NCBI GenBank assembly: GCA_028282545.1
Contig: JANQHT010000118.1
Span: 1-64,000 of the forward strand
Source of the DNA: Spirochaetales bacterium
Lineage (GTDB): Bacteria; Spirochaetota; Spirochaetia; DSM-27196; Alkalispirochaetaceae
Reading direction: 5' to 3'
Length of the DNA stretch: 64,000 bases
Shown here: positions 1 to 64,000 of the stretch, in pieces
Layout of the letters: each line of letters opens with the position of its first letter
How positions within the stretch are numbered: position 1 is the first letter of the stretch
The notes under the pieces: model-generated
Database searches by the model: none
What the model saw: only the letters and a program-made list of their open reading frames with translations
What the model was told of the DNA's origin: nothing
Program-made: the position numbers and the translations under genes

Positions 1-202
1 CGATGCGAATTTCACCCAGGATTTGTTCCATGAGATTCAAAATAGTTCGTATCACAGGCGGATGCAAGCTGCAATTCATCACTGATGGACGGAGGGCCGC
101 GCCCGGTATTCAACTGCCGCGAATCGTAGCGAATGTGTAGCGTCCGGCGCCAAACGGTGCTATTGTTGTTTCTGTACCCCATAATAATTGGAAGGAAAAG
201 AA

Positions 203-3200
203 ATGAATTTCCAAATATGTAATTGCACGATCGCTCCCGCACACCAACGCGCCGGGAACCGGCTCTCCCCGTTCCGGAAGGTCGCGTATGCGCTGGTGGT
301 TGCCGCGTTGTTCGTTCCCCGCCTTGGGGCGGCCCCGCGGTACGCTCTGGTCATCGGCAACGGCGCCTACGATCATGTCCCCCCGTTGACAAACCCCGTG
401 AACGACGCGCGCGACGTAGCGGCAACGCTGGAGAACCTCGGGTTCGACGTGCAGCGCGTGATCGACGGTTCGCGGGGTGACCTGGAGCGCGCCATCGACT
501 CCTTTGCCGGCGGCGTGAGGGGTGCCGGCGCGGAGGCGGCGCTCTTCTTCTACGCGGGGCACGGCGTGCAGCACGAGGGCGTCAACTACCTCATCCCCGT
601 TACGGCGGACATCAACAACGAGTACGAACTGCTTGACGAAGCGGTAAGCGTGGACCGCGTGATGGACGCCCTGGACGACGCCGGCGCCGCCTTCACCATG
701 GTCGTACTGGACGCGTGCCGGGACAATCCCTTCTTCCGGAGCCGGACCGCCGGTTCGCGCGGCCTGGCCATGGTGAGCGGCGGCGGGCGGGGGAGCCTCA
801 TCGCCTTTGCCACCAGCCCCGGAGATACCGCGTCGGACGGCAGGGGGCGGAACAGTCCGTACACGGAGGCCTTTCTCCGGCACGCGACAACGCCGGGATT
901 GGAAGTGAGCAACATGATGCGCCGCGTCTACGGCACGGTCCAGGAGCTGACCAAGGGCGAACAGCGCCCGTGGATCAACGCCGGCTACGACGGCGACTTC
1001 TACCTGGTGCGCCCGGACGACCAGATCGCCCGGTCGGGGGAGCGGGCGGCACAACTCGAGGAGGACCTCTCGGCCCTCGAAGCGGAGATCGCCCGGCGCG
1101 AGGCGGAGATAGCCGCGGCGAGAAACGCCCGGGAGCGCGAGCGCCTCCAGGCGGAGCAGCAACGGGCCCGGGCGGAGGAGGCGGCCAAGCGCCTGCAGGC
1201 ACAGCAGCTCGCGGAGCTGGCGGAAGCCGCGGAAGCGGCCCTCATGCAGCAGCGGGCCAACGAACGCCTGCGCGAGGAGATGCAGCGCGAGTTCTCAACG
1301 CAGCAAGTGGCGCTCCGGCGCCAAGCGGAGGCGCGGCGGGCGGAACTGGAAGAGCTTCGCCGGAGCGGGGCCTCCGGCGCCGGATTGCAGGAGCGCTTCA
1401 CCACGCTGTCGCAGATCAACGCCGCGATTCGTGACATCGATTCGCGCTTCCAGACGATGACTGAACGGACCCTGACGGAGATCGATGCGTTGCACGACCG
1501 GCGCCGGACGGCGCTGGAAGAAGAGAACCCCATAGACCCCTGGGAGACGCCGGAGGAGTGGGGGGCGCGCCTGGCCGGATTGCGGGCCGCGATCGCCGAA
1601 GAGACGGCGGCCGAGCGTACCGCCCGCCGCCGTGAACTGGAGTCGAGTCGTGCGGCGGAACTCGAACCGCTCATCACCCAACGCGATACGGCGCGGGCGG
1701 ACCTCAACGGCCGCGACTTCGTGCTGCCGGCGGGCGCCACGCGCGTGGCGGTACGCGACTTCAACCCCTACGAGAAGCGGTTCCCGATCGTTCTCACTTC
1801 CACCGCGGAGGATACGCCCTTTTCCGCGTCGCTCTCCTATGAAATTACCTCCCGGGACCGCACCGTGCTCAGGGAGGAGTACTACCGCGTCTTCAGCGCG
1901 GACCGGGCGGGCGGTCTTGCCGGTGAGTTCTCCTACCGCGTGTACGAACTGTACCCCGACGTGTGGGCGGTGGTACCGCACGAGGCGCGCGTGGTCAACT
2001 TGCTGGAGGGGGACGCCGTGCTCGCCGAATCGTCGGGGGGTGCGGAGTTTCTGGTGCACACCGACGCGGAATCGGGCCGCGCGGAACAATGGGCCGGCGC
2101 CGTGGAAGTCCAGGCGCGCACGGCGGAGAGTTTCCGGCCGGAGGACGACTCCACACGCCTCGTGCACACGCGCAACGGGAACACGCTGATCGTGGTGCCG
2201 CGGCGGGCAGACTTGGGACGCGTCTCGCTCCGGCTTGAGAACGGGAAGACCATGGCGCTCCCCATCGGCCCCGGGTTCAACCCGCCGGTGCGCGTAAGCG
2301 GCGGAAGGAGTGACGCCGCCGGAGCCCTCCTCATCGTGGCCTCCATGGCACCGGAGACGCGCCTGGAGGGTGTGGGAGACCCGCGCGATTTCCCGCGGGG
2401 CGGCACCGCGCGCATTCCGCTCTCCGATCTCCCCGATGCAATCACCATTCGTAACCGGTATATCGAGAAACCCCTTGAGATCGCCCTGGAACGGGGCGCC
2501 ACGGGAACGGTCTGGGTGGACGGCGCCGCGGTGACGCAACCGACCCTCGGCCGGGTGCGGCTCCACGGCCACGACGGGCCGTGTATCGTGGTGGATGCTC
2601 ACGGCCGGATGGTGTGGGACGCCCGGGAGACCGCGCGCTTTGCAACGAACAACGGCGGGTATAGCGTTCCCGTGCGGCCCGGGGAGTATACCGTCGGGTA
2701 CGCGGAGGAGAACGACCCCTACGTGGCGGCCGCGGAACGCGTTACGGTAGAACTCGGCGCGACAAGCGCGCTCCGGCTGGAGGCGCCGCCAATGAGTACG
2801 CGCCTGGAACTGGGCCGGGCCCGGGCGGCGCACACCCGCACGGAAGCGTCGCTCGCCCGCGGGCGGACGCGGCGCATCGCCGGGTGGTCGCTCATCGGCG
2901 CCGGGGTGCTCAGCCTCGGAGGGAGCGCCTACAGCTACGTGCAAGGCACGGCGGCGCGGGCGAACTACGACGACGCCCGGCACACCGCTACCGCGGAAGG
3001 GTACCGGGCCGACGCGGCCCGGTGGGGCCTCACCTTCAGCATTACCGCGGTTGCAGGAGCGCTCCTGGATGCGGGCGGCGTGGCGCTGCTAAGCGCCGGC
3101 CCCAACCGGGCGCAGCTCAACCGGCAACGGAACGAACTGGAACGACAAATAGACGCGCTCAGCGCGCGCTTCGCCGCGGAGACGGCGCAAAAGCCCATCC

Positions 3201-3235
3201 TCGGTACGGAGTTTACCCCGGAGGCAGACCGATGA
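203..3235 (+). CDS. Caspase-like (peptidase C14) exported protein
   Basis: About 1010 residues. ATG at 203 follows a GGAAGG ribosome site. A hydrophobic stretch (about residues 27-44) suggests export or membrane anchoring. The caspase fold follows directly (YALVIGNGAY, then the catalytic dyad His120 in YAGHGVQ and Cys172 in LDACRDNPF), both intact. A long Glu/Arg/Ala-rich coiled coil spans about 270-440. A large part with no recognised domain comes next, and two hydrophobic segments lie near the C-terminus (IAGWSLIGAGVLSLGG and a later one). The stop overlaps the start of the DGR target lipoprotein (ATGA), so the two are probably co-translated. Bacterial metacaspase-like proteins act as proteases in signalling or conflict systems. 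The substrate here is unknown. Confidence 0.85.
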   Translation: MNFQICNCTIAPAHQRAGNRLSPFRKVAYALVVAALFVPRLGAAPRYALVIGNGAYDHVPPLTNPVNDARDVAATLENLGFDVQRVIDGSRGDLERAIDSFAGGVRGAGAEAALFFYAGHGVQHEGVNYLIPVTADINNEYELLDEAVSVDRVMDALDDAGAAFTMVVLDACRDNPFFRSRTAGSRGLAMVSGGGRGSLIAFATSPGDTASDGRGRNSPYTEAFLRHATTPGLEVSNMMRRVYGTVQELTKGEQRPWINAGYDGDFYLVRPDDQIARSGERAAQLEEDLSALEAEIARREAEIAAARNARERERLQAEQQRARAEEAAKRLQAQQLAELAEAAEAALMQQRANERLREEMQREFSTQQVALRRQAEARRAELEELRRSGASGAGLQERFTTLSQINAAIRDIDSRFQTMTERTLTEIDALHDRRRTALEEENPIDPWETPEEWGARLAGLRAAIAEETAAERTARRRELESSRAAELEPLITQRDTARADLNGRDFVLPAGATRVAVRDFNPYEKRFPIVLTSTAEDTPFSASLSYEITSRDRTVLREEYYRVFSADRAGGLAGEFSYRVYELYPDVWAVVPHEARVVNLLEGDAVLAESSGGAEFLVHTDAESGRAEQWAGAVEVQARTAESFRPEDDSTRLVHTRNGNTLIVVPRRADLGRVSLRLENGKTMALPIGPGFNPPVRVSGGRSDAAGALLIVASMAPETRLEGVGDPRDFPRGGTARIPLSDLPDAITIRNRYIEKPLEIALERGATGTVWVDGAAVTQPTLGRVRLHGHDGPCIVVDAHGRMVWDARETARFATNNGGYSVPVRPGEYTVGYAEENDPYVAAAERVTVELGATSALRLEAPPMSTRLELGRARAAHTRTEASLARGRTRRIAGWSLIGAGVLSLGGSAYSYVQGTAARANYDDARHTATAEGYRADAARWGLTFSITAVAGALLDAGGVALLSAGPNRAQLNRQRNELERQIDALSARFAAETAQKPILGTEFTPEADR

Positions 3236-4422
3236 AGGGCCTGATCCGCACGGTACCGATCCTTCTTGCCGCCCTGATCCTCACCGGCTGCCCGGACATG
3301 TTCGTGGAGGGGATGAACAACCCGGTAGACCCCGAGGCGGACGCCTATCAGGGGTACGAGACCGTTTCCAACGCGGACGATATCTCGTCCAATTCGCAAA
3401 GGGGCGCCCAATGGGTGATCTTCACCGCAAGCGAGGTGGACGGCGCTACCGCGTACCACCTACAGGTGACAACTACCGGGGACGGCGCCTTTGCCGCGCC
3501 CATTGTGGACGACGCCTCGTTTTCGACCAACGTCATGGCCCCCACCGGAAATCTCATCGCGAACACCACCTACCGCTGGCGCGCCCGCGCCCAAAAGGGC
3601 GGCGCCTGGGGCGCGTGGTCGGAGGCGGCCACCGCGATCTTTGCGGACACGGCCGGCATGAGCCCGGCGGACGGTGCGAGCACCACCGACACGACGCCCA
3701 CCTTGAGCTGGGACGCGGTGGATGGAGCAGACCGCTACGAGGTGCAGATCGCGGAAACGGCGGCGGGAGTCCCGAGTGCGACCCCGGTAACGGTGAACGC
3801 CCCGGTGCGCTCCTACACGTGGCCCACGGCGCTTTCGGCCGGCGACAAACTCTACTGGCGGGTGAAAGCCGTGGCCGCAGGCGGCACCGAGGGCGCCTAT
3901 AGTTCGATCGCATCGGTGACGAAAAGTTATGGGATTGGCGATACGGGCCCCGCCGGGGGCATCGTCTTCTACGACAAGGGAAGCTACTCCGGCGGGTGGC
4001 GCTACCTGGAGGCGGCGCCTAGTGACATCGACGTGTCCGGAGATTACACCCACGTATGGGGAGGCTACGGAACGAGTGTGGGCGGAACCGGCACCGCCGT
4101 CGGCACGGGACAGGCCAATACGACGGCGATCGTCGCCAAGTACGGGACGAGCGATCCGTACAATTATACGGGGAACTACGCGGCGCGGCTCTGTGACCAA
4201 TACAGCTACGGCGGCTACAACGACTGGTTCCTGCCCAGCAAAGATGAGCTGAACCTGATGTACCAGAATAGAGGAGTTATTGGAGGTTTTGCGGCACACT
4301 ACTATTGGAGTTCCTCCGAGTACCGTTCTAGCAACGCGTGGTATCAGTACTTCTACTTTGGCTCCCAGTACTACGGCCTCAAGAGCAGCAACCTACGAGT
4401 TCGGGCGTGCCGGGCTTTTTAG
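3232..4422 (+). CDS. DGR target: Fn3/DUF1566 surface lipoprotein
   Basis: 396 residues. The lipoprotein signal is MKGLIRTVPILLAALILTGC with the lipidated Cys at 20. Two fibronectin-III-like units follow (about 55-150 and 150-235, each with a YRWR or YWRV strand). The C-terminal domain is of DUF1566 type: GPAGGIVFYDKG, then GYNDWFLPSKDELNLMY, YWSSSE and VRACR. This C-type-lectin-like fold is a usual DGR display scaffold. The last 47 codons are the variable repeat. The protein is likely anchored in a membrane and shows a variable binding face, comparable to the Treponema denticola TvpA system. The start overlaps the caspase gene stop. The ligand is unknown. Confidence 0.9.
   Translation: MKGLIRTVPILLAALILTGCPDMFVEGMNNPVDPEADAYQGYETVSNADDISSNSQRGAQWVIFTASEVDGATAYHLQVTTTGDGAFAAPIVDDASFSTNVMAPTGNLIANTTYRWRARAQKGGAWGAWSEAATAIFADTAGMSPADGASTTDTTPTLSWDAVDGADRYEVQIAETAAGVPSATPVTVNAPVRSYTWPTALSAGDKLYWRVKAVAAGGTEGAYSSIASVTKSYGIGDTGPAGGIVFYDKGSYSGGWRYLEAAPSDIDVSGDYTHVWGGYGTSVGGTGTAVGTGQANTTAIVAKYGTSDPYNYTGNYAARLCDQYSYGGYNDWFLPSKDELNLMYQNRGVIGGFAAHYYWSSSEYRSSNAWYQYFYFGSQYYGLKSSNLRVRACRAF
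4279..4419 (+). repeat. DGR variable repeat (VR)
   Basis: 47 codons that align with the template repeat at 5066-5203. By hand alignment about 20 substitutions lie at template adenines (AAC to TAC, CAC, AGC, TCC, CTC and so on), the signature of DGR adenine mutagenesis. About 11 further differences are not at adenines, and VR has one extra codon (GGC near 4375). VR ends at the stop codon of the lipoprotein. Confidence 0.9.
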
Positions 4423-4446
4423 CTATTTACCTATTTGACTATTTTT

Positions 4447-4470
4447 GTCCGGCGGCGATAGCCGCCGGAC
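4447..4470. other. Perfect hairpin just downstream of VR
   Basis: GTCCGGCGGC, a GATA loop, then GCCGCCGGAC: a 10-bp perfect stem 25 bases past the end of the target gene. DGRs such as that of phage BPP-1 need a short hairpin/cruciform just after VR for retrohoming, so this is the candidate target-site structure. A run of five T follows six bases after the stem, so it could also end the lipoprotein transcript. Confidence 0.75.
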
Positions 4471-4492
4471 GGACGATTTTTGGGAGGGGGTT

Positions 4493-4965
4493 TTGGCGCT
4501 GTACTACGATCTGCCCGTGTATCAGGACACCTACCGCCTCATCCTCAAGATTTTCGAGCTGACGAAAGACTTTCCCCGGGAGTACAAGTACACGTTGGGC
4601 CAGGATATGAAGCGGGACGGGCTGGTGTTGGTGCGCAGCATCTATAGGCCTGGTCGGTGCTGACGCACCTGCTCGGCCATGCATCCGGAGCCAACAAAAC
4701 GAAGGAGAAGCGGGAACACCTGGAGCAGTTTCTTGACGACTTCGAGATCTTGAAGCTGGAAGTTCGGCTCTGTACGGACCTCAGGATTCTCTCACTCAAG
4801 AAACAGGCGCAGGTGGCGGCGCTCATGGAGGGAATCGGGAAGCAGATTACCGGGTGGCGGAATGCCAACCCGAAATTGCCTGAATCTGTTCGGTCACGAC
4901 CGAACAGAGCGATGTCGGCGCGTTCCTCGTTCCTGCGGTACGCGCCTTATGCGAGTTTAGGATAA
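4493..4965 (+). pseudogene. avd: avd (DGR accessory protein), split by a 41-nt insertion
   Basis: Avd is a four-helix-bundle protein that binds the DGR reverse transcriptase and is needed for mutagenic homing. The first half starts at TTG 4493 after GGGAGGGGG (LALYYDLPVYQDTYRL, then YKYTLGQDMKRDGLVLVRSIYR) and stops at 4663. The second half continues from GCCAACAAAACG at 4690 (ANKTKEKREHLEQFLDDFE, then RLCTDLRILSLKKQAQ and GKQITGWRNA). Removing bases 4649-4689 restores one frame across a conserved junction. As it stands, the second half could start only at GTG 4657, which overlaps the first stop (GTGCTGA), so coupled translation of two halves is possible. The tail after about GWRNANPKLP looks unrelated. 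Confidence 0.8.
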
Positions 4966-4979
4966 AAGCGGCGGGGGGA

Positions 4980-5007
4980 CCGCCGGCGCGGGAATCCACG
5001 CCGGCGG
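4980..5007. other. Hairpin between avd and the template repeat
   Basis: CCGCCGGCG and CGCCGGCGG form a perfect 9-bp stem around a 10-base loop (CGGGAATCCA). It lies 58 bases before the template repeat. It may be a terminator for avd (no T-run is seen) or a fold at the 5' side of the template RNA. Confidence 0.5.
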
Positions 5008-5065
5008 TATGCGAGCACGGCGGAAGCGGGCGCTTCCGTTCGTCACCACGTCTCCGCGGAAAACG

Positions 5066-5203
5066 GTTGGAGGTTTTGCGTCAAACAACTATTGGAGTTC
5101 TTCGGAGAACAGTTCTAACAACGCGTGGAACCAGAACTTCAACAATGGCAACCGGAACAACAACAAGAACAACAACAAACGGGTTCGGGCTGTCCGGGGT
5201 TTT
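5066..5203 (+). repeat. DGR template repeat (TR)
   Basis: 46 codon-like units, very rich in AAC, matching the VR of the upstream lipoprotein. It starts with GTTGGAGGTTTTGCG and ends with a G/C-rich IMH*-like tail (CGGGTTCGGGC, then TTT). AAC is the usual DGR mutable codon because changes at its two adenines reach many residues without making stops. TR is normally a noncoding RNA copied by the DGR reverse transcriptase. An open frame through it is incidental. It sits 99 bases before the reverse transcriptase start. Confidence 0.92.
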
Positions 5204-5302
5204 ATCCTTGAGCCGGTGTGGGGAACGGGCCGTCATCACTTTGGTGGCGAGCCCGGCCTTGCACGTCTTTGTCGTATGCGGTCCGGCTCCCACACCTGAC
5301 TG

Positions 5303-6553
5303 ATGAGTACCGCTCAGCTGGAATTGTTTCCGCCGCCGTCGGTACCACTGGAAGAGGTCTTTGCGGCCTACTTCAGTTGCCGAAAAAATAAGCGCCGCAC
5401 CGCCAACGCCGTCGCCTTTGAGGTCAACTATGAGGAGAATCTCGTCGCGTTGTGGCGGGAGATCAACGACGGCATCTACCGGCCGGGAAGGTCGTTGGCG
5501 TTTATCGTTACCAAACCGGTTAAGCGGGAGATATTCGCCGCCGACTTCCGCGACCGCGTCGTCCACCACCTGATTATCAACAAGATCAACCATCTCTTTG
5601 AACGGGGGTTCATCCACGACAGTTACGCCTGTAGGGTGGGGCGGGGCACCCACTTCGGCATCAATCGCGTGGACCGCTTCATTCGCCGCGAGACGGCCAA
5701 CTATGCCCGGGAGGCGTGGATACTGAAGCTCGATATCAAAGGGTTTTTCATGAGTATCGACCGGGGGTTGCTCTTTTCACGGCTGAAGGCGTTTCTGCGA
5801 GAACGGTATCACGCGCCGGACCGGGCGTTGGTTATCGATCTGTGCCGTCAGACCATTTACGCGGACCCCGCGCGCAACTGCGTTATCCGGGGACGGAGGG
5901 GCGACTGGAACGGGCTTCCACCGGACAAGAGCCTTTTTTTGGCGAAGGAGGGGTGCGGGCTGCCAATCGGGAATCTCACGAGTCAGGTCTTTGCCAACTT
6001 CTATTTGAATCCGCTGGATCACTTCGTGAAGCATACCCTCGGCTTCCGTTCATACGGCAGGTACGTCGACGATTTCGTGATCGTGCACCGCGAGCGCGGG
6101 ATGCTTGAGGCGTCAATACCGGTGATTCGAGATTACCTTGCCCGGGCGTTGCGGCTCGTCCTTCATCCCCGAAAGATCTACCTGCAGCCGGCGAGGCGGG
6201 GTGTGCGATACCTGGGCGTCGTCATCAAACCGGGGCGGATCACCATCGCCAACCGGACCAAGGGGAACTTCGTCGCCGCGGTGGAACGGTTCAATCGCGT
6301 TGTAGATGCCGGCAAACCATCGTGCGACGATCGGGGGCAATTCCAATCCGGCGTCAACAGCTACCTGGGTATCCTGCGGCACTACGCTACGGCCCACCTT
6401 CGTGTTGCGGTCTTGCGCCGCGTCTCGCCGTGGTGGTGGCGCCGGTTTTGCTTGATCGGCGTGCATCACGGGACAAGAACGGTACCGCTTCGCGTCGTCG
6501 CCCAAGCACCATCTTCGTTTCCGCGCTATACTGTTCCGTGGACCCAAACGTGA
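5303..6553 (+). CDS. DGR reverse transcriptase
   Basis: 416 residues, ATG at 5303. Finger motifs (FRDRVVHHLI, KLDIKGFFMSID) are followed by the DGR hallmark IGNLTSQ (Gly223 to Gln228, replacing the QGxxxSP of other reverse transcriptases), then the catalytic YVDD at 254-257. The thumb region continues to SPWWWRRF. The enzyme copies TR RNA with adenine errors and drives VR replacement together with Avd. The last 35 or so residues come from DNA that includes the promoter and leader of the next gene (6504-6553), so the native C-terminus seems to have been replaced when that cassette arrived. All catalytic motifs are present. Confidence 0.93.
   Translation: MSTAQLELFPPPSVPLEEVFAAYFSCRKNKRRTANAVAFEVNYEENLVALWREINDGIYRPGRSLAFIVTKPVKREIFAADFRDRVVHHLIINKINHLFERGFIHDSYACRVGRGTHFGINRVDRFIRRETANYAREAWILKLDIKGFFMSIDRGLLFSRLKAFLRERYHAPDRALVIDLCRQTIYADPARNCVIRGRRGDWNGLPPDKSLFLAKEGCGLPIGNLTSQVFANFYLNPLDHFVKHTLGFRSYGRYVDDFVIVHRERGMLEASIPVIRDYLARALRLVLHPRKIYLQPARRGVRYLGVVIKPGRITIANRTKGNFVAAVERFNRVVDAGKPSCDDRGQFQSGVNSYLGILRHYATAHLRVAVLRRVSPWWWRRFCLIGVHHGTRTVPLRVVAQAPSSFPRYTVPWTQT
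6504..6532 (+). promoter_or_regulatory. Family A promoter (copy A1)
   Basis: AAGCAC (6504-6509), a 17-base spacer, then TATACT (6527-6532). The same layout precedes all four family A genes. The GTG start lies five bases after the -10 box, so the transcript is probably leaderless. The element lies inside the 3' end of the reverse transcriptase gene. Confidence 0.65.
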
Positions 6554-6942
6554 TGGAACTGTCCGGCGAACAGCTACAGAAGATTGTAGACGCGGTGGCG
6601 GAGCGCTTGGGCGTGGTGCGCACCGCGGACCCGGCGACACTTGAAGGCGCCGTAGCGCCGGAGGGCGCGGCCCCCCCGGAGAGCGGCGTCCCCGGGTGGC
6701 CGAGTCCACCCATGGTGCAACTGCCGCCGGAGTTCTACCGGAGCCAACGGGAGATCGCCGAACGCGTCGCCCGTCTCGAGGAACGCTTTGTCCGGATAGA
6801 CGAGCGCTTTGACGATCTCATCCACTATGTAGACAAGCGGTTTGAGCAGATGGATAAGCGCTTTGCCACACTGCAGTGGACGATAGGCATCGGGTTCACG
6901 GTGGTTACCGTGCTGATGACGGTCTACAACTTCGTCGGATAG
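6538..6942 (+). CDS. Family A small coiled-coil, tail-anchored protein A1
   Basis: 134 residues from GTG 6538 (or 129 from ATG 6553). Order: N-terminal helix MELSGEQLQKIVDAVAERLG, an Ala/Pro-rich linker, a conserved block MVQLPPEFYRSQREIAERVAR, a coiled coil made of DKRFEQM-like heptads, and a C-terminal helix (WTIGIGFTVVTVLMTVYNFVG) that should anchor it in the inner membrane. GTG is favoured because GTG-GAx-xxA-AAY before the ATG is kept in frame in all four A genes. The function is not known. The layout resembles DUF1640/CCDC90 or XhlA-like proteins, but no assignment is made. Confidence 0.7.
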   Translation: MDPNVMELSGEQLQKIVDAVAERLGVVRTADPATLEGAVAPEGAAPPESGVPGWPSPPMVQLPPEFYRSQREIAERVARLEERFVRIDERFDDLIHYVDKRFEQMDKRFATLQWTIGIGFTVVTVLMTVYNFVG

Positions 6943-6969
6943 CGTTCGGGGCTCGATGTGGTCTATACT
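6941..6969 (+). promoter_or_regulatory. Family B promoter (copy B1)
   Basis: AGCGTT (6941-6946) overlaps the TAG stop of A1. A 17-base spacer and TATACT (6964-6969) follow. The leader is about 40 bases, with GAGGGAGGG before the ATG at 7015. The same AGCGTT/TATACT pair precedes the B gene at 25426. Confidence 0.65.
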
Positions 6970-7014
6970 TCAATCAACGTGCGTCCCCCGTCCCTATCGT
7001 GAGGGAGGGCACCC

Positions 7015-7380
7015 ATGAGTAGCGCAATGGAACTTTCGCGGGAATCACTTGAGACTATTGGATCGTTTGTGCGACGCAATCTTCCAACGTGGCTTGAGCA
7101 GATCGACCAATCCGGTCGCCGTAACTGGGAACTCCAACTCACCGAGCGTATCGTTCGCGTGGAGGAAGAACTGAAAGCGCAACGGGAGCTGATGCAACAG
7201 GGGTTCGCGGTCATGGACAAGCGCTTTGAGGATCTCATCCATCAAATCGACAAACGGTTTGAACAGGTGGACGGGCGCTTTGCACAGATCGACAGACGTT
7301 TTTCTACGGTGCAGTGGACGATAGGCATCGGGTTCACCGTGATCACCGTTCTGATGTCGCTCTACAACTTCGTCGGTTAG
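7015..7380 (+). CDS. Family B small coiled-coil, tail-anchored protein B1
   Basis: 121 residues. The N-terminus MSSAMELSRESLETIGSFVR is followed by WLEQIDQSGRRNWELQLTER, then the block VRVEEELKAQRELMQQGFAVM. Heptads (DKRFEDL, DKRFEQV, DGRFAQI) lead to the C-terminal membrane helix WTIGIGFTVITVLMSLYNFVG. The tail (DKRF repeats plus helix) is shared with family A but the N-terminal half is different, so the two families look like two heads on one tail module. The ribosome site GGGAGGG is good. The function is unknown. Confidence 0.72.
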   Translation: MSSAMELSRESLETIGSFVRRNLPTWLEQIDQSGRRNWELQLTERIVRVEEELKAQRELMQQGFAVMDKRFEDLIHQIDKRFEQVDGRFAQIDRRFSTVQWTIGIGFTVITVLMSLYNFVG

Positions 7381-7401
7381 TAATCAACGCCCGTTTGTGG
7401 A

Positions 7402-7407
7402 TATACT
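7402..7407 (+). promoter_or_regulatory. -10 box of copy B2
   Basis: TATACT at the same distance from the start codon as in the other B copies. The usual AGCGTT -35 box is not present here (AGTAAT instead), so this promoter may be weaker. Confidence 0.5.
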
Positions 7408-7452
7408 GCAATTGGCGGATGCACTTCGTTCTTACCGGGTCGGAGGGCATCC

Positions 7453-7743
7453 ATGAGTAGTGCAATGGAGCTTTCGCGGGAATCATTGGAGACAATCGGA
7501 ACGTTCGTTCGCGGCAATCTCGCGGCGTGGCTGCAAGAGATAGAGCAGCCGTCTCGCCGTGACTGGGAACTGCAACTCACCGAGCGGATCGTCCGCGTAG
7601 AGGAAGAACTCAAAGCGCAACGGGAACTGATGCAACAGGGTTTCGCGGCGATGGACAAACGGTTTTCAACGGTACAGTGGACGATCGGCGTCGGGTTCAC
7701 GCTCATCACGGTTCTTGTGTCCGTGTACAACTTCGTCAGATAG
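7453..7743 (+). CDS. Family B small coiled-coil protein B2 (shortest copy)
   Basis: 96 residues. It is very close to B1 at the N-terminus (MSSAMELSRESLETIGTFVR; SRRDWELQLTERIVRVEEELK) but carries only one DKRF unit before the membrane helix (WTIGVGFTLITVLVSVYNFVR). Copy B3 near 25 kb has about ten such units, so the number of heptads is the main length difference within the family. The function is unknown. Confidence 0.72.
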   Translation: MSSAMELSRESLETIGTFVRGNLAAWLQEIEQPSRRDWELQLTERIVRVEEELKAQRELMQQGFAAMDKRFSTVQWTIGVGFTLITVLVSVYNFVR

Positions 7744-7775
7744 CGTTGGGGCCCGGTTTTGTGTATACGTCAGTC
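7741..7775 (+). other. Decayed family B promoter
   Basis: After B2 the sequence TAGCGTTGGGGCCCGG, TTTT and TATACGTCAGTCA lines up with the B3 promoter region (TAGCGTT, GGTTTT, TATACTTCAATCA). The spacing is slightly altered and the -10 box is TATACG. No B gene follows: a family A promoter and gene begin instead. It is best read as the trace of a deleted B cassette. Confidence 0.5.
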
Positions 7776-7783
7776 ATCCGATG

Positions 7784-7812
7784 AAGCACGATACCCCGTC
7801 TTGCGCTATACT
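7784..7812 (+). promoter_or_regulatory. Family A promoter (copy A2)
   Basis: AAGCAC (7784-7789), 17 bases, TATACT (7807-7812), then five bases to GTG 7818. This is the leaderless arrangement seen at the other A copies. Confidence 0.65.
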
Positions 7813-7817
7813 CATAT

Positions 7818-8285
7818 GTGGAACCAAACGTGATGGAACTGTCCAACGAACAACTCCAAAAGATCGTAGACGCGGTGACGGAGCGCCTAGGCGCGGTGCC
7901 CACCGCGGACCCGGGGCCTGAAGGCGCCGTAGCGCCGGAGGGCGCGGCTCCCCCGGAGGATAGCGTTCCCGGGCGGCAAAGCGTCCCCATGGTGCAATTG
8001 CCGCCGGAGTTCTACCGGAGCCAGCGGGAGATCGCCGAACGCGTCGCCCGTCACGATGAACGCCTTGACCAGATCGACAAGCGCTTCGACGAACTCATCC
8101 ACTATGTGGACAAACGGTTCGAGCAAATGGACAAACGTTTCGACGACCTGATTCGCTACATGGACAAGCGCTTCGATGATCTCATCCACTATGTGGACAG
8201 GCGCTTTGTCACGATGCAGTGGACGATCGGGATCGGATTTACCGTGGTTACCGTTCTGATGACGGTGTACAACTTCATCGGCTGA
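7818..8285 (+). CDS. Family A small coiled-coil, tail-anchored protein A2
   Basis: 155 residues from GTG 7818. It keeps the A head (MELSNEQLQKIVDAVTERLG), the linker, and the block MVQLPPEFYRSQREIAERVAR. It then has more heptads than A1 (DKRFDEL, DKRFEQM, DKRFDDL, DKRFDDL, DRRF), with LIHYV and LIRYM connectors, before the membrane helix WTIGIGFTVVTVLMTVYNFIG. A hairpin and an Rpn remnant follow. The function is unknown. Confidence 0.7.
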   Translation: MEPNVMELSNEQLQKIVDAVTERLGAVPTADPGPEGAVAPEGAAPPEDSVPGRQSVPMVQLPPEFYRSQREIAERVARHDERLDQIDKRFDELIHYVDKRFEQMDKRFDDLIRYMDKRFDDLIHYVDRRFVTMQWTIGIGFTVVTVLMTVYNFIG

Positions 8286-8316
8286 CGCGCGCGGCTCCAA
8301 TTACCACCACCCCTTT

Positions 8317-8338
8317 CTCCTAACTATGTAGTTAGGAG
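8317..8338 (+). promoter_or_regulatory. Inverted repeat over the ribosome site of the Rpn remnant
   Basis: CTCCTAACTA, TG, TAGTTAGGAG: a perfect 10-bp palindrome. Its right arm contains the AGGAGG ribosome site for the ATG at 8344. In RNA it would hide the site. As DNA it could also be an operator. Confidence 0.5.
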
Positions 8339-8343
8339 GACGC

Positions 8344-8463
8344 ATGAAAAAGAAGCGGCAAGAGTACGGCGGTAGTGAGCCCCGGCATCTTCACGACCGC
8401 ATGTTCAATGAGATCTTCTCTACCCGGGAGGCGCAGCAGGATTTGGTGAAGTTGGCGCTACCT
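8344..8463 (+). pseudogene. N-terminal remnant of an Rpn/PD-(D/E)XK-type nuclease
   Basis: About 40 codons (MKKKRQEYGG, then HDRMFNEIFSTREAQQDLVK and LALP) resemble the start of Rpn-family recombination-promoting nucleases or putative transposases, which usually run to about 300 residues. Beyond LALPPAPDSPAA the frame enters the promoter of the next family A gene, so the rest of the gene is gone. The start and ribosome site are intact. Confidence 0.6.
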
Positions 8464-8487
8464 CCTGCACCGGACTCGCCCGCGGCA

Positions 8488-8516
8488 AAGCACGACCGGC
8501 GGTTTCGCGCTATACT
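8488..8516 (+). promoter_or_regulatory. Family A promoter (copy A3)
   Basis: AAGCAC (8488-8493), 17 bases, TATACT (8511-8516), five bases to GTG 8522. It sits where the Rpn remnant loses its homology. Confidence 0.65.
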
Positions 8517-8521
8517 GTTCC

Positions 8522-9034
8522 GTGGAATCAAACGTGATGGAACGGTCCAACGAACAACTCCAGAAGATCGTAGACGCGGTGGCCGAGCGCTTGGGCGCGG
8601 TGCACACTGCGGACCCGGCGGGGCCTGAAGGCACCGTAGCGCCGGAGGGCGCGGCAACCTCGGAGGGCGGCGGCCCCGGACGGCAAAGCGTCCCCATGGT
8701 GCAACTGCCGCCGGAGTTCTACCGGAGCCAGCGGGACATCGCCGAGCGCCTGTCCCGGGTCGAAGAACGGATGGAACAGTTCGATCGCCGTTTTGAAGAG
8801 TTGATCCACCAAATCGACAAGCGGTTCGAACAGATGGACAAACGGTTCGACGAACTCATTCACTACGTTGACAAGCGTTTCGACCAGATCGATAAACGTT
8901 TCGAACAAATCGATAAGCGCTTCGACGATCTCATCCACTATGTGGACAAGCGCTTTGCCACGCTGCAGTGGACGATCGGTATCGGATTTACCGTAATTAC
9001 CGTCCTGATGACGGTCTACACCTTCCTCGGATGA
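8522..9034 (+). CDS. Family A small coiled-coil, tail-anchored protein A3
   Basis: 170 residues from GTG 8522, the longest A copy. The head is MERSNEQLQKIVDAVAERLG, followed by the linker and the block MVQLPPEFYRSQRDIAERLSR. About seven heptads follow (DRRFEEL, DKRFEQM, DKRFDEL, DKRFDQI, DKRFEQI, DKRFDDL, DKRF), then the helix WTIGIGFTVITVLMTVYTFLG. The function is unknown. Confidence 0.7.
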   Translation: MESNVMERSNEQLQKIVDAVAERLGAVHTADPAGPEGTVAPEGAATSEGGGPGRQSVPMVQLPPEFYRSQRDIAERLSRVEERMEQFDRRFEELIHQIDKRFEQMDKRFDELIHYVDKRFDQIDKRFEQIDKRFDDLIHYVDKRFATLQWTIGIGFTVITVLMTVYTFLG

Positions 9035-9130
9035 CGGAACCCGGCAATTCTCCCTATGCAAAACGCGTATCCGCGGCGAAGCCCGGCGTTGTGCTCTTCA
9101 ATGAGAAGTGCTCGGATGCAAGCCGCGTTG

Positions 9131-9159
9131 TTGTGAATCACCGCCCGGGGCGATACACT
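9131..9159 (+). promoter_or_regulatory. Promoter of the FecR-domain gene
   Basis: TTGTGA, a 17-base spacer, then TACACT (9154-9159). The ATG is seven bases downstream and no ribosome site lies between, so a leaderless transcript is likely. Confidence 0.65.
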
Positions 9160-9166
9160 AGAGTAC

Positions 9167-10465
9167 ATGAAACGCGTGGCTCTTGGTCTCCTTGCGCTCA
9201 TGGCGCTGCAAAGTCTGGCCGCACAGGACGAGTCGTTTGCCTTTGTCATTTACGCCGAAGGATTCGACATGTCGATCTACCGGAACGGTGAGCTAACCAC
9301 CTACGACGTCGTTGCCGACACCGTGATCGGTATGCCGCTCCTGGCCGGGGATCTTGTGCAGACCGACGCGGATACGTTTGTCGAAATCCAGGTCATGCCC
9401 TCCCGTACGGTGATCAAGGTTGCCGAGAACACCACCTTCGAAATCGAACAGATAGGCGGCTCCGGCGGCGGAGTCTTCGATATGCGGTACGGCCGCCTCC
9501 GGGCACGGGTGGAACGGCTCTCTTCCAACGATCCCTTCGAAATCCGCGGTCAGGGTGCCGTTGCCGGCGTCCGTGGAACCGATTTCGGGTATGACCTGGT
9601 CGTGAACCGTGAAAGCATCACCAGTGAAATCGAAACCAAGGTCTACTGTTTCGAGGGCGAGGTCGAGGTGAAGGAGAACGTTACGGAGCCGTCCCTTGAC
9701 GAGACCCCGGGCGAGACGGGAGAGGCCGTTGCGGAAACGGCCGGCACCCAGGAGGAGAGCGTTTTTATCTCCGCGAACGAGATGGTCAACGTGATTACCG
9801 AGGTGCCCACGGAGATGCTCGAGGAAGCGGACGAGCTTGTTGCCGAAGGAGAAGGGGAACCCGCCGATGCCACGGCCGAGCCCGCGCCGGAACCGCGCCC
9901 CAGGAAGGTCTCCTTTCAGACGCGAACGATAGAAGACGAGATCCAGGAGTTCTGGACGGAGAAGAACTTCAAGGAAGAGGCGGTAGATCCCGAGGCGGTG
10001 GAAGAGCGTTTTCCCGGAATCAAGGAACAGGTTCGTATTCTCAGCGAGGAACGTCGCCAGTTCGAAGAATTGCAGCGTATGCGGCGGGCAGGGCTTCTCG
10101 GCAGCGGCAATGCCTTTGTGGCGTCGGAGACGGTGGTGGACGAACCGGATGAACCGGAACGTGACCCCGACGAGGTGCAGATGGCCGGTCCCCTCCCGGA
10201 AGATCGGGTGCGCAGGATCGTAGCGCCCACCGGACCGCTCACGATGCGCGACCGCGCGCGCGTCGCCGGCCACTGGATGACCGGTCTCGGTCTCGTCCTG
10301 GGAGGCGCCGGCGTCGCCACCGCCTATTTCATCGACGACGTACGATCGGTTGACGACGTGAACGCCGGTGGAGTGGGAACCGGTCTCGCCATGAGCGGCT
10401 CCGTGATGATCTCTTCGGGACTGATTTCGTACCTGATCAGTCTCTTTGCAAGCGACGCCCCCTAA
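9167..10465 (+). CDS. FecR-domain exported/membrane protein
   Basis: 432 residues. The signal peptide MKRVALGLLALMALQSLAAQ is followed by a FecR domain (about 35-160: LLAGDLVQTDADTFVEIQV, then FEIRGQGAVAGVRGTDFGYD). An acidic Glu/Pro/Ala-rich middle (about 170-250) is followed by a charged helical part and two C-terminal hydrophobic segments (HWMTGLGLVLGGAGVATAYF; GLAMSGSVMISSGLISYLI). FecR domains here are a periplasmic fold, not proof of iron signalling: no sigma factor or TonB receptor is adjacent. It converges with the next gene, the two stops overlapping by four bases. Confidence 0.8.
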   Translation: MKRVALGLLALMALQSLAAQDESFAFVIYAEGFDMSIYRNGELTTYDVVADTVIGMPLLAGDLVQTDADTFVEIQVMPSRTVIKVAENTTFEIEQIGGSGGGVFDMRYGRLRARVERLSSNDPFEIRGQGAVAGVRGTDFGYDLVVNRESITSEIETKVYCFEGEVEVKENVTEPSLDETPGETGEAVAETAGTQEESVFISANEMVNVITEVPTEMLEEADELVAEGEGEPADATAEPAPEPRPRKVSFQTRTIEDEIQEFWTEKNFKEEAVDPEAVEERFPGIKEQVRILSEERRQFEELQRMRRAGLLGSGNAFVASETVVDEPDEPERDPDEVQMAGPLPEDRVRRIVAPTGPLTMRDRARVAGHWMTGLGLVLGGAGVATAYFIDDVRSVDDVNAGGVGTGLAMSGSVMISSGLISYLISLFASDAP

Positions 10466-10476
10466 GGGGCCGTCGC
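10452..10476. terminator. Hairpin at two convergent stops
   Basis: GCGACGCCCC, a CTAA-type loop, then GGGGC and CGTCGC, with one bulged base. It covers the stops of both converging genes and could serve transcripts from either side, although no clear T-run is present. Confidence 0.4.
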
Positions 10477-11751
10477 CTCTACAAACTCAGAGATAGTCCA
10501 CGCATCTTCCATTCGGCGTAGCACCACCGTCTCTTCGCGGTCCAGGGTTATCACCCGAGGGCGGTCATCTTCGACAACGTTGTTCCAGAATCGGTACGAA
10601 ACGGAGAAGCGCACTTCCTCATCGGAGCGCGACGTCTCGGCGATGGTGATTTCCGTCAATCCATAGGGCATAACGTCCGCCGGTTCGCCGGCTTCAAGCC
10701 ATTCCTCCGGCCGCGCCACCGTCACCCGCCGTTCGTACGCCTGGCGGACACGGGCCACGACAAAGAGGTGGGTCACCTCCCGGAGGCGATTGCGCCCTAC
10801 CCGTCGTTCCGTGAAGGCGGTCATCGTCTCGTGGTCCAGGTTGTTCCACGCACGGTAGTACGCCTCTACGACCTGCCGCGCTTCGAGTCCCGCCGTCGGC
10901 GGCGGTTCCAGTGCCTGCCGGATGAGGGAGAACGCGGCGTAGAGGACACCGATGCAGAGCAGCGCCCCCACAATGTATCGACCGCGGTTCCGTTTGAAAT
11001 GGAGCCGTCGTCGATGCCGTGCGAGGCGACGTTGATGAGCCTCCCGGGCGGCGCTTTGCCGGTCGTCCATTCCGTCGGTATCGGCGAATGCCCGTGAGTG
11101 ATCTGTAAGCACGCTCTCGAGTTCGGTGAGCGTTTCCGCCGACGCTGGAAGCGTTCCGGCAAGCACACCGTCGATCAGCGACGCCGCCTCGAATCCAAGC
11201 GTCGGCATGAGGGCGTGTACCGGCGGGGGAAGATCGTCCTCGGCCTCAGGCGGCGCGGTGCCGGTGATAACGCGATACGTTAGGCGAATCGCCATTTCAA
11301 CGGCCCGTTCCCTCCAGGAGCGCCGATCACCCGGATCCGGCCGGTAGAGGAGTGCCGCCTGCAACTCCGGGGAAAGGACAATGAGGTGCTGCGACGCGTC
11401 GAGGTAGAGCCGTGACGGTTCGTCCGGGAGTTGGACTCCGCGGTTGACCGCGGACGCGATGAGCCTGAGGATGAGCGGTACCCCCTCCTGCCACGCTCCA
11501 CCCATCGCTTCGACAACACCCGAGAGCGGCGTTACCTCGATTGGCGTTCCCATGAGGCAGAGGTGTTCCTCAAAGGCGCGGATCTCGGAGAAACGGTACT
11601 CGGCGATTCCCTCGCCGGTAACGATTGTGGCCGTCCGATCCCGGACCGCGGCCACGCCCTTGGCGGTGAACCCGCCCGTTTCGATATCGGTAATGATTCC
11701 CGTGGTTCCACGTTCGTCGTCGCGGATTTGATAGGCGTTGAGGCGCTCCAT
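10462..11751 (-). CDS. Unknown single-pass membrane protein
   Basis: 429 residues. The start is taken at ATG 11751 (MERLNAYQIRDDERGTTGII) because upstream sequence in this frame is the shadow of rqcH. Residues about 1-230 are cytoplasmic. The middle (SRLYLDASQHLIVLSPE, then RLTYRVITGTAPPE) faintly recalls the C-lobe of a protein kinase, without a catalytic loop that can be seen. A membrane helix follows (YIVGALLCIGVLYAAFSLI). The C-terminal ~150 residues (VVEAYYRAWNNLDHETMTAF, then WTISEF) look NTF2-like and would be outside. It is the last gene of the hisD-folC-rqcH operon, 52 bases after rqcH. Not recognised as a named family. Confidence 0.65.
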   Translation of the reverse strand: MERLNAYQIRDDERGTTGIITDIETGGFTAKGVAAVRDRTATIVTGEGIAEYRFSEIRAFEEHLCLMGTPIEVTPLSGVVEAMGGAWQEGVPLILRLIASAVNRGVQLPDEPSRLYLDASQHLIVLSPELQAALLYRPDPGDRRSWRERAVEMAIRLTYRVITGTAPPEAEDDLPPPVHALMPTLGFEAASLIDGVLAGTLPASAETLTELESVLTDHSRAFADTDGMDDRQSAAREAHQRRLARHRRRLHFKRNRGRYIVGALLCIGVLYAAFSLIRQALEPPPTAGLEARQVVEAYYRAWNNLDHETMTAFTERRVGRNRLREVTHLFVVARVRQAYERRVTVARPEEWLEAGEPADVMPYGLTEITIAETSRSDEEVRFSVSYRFWNNVVEDDRPRVITLDREETVVLRRMEDAWTISEFVEATAP

Positions 11752-11803
11752 TGCAGGTGAGAGTACTACTCGCCGGTTCGCCGGGCAACCGCAAGTGATT
11801 GGA

Positions 11804-13207
11804 TCAGATCGTTTCCTCGCTGATCCCGAGGCGCTCGAGACGGTTTTTGTCGAGTTCCACGTGGAGGTTCTTCTCCTGCGTTGGGAGGACCAGACCCAAA
11901 GGGCCGCTCCGGGCGCGGCGGAGGTGTTTGACCTGGGTGTAGTAGAGGTCCGCCTTCCCCGCGGCTCGGGCGCGGCTGAAATAGACCGCCAGGTTGCCGG
12001 CGTCCAGGAGGACCTCCAATGGAACGGACTTTCCCTTCTGGATTTTGACAAAGACGTACCCACCGGCAACGTCACGGGTGTGGAGCCACCAGTCGTTTCC
12101 GCGGACCGCACGACGCAGGAGTTGGTCGTTTTCGCGGGCGTTGCGGCCAACGATGATCTCGTGTCCGGCGGATGAAAAACGCAGACCCGGTTCGGTTGCC
12201 TCCGCCGTCCGCCGTTGTTTCGCCTCGTCCCGCACGACGGTGTTCATCTCCGTCAACGCCTCGACGGAGAGGGCGTCGAGAGATTCCAGCTCAGAGTCAA
12301 TCGCCTCTATCCTGCGCCTGACGTTCCGCACACTTTCCGCGAGGGCTGTACCGGTTGCACGGGCCCGCTTGGCGCGGTCAAAAAGGCGCTGGGCCTGTTC
12401 CCGCGGCGAACGGCGCGGGTCCATGCGTATCGTACGCTCCTCCCCGTTCCTGTAGTCCACGATTGTAACCTCAGTAGAACCGGACGGGATGGCGTGCAGG
12501 TTGGCAAGGATCAACTCCGCTTCGTGCTGCAGGAGGTCACCCCGCTCGCTCCCGCCAAGGCCCTTCTCGATTTCCGCCAGCCGGGCCAGGAGGCGTCCCT
12601 TGTTCCGCATGAGGCGCTGGTGCAGCTTCCGCCGCAGGCGGCCTGCAAGGGCCTGTTCTTCCCGTTCCGCGTACTCCGCTTCGATCGCGTGGGAGAAGGA
12701 CTCCCCCTCCCAGGGCCGGACCGCCGCGTCCCGCGGTGGTTTGTCGGGACCGGCAATCGAAAAAACCTCACCGGATACGATCCCCTGCCGCGGCTTTCTG
12801 AACGCGGCGTCCACGATCACGTCCGAATCGTCGGTGAGGATCAGATTGGCGTGGCTTCCCCAGAGACGCCCGTAGAGGCGCAGTTCGAGACCGTCTCTCA
12901 CCACCCGGAACCGGACGATCCGGTCGCTGTTAACGTGTTCGACCGAGGTGATTCGTCCGCCGTTGATGCGCGCGTGCAGCAGTGTTTCGAAACGCTGGTG
13001 GCTCCGGGGCGTTTTGCGATACTGAGAGAGACCGTGGATCCGGACAAAGGGGTTCTCCAGGCACAGGTGCAGGCCGAAGCGCCGGCCCGGTCGGTACAAC
13101 AAAAAGCGAAAGGTCCGCACCGGGTTCTGGACGATGCGCTGGATGGTGGCCCCTTCCAGGGGGAGTTCACTGAGGACGAGATCTATTTCCCGCCAATTGA
13201 GTGACAT
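11804..13207 (-). CDS. rqcH: RqcH/NFACT-family ribosome-quality-control protein
   Basis: 467 residues. The N-terminal NFACT-N region (MSLNWREIDLVLSELPLEGA to about 170) is followed by helices and a coiled coil. The C-terminal NFACT-R domain includes GHEIIVGRNARENDQLLRRA and NDWWLHTRDVAGGYVFVK. Bacterial RqcH binds obstructed large ribosomal subunits and helps add alanine tails to stalled chains. It is shorter than the Bacillus protein (about 570), mainly in the middle. It starts directly after the macro-domain gene (stop 13208, start 13207), within a tight operon. Confidence 0.85.
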   Translation of the reverse strand: MSLNWREIDLVLSELPLEGATIQRIVQNPVRTFRFLLYRPGRRFGLHLCLENPFVRIHGLSQYRKTPRSHQRFETLLHARINGGRITSVEHVNSDRIVRFRVVRDGLELRLYGRLWGSHANLILTDDSDVIVDAAFRKPRQGIVSGEVFSIAGPDKPPRDAAVRPWEGESFSHAIEAEYAEREEQALAGRLRRKLHQRLMRNKGRLLARLAEIEKGLGGSERGDLLQHEAELILANLHAIPSGSTEVTIVDYRNGEERTIRMDPRRSPREQAQRLFDRAKRARATGTALAESVRNVRRRIEAIDSELESLDALSVEALTEMNTVVRDEAKQRRTAEATEPGLRFSSAGHEIIVGRNARENDQLLRRAVRGNDWWLHTRDVAGGYVFVKIQKGKSVPLEVLLDAGNLAVYFSRARAAGKADLYYTQVKHLRRARSGPLGLVLPTQEKNLHVELDKNRLERLGISEETI

Positions 13208-13753
13208 CTACGGGGAAACGCCGGTCACATCCGTGAAGAGCGCCAAGTCTTCGTCGCTGAAGAGAACCAGTCGTATTTCCGCGGGATCCCTTCGTTGGTC
13301 GCACCAGGCGCGAATGGTGCGGTAGATGACGCGGTAGGCGGCCTCTTTCGGGTAGCCGTAGACGCCGGTTGAGATCGCCGGGAACGCTATCGAAGAAATG
13401 GGCGGGTCCGCCTCCGCCCGCGCCGCCGCCAGGGTGAGCGAATTTGCCACGGCCGCCACGAGCGTCTCTTCTTCTCCGCCGTTCCCGCCGTGCCAGATCG
13501 GACCTACCGTATGGATTACGTAGTGGGCGTACAGGTTACCGCCGGTTGTGACCACCGCCTCACCCGGCGGGAGCCCGCCCGGCAGTGTAGTTTCCCGCAG
13601 CTTTCGGCACTCCGCGAGGATCGCCGGTCCCCCGGCCCGGTGAATCGCGCCGTCCACGCCGCCCCCGCCCAGGAGAGTCGAATTGGCCGCGTTGACGATG
13701 GCGCTGACTCTCTCCTGCGTGATGTCACCGACCGTGACCGAAAACGTACTCAT
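13208..13753 (-). CDS. Macro-domain ADP-ribose hydrolase
   Basis: 181 residues covering a single macro domain: VGDITQERVSAIVNAANSTL, then GGGGVDGAIHRAGG and the phosphate-binding loop PAISTGVYGYP. It is close to the YmdB/MacroD type, which removes acetyl or ADP-ribose groups (O-acetyl-ADP-ribose, mono-ADP-ribosyl proteins). The Asn-Ala-Ala-Asn and GGGGVD motifs of the active class are intact. It lies between folC and rqcH with almost no gap, so it is co-transcribed. Confidence 0.9.
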   Translation of the reverse strand: MSTFSVTVGDITQERVSAIVNAANSTLLGGGGVDGAIHRAGGPAILAECRKLRETTLPGGLPPGEAVVTTGGNLYAHYVIHTVGPIWHGGNGGEEETLVAAVANSLTLAAARAEADPPISSIAFPAISTGVYGYPKEAAYRVIYRTIRAWCDQRRDPAEIRLVLFSDEDLALFTDVTGVSP

Positions 13754-13760
13754 GGTCTCT

Positions 13761-15143
13761 TTAGCCTACCATAAGCGCGGAAACCTCTGCGACCAGGTAG
13801 AACGATCCGGTAACAACGATCGGCAGCCCGGATCCGGCGCTCCCAACGCTCTTGACCGCCGCGATCGCCGCCGCAGGGTCCGGTTCGAGCGTTGCCGGCA
13901 CACCGGCCCGCTCAAAGGACGCCGCCACGCTCGCCGGATCTCCCGGTTTGAACGTCCCCGCCCGCGTGACCGTAACGCTTCTTGAAATTGGGACGAGGTG
14001 CGCGACCATCGCGGCAATGTCCTTTCCCCGGACCGCACCGAAGATCAGGTCGATCGTATCGATCCCCGCTTCACGAAGCGATCGTACGAGCTGGCCCACG
14101 CTCACCGGCGTGTGCGCCCCGTCCAACACCCACCACCGGCCGGCAAAGGAACGGATCTCACCGCGGCCCGATAGGTCGACCATTTGTGCCACCCGCCCGG
14201 TGGTTTGGCCCGCGTCGGCGGTAGCCTCATTCCGGTACGGCGCCATTGCCGAGTGGTAAAACGCGGCCGTGGCCAGGGCCAGGTTGACGCGCTGCAGCCG
14301 GCCTACCACGGGGAGGGTTACATCCACCGGGACCGTGCCGGCGGGGTGCCGCAGGTCAAAGCGAACCCGCGTTCGAAGGAATGCCCCATCCTCCGATGCG
14401 CGCTCGGCCGCGGGTTCGTCCTCCATCACCACCAGCGAAGCAAAGGGAACGACCCATGCGCCGCGATTCCCGGCGGTTTCGACGATCGCCTCCTGTACGT
14501 CAGGCTTCTGGGGGGCTACCAGCATCGGTACGCCGCGCTTGGCTATGCCGGCCTTCTCGCGGGCGATCCCGGTGAGCGATTCTCCGAGGTAGTCGGTGTG
14601 TTCCCGTTCAATAGAAGTAATCACCGTCAGAATCGGCGTACACACATTCGTGGCATCGAGCCTTCCCCCCAGGCCCGTTTCGAGCACAACGGCATCGCAT
14701 CGCTGGTCCTCGAACACCAGGAAGGCCAAGGCCGTGAGAAGTTCGAAGGTCGTCGGCACCTCCTCGTCGCCGGCCCCCGCGGCGACCCGCTGCTCCACAA
14801 TCCGCCGCAGCCGCGAACCGCAGCGGAGGTAACTCTCCTCCAGGTCCATCTGCGCGTCCCCATCGTACACGCGTATGCGTTCCCGGTAATCAAGCATGTG
14901 CGGCGAGGTGTACACCCCGACGCGGGAGCCATTGGCACGCAAAAACGCGGCGATAAACGCGGCGGTTGACCCTTTTCCCTTGCTTCCGGCTATGTGGATC
15001 GTCGGGATGGCGGACATGGGATGGCCCAACTCCCCTATGAGCACCTGCATCCGTTCAATCCGGTAGAATCGCGTCTTGCCGGGATTCCGCTCCAAGTTGG
15101 TCTGAGCCTCGAAGAATGCGAAGAGGGCGTCGGCGTCTTTCAT
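13761..15143 (-). CDS. folC: Folylpolyglutamate/dihydrofolate synthase
   Basis: 460 residues. Mur-ligase-type fold: the P-loop IHIAGSKGKGSTAAFIAAFL at about 48-67, then YTSPHMLDYRERIRV, TTFELLTALAF, ETGLGGRLDATN and SIEREHTDYLGE. The C-terminal domain contains WVLDGAHTPVS. It adds glutamate to folates in the cytoplasm, and may also make dihydrofolate from dihydropteroate. The start overlaps the hisD stop (ATGA). Confidence 0.93.
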   Translation of the reverse strand: MKDADALFAFFEAQTNLERNPGKTRFYRIERMQVLIGELGHPMSAIPTIHIAGSKGKGSTAAFIAAFLRANGSRVGVYTSPHMLDYRERIRVYDGDAQMDLEESYLRCGSRLRRIVEQRVAAGAGDEEVPTTFELLTALAFLVFEDQRCDAVVLETGLGGRLDATNVCTPILTVITSIEREHTDYLGESLTGIAREKAGIAKRGVPMLVAPQKPDVQEAIVETAGNRGAWVVPFASLVVMEDEPAAERASEDGAFLRTRVRFDLRHPAGTVPVDVTLPVVGRLQRVNLALATAAFYHSAMAPYRNEATADAGQTTGRVAQMVDLSGRGEIRSFAGRWWVLDGAHTPVSVGQLVRSLREAGIDTIDLIFGAVRGKDIAAMVAHLVPISRSVTVTRAGTFKPGDPASVAASFERAGVPATLEPDPAAAIAAVKSVGSAGSGLPIVVTGSFYLVAEVSALMVG

Positions 15144-16441
15144 GTGTCCCGTTTCCTGAGTGCCGCGGCGTGGGTGAAGAAACCCTCGTGGTCGGCCAGG
15201 GCAATCACGTGATCGCGCATGGCGGCGTAGGCGCTTTGCGAGATCTCGACCACCGACGACCGTTTCTGAAAATCGTGAACGGATACCGGCGAATAGGTAC
15301 GCGCCCAGCCGCCGGTGGGGAGCACGGCGTTTGCACCGGCGGCGTAGTTGGCGAGGCTGAACGCGGAGTGCGGCCCGAGCAGGATCTCCCCGGCGTTGGT
15401 TATGTGCTCGAGCGTTGCCCGGGGTTCACGCGTGTGGAGGAGGAGGTGCTCCGGCGCAAACTCGTTGACAAAGTCGAGCGCTGCGGTTTCGTCCTGAAAG
15501 AGGAGGACACCGCCGTACCCCTCGAAGACGTCGCGGAGAAAGGTCCGGCGCGGTTCCGGCACGTCCTGCCGGAGAGCTTCAACGTGACGCGCCACAGCGC
15601 CCCCCAGTTTCGGCGATGCCGTGGCCAGAATAGCGGACGAGTCGCTTCCGTGTTCCGCTTCGATCATGAGGTCCAGAGCCACAACGCGGGGGTCTGCCGA
15701 TTCGTCGGCCAGTACGATCGATTCCGAGGGGCCCGCCGGGAGGCCCGTGTCCACCCGGTCCGCGACGATCCGTTTAGCGGCTGCAACGTAGGCACTTCCG
15801 GGTCCAACAACCTTGCGTACCGCCGTCACCGACTCGGTGCCGTAGGCCAGTGCGGCAACCGCCTGGGCACCGCCCACGCGAACCACGGCGTGTACGCCGC
15901 AGAGACGGGCGGCGTATAGAACCGCGGGGTCCACCGGACCGTCCGGATCGGGCGGTGTTGTCACCGTGATCCGCGGGACACCGGCGAGACGCGCCGGAAC
16001 GGCGAGCATATAGAGCATTGAAGGGAAGCTTCCGCGTCCGCGGGGAACGTAGAGCCCCGCGCTTTCGATGGGGGTGGTTTTTTCCCAGGCGAGGAGCCCC
16101 TCTCGTACCTCCACAACGGCGTTTGTTTCGCCGGTCTGAGAGGAGTGAAAACGTCGAATATTCTCGACCGCGTACTCCAGGGCGGCGCGAACCGCCTCCG
16201 ATAGGCGATCACCGGCGGCTTCGATCTCTTCGGCGGGAACGACCAATGGTCGGTCCCCGAGGTCGATACCGTCGAAATCGCGGGTGAACCGGCGCAATGC
16301 CGCGTCGCCTTCGTCCCGGACGGCTCGACAGACCGTTTCCACCGCGGGAAGTACCTTGGCGATGTCACTCTGCGCGCGAGCCAATACCACCGCGCGTTCG
16401 GTGGAGTCCAGCTCTTCCCAGGTGCGTACCTGTACCTTCAT
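15140..16441 (-). CDS. hisD: Histidinol dehydrogenase
   Basis: 433 residues, NAD-dependent oxidation of histidinol to histidine, the last step of the pathway. Motifs: YVPRGRGSFPSMLYMLAVPA, GVHAVVRVGGAQAVAALAYG, VVGPGSAYVAAAKR and PSESIVLADE. The zinc ligands lie in EAEHGSDSSA and near AGEILLGPHSA. The C-terminal part has PTGGWARTYSPVSVHDF. ATG 16441 is chosen because it overlaps the stop of the upstream membrane gene (ATGA). No other his gene is in the window. Confidence 0.95.
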   Translation of the reverse strand: MKVQVRTWEELDSTERAVVLARAQSDIAKVLPAVETVCRAVRDEGDAALRRFTRDFDGIDLGDRPLVVPAEEIEAAGDRLSEAVRAALEYAVENIRRFHSSQTGETNAVVEVREGLLAWEKTTPIESAGLYVPRGRGSFPSMLYMLAVPARLAGVPRITVTTPPDPDGPVDPAVLYAARLCGVHAVVRVGGAQAVAALAYGTESVTAVRKVVGPGSAYVAAAKRIVADRVDTGLPAGPSESIVLADESADPRVVALDLMIEAEHGSDSSAILATASPKLGGAVARHVEALRQDVPEPRRTFLRDVFEGYGGVLLFQDETAALDFVNEFAPEHLLLHTREPRATLEHITNAGEILLGPHSAFSLANYAAGANAVLPTGGWARTYSPVSVHDFQKRSSVVEISQSAYAAMRDHVIALADHEGFFTHAAALRKRDT

Positions 16442-16887
16442 GGTGCGCGATGATACCACGGGGGCGCCTCGGCGGGGAGTTGCCGTGCCCCGGAAGCGTC
16501 GAAGTAGAGCAGAAACAGCGCTTGCGGGATGATCCCGATTCCCGTACCCATTAGAAAGGGCGTTCCCCGGAAGAGAACGGCCACCGTGATGCCCGCGAGC
16601 AGGTAGAGCACATCGATTCGGGTGCTGACGATCAGAAGCGTTCGCAGCCGGAGCGTGTGGCGGACGTCACGTTCCTCGTCCGGAAGGGCCGCCGCGAACC
16701 GGCCGGCCCGCATCAGCCCCCACAGGGCAAGCACCAGGCAGATCGCACCGCAGAGGAGAGCCTGCACGGCAAAGCCGCGCCAGAAGGGCGACGGCAGAAA
16801 GGTCAGAGCGGTGCCGGCGATAATCGACGATACGCTCCACCGGGCGAGGTACCACGAAAGCGCACGGAGGTTGCGGGCATACGCCAT
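16438..16887 (-). CDS. Small four-helix membrane protein, unknown
   Basis: 149 residues from ATG 16887 (MAYARNLRALSWYLARWSVS). Four hydrophobic segments can be seen: SSIIAGTALTFLPSPF, AVQALLCGAICLVLALWGLM, IDVLYLLAGITVAVLF and MGTGIGIIPQALFLLYF. It is the first gene of the hisD-folC-macro-rqcH operon and overlaps hisD. No family was recognised. A longer start at 16923 is possible but its added residues look noncoding. Confidence 0.7.
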   Translation of the reverse strand: MAYARNLRALSWYLARWSVSSIIAGTALTFLPSPFWRGFAVQALLCGAICLVLALWGLMRAGRFAAALPDEERDVRHTLRLRTLLIVSTRIDVLYLLAGITVAVLFRGTPFLMGTGIGIIPQALFLLYFDASGARQLPAEAPPWYHRAP

Positions 16888-17004
16888 GGAACGACCATAC
16901 GCGGGGGCGGTTGCGAGAGGCAATACGGTTTATTTCGGCCGGCGACCGATAAAACTATTGCGGAAGGGGTCCCAATTCGCTACGCTCCTGCTCAGGAGGA
17001 AACG

Positions 17005-18177
17005 ATGGTAGTCAAGCCGATGATCCGGAACAACGTGTGCATGAACGCCCACCCCCTTGGATGTGAACTGCACGTGCAGGAACAGATCGCCTACGTGCGC
17101 GATCACGGGAGTCTCCCCGGCCCGAAAAATGCGCTGATCATCGGTTCGTCCGCCGGATACGGCCTCGCGACCCGCATCGTTTCCGCCTTTGGATCGGGTT
17201 CGGGAACGCTCGGAGTTGCCTTCGAATCACCGGCCAAGGGCAGCAGGACCGCTACCGTCGGCTGGTACAACGACCGCGCCTTTACAGCCGTGGCGGAAAC
17301 GATCGGTGGCGCCCAGCGACACCGTACGATTCTCGGGGACGCCTTTTCCCACGAAATAAAAAAAGAGGCGATCGACGCGATCCGTGAGATGTTCGGCACC
17401 GTGGATCTCGTGATTTACAGCCTGGCGTCACCCCTCAGGATCGATCCCGACACGGGCGAACGCTACTCCTCCGTTCTCAAGCCGATCGGCCGGACCTACT
17501 CCTCGGTCACGCTGGACGGCAAGACGGGCGTACTCACGGAGGCTTCCGTGGATCCCGCCACCGACGAAGAGATCGCCAACACGATCAAGGTCATGGGCGG
17601 CGAGGACTGGCAACTCTGGACGGATCAACTCGCGGCGGCGGGCGTTCTTGCGGACGGTGCCGTGACCGTCGCCTATTCGTACATCGGTCCGGAGATTACC
17701 TTTGCCCTGTACCGCGACGGTACCATCGGTCGCGCCAAGGAGCACCTCGAAGCGACGGCCCACACACTGACCAAGGCGCTCTCTTCGGTGAACGGCCGCG
17801 CCTACGTCTCCGTGAACAAAGCGCTCGTTACCCGGGCCAGTGCCGTGATCCCCGCCGTTCCCCTCTACATGGCAATCCTCTATCGCGTAATGAAGGCCCG
17901 TGGCACCCACGAGGGCACGATAGAGCAGATCTACCGTCTTTTCCGCGACCGCCTCTATACGGACGGCGCCCCCTCTGTCGACGAGGAGGGACGCATTCGT
18001 ATCGATGACTGGGAGATGGACCTCGCCGTTCAGGACGAAGTCGCCCGCGCCTGGAACTCGGTCACAGCGGAGAACCTGCTCGAAGTGGCGGACGTGGAGG
18101 GATTCCAGCGCGATTTCCTCCATCTCCACGGATTCGGGTACGACTCGATCGACTACGACCGGGACGTCCAGGTGTAG
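17005..18177 (+). CDS. fabV: trans-2-enoyl-CoA/ACP reductase (TER/FabV)
   Basis: 390 residues, ATG 17005 after CAGGAGGAAACG. NADH-binding loop ALIIGSSAGYGLATRI. The active-site pair Tyr236 and Lys245 (Y-x8-K in YRDGTIGRAK) is of the FabV/TER type. YSLASPLRIDP and the C-terminal YRLFRDRLY agree. It reduces the trans-2 double bond of enoyl-CoA or enoyl-ACP in fatty-acid synthesis or butyrate-type fermentation. The Treponema denticola enzyme is the well-known relative. Three bases separate it from the downstream acetyltransferase gene. Confidence 0.96.
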   Translation: MVVKPMIRNNVCMNAHPLGCELHVQEQIAYVRDHGSLPGPKNALIIGSSAGYGLATRIVSAFGSGSGTLGVAFESPAKGSRTATVGWYNDRAFTAVAETIGGAQRHRTILGDAFSHEIKKEAIDAIREMFGTVDLVIYSLASPLRIDPDTGERYSSVLKPIGRTYSSVTLDGKTGVLTEASVDPATDEEIANTIKVMGGEDWQLWTDQLAAAGVLADGAVTVAYSYIGPEITFALYRDGTIGRAKEHLEATAHTLTKALSSVNGRAYVSVNKALVTRASAVIPAVPLYMAILYRVMKARGTHEGTIEQIYRLFRDRLYTDGAPSVDEEGRIRIDDWEMDLAVQDEVARAWNSVTAENLLEVADVEGFQRDFLHLHGFGYDSIDYDRDVQV

Positions 18178-18180
18178 ACA

Positions 18181-18711
18181 ATGCCTCGCCTGGTGGGCGA
18201 CCGCGTCGTCCTTCGTGAGTATCGTTCCGACGATTTTGCTTCGCTCCGCGCCTGGGTGACCGATGCCGAGGCGTCCCGCCACCTCACGGGGATATTCGAT
18301 CCGCCCCACACGGAAGAGATGACGCGGGCCTTTCTCGAATCGGTATTGCAACGGTCCAACCGGGACATGTACCACTTCATTATCGCTCGTGTGGAAGATG
18401 AATCCTACCTGGGGCAGATCGACCTTCGGATCAAAGACCGTGTGGCGGGACGCGCCGATTTCGGAGTGATCATCCCGGAGCGCGCGAACCGCGGCAAGGG
18501 TTTCGGAACCGAGGCGATTCGGCTTCTCGTCGATTTCGCCTTCTCCCGTCTCAATCTTCACCGAGTGGAACTCGAGGTCTTCGCCGACAACGACCACGCC
18601 ATTCGCGTCTACGAACAACTCGGCTTCCGGCACGAAGGGCGCCATCGTGACTATTTCTATCGCGACGGCGCCTACCAGGACGCCGTTTCCATGGCCATGG
18701 TCCGCGAGTAA
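18181..18711 (+). CDS. GNAT acetyltransferase, RimJ/RimL-like
   Basis: 176 residues: MPRLVGDRVVLREYRSDD, then the acetyl-CoA-binding region (ADFGVIIPERANRGKGFGTE, close to the R/Q-x-x-G-x-G/A motif) and LNLHRVELEVFADNDHAIRV, YEQLGFRHEGRHRD. This is the layout of RimJ/RimL-type N-acetyltransferases, which modify protein N-termini or small amines. The exact substrate cannot be read. It is likely in one operon with fabV. Confidence 0.88.
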   Translation: MPRLVGDRVVLREYRSDDFASLRAWVTDAEASRHLTGIFDPPHTEEMTRAFLESVLQRSNRDMYHFIIARVEDESYLGQIDLRIKDRVAGRADFGVIIPERANRGKGFGTEAIRLLVDFAFSRLNLHRVELEVFADNDHAIRVYEQLGFRHEGRHRDYFYRDGAYQDAVSMAMVRE

Positions 18712-18725
18712 TTCCCGGTACAGAC

Positions 18726-18925
18726 GGAGGGCGACGAGCCCTCCGACGACGTTGTCTCTGTCAACCGACAAGCAGTTCTCATCGCGGAGATCAGGTGGCC
18801 GATCGGACGTGAATATCACCGGTCGCGCCAGGAAAGAAGAACAAAACGCGTCTCTGCAGCGCAGCGAAGCCAAGCGTTTTGTTCTTCGTGCCCTGGTCAT
18901 GTCATCACCTGCGATGAGAACTGCT
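18726..18925. repeat. Structured intergenic repeat, copy 1
   Basis: A 200-base element begins 15 bases after a stop codon. Left end: hairpin GGAGGGC-GACGA-GCCCTCC (18726-18744). Outer stem: AGCAGTTCTCATCGC (18771-18785) with GCGATGAGAACTGCT (18911-18925), perfect over 15 bases. Inner stem: GAAGAACAAAACGC (18836-18849) with GCGTTTTGTTCTTC (18874-18887), perfect over 14. The central loop is TCTCTGCAGCGCAGCGAAGCC. A second copy lies at 50350-50569. No protein function is supported. Confidence 0.75.
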
Positions 18926-18944
18926 GTTCGTCCGCGAATAATCC

Positions 18945-19008
18945 TTGACAGCGGCTTCCGCCGGGGTTACACTGACGTATTAAAAAACCGGTTTACTAAA
19001 TCGGTTTA
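18945..19008 (+). promoter_or_regulatory. Promoter and LacI-type operators of the sugar ABC operon
   Basis: TTGACA (18945-18950), 17 bases, TACACT (18968-18973). Two palindromic boxes follow the expected start of transcription: AAACCGGTTT (18985-18994) and TAAATCGGTTTA (18997-19008). The ribosome site AAAAGGAG and ATG 19026 come next. A LacI-family regulator is the last gene of this operon and probably binds here. Confidence 0.75.
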
Positions 19009-19025
19009 TACAAAAGGAGTTGTCT

Positions 19026-20270
19026 ATGAAACGTCTGATTGTTTTCGTTCTCGTCCTTGCGGTGTTCGCGGGTACCGCTTTCGCGTCCGGCGCTCCGGAA
19101 GGAGGCGGCATCACCCTGATGCAGAACAAGCCCGAGATCGACGCGATGCTGCAGGAGTACGGTGCTATCTGGTCCGAGTCCAGCGGTGTCGATATCACCA
19201 TCAAGTCCGTTGGAGGAGGCTCCGGCGCCGACATGGGGCAGCAGTTGCGTGCCGACTACGCTGCCGGTGAGATGCCCGACATCTTCACGATCGACGGGAT
19301 CGAGTCATACAAGGAATGGGAGAGCCTGATCCTGGATCTCTCCGACGAGCCCTGGGTCGACGAAACCGCGGTGGCTTTCACCGTGGACGGTAAGGTCTAC
19401 GGCATGCCCGTTGCGGTCGAAGGTTGGGGCATGGCGTACAACGCGGACGTTCTCAAGGCCGCCGGCGTTGATCCCGCTTCGCTCGTGAACTACGACGCCT
19501 ACGTGGATGCCTTTGCGAAGATTGACGCGATGAAGGGTCAACTCGGTCTCGACTCGGTCGTTTCCATGGCCGCCTCCGCCGAAATGGGCTGGGTCACGGC
19601 GCACCACAACTTCAACTCTCTGCTTTCGGCGGGTCTGCCCTACGGCGATCTCTCGGTAGTGAACGATCTCCTCGCGGGCAACGTGGACCAGCGGCGCCTG
19701 TCGGAGTATGCCGACTGGGTTGAACTCCTCTTCACGTACGCCGACCCGACGGTCCTCACTACGGGCAACTACGACGCCCAGGTTGGCGCCTTTGCCACCG
19801 GTAAGGCCGCGTTCCTCCACCAGGGGAACTGGACCGATCCCAACATGGCCGCCGCCAACGCCGGCTTCGATATGGCCTTTGCGCCCCACGGCGCTCTCCA
19901 CAGTGATACCGACGGGATCTTCGTGGCGGCGCCGTCCTTCTACGTGATCAACGCCGAGTCCGACAACATCGCTGCCGCCAAGCAGTACCTTCGTGATCTG
20001 GTGGAAACTGAGGCTGGACAGAACTACATGGTGAACGAAGCGGGCATGATCCCGGCCTTTGCCAACGTGAGCCTCAACCCGGCGGGCCAACTCTCGCGCT
20101 CCGTCCAGGAGTGGGCCGCCCAGGGCAAGGTGTACTCCTGGAGTCAGTATTACTTCAGTGGCGAGTTCCGTGACGGCACCCTGGCCCCCATTTACAACCA
20201 GTTCGCCACCGGCCAGATCGACAAGGCACGGTTCATGGCGCTCCTCACCGAGGCGTTCGGGAGCCTCTAA
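19026..20270 (+). CDS. Carbohydrate ABC transporter, substrate-binding protein
   Basis: 414 residues. The signal peptide (MKRLIVFVLVLAVFAGTAFA) is followed by a SGAPE start typical of mature spirochaete binding proteins. The fold is of the family 1 (MalE-like) type: EMPDIFTIDG, YGMPVAVEGWGMAYNADVLK and GKAAFLHQGNWTDPN. It delivers a sugar to the two permeases that follow. There is no lipobox Cys, so it is probably free in the periplasm. No ATPase gene is in the operon, so a shared MsmK/UgpC-type ATPase elsewhere is likely. Confidence 0.9.
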   Translation: MKRLIVFVLVLAVFAGTAFASGAPEGGGITLMQNKPEIDAMLQEYGAIWSESSGVDITIKSVGGGSGADMGQQLRADYAAGEMPDIFTIDGIESYKEWESLILDLSDEPWVDETAVAFTVDGKVYGMPVAVEGWGMAYNADVLKAAGVDPASLVNYDAYVDAFAKIDAMKGQLGLDSVVSMAASAEMGWVTAHHNFNSLLSAGLPYGDLSVVNDLLAGNVDQRRLSEYADWVELLFTYADPTVLTTGNYDAQVGAFATGKAAFLHQGNWTDPNMAAANAGFDMAFAPHGALHSDTDGIFVAAPSFYVINAESDNIAAAKQYLRDLVETEAGQNYMVNEAGMIPAFANVSLNPAGQLSRSVQEWAAQGKVYSWSQYYFSGEFRDGTLAPIYNQFATGQIDKARFMALLTEAFGSL

Positions 20271-20297
20271 CCGGTTCGCGTCGAATAGACACGCGGT

Positions 20298-20328
20298 TCG
20301 GGTGCCGGCGCAGCGCGGCGGCACCCGA
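20298..20328 (+). other. Hairpin between binding protein and permease genes
   Basis: TCGGGTGCCG and CGGCACCCGA form a perfect 10-bp stem with an 11-base loop. It has no T-run, so it is more likely a partial terminator or a 3'-end stabiliser that keeps binding-protein mRNA above permease mRNA. Confidence 0.6.
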
Positions 20329-20369
20329 TTCTCTCCATACTACATTAGGGGATACACCCGGGACCAAAC

Positions 20370-21290
20370 ATGAACCACTATCAACGGAACAGCGCGACAT
20401 TCTGGTTGTTCCTGACGCCGGTACTCGTGGCGTTTGCGCTCGTTATCGTCGTGCCGTTTTTCGTGGGGGCGTACTATTCACTCACCGACTGGAACGCCAC
20501 CGCGAGGGCCGGACAGGGGCTCACCTTCGTGGGCCTCGCCAACTTCGCCCGCACCTTCCAGGATCCGGGCTTCATCTACTCCTTTATCGTCACCACGATC
20601 TACACGATCGTGAACGTGGCACTGATCAACGTGCTTGCGATCGCACTCTCTTTGGTGGTAACGAGTCGGCTACGCCTGCGAAACGTCTACCGCATGGGCT
20701 TCTTTATCCCGTACCTCATCGGAGGTCTCGTCCTCGGATACCTGTGGCAGTTCATCTTCAACGTGGCAGTGCTGTCTGTGGGCGAGAGCATCGGGTTCCT
20801 CTCGTTCCTGGCCGATCCGGAGCGCCTGCTCCTGGGGCGCGTACCAACGGCGATATTCGCCATCGTCATCGTGGGAACGTGGCAATACGCCGGCTACATC
20901 ATGATGATCTACGTGGCGGCTATCGAGGGCGTTCCCGAGGAACTGTACGAGGCTTCCAGGATCGACGGAGCGTCGGAGTGGCAGAAATTCCGGAGCATTA
21001 CCGTACCGATGATCGCCCAGGCGTTCACCATTACGATGTTCCTGACGCTCGTCACGTCGTTCAAACAGTTCGACGTCAACTTCGCGCTCACCTCCGGCGG
21101 CCCGGCAACCACGTTTATGGGCAAGCCGATCTTCGGGTCCCAGCTACTTGCAATGAACATCTACCAGACCGCCTTTACCGGCAACGATCTTGCCGCCGGC
21201 CAGGCGCGGGCGGTCATCTTCTTCATCGTACTGGTGGTTTTCTCGGTCGTGCAGGTAACCATCAACAAGCGCAAAGAGCTGGAGATGTAG
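20370..21290 (+). CDS. Carbohydrate ABC transporter permease, MalF-like
   Basis: 306 residues with six hydrophobic segments, starting FWLFLTPVLVAFALVIVVPF. The EAA loop that docks the ATPase is EASRIDGASEWQKFRSITVP. This is the first of two permeases. It lies 99 bases after the binding protein gene, and only one base separates its stop from the next start. Confidence 0.93.
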   Translation: MNHYQRNSATFWLFLTPVLVAFALVIVVPFFVGAYYSLTDWNATARAGQGLTFVGLANFARTFQDPGFIYSFIVTTIYTIVNVALINVLAIALSLVVTSRLRLRNVYRMGFFIPYLIGGLVLGYLWQFIFNVAVLSVGESIGFLSFLADPERLLLGRVPTAIFAIVIVGTWQYAGYIMMIYVAAIEGVPEELYEASRIDGASEWQKFRSITVPMIAQAFTITMFLTLVTSFKQFDVNFALTSGGPATTFMGKPIFGSQLLAMNIYQTAFTGNDLAAGQARAVIFFIVLVVFSVVQVTINKRKELEM

Positions 21291-21291
21291 C

Positions 21292-22143
21292 ATGAAGAAG
21301 TACAGGCTCTATCTGTTTGAAGCGATCATGGTCGCGTTGCTGGTGTTCTTCCTCTACCCCTTTGTGATCGTCTTCATAAACTCCGCTAAGGATGCCTTCA
21401 GCGTGACCCAGTATCCCATGCGTCTTCCCGAGCACTGGGGCCAACTCTTCACCAACATGGCCACGATCTGGACGAGCAGCAACGTCCGCTACTCGTCCTC
21501 CTTTGTATCGTCCCTGGTTATCACCGTTTTCTCGCTCGCGGTGGTTACGATCTTTCCGGCCATGGCCGGATGGGTCCTGGTACGGACAAAGACGCGTGCC
21601 TCGCAGTTCATCTTCCTGCTCTTCGTGGCCGCCATGGTTATCCCCTTTCAGATCGTCATGTTTCCCCTGGTGTCGTGGTTCCGGGCGATTTTTACGGTGA
21701 CCGGGATCCGGCTGCTTCGCACTTATCTGGGGATTATCGTGGCCTACCTGGGGTTTGGACTCTCCCTCTCCGTCTTTATGTACCACGGGTTTATCAAGAG
21801 CATACCCCTGGAACTTGAAGAGGCGGCCATCATCGACGGCAGCCGGTTGCCCGGGGTTTTCTTCCGGATCATCTTTCCGCTGTTGACGCCGGTTCACGCG
21901 ACGATCGGGATCCTCCACGGGATCTGGATCTGGAACGACTTCCTACTGCCCCTGCTCGTTCTGGGTAAGGGGAACCGGATACAGACCCTGCCGCTGGCCG
22001 TAGCCAACTTTGCCGGGGCCTACGTCAAACAGTGGGACCTGATCCTCACGGCGATTCTCATGGCGATGATCCCCGTTCTTATCTTCTTTTTTGTGGCGCA
22101 AAAGCGTATCGTCAAGGGAATGGTTGCAGGATCAATCAAGTAG
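21292..22143 (+). CDS. Carbohydrate ABC transporter permease, MalG-like
   Basis: 283 residues, six hydrophobic segments. The EAA loop reads LEEAAIIDGSRLPGVFFRII. It pairs with the MalF-like permease just upstream. The start codon follows the preceding stop directly, with GAGATG as a weak ribosome site, so coupling is likely. Confidence 0.93.
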   Translation: MKKYRLYLFEAIMVALLVFFLYPFVIVFINSAKDAFSVTQYPMRLPEHWGQLFTNMATIWTSSNVRYSSSFVSSLVITVFSLAVVTIFPAMAGWVLVRTKTRASQFIFLLFVAAMVIPFQIVMFPLVSWFRAIFTVTGIRLLRTYLGIIVAYLGFGLSLSVFMYHGFIKSIPLELEEAAIIDGSRLPGVFFRIIFPLLTPVHATIGILHGIWIWNDFLLPLLVLGKGNRIQTLPLAVANFAGAYVKQWDLILTAILMAMIPVLIFFFVAQKRIVKGMVAGSIK

Positions 22144-22147
22144 GACC

Positions 22148-23170
22148 GTGGGCCGTATAACGATCAACGACATCGCCCGAATCTCGGGATACTCAAAGAC
22201 GAGCGTCTCCTTCGCCTTTAACGATCCGGGGCGCATCAGCGACAAGGCGCGGGAGAAAATCCTTTCAATCGCCTCTGAACTGGGGTACATCCCCGATCCC
22301 GTGGCGCGAAATCTGAGCCTCCGTCGCCACGGTACGATCGGACTCTTGCTTCCGCAGGTCATTCCGCTGGCGTTTCTCAATCCGCACCTGTCGCAGATCA
22401 TCCAGGGCATCGGCGAGGTCTGCGAGCGCGCGGCCCATTCACTGACGGTCATTCCCCCCGTCCGTGAATCGATCCTGGACGGTGTCCGAAACGCCGCCGT
22501 GGACGGGTTGATCACGCTGGGCCTCGAACCGGGTATGGAGTCGGTAGAACTCATCCGCAAACGTCATCTTCCATTTGTCACGATCGACGGGCGCGACGGT
22601 GGGGGATTTCCCGTCGTCGGAATCGACGATCGCGGCGGAGCCGCCGATGGGATGCGAACGATCCTCAACGCCGGCCATCGCGACGTGGCGATCATCTCCT
22701 TTGTCGAAGACCCGCGTCTGGCCACCTCCCACGTGAAAAACCAGCGTCTGGCCGGCTACAACGACGCCCTCGCCGAAGCGGGGCTGGCGGAATCGCCCCG
22801 CGTCCGCTTCGTCGAAAGTGAACCGTCCCTCTCCGGCGGGCGCGAGACGATGGAGGCGCTCCTGGAGAGTTCACCGCCTCCATCGGCCGTCGTTGCGATG
22901 AGTGACGTGATCGCCATCGGTGTTCTGCAACAGATCGAAACGGCGGGGCTGTCGGCACCGCGGGACGTATCCGTTATCGGGTTTGACAACATCCCCGAAG
23001 CGGTACTCGTGTCGCCGCGCCTGACTACCATCGCACAGCCCGGCGTCGAAAAGGGTCGGCGGGCTGCGGAACTCCTCATGGGGCTTATCGAGGGCGAAGA
23101 GGTGGATCACCACGTGGTCCTGCCCGTCCGCACGGTGGAACGCGAGTCGGTTGGCCCGCGCGTTGCGTAA
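22148..23170 (+). CDS. LacI-family transcriptional regulator
   Basis: 340 residues from GTG 22148, four bases after the permease stop. The N-terminal helix-turn-helix is ITINDIARISGYSKTSVSFA, with the hinge helix region ending DPVARNLSLRR. The periplasmic-binding-protein-like sensor domain follows (GTIGLLLPQVIPLAF, then SVIGFDNIPEAVLVSPRLTTI). As the last gene of the sugar importer operon it is the likely binder of the palindromes at 18985-19008. The inducer sugar is unknown. An upstream in-frame start would run into the permease gene and is rejected. Confidence 0.92.
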   Translation: MGRITINDIARISGYSKTSVSFAFNDPGRISDKAREKILSIASELGYIPDPVARNLSLRRHGTIGLLLPQVIPLAFLNPHLSQIIQGIGEVCERAAHSLTVIPPVRESILDGVRNAAVDGLITLGLEPGMESVELIRKRHLPFVTIDGRDGGGFPVVGIDDRGGAADGMRTILNAGHRDVAIISFVEDPRLATSHVKNQRLAGYNDALAEAGLAESPRVRFVESEPSLSGGRETMEALLESSPPPSAVVAMSDVIAIGVLQQIETAGLSAPRDVSVIGFDNIPEAVLVSPRLTTIAQPGVEKGRRAAELLMGLIEGEEVDHHVVLPVRTVERESVGPRVA

Positions 23171-23199
23171 CGGCCTCCATTCTAGTACCTTGGCGCGAT

Positions 23200-24912
23200 A
23201 TGAGATTTCACGAACTCGCACTCGATGACGAGATCCTTGCCGGCGTGGACGCGGCCGGTTTCGAAGAGTGCACCGAAGTACAGGAAAAGGCGATTCCCCA
23301 CATCCTCTCGGGACGCGATGTGGCGGTGCAATCGCAAACCGGTACCGGCAAAACAGCGGCCTTTCTCCTCCCGATTTTCCACCTGATACGGCATAACGAA
23401 ACGTACGCGAACTTGCAGGCGCTCGTCATTGCGCCCACACGGGAGCTGGCCCACCAGATTCGCGACGAGGCGGACATGCTCGGCGAGAACCTGGGCATCA
23501 AGACCGCCGTTGTCTACGGTGGCGTTGGATACGGTCCGCAGATCGACGCGCTCAAGGCGAATCCGAACATCATCGTGGGCACCCCGGGGCGCCTGATTGA
23601 CCTGAACCAGTCACACCACCTCGATTTCCGCGCCGTGGGTATCCTCGTTATTGACGAGGCGGATCGCCTCTTTGACATGGGGTTCTATCCCGATCTGCGG
23701 AAGATGCTGAAGCGCATGCGCGATCGCAAAGAGCGACTCAACATGCTCTTCAGCGCCACATTGAGCGTCAAGGCGCGCAACATCGCCTGGGAACACATGA
23801 ACGATCCCGTGGAGATCGAGATACACCCCGAACAGGTGACGGTAGACCGGGTGAAACAGACGCTCTACCACGTGGCGAGTGCGGAGAAGATGTCGCTCTT
23901 CCTGGGTCTCCTGAAAAAGCACCAACCGAGGAACGCGCTTATCTTCACCAACACCAAGCGCGCCGCGGAGATCGTCGCCAAGCGCATGGAGCGGAACGGG
24001 TATCCCACGGAGTTTATCATAGGAGACCTACCCCAGAAGAAGCGGCTCAACATCATCAGGCGCATCAAGGCGGGGCAGACGCAGTTTCTCGTGGCGACCG
24101 ATGTGGCGGCCCGGGGATTGCACATCAACGCCCTGGACATGGTGTTCAACTACGACCTTCCCGAGGACCCGGAGGCGTACGTTCACCGGATCGGGCGGAC
24201 GGCTCGCGCCGGGGAATCGGGCCACGCGGTTACCCTCGCGTGCGAACGGTTTGTCTACAGCCTTGACGCCATCGAAAAGCTGATCGGGCAATCGATACCG
24301 GCCGAGCGCTACGACGAGAGCGAACTTGAAACGGACGTAAGCGCCGGCGAACGGATTACCACCCGCCGCAGTGACGATGGCCGGTCCGGCGGAAGCCGCG
24401 GCGGGCCGCGCGACGCCTCCCGCAGGCGAAGCGGTGGCCGCTCGCACGGTGGTACTCACAGCCACGGTGGGGGGCACCGGGGCGGTCGCGGCCCGCGGGG
24501 AGCAGGGGATCGACGGCGTTCCGAATCGGGAGAGCGACGTTCCGAGACGGCGCCGCCACGACGCGCGGATCAGACCCGTCGTACTGAACAGCCGCACCCG
24601 CGGGGTGAGCGCAAGAGCGCCTCGGCTCCGCGTCGCGGCGACACCGTTGAAGAGCGGATCGCGTACTACCGCGCCAAGTACGGTGAGGACTTCAAACCCA
24701 CCGATGAAATGTTGAAAAACGTCCCGAAGGACAAGCCCCGACGCAAACCTGCGGCGAAGCGACCAAAGACGAAACAACCGACAAGGCAATCGGCAAGCCG
24801 GCCAGCCCTGCCCGGCGGCGGTAAAGCGGCTACCGAAGTTGCCATGAACGAGGCCGATACATCAAAGCCCAAAAAGCGACGCGGTATCATCGCGCGCCTC
24901 TTCGGCGCGTGA
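23200..24912 (+). CDS. DEAD-box RNA helicase
   Basis: 570 residues. Motif order: Q motif (ECTEVQEKAIPHIL), I (QTGTGKT), Ia (PTRELAHQ), GG, TPGR, II (DEAD in VIDEADRLFDMG), III (SAT), IV (NALIFTNTKRAAE), V (ATDVAARGLH), VI (HRIGRTARAG). After residue 385 or so comes a long Arg/Gly/Ser-rich basic tail that should bind RNA. The protein ends KKRRGIIARLFGA, possibly an amphipathic anchor. It likely remodels RNA in the degradosome or in ribosome assembly. Confidence 0.95.
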   Translation: MRFHELALDDEILAGVDAAGFEECTEVQEKAIPHILSGRDVAVQSQTGTGKTAAFLLPIFHLIRHNETYANLQALVIAPTRELAHQIRDEADMLGENLGIKTAVVYGGVGYGPQIDALKANPNIIVGTPGRLIDLNQSHHLDFRAVGILVIDEADRLFDMGFYPDLRKMLKRMRDRKERLNMLFSATLSVKARNIAWEHMNDPVEIEIHPEQVTVDRVKQTLYHVASAEKMSLFLGLLKKHQPRNALIFTNTKRAAEIVAKRMERNGYPTEFIIGDLPQKKRLNIIRRIKAGQTQFLVATDVAARGLHINALDMVFNYDLPEDPEAYVHRIGRTARAGESGHAVTLACERFVYSLDAIEKLIGQSIPAERYDESELETDVSAGERITTRRSDDGRSGGSRGGPRDASRRRSGGRSHGGTHSHGGGHRGGRGPRGAGDRRRSESGERRSETAPPRRADQTRRTEQPHPRGERKSASAPRRGDTVEERIAYYRAKYGEDFKPTDEMLKNVPKDKPRRKPAAKRPKTKQPTRQSASRPALPGGGKAATEVAMNEADTSKPKKRRGIIARLFGA

Positions 24913-24997
24913 TATCACGATATACCCGGCTCTGCTCCGGAAGCGATTTTTATTGACCAGGCACCGATGCCGCGAATAGGATGGCGTACAAACCGGG

Positions 24998-25026
24998 AAG
25001 CGACGCGCCTCTTATTGTTCTATACT
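24998..25026 (+). promoter_or_regulatory. Family A promoter (copy A4)
   Basis: AAGCGA (24998-25003), 17 bases, TATACT (25021-25026), five bases to GTG 25032. It matches the promoter layout of the three A copies near 7-8 kb. Confidence 0.62.
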
Positions 25027-25031
25027 TGAAC

Positions 25032-25433
25032 GTGGAGACAAATTTCATGGAACTGTCAAACGAGCAGGTACAGAAGATCGCTGCCGCGGTGATCCGCCAA
25101 CGTGGGGCAGTACCGCTCGTGTCCGCCGGGGCAGAGGCGTTTCCCGGCGGCGCCGGATGGCGCCAACAGCCGCCTATGGTGCAACTCTCTCCGGAGTTCT
25201 ACCGGAGCCGGCGCGAAATCGCCGAACAGATAGCGCGCCATGACGAACGTTTTGTACAAATCGACAAGCGCTTTGCCGCGCTGCAGTGGACCATTGGACT
25301 GGGATTCACCTTCATCACCGTGCTCATGTCCGCGTACAACTATCGTTGGATAGCGTTCGAAGCTGGTTTTCGGCTATACTTCAATCACGAGGCGCGTCCT
25401 GTTCCTAACGGAAGAGAGGGCGCCTATGAGTAG
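25032..25433 (+). CDS. Family A small coiled-coil protein A4 (altered C-terminus)
   Basis: 133 residues from GTG 25032. It has the A head (MELSNEQVQKIAAAVIRQRG), the block MVQLSPEFYRSRREIAEQIA, few heptads, and the membrane helix WTIGLGFTFITVLMSAYNY. Compared with the other copies, one extra base near 25341 (TATCGTTGGATAG versus TTCGTCGGATAG) removes the normal stop. About 25 residues are added that read through the promoter of the next gene and overlap its first codons. The function is unknown. Confidence 0.65.
   Translation: METNFMELSNEQVQKIAAAVIRQRGAVPLVSAGAEAFPGGAGWRQQPPMVQLSPEFYRSRREIAEQIARHDERFVQIDKRFAALQWTIGLGFTFITVLMSAYNYRWIAFEAGFRLYFNHEARPVPNGREGAYE
25352..25380 (+). promoter_or_regulatory. 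Family B promoter (copy B3)
   Basis: AGCGTT (25352-25357), 17 bases, TATACT (25375-25380). The leader is about 40 bases and ends in GGAAGAGAGGGCGCCT before ATG 25426. It lies inside the extended 3' end of A4. Confidence 0.62.
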
Positions 25434-25938
25434 TGCAATGGAACTTTCGCAAGAATCACTGGAGACAATCGGAACGTTCGTTCGTAGCAACCTTGCGGTG
25501 TGGCTGCAAGGGATAGAGCAGCCGTCTCGGCGCGATTGGGAACTCCAACTCACCGAGCGGATTGTCCGCGTAGAGGAAGAGCTTAAAGCGCAACGTGAGC
25601 TTATGCAGCAGGGGTTTGCTGCCATGGACAAACGGTTCGAGCAGGTCGATAAACACTTTGAACAGGTCGACAAACGATTCGAGCAGGTAAACAAACGGTT
25701 GGAACAGGTGGACAAGAGGTTCGAGCAGATCGATAAACGGTTCGAACAGGTGGACAAGCACTTCGAACAGGTCGATAAACGATTCGAGCAGGTCGACAAA
25801 CGCTTCGACGACCTCATTCATTCCACGGACAAGCGCTTTGCCGCCATGGATCGGCGCTTCTCCTCGATGCAATGGACCATAGGTCTTGGGTTCACGGTTA
25901 TCACGCTGCTCATGTCCGCGTACAATTTCCTGGGGTGA
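25426..25938 (+). CDS. Family B small coiled-coil protein B3 (expanded heptads)
   Basis: 170 residues. The B head (MSSAMELSQESLETIGTFVR; SRRDWELQLTERIVRVEEEL) is followed by an unbroken run of about nine seven-residue units of the form D-K-R/H-F-E-Q-V/I, then DRRF and the C-terminal membrane helix (WTIGLGFTVITLLMSAYNFLG). The DNA behind the run is a series of 21-base near-repeats, so slippage or unequal exchange probably sets its length. It is a long parallel coiled coil on a tail anchor. The function is unknown. Confidence 0.72.
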   Translation: MSSAMELSQESLETIGTFVRSNLAVWLQGIEQPSRRDWELQLTERIVRVEEELKAQRELMQQGFAAMDKRFEQVDKHFEQVDKRFEQVNKRLEQVDKRFEQIDKRFEQVDKHFEQVDKRFEQVDKRFDDLIHSTDKRFAAMDRRFSSMQWTIGLGFTVITLLMSAYNFLG

Positions 25939-25967
25939 ATCCGTTTCAACGCAACTGTCATCGCAGC

Positions 25968-25997
25968 TTGACACTACAGGCGCTGCTCCCGTAGTAT
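25968..25997 (+). promoter_or_regulatory. rpsD promoter
   Basis: TTGACA (25968-25973), an 18-base spacer, TAGTAT (25992-25997). The ribosome site AAAGGAG lies about 10-15 bases before ATG 26047. Confidence 0.65.
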
Positions 25998-26046
25998 ACC
26001 GCGCTGTGCCCGCGGACCGATGCGGGCAGAAAAGGAGTTACGAGGA

Positions 26047-26661
26047 ATGGCTCGAATGACGAAAGCCAGGGGCAAGGTGGCTCGACGACTGGGTATCAAT
26101 GTATTTGGGAACCCGAAGTACGACCGTCTGCTGAAGAAAAAACCCTATGGCCCCGGCAACCCGAAGCGAGGCCGGATTCGCGAAACTGAATACGCCCGTC
26201 AGCTCAAGGAAAAGCAGAAGGTGAAGTTCGCGTACGGTCTGTCGGAGCGCCAGTTTCGCAATCTCTTCTATAAAGCGAAAGCGATGAAGGGCGTTACCGG
26301 TCACAACATGCTCATTCTTCTCGAACGCCGGCTGGACAACGTAATGTACCGCATGGGATTTGCAGCCAGTCGAGAGCAGGCGCGTCAACTGGTCAGCCAT
26401 GGCCACATTCATCTGAACGGCAGGAAGGTGAACATTCCGAGTGCACTTGTCCGTACCGGGGACGTCGTCTCCGTCAAGGAGAAGAAAAGCACCGAGCTGC
26501 TCATGCGGCGGCTTGTTTCGGAAAACTCCGGCCGGTCACCGGCTGAGTGGATTGATGTGTCGGCGGACGATCTCAAGGGTACCGTCGCGATGCTGCCCAC
26601 CCGCGAGATGATTCCGTCGATCGCAGAAGAACAGCTGATCGTCGAGTTCTACTCCAAATAA
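26047..26661 (+). CDS. rpsD: 30S ribosomal protein S4
   Basis: 204 residues, full length. Residues 1-90 are the S4 N-terminal domain (KARGKVARRLGINVFGNPKY, then RQLKEKQKVKFAYGLSERQF). The S4 RNA-binding domain follows (LERRLDNVMYRMGFAASREQ, LVSHGHIHLNGRKVNIPS). S4 binds 16S rRNA early in small-subunit assembly. It stands alone, not in an alpha operon, with its own promoter and terminator. Confidence 0.97.
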   Translation: MARMTKARGKVARRLGINVFGNPKYDRLLKKKPYGPGNPKRGRIRETEYARQLKEKQKVKFAYGLSERQFRNLFYKAKAMKGVTGHNMLILLERRLDNVMYRMGFAASREQARQLVSHGHIHLNGRKVNIPSALVRTGDVVSVKEKKSTELLMRRLVSENSGRSPAEWIDVSADDLKGTVAMLPTREMIPSIAEEQLIVEFYSK

Positions 26662-26716
26662 ACGCAGACACGATCGGGAGTGTGCCCTCGCCGCAAAATG
26701 CGGGGTCACACCCAAA

Positions 26717-26742
26717 ACGGAGCCGCAGGGCTCCGTTTTTTT
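26717..26742 (+). terminator. Rho-independent terminator of rpsD
   Basis: ACGGAGCC, loop GCAG, GGCTCCGT, then a run of seven T. An 8-bp perfect stem 56 bases after the rpsD stop. Confidence 0.92.
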
Positions 26743-26770
26743 GTGAATTTGGCCGATATTATTAATTGAT

Positions 26771-28051
26771 ATGCGACGTTTCCCCGTGTTAAGTACGGAC
26801 GCGGAGCTCAACGACCGTATTGCGCGGATCTGTGCGCGCATGCAAAACGTCTTCGAGCCCGTTTTTTTTGCTTCCGTTGAAGATGCCTTGGAGTTTATCC
26901 GATTCGAGCTCCCGGAGTTCCAGATGCTCCACTTCTCAGACGAACAAACCGACCCGTACGAATTCGTCCGTCAGGTCGCCGGCGATCCCTGGCTTCACTA
27001 CGGTGGAATTATCGGCGTCTACTCGAACCGAGACTTCGACCGGGTCAACAAATTGCCCCGTGAAACCAACGTCGTGGCCCTTGTACCGCGCGGTCAGTTC
27101 GTTCAGACCTTTTTCCGCGTTCTCCGCATTCTCGTTCAGAACCGGCAAATTCTCTTTCAACGGGACATCCAGTCCGATTTCCTCGGTTCCGTTCACGGCA
27201 GTTTCGAGATGGACAACGATCCGTACAACGCGCGAACGTACGCAAATCTCATCGCGAACTACCTGTTCAACTCGAGCTACATCGACCTGGAGGTGCGGGA
27301 TCGACTCCATTCCGCACTGTTCGAAATGCTGATGAACGCGATCGAACACGGGAACTGCGACATCTCCTACGCTGAGAAATCGGAAGTGCTCGAGACGACC
27401 GGCGATATCATCCCGTTGATACGGGAGAAGATGCGGGACCCGGAGATCCGAAGGAAACGCGTCTACTTCAGCTACCGGATCACTCCGGAGCGCTCCTATT
27501 TCACAATTCGCGACGAAGGGAAGGGATTCGACTGGCGCTCACGGGTTGAATCGTCGGACGTCAACCTCGACACCCACGGACACGGCATTCGGATGACGCG
27601 CCATTACATCCGGAACTTATCGTACAACGACCCGGGCAACGAGGTCAGTTTCGAGCTGGAACACACCAAACGGGCGAGCATCCGGCCCGGGCTCTTTGCC
27701 GACCAGGAGGAACTCTCGTTTTCAGACGACGATGTGGTGTTCCGGGAAGGGGAGGAGTCGAACGATCTCTTCTATATCGTGAGCGGCCGCCTCGACATCC
27801 GTGCCGAGGACCAGACCGTTGCTACCCTGACGCCGGACGACATGTTCCTTGGAGAGATGTCATTCCTGCTCGGGAATCGTCGTTCCGCCACCGTGGTCGC
27901 AAAGGGCGAAGTCCGTCTCCTCCGCATCACTAAGAACGCCTTTGTGGACGGGATTCAGCGCCACCCGCACTACGGCATTTTCCTCGCACGATTGCTCGCG
28001 CAACGTCTCTCTCGGTTGAATCAGCGCGTGGCGGCCGGTAACGCCGTGTAG
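26771..28051 (+). CDS. HATPase plus cyclic-nucleotide-binding regulatory protein
   Basis: 426 residues. Residues 1-120 look like a worn receiver-type domain. Residues about 160-300 form an anti-sigma-factor-like HATPase (N box in LFEMLMNAIEHGNCDIS; G1 in IRDEGKGFDW; G2 in THGHGIRMTRHY). Residues about 310-425 are a cyclic-nucleotide-binding domain (VFREGEESNDLFYIVSGRLD, FLGEMSFLLGNRRSATVVA). There is no histidine-kinase dimer helix, so it may act as a switch kinase or partner-binding protein controlled by a nucleotide. A TATTAT box (26757-26762) lies eight bases before the ATG, so the transcript may be leaderless. Confidence 0.82.
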   Translation: MRRFPVLSTDAELNDRIARICARMQNVFEPVFFASVEDALEFIRFELPEFQMLHFSDEQTDPYEFVRQVAGDPWLHYGGIIGVYSNRDFDRVNKLPRETNVVALVPRGQFVQTFFRVLRILVQNRQILFQRDIQSDFLGSVHGSFEMDNDPYNARTYANLIANYLFNSSYIDLEVRDRLHSALFEMLMNAIEHGNCDISYAEKSEVLETTGDIIPLIREKMRDPEIRRKRVYFSYRITPERSYFTIRDEGKGFDWRSRVESSDVNLDTHGHGIRMTRHYIRNLSYNDPGNEVSFELEHTKRASIRPGLFADQEELSFSDDDVVFREGEESNDLFYIVSGRLDIRAEDQTVATLTPDDMFLGEMSFLLGNRRSATVVAKGEVRLLRITKNAFVDGIQRHPHYGIFLARLLAQRLSRLNQRVAAGNAV

Positions 28052-28052
28052 T

Positions 28053-28271
28053 CTACTCCACTTCCCGCAGGCGAGCTTCGTACCCTATGGCGCGGACGAA
28101 GTCCTGGATTTTTCCGATCGTATCCGAGGTACCATCGTAGTCGATGTGTATCGTCCCGGCGCCGCGATCCACGTGAATCTCTTCGACACCCGCAAGGCGC
28201 CGTCCCATGTGTTCAATACCGAGCGCGCACGATGTGCACGTGGCGCCGATTAAATCGAGTATTTCCGTCAC
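28053..28271 (-). CDS. Small HMA (heavy-metal-associated) protein
   Basis: 72 residues with the HMA fold and a metal-binding CxxC at TCTSCALGIE (Cys12, Cys15). Such proteins carry Cu(I) or similar ions in the cytoplasm. The GMTCxxC context is weaker here (GATCTSC). The start overlaps the stop of the acyltransferase gene upstream (ATGA), so the two are co-translated. No metal ATPase is near. Confidence 0.85.
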   Translation of the reverse strand: MTEILDLIGATCTSCALGIEHMGRRLAGVEEIHVDRGAGTIHIDYDGTSDTIGKIQDFVRAIGYEARLREVE

Positions 28272-29467
28272 GAATGAGAAGATACTGCTCCCGCGTGGTG
28301 GTTGAGTAGCAGGATTGCCTGTTCCAGCCAGTAGGCACTGGCTCGCGGCGTGGTGGGCCGGATCACGTAGAGGCGGCGGGCGTGGTAAAATTCGAGGTCC
28401 TGGGCAAACTGGACGGTGACGCCGGTGAGTGAGGCCACGGGGAATCGTATCGGTTTACTCTGTTCCTGATCGACGATCAGGGCTGTTGCCGTCAGGAGGA
28501 TGCGACCCCGCCCCACTTCGCTCATGGGACGGCTCCTGTGACCGGTCCGGACCGTTGCGTCGTCGATCCAGGCGATTACCTCCCGAGATCCGCCCGCGGC
28601 GGTCGCCACGGCCCGCGACCGCAGGGCGGCGAGTTGGGCAACGTTCCACTCACGAAAGGTGGCGACCGGGTAGTCACCGTCGACACCGGCCAACCGCCCT
28701 CGGGTGGTGACACGCGCGCCGGCACCGCAGGAGCCGCAAGAGAAGGCGTTACCGGAGGAGTCGACGGTACCGTAGGCCCCGCACGAGGGGCACCAGAAAT
28801 ACGCCTGCTCGACGAACTCGGCCCTGCGACGGCCCAGGAACGCCACGTCCCGTTCGCGCTCCCAGGCGTCCTCGTCGTGGGATAGGGCCGCCTCGATCTT
28901 TGCGTGGATGTCACCGACCGCGAGCGTTCCCGCTTCGCCACGGTTCAGGATCACCTGCAGGTCAACTTCGAGAAGCCCTCTTCGTTTGAACGGAGACCAC
29001 CGCGGCGTCGAAAGGTACGCACCGCGCAGGACGGGGCACACCACGGGAACGTCGAGCATCCTGACCAGCTTCGCCGTGCCGGCCAGGATCGGGCGGCTCA
29101 CTCCGTCCCAGGTCCGTTGACCTTCGGGAAAGAGCGCCACCACACCACCGTTACGGATTATCCGGCGCATCTCGTGGACACTCTCCATGTCCGTGCGAGC
29201 CTTGGACTTGGCCACCGCCCTGACCAAGCTGAGCAGGTTGCGCATGAGACGCGTCCTGAAGTTGGAGTCGGCGGCGACAAAGTGTACTTCCTGTGGAACG
29301 GAAACCCCCACGAGGAAGGGATCCCAGAAGTTCACGTGGTTTGCGAGGAGCAGATAGGGTGGGCGTATCGGCCATGGATCACAGGTGACTACCCGCATTC
29401 GGAAGCGCCGGCGAAGCCACACACCGAGTATACGGCGGAGGGTCTCATAAAAAAGGTGGCGGAACAT
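28268..29467 (-). CDS. PlsC-type acyltransferase with zinc-ribbon extension
   Basis: 399 residues. The N-terminal half is a lysophosphatidate-acyltransferase-type domain: NHVNFWDP (the HX4D catalytic motif) and FPEGQRTWDG (acceptor-binding EGxR-like). The extra C-terminal half of about 180 residues has a four-cysteine ribbon (CPSC, then CGSC) followed by a beta-rich part. This fusion is not the usual PlsC length (about 240). The protein probably makes phosphatidate at the membrane. The role of the extension is unknown. It overlaps the HMA gene downstream. Confidence 0.8.
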   Translation of the reverse strand: MFRHLFYETLRRILGVWLRRRFRMRVVTCDPWPIRPPYLLLANHVNFWDPFLVGVSVPQEVHFVAADSNFRTRLMRNLLSLVRAVAKSKARTDMESVHEMRRIIRNGGVVALFPEGQRTWDGVSRPILAGTAKLVRMLDVPVVCPVLRGAYLSTPRWSPFKRRGLLEVDLQVILNRGEAGTLAVGDIHAKIEAALSHDEDAWERERDVAFLGRRRAEFVEQAYFWCPSCGAYGTVDSSGNAFSCGSCGAGARVTTRGRLAGVDGDYPVATFREWNVAQLAALRSRAVATAAGGSREVIAWIDDATVRTGHRSRPMSEVGRGRILLTATALIVDQEQSKPIRFPVASLTGVTVQFAQDLEFYHARRLYVIRPTTPRASAYWLEQAILLLNHHAGAVSSHS

Positions 29468-29477
29468 CGGTCAAACA

Positions 29478-29507
29478 TTGTACCGGCGCCGTGGCGCGTC
29501 GTACAAT
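29478..29507 (+). promoter_or_regulatory. psuG promoter
   Basis: TTGTAC (29478-29483), 18 bases, TACAAT (29502-29507). ATG 29514 begins six bases later with no ribosome site, which suggests a leaderless transcript. Confidence 0.6.
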
Positions 29508-29513
29508 GGCGCC

Positions 29514-30428
29514 ATGTTCGTCAGGATGAACAGCGAAGTGGATGATGCCCTGCGGCGGGGTGGGCCCGTGGTCGCCCTGGAATCAACGATTATCTCCCAC
29601 GGCATGCCGTACCCGCAGAACCTAAAGACCGCCCGGCGCGTGGAATCGACGGTGCGCGAGGCCGGCGCCGTGCCCGCCACGGTAGCGATCCTGGACGGTG
29701 CCTTCCAGGTAGGCCTCACCCCGGAAGAGCTCGAGCAGTTTGCCAAAACCGCGGACGTGGCCAAGGCGAGCCGCCGCGATGTCGCCGCAATGCTGGCAAC
29801 GGGCAAACCGGCGGCGACAACGGTGGCAACGACGATGATCGGTGCTGCCATGGCGGGGATACGCGTTTTTGCAACCGGCGGCACCGGCGGTGTCCACCGC
29901 GGCGCGGAGATGACCATGGACATCTCTGCGGATCTGGAGGAACTGGCCCGGACGCCGGTCGCCGTGGTGAGCGCCGGCGTCAAATCGATCCTGGACATCG
30001 GCCGCACCCTGGAGTACCTGGAGACGGTGGGTGTTCCCGTCCTGGGTTTCGGAACCGACGAATTTCCGGCGTTCTACACTCGTTCCAGCGGGTTGCCCGT
30101 GACCGCCCGGTTCGACACACCGGCGGAGATCGCCCGGGTTCTGGACGTTCAATGGAAGAGCGGGCTCGGCGGCGGGGTTCTGGTGGCAAATCCGATTCCG
30201 GAGGCGGTTGCCCTCGAACGCGACTACATCGAGGGTATCATCGAGCAGGCGGTGACGGAGGCCGGGGCCAAGGGTGTGCGCGGCAAAGATGTGACGCCCT
30301 ATCTGCTCCGGCGAATCACCGAGATTTCCGGCGGACGCAGCCTCGCATCGAACATCGAACTCGTTCTGAACAACGCCCGGGTGGCCGGAGAGATCGCCGT
30401 GGCCCTATCGGAATCAACCGGCCAGTGA
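29514..30428 (+). CDS. psuG: Pseudouridine-5'-phosphate glycosidase
   Basis: 304 residues. Family blocks: VVALESTIISHGMPYPQNLK, VPATVAILDGAFQVGLTPEE, VATTMIGAAMAGIRVFATGG, TGGVHRGAEMTMDISADLEE and a C-terminal VRGKDVTPYLLRRI. It splits pseudouridine 5'-phosphate into uracil and ribose 5-phosphate in the cytoplasm. No psuK kinase lies next to it. A start at ATG 29526 is also possible. The 3' end overlaps the converging pelG gene by 15 bases. Confidence 0.94.
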   Translation: MFVRMNSEVDDALRRGGPVVALESTIISHGMPYPQNLKTARRVESTVREAGAVPATVAILDGAFQVGLTPEELEQFAKTADVAKASRRDVAAMLATGKPAATTVATTMIGAAMAGIRVFATGGTGGVHRGAEMTMDISADLEELARTPVAVVSAGVKSILDIGRTLEYLETVGVPVLGFGTDEFPAFYTRSSGLPVTARFDTPAEIARVLDVQWKSGLGGGVLVANPIPEAVALERDYIEGIIEQAVTEAGAKGVRGKDVTPYLLRRITEISGGRSLASNIELVLNNARVAGEIAVALSESTGQ

Positions 30429-31748
30429 CCGCGTAAGCAGCGTCCGATCCAGGTCCGCCATTGACCGCGAGAGCCGGGTCTCCGCGAATACTCCCCCGGC
30501 GAATCCCGCCGCGGCAAGACTGAGGCCGGCCCAACCGGGCGCGTCAAGCCGGACCAGAATCGTTGCGCCCGCCACGGACACTACCGCTGCAACTACGAGC
30601 GTCAGAAGCGCAGACCGATGGTCCGCGATGTAGAGCAGATTGATCACAAGCGAATAGAGGAGGAAGTACCCGTGGCCGGCTATGAGGGCCCGGATGAAGA
30701 CGCCGGTGGAGGCGCCGTCCATTCCCAGGCTCGCCACGATATTCGGCAGGAAGGTCCAGGCGAGGAAAACCGTCACGCCCTGGAGCGCGATCTGTTCCGC
30801 GAGCCGTGTACGATGCTCGTTTGTGAGCGCCCACTTTGCCCGTTGAACGTCACCAAAGGGCTTGTTGCGTAGCGACTGCGCAACGTTCTGTACGGAACGG
30901 AGAAAGCCGGTCTCTCCGCGAGCCGCAAAGAAGATCATCGCCGGTATCAATGTCAACTGAGCGACAAAGGTGCTCTTGTCGTAGTCACCGAATAGCGGCA
31001 GGCCGATCGTCGTTGGTTCACCGAATGCGAACCAGAAGAGGATCTTGTCGTACCACATGATCGCGTAGAGGAGCGTTCCAATCGCCCACAAGGAGGGCAG
31101 CGTCTTGGAACGGACAAACTCGACCGTGGGTGTTACCTCCTGTCGCGCCAGGAAACGGCGTGTCACAACCGATAGGAAGAGCAGCGTTACCACGTGGGAT
31201 ACACCGAAGAGGACGATCACACCGCCGCTGGTAAGTTCCAGGGCGTAGCCGCCGGCGATCAATACGACGCTGCCGGTGGCGTACGCGGCCAGGATCAAAG
31301 CGAATCGCCGTAACAGCGATACCGCCATCATCTCGATCCACGCCAGGCTGACCGAAGCGGTTGCAACGATCGCGGGCCATCCAATCCCCGAAACCCATCC
31401 AAGGCCGGCCCCAATTACCATCCCGCCGCCGACGGCGATGACCCTTGCACGAAAGAGAGCCGTTCGAATCCTCCCGTAGTTCTTTACGTAGAGCAGGTCC
31501 GCAATGGTGCGGGTAAAAACGTAGTGATACCCGCCCATCAGGACGAGGGTGGCGGCGTAGCTGTAGACGATGTACGCAAAAAAATCGACACCGGCCTCTC
31601 CCAGCGCGACGCTTACGATCGAGAGCGCGATGCTCGTCACCAGCCAGGGGCCCGCAACGATCAACGCCCCGGCGATAGAGACCGTCAGAAACCCGCGAAC
31701 ACTCCGATTCTCCAACAGACGCTCGAGAACGAATCCTATTCCCGCCAC
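30414..31748 (-). CDS. pelG: PelG-like polysaccharide transporter
   Basis: 444 residues with about twelve hydrophobic segments, starting MAGIGFVLERLLENRSVRGF, the usual PelG opening. PelG belongs to the MOP exporter superfamily and works with the glycosyltransferase PelF and with PelD/PelE to make and pass Pel polysaccharide over the inner membrane. The start overlaps the pelF stop by 13 bases. It is the last gene of the pelD-E-F-G operon. Confidence 0.9.
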   Translation of the reverse strand: MAGIGFVLERLLENRSVRGFLTVSIAGALIVAGPWLVTSIALSIVSVALGEAGVDFFAYIVYSYAATLVLMGGYHYVFTRTIADLLYVKNYGRIRTALFRARVIAVGGGMVIGAGLGWVSGIGWPAIVATASVSLAWIEMMAVSLLRRFALILAAYATGSVVLIAGGYALELTSGGVIVLFGVSHVVTLLFLSVVTRRFLARQEVTPTVEFVRSKTLPSLWAIGTLLYAIMWYDKILFWFAFGEPTTIGLPLFGDYDKSTFVAQLTLIPAMIFFAARGETGFLRSVQNVAQSLRNKPFGDVQRAKWALTNEHRTRLAEQIALQGVTVFLAWTFLPNIVASLGMDGASTGVFIRALIAGHGYFLLYSLVINLLYIADHRSALLTLVVAAVVSVAGATILVRLDAPGWAGLSLAAAGFAGGVFAETRLSRSMADLDRTLLTRSLAG

Positions 31749-33142
31749 GGTGCCCCCGCCAGCTGCAGGTACTCGTCGCGGTAGCGGTTGAAAACGTTCT
31801 CGCGGTTGTACACGTCAAACACGACTTTTTTCCGCTCCTCAACCCACTCTTCGATCGCTTCCTGGTTGTGATGGATATTGATGATTCGTTCTGCCAGGCC
31901 CTGGGCGTCCTTTGGCGGTGCAATAAAGCGCGCGTCGTGATCGAGGAGGGCCGGAACGTCCCCGACGCGCGTGGAAACCACCGGAACACCCACCGCGTAC
32001 GCCTCCAGGATGACCAGCGGCTGTGCCTCGCTCAGGCTCGTGAGCACCATTACGTGTATGAACGAGTAATAGTCGCGTACATCCTGGCTCCCGGTGAACT
32101 CGAACTGCCCTTGGATCCCGAGCGACTGGACCAGTTGCTTGCACTCTTCGTAGTACGCTTCGTCCTCTTCCGTGGGACCGACGCAGTAGAATGTCGCTTC
32201 GGGAATCGCATCGATGACGACTCGGGCCACGGAGATAAACGTCTTGATATCCTTGATCGGCACAACGCGTCCGACCAGACCCACGTGGAAACCGGAGCGT
32301 TTTATTCTGGGGACCGACGAGAAACGCGGCACATCGATTCCATTTGGTATGACCACCGAGCGGTCCGGCGGCGCCCCCATGGCGAGTTCCATCTTGTGAT
32401 TGGCGTCGAAGAGCGTGATAATACGATCGGCGGACCGGTACGAGAGGCGGCTGAGGCCGAAGAAGAGCTCCCGCCATTCGTCCCGGTGCCTGCCGCGCAG
32501 AAACTCGGACGCCTCCACTTCGATCGCCCGTTCCCGATGGTAGATGCCGTGTTCAGTCAGCATGTACGGCTTGCCCGTGGTGGCGCGAGCCATGGACGCG
32601 ACGAACCCGGCGTACCCGGTGCAGAGAGAGTGGTAGATGTCCGCCGACGGGATCTCGCTCTCCAGGAGTTTCAACAGGATCGCCCGCGAGTTGAACCATG
32701 TCCAGAAAAACTCGGAGAACGGGTAGTACGGGTTGCGCCGGAGGTACTGCGCCACCAGGTCGTTCCAGAAGAGGCGCGAACCGTAGAGGTTCTTGTTGAG
32801 GTCCCTGGTGCCCGCCAGGGATCGGATGAGCGCCGTCGGCTCGTGATCGGCGTCACCGACAAGGGTCGCCATGAGCGCGATGATCGCTCGAATCGTCTCC
32901 GGCGGCGGTTCGCGCGTTGGTTTGGCCGCCACCGTTTCCAGGGTGATATCGGTCATCCCGACGACGTTTTCGGGGATCTCGTACGAGACCTTCTGATCGC
33001 CGGTGGGCGAGAGCGTGTACAGGAAGAAGTCGATGTCGGGGAGCGAGAGAATCAGCTGGTGTGTCCACGATGAGACACCGCCGCGGACGTACGGGTAGGT
33101 CCCCTCCAGCAACAGACAGACGCGCAGCCGCCGGTCAGACAT
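31736..33142 (-). CDS. pelF: PelF-like glycosyltransferase (GT4)
   Basis: 468 residues, ATG 33142. Opening MSDRRLRVCLLLEGTYPYVR then GGVSSWTHQLI, typical of PelF. The C-terminal GT-B lobe contains VIPNGIDVPRFS, HVGLVGRVVPIKDIKTFI and the E-x7-E region SLSEAQPLVILEAYAVGVPV. It polymerises the sugar chain in the cytoplasm, probably from UDP-GalNAc/GlcNAc. It overlaps genes on both sides (8 bases with the pelE-like gene, 13 with pelG). Confidence 0.93.
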   Translation of the reverse strand: MSDRRLRVCLLLEGTYPYVRGGVSSWTHQLILSLPDIDFFLYTLSPTGDQKVSYEIPENVVGMTDITLETVAAKPTREPPPETIRAIIALMATLVGDADHEPTALIRSLAGTRDLNKNLYGSRLFWNDLVAQYLRRNPYYPFSEFFWTWFNSRAILLKLLESEIPSADIYHSLCTGYAGFVASMARATTGKPYMLTEHGIYHRERAIEVEASEFLRGRHRDEWRELFFGLSRLSYRSADRIITLFDANHKMELAMGAPPDRSVVIPNGIDVPRFSSVPRIKRSGFHVGLVGRVVPIKDIKTFISVARVVIDAIPEATFYCVGPTEEDEAYYEECKQLVQSLGIQGQFEFTGSQDVRDYYSFIHVMVLTSLSEAQPLVILEAYAVGVPVVSTRVGDVPALLDHDARFIAPPKDAQGLAERIINIHHNQEAIEEWVEERKKVVFDVYNRENVFNRYRDEYLQLAGAPWRE

Positions 33143-33953
33143 GGTGTTCCGTCCACTGACGGATGACGTCGTCGTCGTCTTCCGTCCGTTTGTCGTTTGA
33201 TTTGAGTTTGGCGGCCAGGGCGGCCGCGGTTCGAACGTCCCGGTTGACGTAGGCGAGTTCGAGGCGGGCCAGGAGCCACCTGCGGTCGTCTGCAGGAGAA
33301 CTCCGCCGAATCGATCGTTCCGCTTGCGCCGCCGGTTCCGTTGACGAACCGGCGGTCCGCGCCGCACCGGAGTATCGTTCAACGATTTCTCCGGCCTTTT
33401 GGTAGTCGCCGAGTTCAACGGTAAAGCGAAACGCCATGTATCCCACGTCCGATTCCGGCCGGTTTGAGGTTTCCGCCAGTTCAACGATCTCCTGCCCCTT
33501 CTTCAGGTAGAACCGCTGAAGGGTAGGGTTGAACTGCTCGATTCCGGCAAACTCGAGATAGAGCCGGGCCAGGCGTATCGTGAGGTCCGGGTTCTCCCGC
33601 GCCTCCGCTTCCGCCTTTCGAATCTCCCGCTGGTACCGCTCCTCGAGCTTGGCCAAGTGCTGCGCCGCGAAGTCGGACACCTCTCCGTCCTCGTCTCCCA
33701 CGTACGCAAAGAGCAGGCGAGCAACGTCGCGGTTGACGTCGGCGTTCATCCGCGAAAAGGCCAGCACTTCCTTGATAAGCGGGATGTTGAGCGGCTGCTG
33801 GAACATCGTATCCGCCGATCCCGCTCGGTAGATCACCGGCTCCACCGGAATCTGGTGGCTCCGAAACGCCCGGAGCGCGGTTGAAAAGGACTGGGGAAAG
33901 GGAAGCGACGATTGGGAGCGGTAAAAATCGAGCGAACCTTTATCGTCCGCCAT
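33135..33953 (-). CDS. PelE-like helical-repeat protein
   Basis: 272 residues: helical, with TPR-like pairs (NPDLTIRLARLYLEFAGIEQ; LELAYVNRDVRTAAALAAKL). In known pel operons PelE sits between pelD and pelF and has a TPR part, and the position here is the same. Unlike the Pseudomonas protein no clear membrane helices are visible, so the name rests on context. It overlaps pelD upstream and pelF downstream. Confidence 0.65.
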   Translation of the reverse strand: MADDKGSLDFYRSQSSLPFPQSFSTALRAFRSHQIPVEPVIYRAGSADTMFQQPLNIPLIKEVLAFSRMNADVNRDVARLLFAYVGDEDGEVSDFAAQHLAKLEERYQREIRKAEAEARENPDLTIRLARLYLEFAGIEQFNPTLQRFYLKKGQEIVELAETSNRPESDVGYMAFRFTVELGDYQKAGEIVERYSGAARTAGSSTEPAAQAERSIRRSSPADDRRWLLARLELAYVNRDVRTAAALAAKLKSNDKRTEDDDDVIRQWTEHHV

Positions 33954-35379
33954 GCTCTAACTCGGTAGATACTCGCTGGAGTGAAAGGACGTGTTCCGAT
34001 TTTTGTATCAGCTCCCGGGCGTCGAATCCCGTCTGCGCCGTGGAGGCAAAACCCACAATGACCTCGGGGAGCAGCAGTTCACCTTCAGCCGTCCAGGCGC
34101 GACTGGAGATCGACTCGATCATACGCAGCAGGAAGTAGCTTGCCGCGTCGTAGTCCAGCGTCGAGACGGCGGCACAGAACTGGTGCGGTTCGTTGTACTC
34201 GAATATCGCGGCCGTGGCATCGGAGAGCGCGCTCAATATGGAGGCGATCTCGGAAATGAGTTCCTGTAGTCCCGACATGCCTACCTGCGCCACGATCCCG
34301 TCGGCATCGCGCAGTTCGAAGAGGAAGAGGTTCAGGTTGTGATTCGCCTCGGCGGCACGCCGCGTTGCCTGGTCCAGGAAGGGCAGGAGCCTCTCTCTGG
34401 GCCGAATCTCGTGGGCGGCTTCCTTCGCTTCCCCTCCGTCAAAGACGGAGGCCACGGCGCGTTCAAGGGCGGGCCCGGCCAGGGCCGCCACCAGGAGTAC
34501 CGCCTTTTCCGCGAACTCGTTGTATTTGCGCATCGGCAGATCGTTCACGGATAGAACGCCCCACACGCGACCGTGGGCGTGGACGGGGACGGCGATTACG
34601 GTACGGCTCTCCGCGAATCGTTCCAGGTCGGGATTGTGCAGGCGCATGCGCAGGGTGAACATGCGGTTGTTGCGTACAACCCATCCCTCCACGGAGGTTG
34701 CGGTGTCCAGATTCGCCGGTGGTTCCGGTTGCGTCCCCACACCGCGGTGGTCCTGGAGTTCGAGCTGGAGGCTCTCGTCGTCAAACATGTACAGGGCACT
34801 CGACGTTGCGCCGCTCAGGTACTCCGTTGACTCAAGGACCGTCGTAAACACGACGCGGCGGTTGAAGGAGTACATGCGCCCCAGTTGCTCGTAGAGCACC
34901 GAAATGGAAGTCGACTGGGTGATGCTCCGGTCGTACAACGTTCTCAGCGTCTTTTCCAGTGCCGAAAGTTGCGTGGCCATCCGGTAGTTTTCGCGCCGTT
35001 GACTGAGGAGATCATCCCGGGATACCCGGGCGGTGGTTCGGTCCCGGTGGTGGTCAACGGCGATCCGATAGGCGAGGATCGCCACGATGGCGGTGATGAT
35101 ACGGGCCTCCAGCGTTTCAATACCGCTCACTGGCGTGGCCGGAAGGTCAAACAGGCGATCCAACAACGGCAATACCCCCACGACGAGGGCGGCGCTCGTT
35201 GCGGCGGAGGCGATTCCGTGCCAGAGGTCCACGAAATAGACCGCGAAAACCGCCGCCACCAGGTATGGCAGGAAGGCGGAAGAGGGAAAACCGAGGTTGT
35301 GGGGAAGAAAAAGATCGATTGCGCCGACACATATAGGAGGAAGGAAAGCGGCGGCGATGCGTTGTATCTTTTTCACCAT
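33940..35379 (-). CDS. pelD: PelD-like cyclic-di-GMP receptor
   Basis: 479 residues from ATG 35379 (MVKKIQRIAAAFLPPICVGA). Four N-terminal membrane segments (to about 120) are followed by a short coiled coil, a GAF domain (about 175-310: GRVWGVLSVNDLPM) and a degenerate GGDEF-like domain (about 340-460). This matches PelD, which reads cyclic-di-GMP and switches on Pel synthesis. ELRDADG contains an R-x-x-D that might be the binding site, but the assignment is tentative. The gene is divergent from pelB, with 55 bases between starts. Confidence 0.87.
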   Translation of the reverse strand: MVKKIQRIAAAFLPPICVGAIDLFLPHNLGFPSSAFLPYLVAAVFAVYFVDLWHGIASAATSAALVVGVLPLLDRLFDLPATPVSGIETLEARIITAIVAILAYRIAVDHHRDRTTARVSRDDLLSQRRENYRMATQLSALEKTLRTLYDRSITQSTSISVLYEQLGRMYSFNRRVVFTTVLESTEYLSGATSSALYMFDDESLQLELQDHRGVGTQPEPPANLDTATSVEGWVVRNNRMFTLRMRLHNPDLERFAESRTVIAVPVHAHGRVWGVLSVNDLPMRKYNEFAEKAVLLVAALAGPALERAVASVFDGGEAKEAAHEIRPRERLLPFLDQATRRAAEANHNLNLFLFELRDADGIVAQVGMSGLQELISEIASILSALSDATAAIFEYNEPHQFCAAVSTLDYDAASYFLLRMIESISSRAWTAEGELLLPEVIVGFASTAQTGFDARELIQKSEHVLSLQRVSTELEHGGR

Positions 35380-35434
35380 CGAACTACTCAGTATTGAGTT
35401 TCGACAGAACGCCGCGGCGACAAAAGGGGTTTTC

Positions 35435-38400
35435 ATGCAGCGCACAAGAGGCGCAATTGCGGCCGTCAGTGTCTTCGCGCTTTCTTTCGCCGGGCTCGCG
35501 GCGGCCCAGGCGCGTCCCGTGGTGGTCGAGGCGGAGGAGGCGGTCTCCACCAACTTCGCTCCTGAGGCGGTCCTCCTCTACGGGACGGGACAAAACCGCA
35601 CGCTCCAGTTGAATCAGCGTCAACAGAGTGCCGGCGAGGCGTTCTACGCCGACCTCGTCTTCTTCTCGGCCGAAGCAGGAGAGTTCGCGTTCTGGTACGG
35701 CGGGTCGCTCCCGGGTAGCCGCGATCAACTATCGCCGTCCTACGGTTCGCCCTTTTCCTACAGCGTGAACGACGGTGAGATGCAGCCCGTGTACTGGGAA
35801 GACGTCGAGTGGGGCGATTTTTACTCGGTGCCGTACTCCTGGGTCCGTGTAGGAGCGGTGAACCTCGAGGCCGGCGTCAACACGATCCGCATCGAGGTGA
35901 CGGAAAAGCGCCGGTACGACGCGTCGTTTTTCCTCTATCTGGATCGGCTTGTACTGGTGCCGGCCGATGCACCGGAACTCCCCGACTACCTGCCGCAGAC
36001 GCTACGGGAAAGACCGGAAAGCATCGAGGATATGTTGATTCGGATACGCGAGGACTCACAGGACATCGAAGCGTACCTGCGGCTTGCGGAGTTTTACACG
36101 CTCCTGGGAGACAACATCAACGCGATCCGCTACCTGAACCGCGTCAGCGTCCTGGAGCCGAACAACCCACGGACGTTGCTCCTGCAGGCGCGCAACAACG
36201 TATGGCGTGGCGACATCAACTCGGGTCTGGACAGCTACTGGAGGCTCCTTGGAGCGGCGCCGGAGCGCCTGGCGAGTTTCCTTGAAGCGGGTAAGCTTGC
36301 CGCGTGGAGCGGGTTTTATGCCGCCAGCGAGCAGTACTACCTATCTGCGCTCCAACACCACGTGAACAACGTGGAGGTCCTGGTAAACCTCGGTTTTACC
36401 TTTCTCTGGTGGAACCAGGAGCCGAGGGCCCGGGAGTATTTCCGACAGGCCGAGGCCCTGGCGCGGTCCACGGAGCTTGTCCTGCAGGTGGGCAGCGTAT
36501 ACGAACGGAACGACGCCGCCGGGCGTGCGATCGAACTCTATCGGCGACACCTCACTGAGAATCCCGGTGATTCCGAGGTCCACCTGGCCTTGGTGAGGGC
36601 CCTGTACAACGCCGGTGAGGAGGAAGAGGCGAACAGGCTCGTACAGCGGGCACCGGCGGTACTCCCGAACTACCCGGAAGTAGCGGTGCGATTCGAGGAG
36701 ATCACGCGCACCTACTCCATACGAAACGACGTCATCAGCCGGTACGAAGCGGCGGTCCAGGCAGACCCCTTTGACCTTCCCCGGCGGCGTATCCTGGCCC
36801 AGACGTACTTCTGGATCGGTCGCCGGGACGAAGGCATCACGGAGACTGAAAACATCCTCGGTATCGAAACCGAACAGGTCTTGCGTTCCTTCGTACAGGA
36901 GGAGCAGGATCTGATCTGGCGAGCCGCCCTAACGGGTCTGGTGGAACGCTCCGTTCGTGAGATACTTCAGGACATCTCCGACTCCCTGAGGGAGATCAAC
37001 GGCGTTCGCCGCGACTACGAACAAGAGCGCGATCGTGAGGGAGGAGACCCCGCCGCCCTGGGAGTCCAGTTGGCCCTCCTTGCCGAACGCCTCGAGAGCG
37101 GGACGCGATTGGCAGCGGACCTCCTTGCCGTCTACGAACGCTCGGTGCAGCCCTCCCTGGAGGTGCTTCGCGAGGAGAACGGGGCCCTCGGTAAAGAGAT
37201 GGACTCGATCCGGAGCACCCTATCGTGGTCGGTGCCCGTGGAGCAGATCGAGTCGGAGTTTGTCCGTATGGCGGCGAACGGCGTGCCGGGAATCGCCGCC
37301 ACCCGGGAGGTTATCCGGACGCTCCGCAACACGGGGCCAAACTGGGAGGGCGTCCTCGCGACGCACGCCGCCGAGGAGGTGGTACGCGCCGCCGCGGTCC
37401 TGACCGGCGGTGTGCCCCACGTTGCACTGGGCCAGTTGACCAAAATCGACGCCGGGTTCACCGAGGGGAGCGTCGTCTTCCCCGACATGTTCCTTGTCAG
37501 TCAACTCTACGGAGAGGATCTCGAATCGCTGTGGCTTCGTCGCTTTCCGGAAGAGAGCGACGATACCGGCGCGGCCTCCGGTGAAGAGGCCGCACCGCGC
37601 CTCTCAGCGGAAGACGCCTACGTTCGGGTAGACGATACGATCGCCGCCGCGACCGAGTCCGTTCGGGAGATCAGTTCCGGTCTCGCCCCGGTGCCCGGTG
37701 CCGCCGATGAACTGCGGTCCGTCCTTGCCCTGCGAACCGAGCGCGCCCTCTTTGCACTCCAGAACCAAACGGCGCCGCTCCGGAACCAGTTGGGTACGTA
37801 CTACCTCGACCAGGACAGGGTCGTGCTCGCCGTGGAGCAGTTCGAAACGGTCCTCGCGGTTGACCAGAGCAACCTGGAGGCGCGGTACAGTCTGGCCAAC
37901 GCCTATCGCCGGCTCGGTCGATGGCGCCAGGCGCAGGACGAGTTCGTCACGATCTACTCTATCGACCCCAACTACCGCAGCACCGTGCGCATTCACAACG
38001 AAATCGCCCGTCAACAGGCGGACACGTTCACTGCCGGAGTTTCCGTCCTCAACGAGCAGAGTCGCCAGGAGGCGCGTACCGACCTCTCCTACCTCTGGCG
38101 GGTGAACTCAAACCTCGGCCTCCGGGCGGGCCTTTCCTACGGGCAGTACCGTCTGCGCGTTGATGTCGGCCAGACGCGGCGCCACGCCTACCAGGACGTG
38201 GAAGCGCGTCTCGGGGTGCCCCTCAACGCGTTCAGCGGCCGGATCAACGTGGAACCCTTCGCGGCGGCATACCTGGTGGGGAATCAGCTCTACACCGTTT
38301 CGCCGGCCGGTTCGCCGGTAGATGTCGTGACCGACGGGGGGGACTATTTTCAAGCGTACGAGTTTTCGCCGGGGTGGGGTGCGCGCCTCACCGTGAGCCG

Positions 38401-39070
38401 GGGTGCGCTCTTCCTGCTGGGCGAGTACGAGTTTGGCCCCTATCGGCCGGTAGAGGAGGTGCCCCCGCAAACGGCACTGGTGCAACGGCCGGAAGCCGCC
38501 GCTCACGTTGCCAACGTGGGATGTACCGCGTCGTTCGTCGAATCCGCAAACCTGCTCCTTTCGAGGTTCGACCTGGTGGCGACGGGAAAAGCGGAGGTAA
38601 TCCAGGAAGACGGTACCTTTGCCGGGACGCGATACTTCGTTTCCCAGGAGACGTCGGCCCGGGTTATCGACCGGTTGCAACCCTTCACGCGGGTGGAAGC
38701 GGCGGCGAGTGTCTCTTTCGAGAGCTACAACGGTGACGAGTCACCCTGGTTCTACGAACCGGAATCGATATTCCAGGCCGGTGGATCCGCCGGGTTGCGA
38801 ATGTACCGCGCCGCCGGTCGCTACCACACGTGGGGAGTATCGACGCGGCTCTACGGAGGGTTGTACCAGACGCAGGCCTTCACCTCGGACGCGGAGAACG
38901 GGATCCGGGTCAACGGAAACGTGCTTGCGGAACTCACGCGCAACAACGTCGCGTTCCAGCTCTCGGTGGACTACAACGCCAGTACCACCCGGTTTGAGCG
39001 TCTCGACTACTACGCTCTGACGGTCGGCTTGAACACGGTGATCAGCAACTTCCGGCTCCTGGCCCAATGA
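35435..39070 (+). CDS. pelB: PelB-like TPR and outer-membrane beta-barrel protein
   Basis: 1211 residues, near the 1193 of Pseudomonas PelB. ATG 35435 follows AAAAGGGG. The signal peptide (AIAAVSVFALSFAGLAAAQA) is followed by an N-terminal beta-rich part, then many TPR units (for example AYLRLAEFYTLLGDNINAIR, EVLVNLGFTFLWWNQEPRAR, ARYSLANAYRRLGRWRQAQD). The last 300 or so residues are alternating beta strands ending in LNTVISNFRLLAQ, as in an outer-membrane barrel. It would guide and export the polysaccharide. Confidence 0.85.
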   Translation: MQRTRGAIAAVSVFALSFAGLAAAQARPVVVEAEEAVSTNFAPEAVLLYGTGQNRTLQLNQRQQSAGEAFYADLVFFSAEAGEFAFWYGGSLPGSRDQLSPSYGSPFSYSVNDGEMQPVYWEDVEWGDFYSVPYSWVRVGAVNLEAGVNTIRIEVTEKRRYDASFFLYLDRLVLVPADAPELPDYLPQTLRERPESIEDMLIRIREDSQDIEAYLRLAEFYTLLGDNINAIRYLNRVSVLEPNNPRTLLLQARNNVWRGDINSGLDSYWRLLGAAPERLASFLEAGKLAAWSGFYAASEQYYLSALQHHVNNVEVLVNLGFTFLWWNQEPRAREYFRQAEALARSTELVLQVGSVYERNDAAGRAIELYRRHLTENPGDSEVHLALVRALYNAGEEEEANRLVQRAPAVLPNYPEVAVRFEEITRTYSIRNDVISRYEAAVQADPFDLPRRRILAQTYFWIGRRDEGITETENILGIETEQVLRSFVQEEQDLIWRAALTGLVERSVREILQDISDSLREINGVRRDYEQERDREGGDPAALGVQLALLAERLESGTRLAADLLAVYERSVQPSLEVLREENGALGKEMDSIRSTLSWSVPVEQIESEFVRMAANGVPGIAATREVIRTLRNTGPNWEGVLATHAAEEVVRAAAVLTGGVPHVALGQLTKIDAGFTEGSVVFPDMFLVSQLYGEDLESLWLRRFPEESDDTGAASGEEAAPRLSAEDAYVRVDDTIAAATESVREISSGLAPVPGAADELRSVLALRTERALFALQNQTAPLRNQLGTYYLDQDRVVLAVEQFETVLAVDQSNLEARYSLANAYRRLGRWRQAQDEFVTIYSIDPNYRSTVRIHNEIARQQADTFTAGVSVLNEQSRQEARTDLSYLWRVNSNLGLRAGLSYGQYRLRVDVGQTRRHAYQDVEARLGVPLNAFSGRINVEPFAAAYLVGNQLYTVSPAGSPVDVVTDGGDYFQAYEFSPGWGARLTVSRGALFLLGEYEFGPYRPVEEVPPQTALVQRPEAAAHVANVGCTASFVESANLLLSRFDLVATGKAEVIQEDGTFAGTRYFVSQETSARVIDRLQPFTRVEAAASVSFESYNGDESPWFYEPESIFQAGGSAGLRMYRAAGRYHTWGVSTRLYGGLYQTQAFTSDAENGIRVNGNVLAELTRNNVAFQLSVDYNASTTRFERLDYYALTVGLNTVISNFRLLAQ

Positions 39071-39177
39071 GCTATGCGATTTGCAGGGGGACTATGCAGG
39101 ACGCATATCCATACGGTCACTGAATGTCGAAAAAATCCACTTTTGCGGCAAGAAGGGGCGGAAAACGGGTGATGTAA

Positions 39178-39194
39178 TTGGCACAATTTTTGCT
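39178..39194 (+). promoter_or_regulatory. Sigma-54 (RpoN) promoter
   Basis: TTGGCACAATTTTTGCT: the -24 GG and -12 GC are exactly ten bases apart and agree with the consensus TTGGCAC-N5-TTGCW. Transcription would start near 39205, just before the ribosome site GGAGG and ATG 39219. Confidence 0.85.
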
Positions 39195-39218
39195 TAATAC
39201 CTGTCAACGGAGGTACAT

Positions 39219-40430
39219 ATGCGACGTGTAAAAACGATGATCATATTCTCCTCCCTGCTGGTCCTCGCCGGATGCCAGTTCGGGTTAACCCCCGATACAT
39301 CGAGTTTGGAAGAGCGCGCCCTGCGGCTTGCCGGTGTACTTGGAGCGAGTTTCGAACAGCAGCCGGTCAGCGCCGAGATGGCGAGTGACCTCGGCGGCGC
39401 CCGCCTACACGCTGCCGCGACGGCGCCCGCCGGGGAAACGGCCGTGCCATACACGCTTCCGACGAGCGGTTCCACTACATACGATGCGTTTACCGACTAT
39501 CCCGAGTTTGGATGGACAACCACCGTTACCATCGAGACCACCGGCGACGCCGGAGTGTATCGTGTCTCTTCGGTCTCGGAACCGGACCCGACGTACGATT
39601 CGTACCTCATCGAGGACCGTGTCGAAGAGGTGTACTACGTCCAGGATACAAACGCATCGGATGGTACCGCCGGGGCGGACGGCGAGTACAACTACCACGA
39701 TTCCATCTACGACCCCACCGGCGGCAAGTGGGAAGCGCTCTACCGGGAGAGTCTATCCGTCACGTTTGACGACGGATCGGTGCGGAGCGAACGCCTCGTG
39801 GAAAGCAGCAACGCCGGTGGGCGGACCTTTGCGCTCTTCCCGATCGACCTAGACGCGGCGGACATGGATTTTCCATCTGCCGACTACGAGCCGGAAACCG
39901 CAACCGCCAATGCCAACACCTTTTCGTCGGTGGTGGTGTACACGCAGCAACTCGACCGGGATCTGAACTACTGGTACGACGACGGTGACGTTACCCCGTA
40001 CATCGTCGGCGTGCGGTACTACAGCGAACTCCACGACGTGATTTTCGGGCAGTACACGGTAACCACGTACGTTCTCGAGGTGGTCATGGACGGTGATGCG
40101 GCGGCTCCCGATCTCACAGGCGATCCGGTGCTTGCCAACATCGTCACTCGCAAGGTGACGACAATCGACGACACCACGTTTACCGCCTCCCGGCACGACG
40201 CTCGAATGAAAATAACGCTTCCCGACCCGGGCGGCAGCGGATCGGTGGAGGTAGAGGGCAGTACGAGCGGGTACAATCGGTTTCTTCGCCGGATCGTTCG
40301 CAGGATTCAGGAGTACCGGTCGCAACGGCTCGTGACCTCGGTGCTGCCGCCGAACTTTGATTCATGGACGGATGTGGAAACGGTACTGAGGGCCGATCTC
40401 AATACGGGACCGGTCACCGTTTTACCTTAG
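39219..40430 (+). CDS. Lipoprotein of unknown function (paralogue 1)
   Basis: 403 residues. Lipobox LVLAGC with Cys19. Strong ribosome site (GGAGG). The middle region (YRVSSVSEPDPTYDSYLIED, RVEEVYYVQD, VTFDDGSVRSERLVE, SSVVVYTQQLDRDLNYWYDD, YIVGVRYYSELHD) lines up with the next lipoprotein, so the two are paralogues. It lies 149 bases after pelB under a sigma-54 promoter. A role in anchoring or modifying the polysaccharide is possible but unproven. Confidence 0.75.
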   Translation: MRRVKTMIIFSSLLVLAGCQFGLTPDTSSLEERALRLAGVLGASFEQQPVSAEMASDLGGARLHAAATAPAGETAVPYTLPTSGSTTYDAFTDYPEFGWTTTVTIETTGDAGVYRVSSVSEPDPTYDSYLIEDRVEEVYYVQDTNASDGTAGADGEYNYHDSIYDPTGGKWEALYRESLSVTFDDGSVRSERLVESSNAGGRTFALFPIDLDAADMDFPSADYEPETATANANTFSSVVVYTQQLDRDLNYWYDDGDVTPYIVGVRYYSELHDVIFGQYTVTTYVLEVVMDGDAAAPDLTGDPVLANIVTRKVTTIDDTTFTASRHDARMKITLPDPGGSGSVEVEGSTSGYNRFLRRIVRRIQEYRSQRLVTSVLPPNFDSWTDVETVLRADLNTGPVTVLP

Positions 40431-40463
40431 CGACGCGGGATATATTAGGAAGTGGGTAGGAAC

Positions 40464-42548
40464 ATGGAACAGAAACGGACCAACACACCGATTCGCCTGG
40501 GAACCGTGATCATCGCGGCGGCGATCATCGCCGGGTGCTCGAATATATTCGGCTCGAGCGACGGCGGTTCTTCCACCGTACCGATCGCCGACCTGACCGC
40601 ACCGGACGGTTTCGCCGCCACCAGGCCGGCCGGATTCAACGCCGGCCAGTTCGAGGCGTTCGAGGATGCCTTTCTCCAGAGTTTCGAACTCGAAAAATCG
40701 ATCGCCCTCGATGGACGGGCCGCCAACCCCGTTGTCGTTTCCGCCCGGAGTGCCCTCGCGGAGGCACCGGCCGACGGCACCGTGGGCGCCGCCGCAACGG
40801 TCCCGGTCTGGTCGAACCCCACTACCTTCACGGCGGGATCGATTGCCGATTACCCCGAGCCGGGGCTCACCACCGCGTACACCGTTGCCGGTGAAGGAAC
40901 GACGGCGGCAGGAAAGAACTTCTACCGCATCGTCTCTACCACGACCTATCCCGCATCGAACGACCTCGTTGAGCGGTACGTTGAGGAGTACTTCGTCCTG
41001 GACGAGGCGCCCCTGGGTCAGTGGGGTATCGAGGACCCCATCGTCAACGCTACCGGCGAAGAGGATCCGAAGTTTCGAGCGCGTATGGAAGTCCACTTCC
41101 GGGACGGTACGGTCCGGTACGAGCAGATCGTGGACCTCGTGGAGCACGACGATACCGAGGCGGGGTTTGCCGCCTTTGATATCAATGCATCCATGTACTA
41201 CCCCGATTTCGCCTACCCCGCGCGCGATCCCGACGCCCGCTTTTCATCAATCGTGGTGTACACCCAGGATATCAGCGAAGCGAAGAACTACTGGTTCTGG
41301 GAGGGAACAATTCAAGGGGCGATTCTCGGCGTACGCTACTATACGGAACACTTCATCGAAAGCGGGGCCTATTACCAGGGTACCACCGCGGCGTACGAAC
41401 GGGCGATTCAGACCTTTACCACCATCGGCGGCTCTCTGACGGATCAGCTCACTTCGGTCTTTGTCGGGTCGGAACACGTCACGCTGGCGGAGACGGTCCT
41501 GCGGAAGGAAGTCGTATTTCCGGTTGTCGACGGAACGCCGCAATCGGGTGCCGCGGGCGCCAACACGGTCATGCGGACGCACGTGGTCGACACCACGAGT
41601 GCCGGCGGCGGCGATTTCCTCGTCCAGATGTTGAACAACGACGCCGCGCTCTTCGCGGACTGGGAAAACGCGCCCTACCACATCCCGAGCGGGACGACCG
41701 CGCAAGAGATCGAATTCAATGACGGGAACGCCGCGGTCGTCGTAGAGACATCCGTGACCAACCCCGACGGTCCGGCGCTCCCACTCATTGTGGGGCGGAG
41801 TCCCGCCGGCAGTGAACTCGCGACGCTCTACACGAGTATCGACGACGGAGCGCTCACGTCCGGGATAACCGGCGGATCGAGCGCCGACATTCAGACGACG
41901 GACCTACCCAATTTGGGAGCAAACCAGACGCTGGTGTCTCCGGTGGGATCGGTCGCCGTGTTTGACGGTAAGCAGGGTGTTACCTTCGGTGTATCCGACG
42001 ACCCGGCCCTCAACCCGACGACTGAGGGAACCGTGGAAGCCTGGGTCTACGTCGTGAGACACGCCAACTGGGCCGGGATCGTACACAAGGGAACCAAGCA
42101 CGACTTCAGCGACGAAGGCTACACGCTCCAGTTCTGGGGCCGCCGCGGTAACGTCGCCTTTGGCATCGTCGATCAGAACCCCTACCGCTACTCCATCAGG
42201 AAGTCGAACATCCGCCTCAACACAGGCAAGTGGTACTACCTGGTGGGACGCTGGGATTCGTCCACGGTCTATCTCGACATCTTCTACGAGAACGGGGCCA
42301 ACATCGTGAACAAGTTCTACTCGACAAACAACGATATCGGTGCGCCCTACGTGAACAGCGGTCCCCTCGCTATCGGCTCCCAGTTTATGGAGGGGTACGG
42401 TCGCAACGGGTTCTACGGATTTGACGGGAAGATAAACGGTGTCGTCATTTCAACGTACATGAAGTCCGGAGGCCAGGGCGCAGGTTCCGGTGATCTCGAC
42501 ACGTTTTACGCGGCAAACCGCTCAAAGCCGGTGGACCACAACTGGTAG
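40464..42548 (+). CDS. Lipoprotein with C-terminal LamG-like domain (paralogue 2)
   Basis: 694 residues from ATG 40464. Lipobox IIAGC (VIIAAAIIAGCSNIFGSS). Residues about 120-300 match the first lipoprotein (YRIVSTTTYPASNDLVERYV, FSSIVVYTQDISEAKNYWFW, AILGVRYYTEHF). Residues about 500-670 are a concanavalin/laminin-G-like fold (TEGTVEAWVYVVRHANWAGI, YTLQFWGRRGNVAFGIVDQN, NTGKWYYLVGRWDSSTVYLD), commonly a sugar-binding jelly roll. It lies 33 bases after paralogue 1, so one operon. It could bind an exported polysaccharide (inference). Confidence 0.78.
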   Translation: MEQKRTNTPIRLGTVIIAAAIIAGCSNIFGSSDGGSSTVPIADLTAPDGFAATRPAGFNAGQFEAFEDAFLQSFELEKSIALDGRAANPVVVSARSALAEAPADGTVGAAATVPVWSNPTTFTAGSIADYPEPGLTTAYTVAGEGTTAAGKNFYRIVSTTTYPASNDLVERYVEEYFVLDEAPLGQWGIEDPIVNATGEEDPKFRARMEVHFRDGTVRYEQIVDLVEHDDTEAGFAAFDINASMYYPDFAYPARDPDARFSSIVVYTQDISEAKNYWFWEGTIQGAILGVRYYTEHFIESGAYYQGTTAAYERAIQTFTTIGGSLTDQLTSVFVGSEHVTLAETVLRKEVVFPVVDGTPQSGAAGANTVMRTHVVDTTSAGGGDFLVQMLNNDAALFADWENAPYHIPSGTTAQEIEFNDGNAAVVVETSVTNPDGPALPLIVGRSPAGSELATLYTSIDDGALTSGITGGSSADIQTTDLPNLGANQTLVSPVGSVAVFDGKQGVTFGVSDDPALNPTTEGTVEAWVYVVRHANWAGIVHKGTKHDFSDEGYTLQFWGRRGNVAFGIVDQNPYRYSIRKSNIRLNTGKWYYLVGRWDSSTVYLDIFYENGANIVNKFYSTNNDIGAPYVNSGPLAIGSQFMEGYGRNGFYGFDGKINGVVISTYMKSGGQGAGSGDLDTFYAANRSKPVDHNW

Positions 42549-42553
42549 GGGAC

Positions 42554-42570
42554 CGCGGCGGTACGCCGCG
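42554..42570 (+). other. Short hairpin after the LamG lipoprotein
   Basis: CGCGGCG, GTA, CGCCGCG: a 7-bp perfect stem six bases after the stop. A stronger hairpin with T-run follows 24 bases on. Confidence 0.5.
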
Positions 42571-42593
42571 ATCTCCGGGAAGATACTTTTTTG

Positions 42594-42619
42594 GGGCCGG
42601 TCCGTGGACCGGCCCTTTT
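42594..42619 (+). terminator. Rho-independent terminator of the lipoprotein operon
   Basis: GGGCCGGTCC, GT, GGACCGGCCC, then TTTT. It lies between the LamG lipoprotein and prfB. Confidence 0.82.
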
Positions 42620-42680
42620 GGTTGAAGCGGCGCTTCCGCCGATGCTACACTTGGCGCCACACTTTTTCACGGAGGACGCC

Positions 42681-43773
42681 GTGTTGCAGGAATATAGCGC
42701 CCCGCTTCGGGATCTACTCGATACCATCCAATCCACCTGGAGGCATCTTTGACCCCGATGCGGTCAGAGAGCGAATAGCGGAACTCGAAAAAAAGAGCGC
42801 CGATCCCGACCTCTGGAACGACCGCGAAGCGGCGGAGGCGACGATGACTGACCTCAAACGCCTTCGGGAGTCGATCGAACCCTGGGAGGGTCTGCTCCGG
42901 GACGCTCAGGACGCGTCGGACCTACTGGACCTCGCCATCGAGGAGGGAGACCACGCGATCGAAGCGGAGATAGCGGACCAACTGCCCCGTTTGACGCAGA
43001 GATTCCGGAAACTCGAGCTACGCCTCCTGCTTTCCGACGAAGCGGACGGTGCCGACGCCTACGTAACCATTCACTCCGGTGCCGGCGGTACTGAAGCGTG
43101 TGACTGGGTGAGCATGCTCTACCGAATGTACCAGCGATGGATGGAGCGGCACGATTTCACGATCGAACTCATCGACCTCCAGGAGGCTGAAGGGGGCATC
43201 AAATCGGTAACGGTCCAGGCAAGCGGTACCTTCGCCTACGGCTACCTCAAAGCGGAGGCCGGTATTCACCGGCTGGTGCGTATCTCCCCCTTTGATTCCA
43301 GCGGACGCAGGCATACCTCCTTTGCCTCGGTACACGTATCGCCGGTAGTGGACGACAACATCGAGGTCGAGATCAAACCGGACGAGATACGCGTCGACAC
43401 CTACCGCGCCAGCGGCGCCGGCGGCCAACACGTCAACAAGACCGATTCAGCCGTACGCGTTACCCATTTCCCAACCGGCCTCGTCGTGCAGTGCCAGAAC
43501 GAGCGCAGCCAGCACAAGAACCGCGCCACGGCCATGAAGGTGTTGAAATCGCGCCTCTACGAGTACTACCGCCGGCAGCGCGAAGCGGAGCAGGAAGCGA
43601 AGGCGATCGAAAAAAAGGATATCTCCTGGGGAAACCAGATCCGGTCCTACGTCTTTCAGCCCTACACGATGGTCAAGGATTTGCGCACCACCGTAGAAAC
43701 GGGGAACGTCCAGGCCGTCATGGATGGTGATCTCGACCAGTTTATCGACGCCTTCCTCAAATCGCAGGTGTAG
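42681..43773 (+). CDS. prfB: Peptide chain release factor 2 (programmed +1 frameshift)
   Basis: 363 residues as join(42681..42749, 42751..43773). GTG 42681 follows GGAGGA. Frame 0 encodes 23 codons up to CTT-TGA-C at 42747-42753. A Shine-Dalgarno-like GGAGG lies three bases before CTT, as in the classic RF2 autoregulatory site. The +1 frame encodes the rest. RF2-specific SPF is seen in VRISPFDSSGRR, and the peptidyl-hydrolase motif GGQ in SGAGGQHVNKT. It ends translation at UGA and UAA. Low RF2 favours the shift. Confidence 0.95.
42738..42753 (+). promoter_or_regulatory. RF2 programmed frameshift site
   Basis: TGGAGGCATCTTTGAC: internal Shine-Dalgarno GGAGG, slippery CTT, in-frame TGA stop and the C after it, all as in other bacterial prfB genes. 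Confidence 0.95.
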
Positions 43774-43774
43774 G

Positions 43775-45256
43775 GTGAAGGCCGCTCGCCTCCTTCCCGC
43801 CTGGATTCTCCTCCTTTTGTTGGCGCCGGGAGCGCCGGTCACTTCGGGGGGTATCTTCGATCGCGATGATCAATCCGCTCTCGAGTTGACGGACACGCGT
43901 CCGGCCTACCGGGTAGCCATCGTGGGCGTGGTGACCGACACCGATAATCGCGAGTTACGACCGCTCCTGGGCAGCCTTTCGGGCCTCCTAACGGACATGA
44001 TCCGGGGCGTGGAAGCGCGGGTCCTGGCCGAACCGGAGCGGGCAGCCATGGCGGTGCGCGTTCGAACCGATCGATCTATGGAGGTCGAACGGGAAATCGC
44101 GGAGGAGACGGTCAGGGCGGATCGCGGTAGCTTGCTGGGTTCGAGTCCCGAGAGTGACGGTGCGCGCCGTGAAGAACTCCGCCGCGAGGCCTCGCTCCTG
44201 AAGATACCGGACCGGGTGCCGGTCCATGTGGCGGCGACCAAGGCGATCGAGCTTGTGGATGTCGTTCCCGAGGTTCGGCGTCGCCTGGTCAACGACAGAC
44301 GTCACTTGGAACGACACGACGCCGACATGGTCCTCTACCTGGTGGTGGAGAGCGTCGAGGAGTACCTGCTCGCCACCGTCTGGAGCGTGCAGCGGCACGT
44401 CACGGAGCGCCGGGAGGTGTGCCGTGCCGTGGCCCTCCCGGAGGAGCTGGCGGCGGCCCTCGAAGAGTGCGCGCCGGATCTCGTGGCACACTTGGCGGGC
44501 GGACGCTACGGGGAACTCAAGGTGCGTGTCTTTGACGTGACGGGCCGGCCCCGGGAGGACGCCGCGGTATTCCTGGACGCCCGGTACGTAGGCGACGGCA
44601 CCCGTCTTCTGGAAAACGTCACGGTGGGGGAACGGGAGCTTGTCGCCCGCTCTCCCCGGGGCGCCTCCGTCCGGGAAACGGTTGTCATTGCCTCCGGCGA
44701 GCGCGCGGAAGTCACCCTGGTGTTACCGGCGGCGGTGGTCGGTGAATTGCGGATCGAGTCCGACCCGGCGGGCGCCGATGTCTATCGCGGCGTGGAGTGG
44801 GTAGGTACCGCCCCGGTGGTCGTGCCGGCCCCGGACGCGCCGGTCCAGTTTGCCCTGCGCGCACCGGGGTATCTCGAAGGCCGCGCCATGGCGGGGGAGC
44901 GCCGGACCTTGGACACGACGACAATCGAGAAAGCGTTGATAGAAGAGTCCTACGACTGGGAGGCGGACTTCGACGCCTCGCGCCGGCGTTTTTACAACTC
45001 CTTCGCTCTCTTTCTGGGATCCGTGGCGGTTCCCATCGTCCTCAACGGCGTGTATCAGGACTATTTTGGCCTCTTTCCCGGGGGAACCATTCGACAGGAT
45101 ATCAACATCGACGACGCGTCGCTGTACACTCGGCGCGCAACCACCGTGTTCTACGCGTACTACGGGAGCCTTGGGGTGAGCACGCTTTTCCTGGGCAACT
45201 TGGTGTGGCGCCTTGCGGACTACATCCGCGTCGGTCAGGGATACCATACGAGGTGA
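43775..45256 (+). CDS. PEGA-domain exported/membrane protein
   Basis: 493 residues from GTG 43775, one base after the prfB stop. A signal peptide (LPAWILLLLLAPGAPVTSGG) is followed by a region unlike known domains (about 30-240) with several acidic helices. A carboxypeptidase-like/PEGA tandem follows (about 245-400: GELKVRVFDVTGRPREDAAV; GELRIESDPAGADVYRGVEW). Two hydrophobic segments near the C-terminus (SFALFLGSVAVPIVLNGVY; YYGSLGVSTLFLGNLVWRL) suggest membrane anchoring. This tail recalls the caspase and FecR proteins of the window. The function is unknown. It is likely in one operon with prfB and ftsY. Confidence 0.72.
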   Translation: MKAARLLPAWILLLLLAPGAPVTSGGIFDRDDQSALELTDTRPAYRVAIVGVVTDTDNRELRPLLGSLSGLLTDMIRGVEARVLAEPERAAMAVRVRTDRSMEVEREIAEETVRADRGSLLGSSPESDGARREELRREASLLKIPDRVPVHVAATKAIELVDVVPEVRRRLVNDRRHLERHDADMVLYLVVESVEEYLLATVWSVQRHVTERREVCRAVALPEELAAALEECAPDLVAHLAGGRYGELKVRVFDVTGRPREDAAVFLDARYVGDGTRLLENVTVGERELVARSPRGASVRETVVIASGERAEVTLVLPAAVVGELRIESDPAGADVYRGVEWVGTAPVVVPAPDAPVQFALRAPGYLEGRAMAGERRTLDTTTIEKALIEESYDWEADFDASRRRFYNSFALFLGSVAVPIVLNGVYQDYFGLFPGGTIRQDINIDDASLYTRRATTVFYAYYGSLGVSTLFLGNLVWRLADYIRVGQGYHTR

Positions 45257-45266
45257 AACGGTCGCG

Positions 45267-46124
45267 ATGAAGAAGACACTTGGATCTCGCCTGCGCTCGC
45301 TCTTTGTCGGCTCAAAGGGTGAGGAGTTTTTCGAAGAGCTGGAGGATGCGCTGGTGGAAGCGGACCTGGGCGCGGCAAACGCCATGGCGCTCAGCGAGCG
45401 ACTGCGGAAGAGCGGGCGCTACGATTCCCGGGACGACGCGATCGCCGCGCTGCGTTCGTTTATCGGCGAAGCGTTGATCGAAACTCCTATCGATCTGGAC
45501 CCGGCCGAAATGAACGTATTTCTCGTTCTCGGTGTGAACGGTGTCGGGAAGACCACCAACCTGGCAAAACTCGCCCACCGTTTGGGGGGGCAGGTCGGTC
45601 GCGACAGGGTCGTGATCGCCGCCGGTGATACCTTTCGCGCCGCCGCGGTCGAGCAGCTTGACACACACGCGCGACGCCTAAACGTGCGCATCGTGAAGCA
45701 GGGCACCGGGTCGGATGCGGCGGCGGTTGTCTTCGACGCCGTTCAGAGCGCCGCCGCCCGGGGGGATCGTGTGGTGCTGGCCGACACGGCGGGACGAATG
45801 CACAACCGCACCGATCTGATCGCCGAACTCGAGAAGATCCACGGCGTTGTGGCGCGCTTGTCTGACAATGCCGTGTACCGGAAGCTCCTCGTAATCGACG
45901 CGACAACGGGTCAGAACGCGCTTCGCCAAGTAGAGATGTTCCACGACGCCGTGGGTGTCGACGCGGTACTCCTGGCCAAGTACGACTCGAGTGCGCGCGG
46001 CGGCATCCTCGTCCCGGTGGCGCGTGACTTTGGAATCGGCTGCGCCTTCCTCGGAACGGGCGAGTCCTATGATGATCTGGTTCCCTTTGATCGGGACGCG
46101 TACCTTGACGAACTGCTCGCCTAG
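45267..46124 (+). CDS. ftsY: Signal-recognition-particle receptor FtsY
   Basis: 285 residues: a short N domain (SLFVGSKGEEFFEELEDALV) and the G domain. GTPase motifs: G1 GVNGVGKTTNLAKLA, the insertion-box region AAGDTFRAAAVEQL, G3 DTAGRMHNRTDL. G4 is unusual, AKYD in place of the common TKLD. The end GTGESYDDLVPFD is typical. There is no acidic A domain. It receives ribosome-SRP complexes at the inner membrane. Confidence 0.95.
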   Translation: MKKTLGSRLRSLFVGSKGEEFFEELEDALVEADLGAANAMALSERLRKSGRYDSRDDAIAALRSFIGEALIETPIDLDPAEMNVFLVLGVNGVGKTTNLAKLAHRLGGQVGRDRVVIAAGDTFRAAAVEQLDTHARRLNVRIVKQGTGSDAAAVVFDAVQSAAARGDRVVLADTAGRMHNRTDLIAELEKIHGVVARLSDNAVYRKLLVIDATTGQNALRQVEMFHDAVGVDAVLLAKYDSSARGGILVPVARDFGIGCAFLGTGESYDDLVPFDRDAYLDELLA

Positions 46125-47070
46125 AGGTCGCGCGGCTTCCGCTCCCGGCGCGTCCCTCGCGCTCGCGCTCGTGCTCGCGGCGTGTCCGCTCGCGGCGCAG
46201 GAAACGCGGTGGTACACCTCGAACGCCGACTTCATGGAACTCCGGGAGATACCGGAACGGCTGGAAGAGGGGTTCGTACTGGCCCGCGATGAAGCACAAA
46301 CGCCCGGGGCGCCGGTGACGTTGTCGTTGTATCGCGATGGCGTGGCCGTCGGGCGCCGGGAGGTCACGTTCGATGCGGGCGTGACGGCATCGGTGCGCGA
46401 ATTCGATGCGGAGGGTGTCGAACGCTTCACCGAGGTGTATCGCTACCGACCGGACGGAACGCTCCGGAGCGTCACGCGGTGTGACGCGGACGGCACCTGT
46501 CTCGCCGTGAAGTACAGCGTAGCCGCCGAGGAGATCCTGGAAGACGACGCTCGCAGCGAAATCCGCAGATACGACGAACAGTTGCGGCCCGTCGCCGTGG
46601 ACCGTTCCGGTCAAAACGGGGTCGCGTCGGAAGTACGGCGCTACGACGAGACGGGGTTGACCGAGACCGTGGAAACCCGGGGGCCTCGCACCGAAACGGT
46701 GGCGTACCGGGAGGGACGGCGGGCGTCGCGAACCGTCACCGAGGCGGGGCGCGTCGTAGAGTTGGAGGAGTTCACCTATGACGATCAGGGACGTTTGATT
46801 CGAGTGGAGCGCGAGACGCGTCGGGAGCGCCTGGTAGAGGAGACGCTCTTCGCCGCCGACGGGTCGTCCCGGACACGTGTCACTGCCGACGACGAACTCC
46901 TACGCGAGACGGTGCGTTTTCCCGACGGCTCCACGGAGGAACTGCGGTACCGTGACGGCGAACTGTTCATAAAGGTCTTCCTGGAGAACGACCGACGGGT
47001 CCGGGAGGAACTCTATCGCGACGGTCAATTGATCGAGGTTCGGGAGTTCCCGGACGAGGCCGGCCGATGA
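46105..47070 (+). CDS. Exported repeat protein of unknown function
   Basis: 321 residues if TTG 46105 is the start (weak site, overlap of 20 bases with ftsY). The start is uncertain. The leader ASLALALVLAACPLAAQ could be a lipobox (LAAC) or an ordinary signal peptide. The mature part is built of short beta-hairpin units with R-x-Y-D, Y-R-x-D-G and T-V motifs (VYRYRPDGTLRSVTRCDADG, VRRYDETGLTETVE, FTYDDQGRLIRVE), similar in style to YD/MORN-variant repeats. It lies between ftsY and lolC and overlaps lolC by four bases. Confidence 0.68.
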   Translation: MTNCSPRGRAASAPGASLALALVLAACPLAAQETRWYTSNADFMELREIPERLEEGFVLARDEAQTPGAPVTLSLYRDGVAVGRREVTFDAGVTASVREFDAEGVERFTEVYRYRPDGTLRSVTRCDADGTCLAVKYSVAAEEILEDDARSEIRRYDEQLRPVAVDRSGQNGVASEVRRYDETGLTETVETRGPRTETVAYREGRRASRTVTEAGRVVELEEFTYDDQGRLIRVERETRRERLVEETLFAADGSSRTRVTADDELLRETVRFPDGSTEELRYRDGELFIKVFLENDRRVREELYRDGQLIEVREFPDEAGR

Positions 47071-48350
47071 AGTGGGTTCTCTTTGTGGCCGGTCGTCTGC
47101 TCGCCCGTAAAGGGCGCAGTTCCGGTGTCTCGGTCCTTTCGGCGCTGGGGATCGCCGCGGGTGTCATGACGCTGGTGGCGGTTCTGGGCGTCATGAACGG
47201 CTTTCAGTCGAGCACGATAGACAACATCCTCGAACTCGGTTCCTACCACGTGCGGATCGCAACCGATTCGCCGATCCTCTCACCGGAGCACTCGGCGGCG
47301 ATCGAGCGCCTCCGCGACGATCCGGCAATTACCGCCGCAGTACCCCTCATGGAAATCCAGTCGCTGGCGCGGGGGTTCTGGCCCGAAACGCAGGGGGTCT
47401 TGCTCCGGATCGTCCCGGAAGAGTGGCTCGAACTCGACCCCGGCGCGGCCGGTCAGTTGCAGATCCGGTCCGGGGAGTTCGACCTGAGGACCCCGGGCTC
47501 CATCGTGGTCGGCTCGGAGTTAGCGCGGGCGCTCGGCGTGCGCGTTTCAGACCCCGTGCAGGTGATGTTCATCCCCGGCGGCGGCTCCGCGCCCCGGGAG
47601 GTATCGATGACGGTGGCCGGTGTGGTGCAGAGCGGCTACCTCGACTACGATCGCGCCTGGGCGTTCGCCTCCTTCGCCACCGCTCGCGATCTGCTCGAGG
47701 CAACCGAGCCCGTCGTGATCGGCATCAAGCTCATGGATCGCTTCGAACTCGACCGAGGCCGGGCGGCTATAGCAACCGCCACGGGCGACGCCTTTGCGGG
47801 CGCCACGGTCCAGACGTGGCGGGAGTTCAACCGGGGTATCTTCGGCGCCCTCCGGGTGGAAAAAACGATGATGACGCTCCTCATCGGGCTCATCTTCATC
47901 GTGGTGGGGGCCAACATATTCCAGTCGCTCAGGCGAAGCATCTTCGAACGCGCCGAGGATATTGCGATCCTCAACGCGATTGGCGCGCCGCCGCGGAGCG
48001 TGCAGACCGTTTTTGTCCTGGAAGGAGCCATCATCGGCGTTGCCGGTGCGGTCCTCGGGACGATGCTGGGTCTGTTCCTCGCGTACAATATCAACGACGT
48101 GTTTCGCGTCGCGGAGGTGGTACTCACGGCCCTTGCGTCGATAGTGGCGCGCGTCAGGGGGGTGCCGCTACAGGCGGTACGGATATTCTCGCCCGCGTAT
48201 TTTTACCTGACCGACGTTCCGGTCGAGATTTTTGCCGTGGAGATCATCACGATCCCGGTGGTGGCGATCACCACCGCCCTGAGCGCCGCCTATGTGGCGA
48301 GTCGCCGGCTGGCACGGTACCGACCCAGCGAACTGCTTCGAGATGAATAG
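47067..48350 (+). CDS. lolC: Lipoprotein-release ABC permease, LolC-like
   Basis: 427 residues. One N-terminal helix (VSVLSALGIAAGVMTLVAVLGV), a large periplasmic MacB-like domain, and three C-terminal helices (MMTLLIGLIFIVVGANIF onward). The LolC/E signature SLRRSIFERAEDIAILNAIG and the family start GRLLARKGRSS are seen. With LolD and LolE it pulls lipoproteins off the inner membrane, matching the many lipoproteins in the window. Confidence 0.9.
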   Translation: MKWVLFVAGRLLARKGRSSGVSVLSALGIAAGVMTLVAVLGVMNGFQSSTIDNILELGSYHVRIATDSPILSPEHSAAIERLRDDPAITAAVPLMEIQSLARGFWPETQGVLLRIVPEEWLELDPGAAGQLQIRSGEFDLRTPGSIVVGSELARALGVRVSDPVQVMFIPGGGSAPREVSMTVAGVVQSGYLDYDRAWAFASFATARDLLEATEPVVIGIKLMDRFELDRGRAAIATATGDAFAGATVQTWREFNRGIFGALRVEKTMMTLLIGLIFIVVGANIFQSLRRSIFERAEDIAILNAIGAPPRSVQTVFVLEGAIIGVAGAVLGTMLGLFLAYNINDVFRVAEVVLTALASIVARVRGVPLQAVRIFSPAYFYLTDVPVEIFAVEIITIPVVAITTALSAAYVASRRLARYRPSELLRDE

Positions 48351-48362
48351 GGAGGCTGCATT

Positions 48363-49034
48363 GTGGTAGTTGTTGAACACGTGGCACGGTCGTTTCCCAA
48401 CGGCAGCGAACGCCTGGAACTGCTCCAGGACGTCACCTTCGCGGTATCCCCCGGTGAACGCCTCGCCGTGACGGGGGCCAGCGGCTCCGGCAAGAGCACG
48501 CTCCTGAGTCTCATCGCGGGCCTGGACGCTCCCGATTCCGGTTCGATCGTCGTCGCCGACCGGACGATTACCGGTATGGACACGGAGACGGTCACGCGTT
48601 TCCGCGCGCGCCATATCGGGCTCGTCTTCCAGTTCCACTACCTGTTGCGCGACTTCACCGCGGAGGAAAACGTCATGCTGCCGGCGTATATCGCCGGTCT
48701 GAGCCGCCGGGACGCTCTCGAACGGGCCCGGGGGCTGATGGAAGAACTCGGCATTATCGATCGACGGGAACGCCTTCCGGCACACCTCTCGGGCGGAGAA
48801 CGACAGCGCCTCGCCTGCGCCCGGGCGCTCATGAACGACCCCGACGTAGTGCTCGCCGACGAACCCACCGGCAACCTGGACGAGGAAAACTCCGCTCTCC
48901 TTACGGAACTCCTCTTTGATCTGGTGGCGCGCCGTGAGAAGTCGTTGATCCTTGTAACCCACGACACCGGCCTCGCCGGGCAGTGCGAACGCGTTCTGCG
49001 CCTGGAAGGGGGAGAACTACGCGCGGTAGCGTAA
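48363..49034 (+). CDS. lolD: Lipoprotein-release ABC ATPase LolD
   Basis: 223 residues from GTG 48363. Walker A GASGSGKSTLLSLIAG, Q-loop LVFQFHYLLRDFTAEENVML, signature LSGGERQRLACARAL, Walker B DVVLADEPTGNLD, H-loop ILVTHD. The LolD hallmark FQFHYLL agrees. It lies between the two Lol permease genes. Confidence 0.94.
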   Translation: MVVVEHVARSFPNGSERLELLQDVTFAVSPGERLAVTGASGSGKSTLLSLIAGLDAPDSGSIVVADRTITGMDTETVTRFRARHIGLVFQFHYLLRDFTAEENVMLPAYIAGLSRRDALERARGLMEELGIIDRRERLPAHLSGGERQRLACARALMNDPDVVLADEPTGNLDEENSALLTELLFDLVARREKSLILVTHDTGLAGQCERVLRLEGGELRAVA

Positions 49035-50329
49035 CGCTGGGACTCCGGTTTGTCCGGGGCCTCGGAAAACGAAACCGTGGGCGTCTCGTCGGAACGGTCC
49101 TGGGCGTAGCGCTCAGTATCGTCCCCCTGATTCTGGTCCAGCAGGTGGCGGAATCGATGGTCCGCGGGATTACGCAGCGTTTTGTCGAACTGGGCAGTTA
49201 CCACGTGCGCGCGGTTGCCCGTTTTCCCCAGAGTGAGGAAGAGATGGATGCCAATGCCGAGCGCCTCCGGCTCCTGCCGGGCGTGAACGGCGTCGTCTCG
49301 GAACTGCAGGGGTTTGGTCTCCTGTACTCAGAAACGGCGCGCACGGGCGTCACGATTCGCGCGCTTGAAGGCCCGTTCTGGAATGACGATGCCGCGGGAC
49401 TGGTGGAGGTGGTCGCGGGTGAACTGGAAATCACCAACCGCGAAAGCATCGTCCTCGGTGTTGCCGTCGCCCGGCGACTCGACGTAGCCCTTGGGGAGGA
49501 GGTTCGCGTTCTCACGGTGCGATCGCTCGGGGAGGGGCGGTTCCTGCCGCGGGTCAGCCGTTTTACCGTTTCCGGTATCGTGTCGACCGGATACCGTGAC
49601 CTGGACCGGCTCTGGACGCTTGTGTCCTTGGACCGGGGGCGTCAGATTCTCGCCGACGAAAGCGCCCGCGCAATCATCGGTGTCCGTATTGACGACCCCT
49701 ATGCGCTGCCCAACCCGCTCTTCAATCGTGGGTTCCGCTCGGTGGGCAGCGCAACGGCGGAACGGGAAGCCCTTGCCGTCCGGGAGGCTGTCGCCCGCGT
49801 TGTCGCGCCGGAGTGGCACGTTTCGGACTGGTACGGAACGGAGCGCGCCCGGTACGTTTCCCTGCAGACCTCCCGGAATCTCCTGGTGTTTATCATGGCC
49901 CTCGTGCTCGTGGTGGCGGCGATAAACATCTCTTCGAGTCTCATCCTGCTGGTTCTGGAAAAGGAAACGGAGATCGCTATTCTGCGGGCCAACGGTGCTC
50001 CGAGAGGTACGATTATCGGTGCATTCCTGACCGCCGCAACGATCCTCGGGGTATCCGGCACGGCGATCGGCGTCGTGGTCGGATTGACGCTGGCGGCGAA
50101 CATCAACGGGGTGCTGGCGGGTCTGGACGCTCTTCTGCGCGCCTTCGGGAGCCGGGTGGAACTCTTCAGTTCCGAGTTCTATCTGGAGACGATCCCGGTG
50201 TCCATCGACGTCCTGCCCGTCGCAGCCTCCGCCCTGCTGGCTATCGCCATTTCGTTCCTCGCCAGCCTCTTGCCCGCGGTCAAGGCCGCGCGGGTACGTC
50301 CCGACCGAATCCTGCGCCGCCACGGGTAG
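48983..50329 (+). CDS. lolE: Lipoprotein-release ABC permease, LolE-like
   Basis: 448 residues as given, with an uncertain start: GTG 48983 is inside the 3' end of lolD, and no ATG is found before the first helix (LVGTVLGVALSIVPLILV). Layout as in LolC: one helix, periplasmic domain, then LVFIMALVLVVAAINISSSL and two more helices. VLEKETEIAILRANGAPRGT is the family loop. It forms the LolCDE complex with the preceding genes. Confidence 0.86.
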   Translation: MRTRSAPGRGRTTRGSVTLGLRFVRGLGKRNRGRLVGTVLGVALSIVPLILVQQVAESMVRGITQRFVELGSYHVRAVARFPQSEEEMDANAERLRLLPGVNGVVSELQGFGLLYSETARTGVTIRALEGPFWNDDAAGLVEVVAGELEITNRESIVLGVAVARRLDVALGEEVRVLTVRSLGEGRFLPRVSRFTVSGIVSTGYRDLDRLWTLVSLDRGRQILADESARAIIGVRIDDPYALPNPLFNRGFRSVGSATAEREALAVREAVARVVAPEWHVSDWYGTERARYVSLQTSRNLLVFIMALVLVVAAINISSSLILLVLEKETEIAILRANGAPRGTIIGAFLTAATILGVSGTAIGVVVGLTLAANINGVLAGLDALLRAFGSRVELFSSEFYLETIPVSIDVLPVAASALLAIAISFLASLLPAVKAARVRPDRILRRHG

Positions 50330-50349
50330 CATCAATTCTCAGTATGATC

Positions 50350-50569
50350 GGAGGACGACAAGCCCTCCGGCGGCGTTGTCTCTGTAAAAGCACGGGCGGG
50401 TCTCATTTTGGAGATCACATGGCCGGTTGGAGACGAATACCACCGGCCGCACCCGGAAAGAAGAACAAAACGCATCTCTGCAGCGTAGCGAAGCCAAGCG
50501 TTTTGCTCTTCTTTCCGAAGGCAGGCACGAAGTCGTGCCACGGTCATCTGTTCCCCAAAGGAGACCTGC
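50350..50569. repeat. Structured intergenic repeat, copy 2
   Basis: Begins 21 bases after the lolE stop. Left hairpin GGAGGAC-GACAA-GCCCTCC. Outer stem arms 50396-50421 and 50545-50569, complementary over about 20 of 26 positions. Inner stem CGGAAAGAAGAACAAAACGC with its partner 20 bases long and one mismatch. The loop ATCTCTGCAGCGTAGCGAAGCC nearly equals that of copy 1. The outer-stem sequences of the two copies differ but both still pair. Confidence 0.72.
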
Positions 50570-50580
50570 CGCACGCGTAG

Positions 50581-50610
50581 TTCAATCCGCAGCGGCCGTG
50601 ATAGTATACA
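50581..50610 (+). promoter_or_regulatory. Promoter of mcsA-mcsB-clpC
   Basis: TATACA (50605-50610) with a weak TTCAAT about 18 bases before it. ATG 50617 lies six bases after the -10 box and no ribosome site fits between, so the mRNA is probably leaderless. Confidence 0.55.
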
Positions 50611-50616
50611 CGCACA

Positions 50617-51084
50617 ATGAAACGAGTCCGCATCGTCCAGATTCGAAATGGAAAACGCCGCCAGGTTGAGATCACCTCCGCTCGCGCCAGGGAACTGGGG
50701 TTGAGCAGATCCACCCAGACGCCGGTGACCCTCGCGTACCTGATGGAGGGCGCACTTGCATGGGACGGCTCGTTTCCGGGGCAGACGGAGAGCTGCTCAC
50801 GGTGCGGCACAACGCTGCGGGAAGTCGTTCTCTACCATCGTGTGGGCTGTTCCGACTGTTATTCCGTCTTTGCCCATTCCATCGATCGGATCGTCGGTAA
50901 CCAGGCGGAAACGGTGTCGTACGCCGGGCGCATTCCGAAGCGGCTGGAGCGGTTCCGCCGTATGTTTGTCGATCGCGAGGCGTTGCGCGCCCAGTTGGCA
51001 ACCGCCCTCTCCGAGGAAGACTTCGAATCGGCGGCGCGCGTCCGTGACCGGCTGGAGAGACTCGAATCCGACTCACATGATTAG
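50617..51084 (+). CDS. mcsA: McsA-like zinc/UVR-motif protein
   Basis: 155 residues. Two CxxC pairs (CSRCG and CSDCYS) form a zinc-binding knuckle. The C-terminal UVR motif (LRAQLATALSEEDFESAARV, then RDRLERLE) is the part that contacts partners. In Bacillus McsA activates the arginine kinase McsB and links it to ClpC. The order mcsA-mcsB-clpC here is the same. The N-terminal 50 residues are extra compared with short McsA proteins. Confidence 0.85.
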   Translation: MKRVRIVQIRNGKRRQVEITSARARELGLSRSTQTPVTLAYLMEGALAWDGSFPGQTESCSRCGTTLREVVLYHRVGCSDCYSVFAHSIDRIVGNQAETVSYAGRIPKRLERFRRMFVDREALRAQLATALSEEDFESAARVRDRLERLESDSHD

Positions 51085-52126
51085 CCACGTCCCCGTTGCG
51101 ACGCGTTCCGGCTGGTTTTCCCTTCCCGGTCCCGAACGCGATATCGTGCTCTCCAGTCGAATCCGCCTGAAGCGAAATATCAGTTCCCTGCCGTTCTACC
51201 CCAGGATGACGTCCGAGGAGGAACTCCACCTCCGGCGCCTCCTGGAGGCGACCTTCGACGAGAGCAGCCGGACCTTTGTCCAGGTTGACGGCGCCACCGT
51301 GAACGACGCCCTGCGCCGCTATTTTGTGGAACGGGGCATCCTGGACCCCGATAACGATGAGGCCTACGCCTTTCTCGCCCGCGACGGTCGTCAGATTATC
51401 CGTAGCGGCCCTTCCGATCACGTCGTCTGCGATACGATTCGCGGCGGTCTCGACCTTGAAGAGACGCTGCAGGAAGCCTTTCATCTGGACGCGGAACTGG
51501 AACAGCGCCTCCAGTACGCCGTTGCGCTTCACCACGGGTATCTCTTCCCCGATATCGAGCGCGTCGGCAGCGGACTCTCGGCAAGCATCATGGTGCACCT
51601 GCCGGGACTCGAACAGAGCGGCGGCCTGGTAGACGTCTCCCGGGAACTGCGCCGGGAGAACGTGGGGATTCGAGCCTTCGGATCCGGGAGCGACTCCACG
51701 GCCGCCCTCTACCTCGTTCTGGCCCGTGCCAACTGGGGCATGAACGAAGCGGATACCCTTGCCGAACTTGAAGGGTACGGTGAGGCGTTATTACATTATG
51801 AGCGTGCCGCGCGAGACGACATCTTCGCCGACCATCGTGACGTCGTCGTTGAAGCGGGGCACCGCGCCTTCGGAACGCTTCGTCACGCCAGGCGCCTCTC
51901 GGTCGAGGAGGCGTTCGGGTTGCTTTCCGTCGTTCGATTTGCCGTTTCATTCGGTGAACCGGTCGGGTTGGAACTGGAAGCGATCGACGAGCTCCTCTTT
52001 CTCATTCAACCGGGTCACGTGACGACGCTTCAGTCGTCAGATGCGGGGGAAGACGAACCGGAAGCGGAACGGCGAGCCGCTTTTGTGCGCGATATCATTG
52101 AAGGGAAGATATCACAGGGGGACTGA
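51077..52126 (+). CDS. mcsB: McsB-like protein (ATP:guanido phosphotransferase fold), probably degenerate
   Basis: 349 residues from ATG 51077, overlapping mcsA. The opening IVLSSRIRLKRNISSLPF is typical of protein-arginine kinases. The usual NEEDH loop reads SGPSDH, the Cys-containing CPTNLGTG loop reads ERVGSG, and RGxYGEGSEA reads IRAFGSGSDST. The key Glu, Cys and an Arg are therefore not seen. It may be a pseudokinase that only recruits substrates or regulates ClpC. The rest of the fold (HARRLSVEEAFGLLSVVRFA) is kept. It is directly followed by clpC (TGATG overlap). Confidence 0.82.
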   Translation: MISHVPVATRSGWFSLPGPERDIVLSSRIRLKRNISSLPFYPRMTSEEELHLRRLLEATFDESSRTFVQVDGATVNDALRRYFVERGILDPDNDEAYAFLARDGRQIIRSGPSDHVVCDTIRGGLDLEETLQEAFHLDAELEQRLQYAVALHHGYLFPDIERVGSGLSASIMVHLPGLEQSGGLVDVSRELRRENVGIRAFGSGSDSTAALYLVLARANWGMNEADTLAELEGYGEALLHYERAARDDIFADHRDVVVEAGHRAFGTLRHARRLSVEEAFGLLSVVRFAVSFGEPVGLELEAIDELLFLIQPGHVTTLQSSDAGEDEPEAERRAAFVRDIIEGKISQGD

Positions 52127-54642
52127 TGTTTAAGGGTCTGACACAACGCGCCCAGCGCGTTCTCCAGATACTCGCACAGGACGAGGCGAAACGATTCCAC
52201 TCCGACCAGCTTCTGCCGGAGCACATCATGCTGGCGCTCCTCAAAGAGGGGGGCGGGCTCGGGTACAAGGCGCTTGAGCGCGTCTCGATTGATCCGGCCA
52301 AGATGCAGATCGAACTCGAGAATACCATTCCCAAGAAACGCGGCGGTTTCACGCTCGGCGACGTACCGCCCTCACCGCGGGGCCGCAAGGTTCTGGAGGA
52401 TTCCGCCGAGGAAGCGCGACGACTGAGTCACGAGTACATCGGTACGGAGCACCTGCTCCTCGCCTGTTCCCGAGAAGAGGGTAGCGAGACGGCGCGCTTC
52501 CTGGCGCGGTACAACGTCACTTTCGAGCAGCTTCGGGAGATCATCGCCGAGATGAGCGGCACCCGGTCCGGGGGGACCGCAACCGCCTCCGCCTCCGCCG
52601 GCAGTGAGAGTACGTCGCAGGGGCAGCCGCGCCGGCGAACCAGCACCGCCCAGAGCGGCAAGAAGACGACCCCCACGCTGGATGAGTTTTCCCGTGATCT
52701 GACGCGCATGTCGCGGGAGAGGAAACTGGACCCCGTGGTGGGGCGCAACAGGGAGATCGAGCGAGTTATCCAGATCCTGGCGCGGCGCACCAAGAACAAC
52801 CCCGTTCTGATCGGGGAGCCCGGCGTCGGTAAGACGGCCATCGTAGAGGGCCTCGCGCAGCGCATCGTGGACGGCACGGCACCGGAGGTACTCGTGGGCA
52901 AGCGTCTGCTCACCCTGGACCTGGCGGCGCTCATCGCCGGAACCAAGTACCGCGGCGAGTTTGAAGAGCGTCTCAAACGGGTGATGAAGGAGATCACCAA
53001 CAACGGTAACGTGATCCTCTTCATCGACGAGTTGCACACCATCATCGGTGCCGGTGGGGCCGAGGGTGCCATCGACGCCAGCAACATGCTCAAGCCGGCG
53101 TTGTCCCGCGGCGAGATCCAGTGTATCGGCGCCACCACGTTGAACGAGTACAAGAAGTACATCGAGAAAGATGCGGCCCTGGAACGGCGTTTTCAGCCGA
53201 TCATGGTGGACGAGCCGAACGTGGATGACACAATCGAGATCCTCAAGGGAATCCAGGATCGCTACGAGGAGTTCCACAACGTCTCCTATACGCCGGGCGC
53301 CCTGGAGCTGGCGGCAGTACTGTCGCGTCGCTACATCGCCGACCGCTTCCTACCGGACAAGGCGATCGACCTGATAGACGAAGCGGGCAGCCGCAAGCGT
53401 ATCAACAACAGCGTCCGCCCCACGGAAGTTGCGGAGCTGGAGCAGGAGATCGAGCGACTCAACTCGGAAAAGATCGCGCTGGTGAACAGCCAGAACTACG
53501 AACGCGCCGCCGCCGTTCGCGACGAGGTTCGTAAGCTCAAGGGCCGGGTGGAGGAACTCAAGAGCCAGTGGAAGGTGACGCTTCGGACGGAGCAGAGCAT
53601 CGTGGACTCCGAGGACATCCAGTACGTCCTGAGCGAAATGACGGGCATCCCCCTGGTCCGGCTGGCCCAGAGCGAAAGCGACCGGCTCCTGCAGATAGAA
53701 GATGAGCTGCACCAGACGGTGATCGGTCAGGACGACGCGATCAAGGCGGTGGCCAGCTCCATCCGCCGCTCCCGGACCGGCCTGAGCGCTCCGGAACGAC
53801 CCATGGGGTCCTTTATCTTCTTGGGTCCCACCGGCGTGGGGAAGAGCCTGCTCGCCAAGACGCTCGCGCAGTACCTCTTCGGCTCCGAGGATGCCCTGAT
53901 CCGCATCGACATGTCCGATTACATGGAGAAGCACAACGTCTCACGCCTCGTCGGGGCGCCTCCCGGCTACGTGGGTTACGACGAAGGGGGCGTGCTCACC
54001 GAGAAGATCCGCCGCAAGCCCTACAGCGTCGTCCTCCTGGACGAGATCGAAAAGGCGCATCCGGACGTCTTCAACCTGCTCTTGCAGGTACTCGAGGAGG
54101 GCGAACTCCAAGATAACTTGGGACACAAGGTGAACTTCCGAAACACCGTCCTGATCATGACCTCCAATGCAGGCGCGCGGGAGATATCCCGCGAGTCGCA
54201 GGTGGGCTTCCGATCCGCCGAGGGCCTGATGGAGTACAGAGAGATCCGCGCCTCCGCGATGAACGAGCTCAAGCGGCGCTTCCGGCCTGAGTTCATCAAC
54301 CGCGTGGATGAGATTGTCGTTTTCCACAGCCTTTCCGATGCGCAGGTTCAGAATATCCTGGATATCCTGATCGGCGAAGTGCAGGTACGCCTGGCGGATA
54401 AGGAGATCACCCTCGAGGTGAACCGCGCCGCCCGGGACAAATTGATCGAAATCGGCTATGACCCGAAGTTCGGCGCCCGCCCGCTCCGCAGAACGATCCA
54501 GCGAGAGATCGAGGACCCCTTGGCGCTGGAGATATTAAAGAGACGCTTCGGCGAGGGGAGTCACATTCTGGTGAGCGTGCGCAAGGACGCCATCTCGTTT
54601 CGGAGCAAGGAAGCATCGAAAGAGTCGACAGTGGACGCGTAA
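52126..54642 (+). CDS. clpC: ClpC-type AAA+ unfoldase
   Basis: 838 residues. N-terminal double Clp domain (1-145), an Ala/Ser/Thr-rich linker, AAA-1 with Walker [14 protein letters not shown] and Walker [11 protein letters not shown], the middle domain with a UVR-like part ([20 protein letters not shown]), and AAA-2 with [12 protein letters not shown] and [16 protein letters not shown]. It feeds proteins to ClpP. The mid-domain is where McsB/McsA-type adaptors act. It is the last gene of the operon. Confidence 0.95.
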
Positions 54643-54682
54643 AGAGCTCGCTCCAACCGAGAAGGTTCGTTTCGGGGCAGAG

Positions 54683-54711
54683 CCGGCGATTGATCACGAA
54701 ATGATCGCCGG
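54683..54711. terminator. Hairpin between clpC and the dha genes
   Basis: CCGGCGAT and ATCGCCGG, an 8-bp perfect stem with a 13-base loop, 40 bases after clpC. It has no T-run. It lies between convergent operons and may end transcripts from both sides. Confidence 0.35.
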
Positions 54712-54789
54712 ACGCCGGGTTCGCCTTACGGGGGTAATTCCGGTGCGTTCGATTTCCAGTTTTCTGCGTTGTTGCGGGAGATTCTCTCC

Positions 54790-55311
54790 TCACTGAGCAC
54801 CGTCACCACCAGCCGGAACGGATACCTGGAAGCGTACGCCCCGTTCTTCCTCCAAATTGTGTACCTCTACGTCATCGTTTGGCGTTCCTTCTCGAAACCC
54901 GATCAGGATTGAAACGGTGGAACTGCTCGCCAACGGTGCGAAGTGCCAAACACCGGGTGCGATAATGAGTGCCCGGCCCGGTTTCACAATGAAGGCCGAG
55001 AACCCGGAATCGTCGGGAGGGGCGTCACCTTTTTCTCCAAGGACCACGGCGACCGTCCCGGTCAGCGGAGCAATGAGTTCGGGCGTGTTCCGGTGTCGTT
55101 CGAATACCATCGACACCATCGGTCCTGGGCGAGCAACCACCATTCCGAACGCCACACACTCTCCAAAACTCGTTGAAGCGAGACGACCGAAGAAATCGAA
55201 TTCCGGAGATTCGAAAACGGGGTTGCACCCCTCCGTCGTAACTACCGCCCCGAAACGATCGAACGTCTGCGGAGTCGCTTCAATCGCTCTCAGGTTGATA
55301 TCGATACCCAT
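54790..55311 (-). CDS. Ureidoglycolate-lyase (AllA)-like cupin protein
   Basis: 173 residues. ERHRNTPELIAPLTGTVAVV and VKPGRALIIAPGVWHFAPLA fit the AllA-type beta-barrel. It lies 12 bases after dhaL, so it shares its operon. No other ureide or allantoin gene is present, so a role on another 2-hydroxy or sugar-derived acid is more likely than purine use (inference). Confidence 0.75.
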   Translation of the reverse strand: MGIDINLRAIEATPQTFDRFGAVVTTEGCNPVFESPEFDFFGRLASTSFGECVAFGMVVARPGPMVSMVFERHRNTPELIAPLTGTVAVVLGEKGDAPPDDSGFSAFIVKPGRALIIAPGVWHFAPLASSSTVSILIGFREGTPNDDVEVHNLEEERGVRFQVSVPAGGDGAQ

Positions 55312-55323
55312 GCGTTACCTCCC

Positions 55324-55977
55324 TTAATCTGCCTCGGCTGATACCGCTTCGACCGTTTCTTTCAGCGCTCGAACGATGTACGTTGCGACGGTCGCACCGG
55401 GGTCGGGCACGCCGCCCGATTTCTCGCCGTGGTACGCCAGGCGTCCTCGCTTGGCGACCATCGTGGTGGTGCGTTCAAACGCGGCGTCGGCCTCCTCAAC
55501 CAGCGCCGCGACGGTTTTCTCAATCCCGGCTCCCTCCGCCGCGAGTTCTTTCGCCCGTTCAGCAACCGGCGCCACCACGTCAAGTACCGTTTTGTCGCCC
55601 AGTTCCGCTTTTCCACGATGGTGAATGCCGTCGGCCATGCCGGCAAAGAACGCGGCAACTCCTTTCGAGTCAAAGATCTTTCTACCTGCCAGTGCCTTAC
55701 CCGCACGCATCAGTCCGGTAGCCAGCAGAGTTCCCATCGTGGACGGTGCTGCCTTGGCGACGGCCATCCCGGCGGTGACGAACGTCCCACCGATCTCGTC
55801 CGACGGCGATTCGTTCACAGCGGCGACCGCAGCCGTGAACGAGGCACTCATTGTCAGACCGAGGTCGCCGTCACCCATGACCGCATCCATGGTAATGAGT
55901 TCGTCTTTCGCTGCTTCGACCCTCTCCTGCATCGTGTTCAGGAAAGACCTGATATCTGCGGCGGTTACATCTCGCAT
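55324..55977 (-). CDS. dhaL: Dihydroxyacetone-kinase-type ATP-binding subunit DhaL
   Basis: 217 residues, all-helical DAK2 fold. The magnesium-binding DxD block reads MDAVMGDGDLGLTM (common form GDGDHG). ATP-site residues lie in KAAPSTMGTLLATGLM and PDPGATVAT. With DhaK it phosphorylates a short ketose. No DhaM or other PTS subunit is near, so ATP may be used directly. It lies 9 bases after dhaK. Confidence 0.88.
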   Translation of the reverse strand: MRDVTAADIRSFLNTMQERVEAAKDELITMDAVMGDGDLGLTMSASFTAAVAAVNESPSDEIGGTFVTAGMAVAKAAPSTMGTLLATGLMRAGKALAGRKIFDSKGVAAFFAGMADGIHHRGKAELGDKTVLDVVAPVAERAKELAAEGAGIEKTVAALVEEADAAFERTTTMVAKRGRLAYHGEKSGGVPDPGATVATYIVRALKETVEAVSAEAD

Positions 55978-55986
55978 GCCGTTGCC

Positions 55987-56997
55987 TCAGGAGAGCGTCG
56001 CCTGTTCAAAGAACGGTGTTCGTGCCGAGGTTGCGACGAGTGATTTCAACTCGTCGTCCAGTTTCAGCAGAGAAATCGAAGCACCCGCCATTTCCAACGA
56101 AGTTGCGTACTCACCGACGTACGCGTGGAAGATAGTAATGCCGTTGTCGTCGAGAACTTCCCTGACACGTTTGAACAACACATAGAGTTCTTCGAGGGGC
56201 GTGGCTCCTAAGCCGTTTATCAGAACCGCAACTTCGTCACCCTTCCGATACGGGAGGTCTTCGAGGATAGCTCCCAGCATTTCATCGACAATTTCATCCG
56301 CAGGTCGAATCGGTCCCCGGCGGATACCCGGTTCACCGTGGATTCCCATCCCGATCTCCATCTCATTCTCTCCAAGTGAGAACTGCGGCTTTCCGACTTC
56401 GGGAACGGTATTCGGTGAGAGCGCGACACCCATCGTCCGGACGTTTGCCGCCGCCTTTTCAGCCACCCGTTTGACTTCATCGAGGGAAGCCAGTTCTGCG
56501 GCTTTTGCGCCGGCAGCTTTGTACACAAAGAAGATACCGGCAACCCCTCGACGTTTCTCTTCTTCGCCTTTGGGTGACGATGCGACATCGTCACCCGCTA
56601 CGACCTGTTCAACGCGGATGCCTTCCGCGTCGGCCAGTTCAATCGCCATTTCGAAATTCATGATGTCGCCGCCGTAGTTGCCGTATATGTAGAGAACGCC
56701 GGCGCCACCATCAATCGCTTTTGTTACCTCGACCATCTGTTCCGCGCTCGGGGATTGAAAAACGCCGCCGATAGAACAGCCGTCCAGCATTCCGTGTCCA
56801 ACGTAACCGAGGAAGAGGGGAAGATGCCCGGAACCGCCTCCCGTTGCGATACCGACTTTTCCCGCCACCGGAGGGCTCTTCCGAACCAGGCACCGGCGGT
56901 CGTTCGCCGCGTAGGTTACAAGGTCCGGGTGGGCACCGTAGATACCGTCCAGCATTTCGTCTACAAACGCCGGCGCGGTGTTAAGGAATTTCTTCAT
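55987..56997 (-). CDS. dhaK: Dihydroxyacetone-kinase-type substrate subunit DhaK, Tyr variant
   Basis: 336 residues. GGGSGHLPLFLGYVGHGMLD and YGNYGGDIMNFEMA mark the DhaK fold. The His that normally binds the substrate carbonyl (in the HKxAGA motif) is Tyr159 (FFVYKAAGAKAAE). Without this His the covalent hemiaminal cannot form, so the substrate may be another ketose or aldose. Good ribosome site AAGGAGAAG. First gene of the dhaK-dhaL-allA-like operon. Confidence 0.88.
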   Translation of the reverse strand: MKKFLNTAPAFVDEMLDGIYGAHPDLVTYAANDRRCLVRKSPPVAGKVGIATGGGSGHLPLFLGYVGHGMLDGCSIGGVFQSPSAEQMVEVTKAIDGGAGVLYIYGNYGGDIMNFEMAIELADAEGIRVEQVVAGDDVASSPKGEEEKRRGVAGIFFVYKAAGAKAAELASLDEVKRVAEKAAANVRTMGVALSPNTVPEVGKPQFSLGENEMEIGMGIHGEPGIRRGPIRPADEIVDEMLGAILEDLPYRKGDEVAVLINGLGATPLEELYVLFKRVREVLDDNGITIFHAYVGEYATSLEMAGASISLLKLDDELKSLVATSARTPFFEQATLS

Positions 56998-57013
56998 TGA
57001 CTTCTCCTTAAGT

Positions 57014-57023
57014 TAAACGTTTA
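57014..57023. promoter_or_regulatory. Palindromic operator near dhaK
   Basis: TAAACGTTTA. On the minus strand the wider box reads GTAAACGTTTAAC, the same 13 bases as the box at 57225-57237 on the plus strand. Such CG-centred palindromes are typical LacI/GalR sites. No such regulator is next to it in the window. Confidence 0.75.
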
Positions 57024-57036
57024 CGTACAACGTTAA

Positions 57037-57064
57037 AGTCTAACAGACGCTTTGCGGTTGTCAA
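57037..57064 (-). promoter_or_regulatory. dhaK operon promoter
   Basis: On the minus strand: TTGACA (57064-57059), 16 bases, TAGACT (57042-57037). The operator at 57014-57023 lies just downstream, over the expected transcription start region. Confidence 0.65.
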
Positions 57065-57104
57065 GAGTCAACTCATGGATTGTGCAACAGAAGCGTATAA
57101 GACG

Positions 57105-57160
57105 AAAAAACAGCAAAAATATGACAAAAAAGTAAAAAAATAAAAAATAATGTCGAAAAA
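57105..57160. other. Phased A-tracts (bent DNA)
   Basis: Six runs of five to seven A centred at about 57107, 57117, 57128, 57137, 57144 and 57158, roughly one helix turn apart, within a GC-rich genome. This should give intrinsic curvature midway between the two divergent promoters. No gene lies in 56998-57271. Confidence 0.65.
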
Positions 57161-57187
57161 TAGACGCGATTGAGAGACGAAGCGCGG

Positions 57188-57217
57188 TTGACAAAAGCCA
57201 AGACACCATAGTACTCT
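57188..57217 (+). promoter_or_regulatory. Promoter of the RraA-like catabolic operon
   Basis: TTGACA (57188-57193) with TACTCT (57212-57217) at 18 bases. The -10 box is poor, as in activated or tightly regulated promoters. The operator follows at 57227. Confidence 0.5.
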
Positions 57218-57226
57218 CTAAAGGCG

Positions 57227-57236
57227 TAAACGTTTA
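57227..57236. promoter_or_regulatory. Palindromic operator before the RraA-like gene
   Basis: TAAACGTTTA within GTAAACGTTTAAC. A further half site ATGTTTAAC follows at 57243-57251. It lies just downstream of the predicted promoter, suggesting repression. Confidence 0.75.
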
Positions 57237-57271
57237 ACGAAAATGTTTAACCATTGTTGAAAGGGGTATTC

Positions 57272-58018
57272 ATGCATCACAGCCATACGCCAGAAAACTT
57301 CGAACTACTCAAGGCGATGACGGTACCGACACTTGCGAATGCCGTGGAAACGTACAACGAGATCCCTGCGAGCACCGGTTTCTGTGACGCGACGATGATC
57401 GATCGTTTTCCGGACATGCCGATGCTGGTTGGATACGCCGCGACCTGCCGCGTACAAACCGATCTACCGGCAACTGCCGCACAACCGGGAATACACGAGT
57501 ACACCTTTTGGGACTACGTGGCGGCGATGCCGGAGCCAAAGGTCGTCGTTTGCCAGGACGTGGACAAACCGGCGGTCGGTGCGAACTGGGGTGAGTTCTA
57601 TGCCAACGTCTACAAAGCACTCGGGTGTTCGGGTGCGATCGTCGATGGTGCTGTTCGAGACCTGGACGGCGTCAGCGAACTTGGCTTCCGGTTCTTCTCA
57701 ACAGAGGTGCTTCCTTCTCACGGGAACGGACACTACATCGACTACGGTGGTCCGGTACGGGTGGCCGGACTCCAGGTCCATTCCGGTGACCTCCTGGTCG
57801 CTGATCGCCACGGGGTGCTCTTTGTCCCCGCCTCGATCCCACTGGACGAACTCATTGAGATCGGGCGGACGATCGACAGCCTTGAGCAAGAGGTATTCGC
57901 CCTTTGTCAATCCAAGACGTTTTCGCTGGAAAAGTTGAAGGCGCTGGATTCATCCGTGATCGAACGGTGGCCCAATCCGACCTCCGTCACGGAAACCAAA
58001 GGACCGGCAATACGGTGA
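57272..58018 (+). CDS. RraA-family aldolase/decarboxylase-like protein
   Basis: 248 residues from ATG 57272 (ribosome site AAAGGGG). The RraA fold is shown by SGAIVDGAVRDLDGVSELGF and VHSGDLLVADRHGVLFVP. The Arg and Asp of G-x-x-R-D used for metal and oxyanion binding in 4-hydroxy-4-methyl-2-oxoglutarate/CHA aldolases are kept (AVRD, ADRHG). The context is catabolic rather than RNase E control. A pyruvate-releasing aldolase or decarboxylase on a sugar acid is a fair inference. First gene of a six-gene plus-strand run. Confidence 0.8.
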   Translation: MHHSHTPENFELLKAMTVPTLANAVETYNEIPASTGFCDATMIDRFPDMPMLVGYAATCRVQTDLPATAAQPGIHEYTFWDYVAAMPEPKVVVCQDVDKPAVGANWGEFYANVYKALGCSGAIVDGAVRDLDGVSELGFRFFSTEVLPSHGNGHYIDYGGPVRVAGLQVHSGDLLVADRHGVLFVPASIPLDELIEIGRTIDSLEQEVFALCQSKTFSLEKLKALDSSVIERWPNPTSVTETKGPAIR

Positions 58019-58028
58019 GGGTTCGAGG

Positions 58029-59186
58029 ATGATTACGTTTTCTACGTTTGCGCCAACGAGGATCCATGTCGGACCCGGTAAGACTAATGAAATAGGGGCG
58101 ATCGCCCGGACCTACGGTTCAAAAGCGATGGTAGTCACCGGCCGAAATAGCATGAGGACGTCGGGTTACACAGACCGAATCGTGAACGCCTTGCGGGAAT
58201 CGGGCGTCCAATCGTTGGTTTTTGATCAAGTCGGAAGTAACCCGGAGCGCGGTATGGTGAACGCGGCCGCCGGTGAGGCGGCGCGTTTCGGTGCAGACGT
58301 TGTCGTCGGCTTGGGTGGGGGAAGCGCGCTGGACACGGCGAAAGCGGTTGCCGTCGTCGCTCGAATGGGAGGAGACGTATGGGACTACGTCTCCGGTACC
58401 GAAGTGAGTCGCGACGTCCTTCCGGTTATTGCGGCGCCTTCAACAGCAGGCACCGGCAGTGAGGTCACCCCGTACACCGTGATTAGCGACACGGCGCTGA
58501 AGCGGAAGGACGGTTTTATGAGCGACTGGATCATCCCCAAAGTGGCGATAATCGATCCGGAATTGATGAGTACCGCTCCACCGAAACTAACAGCGTCGGC
58601 CGGTGGTGATGCACTGGCGCAGGCCGTTGAAGCGTACACAACGAAGCTGGCGCACGCGTATTCGGACATGCTCGCGTTGGAGTCGATACGGCTTTGCGCA
58701 CGCTACCTTCGACGCGCCTTCCGAGACGGCAATGATCTCGAAGCGCGGGCCGCCATGGGGTGGGCCAGCGCACTCGCTGGGCTGGCTATCGCCTTCGTTG
58801 ATGTCGTCATAGGGCACCACGCCAGCGAAGCCGTCGGTGCGATATACCACACTCACCACGGAGAGACCGCTGCCGCGCTGTTGGTCCCAACGCTGGAGTT
58901 TAATTTCGACCAAACGGTTGAACGGTTGGGTTCCATTGCGCAGGCGATGGGCCGCGACACGAACGCGATGGATGAGTCATCTGCCGCACAGGCAGGTGTT
59001 GATTCGGTTCGGGCGTTGCTCGAAGAGGTAGAGATTCCCACACGGCTTGCATCTTTGGGTGTAAAGGCCGACGCAATTCTGATGTTTACCGAGATCCTCG
59101 AGGAACGAGCGGAGGACCTAGAGGCGGGCAACCCGCGGGAGATCACGCCTCAAACGTTACAGGAATTTTTTGAGCGCGCGATCTAA
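58029..59186 (+). CDS. Iron-containing (type III) alcohol dehydrogenase
   Basis: 385 residues. NAD-binding loop VVGLGGGSALDTAKAVAVVA, then PSTAGTGSEVTPYTVI, and metal ligands in GGDALAQAVEAYTT and in HHASEAVGAIYHTHHGETAA. It oxidises an alcohol or reduces an aldehyde in the cytoplasm. It lies ten bases after the RraA-like gene. The substrate is likely an intermediate of the same pathway. Confidence 0.92.
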   Translation: MITFSTFAPTRIHVGPGKTNEIGAIARTYGSKAMVVTGRNSMRTSGYTDRIVNALRESGVQSLVFDQVGSNPERGMVNAAAGEAARFGADVVVGLGGGSALDTAKAVAVVARMGGDVWDYVSGTEVSRDVLPVIAAPSTAGTGSEVTPYTVISDTALKRKDGFMSDWIIPKVAIIDPELMSTAPPKLTASAGGDALAQAVEAYTTKLAHAYSDMLALESIRLCARYLRRAFRDGNDLEARAAMGWASALAGLAIAFVDVVIGHHASEAVGAIYHTHHGETAAALLVPTLEFNFDQTVERLGSIAQAMGRDTNAMDESSAAQAGVDSVRALLEEVEIPTRLASLGVKADAILMFTEILEERAEDLEAGNPREITPQTLQEFFERAI

Positions 59187-59273
59187 TCGCAGAGGTTGGG
59201 AATGGGGCGCCCGTCGTTGATGGGTGCGATTCCCAAAGCTCATTGAGTTTCAAAAACCATTTGGAGGAACGCC

Positions 59274-60716
59274 ATGGTACATTCGGCACGGCACAGCAAA
59301 GCGGCGCAGCGGGAGAGGCTGCGAGTGCAGAGCGGCGAGATGAAAAAACGCATCGCAGACGCGCCTTTCGGACCAAAATCAAAAGAGTTGGCTCGAAAAT
59401 GGGCCGAATACGAGTCGTTTGGTGGGGTTGGATGGGGTCTCTTCGACATTGCGCCGATCATCGAGCGTGCGAACGGCGCCTACCTGTATGATGCGGACGG
59501 AAAAGAGTACCTTGATCTCCTCGCAGGTTTCTCTGTATCTCAACTGGGCGAGTGCAACAAAGAGATCACCGAGATAATCCAAAAGCAGGCGTCTCAGCTC
59601 ACCCACTATTTTGACTTCCCGCACGTGGAGCGCATTCGTTTGGCGGAAAAACTCACCCGAGTCTCCGGAATCAAGGACAAAACGAAGGTGGTTTTCGGTG
59701 TTACCGGGTCGGATGGAATCGAACTGGCCGTACGTGCGGCGCGGTACTATACCGGACAACCCTACATACTGACCGCCTACGGTGACTACCACGGCGTGAC
59801 GTACGGGACAATGGGGCTAACCGGGAAGGGGAACATGCAACCGTATTTCTATCCCGTCCTTCCCGACAAAGCTGTCGGCTATTTTCATTTTCCCCACGAG
59901 TACCGCAAACCGGACGACGATTTTCCGGGTTTCGGGATGGAATCGCTCTACGCGTTCGAACGGCTCTTGGAAAGTAAGGAATCACCGTTCACCGACGGCG
60001 TCAAGGGAATCAGCAACGTTGCGGCTATCTTGGTTGAGCCGTTCCAAAGCTCGGCTGGTTACTACATCCCACCGCCCGAATACCTCCAAACACTTCGACG
60101 AATTGCAGATCGATTTGGGATGCTATTGATTATCGACGAAATCCAGACCGGTTTGGGAAGGACCGGGAAGATGTGGGCCTACCAGCACTCCGGTATCGAG
60201 CCGGACATCGTCGTGACATCGAAAGCGCTGGGTGGTGGTTTGCCCCTGGCGGCGGTGATTGCACGGGAGGATATTCTTGCCGAGTGGGGGCCCGGTGCGC
60301 ACGTGTCTACCCAGGCGGGCAATGCGCTGGCGTGCGCCGCGGCAAACCACGTCATTGACGTCGTCTCTTCGCCGGCCTTTTTGCAAAGCGTGAACGAGTC
60401 AGGAGACTACTTCCGCGCAGGACTTCGTGACCTGGAAGAGAGACACCCGATTATCGGGCACGTCGATATGAAAGGAATCTACACCGGAATCGAACTCGTA
60501 AAAGATCGAAAGACGAAAGAGCCTGCGGCAGAAGCGGGCAGCTATGTTTGTGCGCGATCGGTTGAAGAGGGGCTGCTCTACGAAAAGGGTGGGTATTACT
60601 ACAACAGGATGCAGCTGATTCCACCATTAACGATCAGCCGGGAGGAACTGGACCGCGTTTTGAACATCTTCGACCGCGTTTTCGGCGACGCCGAGAAGAA
60701 ATATGGAATAGGCTGA
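59274..60716 (+). CDS. Class III (PLP-dependent) aminotransferase
   Basis: 480 residues, ATG 59274 after TTGGAGGAAC. PLP-site motifs: TGSDGIELAVRAARYYTG, LIIDEIQTGLGRTGKMWAYQ, and the Schiff-base Lys317 in VTSKALGGGLPLAAV. It resembles omega-amino-acid or 2,4-diaminobutyrate-type transaminases, which move an amino group between an amine or omega-amino acid and a keto acid. Its place between an alcohol dehydrogenase and a sugar hydrolase suggests an amino-sugar or amino-alcohol substrate. Confidence 0.9.
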   Translation: MVHSARHSKAAQRERLRVQSGEMKKRIADAPFGPKSKELARKWAEYESFGGVGWGLFDIAPIIERANGAYLYDADGKEYLDLLAGFSVSQLGECNKEITEIIQKQASQLTHYFDFPHVERIRLAEKLTRVSGIKDKTKVVFGVTGSDGIELAVRAARYYTGQPYILTAYGDYHGVTYGTMGLTGKGNMQPYFYPVLPDKAVGYFHFPHEYRKPDDDFPGFGMESLYAFERLLESKESPFTDGVKGISNVAAILVEPFQSSAGYYIPPPEYLQTLRRIADRFGMLLIIDEIQTGLGRTGKMWAYQHSGIEPDIVVTSKALGGGLPLAAVIAREDILAEWGPGAHVSTQAGNALACAAANHVIDVVSSPAFLQSVNESGDYFRAGLRDLEERHPIIGHVDMKGIYTGIELVKDRKTKEPAAEAGSYVCARSVEEGLLYEKGGYYYNRMQLIPPLTISREELDRVLNIFDRVFGDAEKKYGIG

Positions 60717-60719
60717 CCT

Positions 60720-61910
60720 TTGACGTTGTTGCGAGATCACGCGCAAGGGAACGGAACTCGAATCGACGGCGAAACGTCCGACTTTGCGGGGAGGTTCGTT
60801 GACGCGGTCGACAAGCTTCGTCGTACCGTTGGTCGATTCTGGTTCGTCCCGCCCGAATCGGGAATCGCCGGTGGGCGCTATTGGCGTGCGGGCGGCGATA
60901 GCTGGGTCGCCGGTTTTTACAGCGGCATGCTATGGCTGGCGTACGTCGCCACCAATGACGAGCTGTTCAAACGCGCGGCCCGCTCGCAGCACGCTTACCT
61001 CGTTCGCAGGCTCGATCGTCGCGACCGCCTGGACCACGATGTCGGGTTCCTTTTCTTGCCGTCGCTTGTCGCAGAGTGGATGATCACCGGAAACGTCGTT
61101 GCGCGGGCACACGCACTTGATGCGGCGGACGTACTGGCCGGGCGCTATGTCGAGAACGGGCGGTTCATTCGTGCGTGGAACGATGATCTCTATATTGGCG
61201 ATGGACGTGTCGGGTGGTGCAACCGCGGGCGAATGATCATCGATACGATGATGAACCTCTCACTTCTCTTCTGGGCGGCCGAGATACGCGGTTGCCGCAC
61301 GTACGCGGATATTGCGATCGCGCACGCTGAAACGGCCGGCGACGTTTTGATGCGGTCCGACGGATCCACGTTCCATACCTTTGAGTTTGATCCTGAGTCG
61401 GGCGCGCCAAAAGGGCCTGCGACGTATCAAGGGGCCCACGACCGATCGATTTGGAGTCGCGGGCAGGCGTGGGCTATCTACGGATTTCTAAACACATACC
61501 GGCACACCGGCGAGGAGCGGTTTTTGGCCCTATCGCGCGCAGCGGCCGATTATGTCCTTGACGCGTTGGCCGGGCAAGAATCGTTGATTCCGGTCTGGGA
61601 TTTTGATGTTGCCGACGATTCGGCGCCGATCGACAGCTCGGCTGGTGCAATAATCGCGTCTGGGCTCATCGACCTGTCCGAGACGTCTCCGCGGAATGGC
61701 GATGGCAGGTACGCCGATATCGCGCACGCGATTCTTTCGGAGCTGGTGAGTTGTCATAGCGTGGCAGATGCGCCGGCCGCTGATGGGCTGATTGTTCATG
61801 GTGCATCCAACGTTCCCCGCGGAGAAACGAACCGGGTGCTCCCGTACGGTGATTTTTTCTTCCTCGAAGCTCTGGGAAAAACGCAAGGAGTCCGGCTGTC
61901 AATCTGGTAG
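60720..61910 (+). CDS. GH88-like unsaturated glycuronyl hydrolase
   Basis: 396 residues from TTG 60720. (alpha/alpha)6-barrel motifs: YSGMLWLAYVATNDELFKR, the catalytic Asp region LDHDVGFLF, IIDTMMNLSLLFWAAE, HDRSIWSRGQAWAIYGFLNT and DSSAGAIIASGLIDLS. GH88 enzymes cleave the 4,5-unsaturated uronic acid made by polysaccharide lyases. No signal peptide is seen, so it acts in the cytoplasm after import of an oligosaccharide. Three bases after the aminotransferase stop. Confidence 0.88.
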   Translation: MTLLRDHAQGNGTRIDGETSDFAGRFVDAVDKLRRTVGRFWFVPPESGIAGGRYWRAGGDSWVAGFYSGMLWLAYVATNDELFKRAARSQHAYLVRRLDRRDRLDHDVGFLFLPSLVAEWMITGNVVARAHALDAADVLAGRYVENGRFIRAWNDDLYIGDGRVGWCNRGRMIIDTMMNLSLLFWAAEIRGCRTYADIAIAHAETAGDVLMRSDGSTFHTFEFDPESGAPKGPATYQGAHDRSIWSRGQAWAIYGFLNTYRHTGEERFLALSRAAADYVLDALAGQESLIPVWDFDVADDSAPIDSSAGAIIASGLIDLSETSPRNGDGRYADIAHAILSELVSCHSVADAPAADGLIVHGASNVPRGETNRVLPYGDFFFLEALGKTQGVRLSIW

Positions 61911-62022
61911 TGCGTACCGGCGGCCGTCGCAAAAAGATGACCGCCTTGGCGGGCACGGCGGAATACCCGTGTTCGAAATCATAAAACGACGCTGACGGCG
62001 TCAAAGGTGAAGGGGGAACAGA

Positions 62023-63396
62023 ATGAGCAAGGAACACGGCATGTCACGGCGCGAATTTCTCAAGGTCTCCGGAATGGCTGCGGCGGGAGCCACTCTCATG
62101 GCTGCCGGACCGCAGCGCCTACACGCGTCCGGTTCCAAGGAAGAGAGCGGACACGCTCCAGGTCAGATGCGGACCACGGAACTGGTTCACTGGAGCCCGA
62201 ACTCGGCGTCGGACGGCGAAGTCGAAGACCGCTGGATTGCGTTGTTCAACGACGCGCATCGCGACAAGGGCGTCCAGATCAGAAAAGAGTTGGTACCGTA
62301 CGAACAATACCGCACCAAGCTGCTCGCGGCGGTTGCGACCGGCAAAGCACCCGACATGGGGTTTGGTCTTCCGGCCGGTAAGGGGGCGCTGTTCGCACGC
62401 GACGGAGTGACGGTGCCTTTGAACGATCTGGCGCGGCAGGTGGACCTCGACCTTTCCGATTTCACAGAGTCGTCGCTGAAGAACGCTCGCTACCCGAACT
62501 ACGGCGGTGACGAGCTTTTTTCGATCCCGATGGACCTGATGAGTCTCCAACCGGAGATCAACATGGACCACGTTGCCGAGGCGGGTTTGGATCCTTCCAA
62601 TTTCCCACAGGACAACGCATCCTTGCTCGAGTGGGCCAAGGCGATGACGCAGTACGATTCGTCGGGGAAGGTGATCCGATCGGGCATTATGCAAACGGCA
62701 TCGGCTGTTCAACCCAACGTGACGTGGGGGATCGTCTCCCATCAAATGGGTTTCCGCCGCGCAAGCGATGACCTCCGGACCGCGTGTGTCAACCCTGAGG
62801 CCGGTATTCGCGCCATGGAATGGGTGCTCGCGCTTTTCGACGAGCACAAGGTTTCGTCGCGTGAGGTGACCGATCGATACAAGGCTTTCGGCAACGGACA
62901 GGGGTCGATCTTCTGGACCGGCCCGTGGACAATCAATGGTTATCTGCAGCAGGGTCTCAATTTCGAGACGTTCCTGTTTCCACAGATCGGTGAAGACAAC
63001 CGCGACACCTACTTCGAAATGGGCGGCATCGAGATGTACACACAAACCGACACGGGGCGTTACGAGGCGACGATCGCCGCGATCAAGTGGCTGTCGGATA
63101 ACAGCTTTCTGTGGACGACCGAAGGGCGCGGTGTCAGTCCGCGCAAATCGATCGTCAGCCGTCCCGACTACCGGACGGCGGGGCCGCCGTGGAAGGTTCG
63201 CGGTGCCTTTGTCGAGGGCATGGAGCATGCGAAGATCGGCGAGATTCCAATCCTCGCCGCGGACGATTTCACGATCTACACCGGTGACAACTTCATGGTG
63301 AAGACGCTCGACCCGGTGTGGGTAGGTGAGAAGAGCCCGCAAGTGGCGATGGAAGAGTTACACGAACGTTGGCAGAAAGACCTGGACGAAGGGTAG
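62023..63396 (+). CDS. Carbohydrate ABC transporter binding protein, Tat-exported
   Basis: 457 residues. The twin-arginine signal (SRREFLKVSGMAAAGATLMA) means it folds before export. The family 1 binding-protein fold is seen in TGKAPDMGFGLPAG, SIPMDLMSLQPEIN and QGSIFWTGPWTING. Tat export of a sugar-binding protein suggests a cofactor or fast folding. It probably brings the oligosaccharide that the GH88-like enzyme cleaves. It lies 112 bases after that gene. Confidence 0.9.
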   Translation: MSKEHGMSRREFLKVSGMAAAGATLMAAGPQRLHASGSKEESGHAPGQMRTTELVHWSPNSASDGEVEDRWIALFNDAHRDKGVQIRKELVPYEQYRTKLLAAVATGKAPDMGFGLPAGKGALFARDGVTVPLNDLARQVDLDLSDFTESSLKNARYPNYGGDELFSIPMDLMSLQPEINMDHVAEAGLDPSNFPQDNASLLEWAKAMTQYDSSGKVIRSGIMQTASAVQPNVTWGIVSHQMGFRRASDDLRTACVNPEAGIRAMEWVLALFDEHKVSSREVTDRYKAFGNGQGSIFWTGPWTINGYLQQGLNFETFLFPQIGEDNRDTYFEMGGIEMYTQTDTGRYEATIAAIKWLSDNSFLWTTEGRGVSPRKSIVSRPDYRTAGPPWKVRGAFVEGMEHAKIGEIPILAADDFTIYTGDNFMVKTLDPVWVGEKSPQVAMEELHERWQKDLDEG

Positions 63397-63403
63397 CATT
63401 GTG

Positions 63404-63434
63404 CTTCGCCGGCGGCGGATTGCCGCCGGCGAAG
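63404..63434 (+). other. Hairpin between binding protein and permease genes
   Basis: CTTCGCCGGCGGC, loop GGATT, GCCGCCGGCGAAG: a perfect 13-bp stem eight bases after the binding-protein stop, with no T-run. The position matches the hairpin at 20298-20328 in the other sugar importer operon. Confidence 0.7.
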
Positions 63435-63466
63435 TTCGTCGCTCGAACGGCTGCAACCGGGAGTGT

Positions 63467-64000
63467 ATGCAACAGATGGTAGAGAGTCTTCGAACGCGAA
63501 TGCGAGCCGTGCGGTGGAAGGGAAAACGCGTACACTGGTCGGCGTACGCCTTTCTGCTTCCATTCCTGGTCCCGTTCCTGATCATCATCGTCGCGGCGGC
63601 CGTTTTCGGCGTCTACGTCGCGTTTACGGACTGGGGAATCATCGCCAAACCCATCTGGGTCGGGTTTCAGAACTTCGCCGAAGCGATGGGTGACCAGTAC
63701 GTCGCCAAGGCGTTTCGGAATACGGTGCACTACGGGTTGGTAATCGTTCCCGGCATAGCCGTCCTTGGACTGATGTTTGCCATGTACGTAAACCAGGGGT
63801 GGCCGCTTTCCGGTTTTAGTCGAGCGATGTTCTTTGCACCGAACGTCGTTTCGGCGACAGTAATCGGATTGATCTGGGTTTGGATACTCGACACCCAGTA
63901 CGGAATCATCAACAACTACCTTGGTTTCTTCGGGATACCTTCGGTGCCGTGGATAACGAGCACTTCCTGGGCGCTCTACGGCGTCAGCATGGCGTCGATA
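63467..64000 (+). CDS. Carbohydrate ABC transporter permease, partial (3' end beyond window)
   Basis: 178 codons are visible from ATG 63467 (MQQMVESLRTRMRAVRWKGK), open to the window end. The first helix YAFLLPFLVPFLIIIVAAAV is followed by YVAFTDWGII, VGFQNFAEAM, FRNTVHYGLVIVPGIAVLGL and FFAPNVVSATVIGLIWVWIL, as in MalF-like permeases. The EAA loop lies beyond the end. Confidence 0.9.
   Translation, partial: MQQMVESLRTRMRAVRWKGKRVHWSAYAFLLPFLVPFLIIIVAAAVFGVYVAFTDWGIIAKPIWVGFQNFAEAMGDQYVAKAFRNTVHYGLVIVPGIAVLGLMFAMYVNQGWPLSGFSRAMFFAPNVVSATVIGLIWVWILDTQYGIINNYLGFFGIPSVPWITSTSWALYGVSMASI

Follow-up and report, generated by a model that had tools for sequence, protein, structure and literature searches.

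A caspase-like protein coupled to a lipoprotein with an exchanged, DGR-varied tip in a spirochaete

The window analyzed here spans 64 kb from the start of contig C55 in a 4.28-Mb draft genome of a Spirochaetales bacterium. The contig ends at window position 1 and the open reading frame of a caspase-like protein begins at position 203, followed by a lipoprotein gene and the parts of a DGR (Table 1). The caspase stop and the lipoprotein start share four nucleotides (ATGA, 3232-3235). This is the overlap reported in the original prediction for this DNA, which had also called the two products translationally fused. The latter description does not hold, as these are two separate proteins that are translationally coupled rather than fused. 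An Rfam search of window positions 1-7500 gave no match. The small coiled-coil family that follows the reverse transcriptase (RT) has several copies in the genome (window 6538-9034 and 25035-25935, C1:64462-65395, and further copies on C22 and C43).

Table 1 Features of the caspase-lipoprotein locus, in window coordinates
Feature	Position	Strand	Basis or score
Caspase-like protein, 1010 aa, predicted to be exported	203..3235	+	Pfam, hydrophobicity, alignment with relatives
Lipoprotein, 396 aa, LTGC lipobox, Ig/fn3-type domains, DUF1566 (Lcl_C) tip	3232..4422	+	
VR of the DGR, 3' end of the lipoprotein gene	4280..4419	+	
DGR hairpin/cruciform, 10-bp perfect stem, GATA loop, 24 nt 3' of the lipoprotein stop	4447..4470	+	z -3.7
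avd (accessory variability determinant), disrupted by a 41-nt insertion at 4649-4689	4484..4900	+	bAvd profile, two frames
TR of the DGR	5067..5203	+	
DGR reverse transcriptase, YVDD intact, single copy in the genome	5303..6553	+	
Block replaced relative to the sister locus (DUF1566 tip, hairpin, avd, TR, RT)	3912..6503	+	82%-identical flanks compared with the sister locus (contig C1)
Small coiled-coil proteins with a C-terminal TM segment; family also found 3' of the sister caspase-lipoprotein pair	6538..9034	+	

The caspase-like protein contains a Peptidase_C14 domain at residues 46-266 (PF00656, E=7e-36 in Pfam). An intact His/Cys dyad had been predicted, and H120 and C172 are indeed invariant among the eight aligned relatives. 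We assign the protein to the C14 family on the basis of this domain and dyad, with proteolysis as a predicted activity. By sequence it resembles the MALT1 paracaspase (E=3e-9), and it matches the PADLOC caspase model (E=2e-11). Strong hydrophobicity is confined to a signal peptide (residues 27-45) and one segment near the C-terminus (945-963). Between the C14 domain and this C-terminal anchor lie a Glu/Arg-rich coiled-coil region and then a middle region. Together, the signal sequences, the coupling to a lipoprotein and the fusions described below suggest that the caspase leaves the cytoplasm, that its C-terminal hydrophobic region anchors it in the membrane and that its protease domain lies in the periplasm.

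The tip of the lipoprotein belongs to Lcl_C/DUF1566 (PF07603, E=8e-11 in Pfam); fn3 domains and the lipobox were also recognized. At its C-terminus, the lipoprotein is similar in sequence to HbP1, a protein of solved structure (8q4e, E=2e-9). An AlphaFold model based on a six-row alignment reached a mean pLDDT of 28, and a search of viral contigs with the lipoprotein returned only one weak match, to the fn3 region. The lectin-type end had been proposed to be the variable region of the DGR, and our comparison agrees: the VR lies at the 3' end of the gene and its differences from the TR are biased toward adenines (20 of 44 TR adenines changed versus 10 of 93 other bases; Fisher P=1.2e-5). Additional VRs in this genome were considered and rejected, as the genome has a single DUF1566 tip (the TR itself aside) and a single DGR-type RT.

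We then assessed the state of the DGR. The RT (RVT_1, E=1e-15) retains its YVDD and SQ motifs, clusters with RTs that have clean TR/VR pairs and matches phage RTs. The hairpin 3' of the VR sits at the place that corresponds to the hairpin/cruciform of the BPP-1 DGR (PMC3240598). Similar hairpins are found 3' of the VR in two related DGR loci (L114, L115) and 3' of caspase-DUF1566 open reading frames in three others (L107, L132, L044). The DGR has no intact accessory gene (avd or HRDC). The bAvd profile matches avd in two different frames (profile positions 5-46 and 39-105) because a 41-nt stretch is inserted between conserved codons. We rejected a single-base assembly error as the cause of the frameshift, since comparison with five intact Avd proteins, all of which lack the stretch, revealed this insertion. 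In a BPP-1 DGR rebuilt in E. coli, inactivation of Avd by nonsense mutations lowered activity to ~1e-9, that is, abolished it (PMC12875486).

The VR/TR pair of the window has 10 non-A mismatches and a 3-nt gap, compared with a mean of 1.0 and a maximum of 5 non-A mismatches in the 25 other TR/VR pairs from the same scan, and about 1.5 per pair in a published survey (PMC6642488). These non-A mismatches and the gap argue against recent mutagenic retrohoming. Taken with the avd insertion they indicate, short of proof of lost function, that the DGR is probably inactive now. The element is thus a DGR by descent that probably works no longer, and with avd lost the present tip would be a frozen variant.

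A second caspase-lipoprotein pair, on contig C1 of the same genome, provides a built-in control: it has the same caspase-lipoprotein frame with another tip and without a DGR. The two caspases are 46% identical and the two lipoproteins 75% identical over residues 4-234. The tip of the C1 lipoprotein is of the FGE-sulfatase type (E=1e-48), and this pair showed no DGR. At the DNA level, homology between the window and C1 covers 3316-3911 at 82%, is interrupted, and is found again from 6504 at 82%, in the coiled-coil gene 3' of both pairs. Because homology ends at 3911 and restarts at 6504, the DUF1566 tip, hairpin, avd, TR and RT must have been exchanged together. The coiled-coil gene may be a third component of the system or just part of the duplicated block.

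A genome from the same order and a different family (G021) also carries a caspase-lipoprotein pair with an FGE tip, so FGE is the likelier older state. We infer that the FGE tip is probably ancestral and that the DUF1566 tip and its DGR came in by the swap. In both the sister pair and the G021 pair the genes overlap by GTGA or TGATG. On two viral contigs (L245, L248), genes for DUF1566 proteins are accompanied by avd, clean TR/VR and RTs that are relatives of the one in the window. Such viral DUF1566-avd-RT sets are a possible source of the tip-plus-DGR cassette. The exchange suggests that a DGR and the domain that it diversifies can be inherited together and that the DGR can be lost afterwards, a point of relevance to the spread of DGR targets.

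In order to assess whether the link between caspase and tip is found elsewhere, we surveyed other Spirochaetia. Caspases of the same class are fused in one open reading frame to a DUF1566 or FGE tip in numerous loci (L044, L047, L048, L102, L106, L107, L132, L134, L141 and others), with a signal peptide in every case where the contig includes the N-terminus. Some of these fusions carry the marks of a DGR. For instance, in a genome of the window's family (G007), an exported caspase-FGE fusion ends in a VR for which all 19 VR/TR mismatches fall at A, accompanied by an HRDC accessory gene. In G093, a CASPct-FGE open reading frame lies under a DGR with 11 of 11 core mismatches at A. In three further genomes (G289, G389, G022), a caspase-DUF1566 open reading frame is followed by the hairpin and decayed avd remnants. 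The RTs of the window and of G007 fall in different supported clades, so the association of DGRs with caspases arose at least twice. Of the 29 RT loci, four lie within 6 kb of a caspase, where 0.31 would be expected (P=2e-4; three loci and P=0.003 when the window is excluded), under a simple random-placement null that ignores genome relatedness and with a count that includes caspase fragments and an RT on a 3-kb contig too fragmented for interpretation (G055, L103).

Several other arrangements were seen in the same survey. We rejected G001 (L048) as a DGR case: its caspase-DUF1566 gene adjoins an RT that resembles those of group II introns, and no TR/VR was found. Locus L132 (G389:C320, 954-4628, minus strand) encodes a 1225-aa protein that combines a caspase, RCC1-type propeller repeats and a DUF1566 tip, after which come the hairpin and a truncated avd start. 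Locus L133 (G392:C22, 243-8742, minus strand) has five exported caspases in tandem, three of them with FGE tips, and no DGR was seen near this array. For the two-gene form as well as the fused one, we saw a DUF4384/LPP20-like gene that runs into the start of the caspase gene (L043, 4431-6002; L048, 4730-6379), and a DUF4384-like gene is found 5' of the caspase in G021 and G001.

The caspase is not a constant partner. The order of caspase, DUF1566 lipoprotein and DGR, whose conservation had been proposed as a check, was found only in this genome among those surveyed. The original prediction had also named relatives that keep the DGR and lipoprotein without the caspase as evidence against it, and such relatives exist in G392 and G229 (L114, L115). 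They remove the caspase as a required part of the DGR and leave the proposal that it works with the tip unrefuted. Related lipoproteins also have non-caspase partners, whose sole resemblance to the caspase protein is the C-terminal membrane region (the first pair of L043, L005, L122). L005 (G000:C91, 1313-7492, minus strand) encodes a 265-aa protein that has just this membrane region in common with the caspase protein, followed by an ankyrin-like protein and then a lipoprotein with propeller-like repeats; it follows the same partner-lipoprotein logic with no caspase. The caspase is thus an optional component, missing in some cases both from DGR lipoproteins and from partner pairs.

These observations bear on whether the tip and the caspase have anything to do with each other. 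The DGR could have spread with a C-type-lectin tip onto a lipoprotein whose only tie to a caspase is a common operon, in which case the tip would be an adhesin unrelated to proteolysis. This would fit the movement of tip and DGR as a single cassette, the related DGRs with a visible target that act on DUF1566 lipoproteins without a caspase, and the non-caspase partners of lipoproteins of this type. Set against it are the caspases commonly fused to the same tips in one chain, the two different DGR types on or beside such fusions, and an RT-caspase linkage above simple chance expectation. We therefore consider this coincidence unlikely. The fusion of caspase and tip into one protein in relatives makes the pairing look real and a physical link between them plausible, and given that DGRs sit repeatedly and independently on or beside such fusions, an accidental link is unlikely.

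The reading that we favor, if only slightly, is a chromosomal sensor-effector module of the envelope with an exchangeable tip. The exported caspase would be anchored by its C-terminal hydrophobic region with its protease domain in the periplasm, and the co-translated lipoprotein would display the C-type-lectin-type tip on its Ig/fn3 domains. The two would form a complex in which binding of a ligand at the tip is relayed to the caspase, which would then cut substrates in the envelope or outside the cell. At this locus, a tip of the FGE type would have been replaced en bloc by a DUF1566 tip carrying its own DGR, which would have randomized the binding face through adenine-directed retrohoming. 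With the later loss of avd the DGR probably stopped working, leaving the tip as a frozen variant.

A defence or programmed-death device would use similar parts: the varied tip would recognize the surface of a phage or predator and the caspase would cause cell death or lysis. Caspase- and trypsin-linked DGR variable proteins have been proposed as conflict sensors in multicellular bacteria (PMC10907252, PMC7159879), and the PADLOC match is in keeping with such a role. The setting speaks against it. Housekeeping genes rather than a defence island adjoin the locus (the downstream neighbours encode FecR, NFACT, a macro domain, a Mur ligase, histidinol dehydrogenase and similar), and no MoxR, vWA, NACHT, TIR or Trypco gene was found among the neighbours tested, to 18.7 kb downstream. 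Moreover, the window caspase is predicted to be exported, whereas most cyanobacterial DGR proteins are predicted to be cytosolic (PMC7517822). We regard a defence role as quite improbable. Very improbable is a processing protease that trims or sheds the varied tip rather than acting downstream of it: protease and substrate would be co-translated, and between the two loci the N-terminal part of the lipoprotein has diverged less (82% nt) than the caspase, as might happen where docking or cleavage takes place, but tip and protease in one chain fit regulation better than substrate processing.

More broadly, the envelope module could belong to a distinct class of spirochaete recognition systems, in which an exported caspase is combined, as partner or in one chain, with a C-type-lectin tip that DGR cassettes recharge from time to time. 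Each cassette would arrive with a tip, sample binding variants, decay, and leave a fixed sensor. We put this forward tentatively, as a proposal that we rather doubt; if true, it would represent anticipatory recognition wired to a periplasmic caspase.

The locus had been judged little described. No open-access paper that we found combines caspase, DGR and spirochaete; a caspase linked to a DGR-varied lectin fold has already been published for cyanobacteria (PMC7517822). DGR lipoproteins of spirochaetes are known as well (PMC4891356). The targets of Treponema denticola TvpA and related DGR lipoproteins are FGE-type with no caspase mentioned (Nimkulrat et al. 2016, PMC4891356), whereas the window has a DUF1566 tip, a common DGR tip (PMC6642488). 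Metacaspase-FGE-sulfatase fusions join caspase and FGE in one protein in several phyla (Asplund-Samuelsson et al. 2012, PMC3501461), but there FGE was interpreted as an enzyme that modifies sulfatases and not as a binding tip, and DUF1566 is unmentioned. DGR-diversified conflict systems similarly place DGR-varied CLec sensors near protease effectors, caspase- and CHAT-type included (Dore et al. 2024, PMC10907252; Kaur et al. 2020, PMC7159879). These systems rely on NACHT or MoxR-vWA transducers and adapter domains, whereas the tested downstream neighbours of the window include no such partner of the VMAP/STAND type.

The closest counterparts are the cyanobacterial orthocaspase-CLec DGR variable proteins (Vallota-Eastman et al. 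2020, PMC7517822). They likewise combine a caspase-type protease with a DGR-varied C-terminal C-type-lectin fold, and they have paralogues without a DGR, as does the window pair. They differ in being one polypeptide and mostly predicted to be cytosolic, whereas the window has two co-translated proteins, predicted to be exported and lipidated, with a DUF1566 tip; the one-chain form occurs in its relatives (L102, L107, L132, L044). The new parts are the exported two-gene form and the exchange of the tip together with its DGR. The pair is a two-gene envelope form of the caspase-linked DGR proteins known from cyanobacteria, and it carries this kind of sensing into a different phylum and into the envelope.
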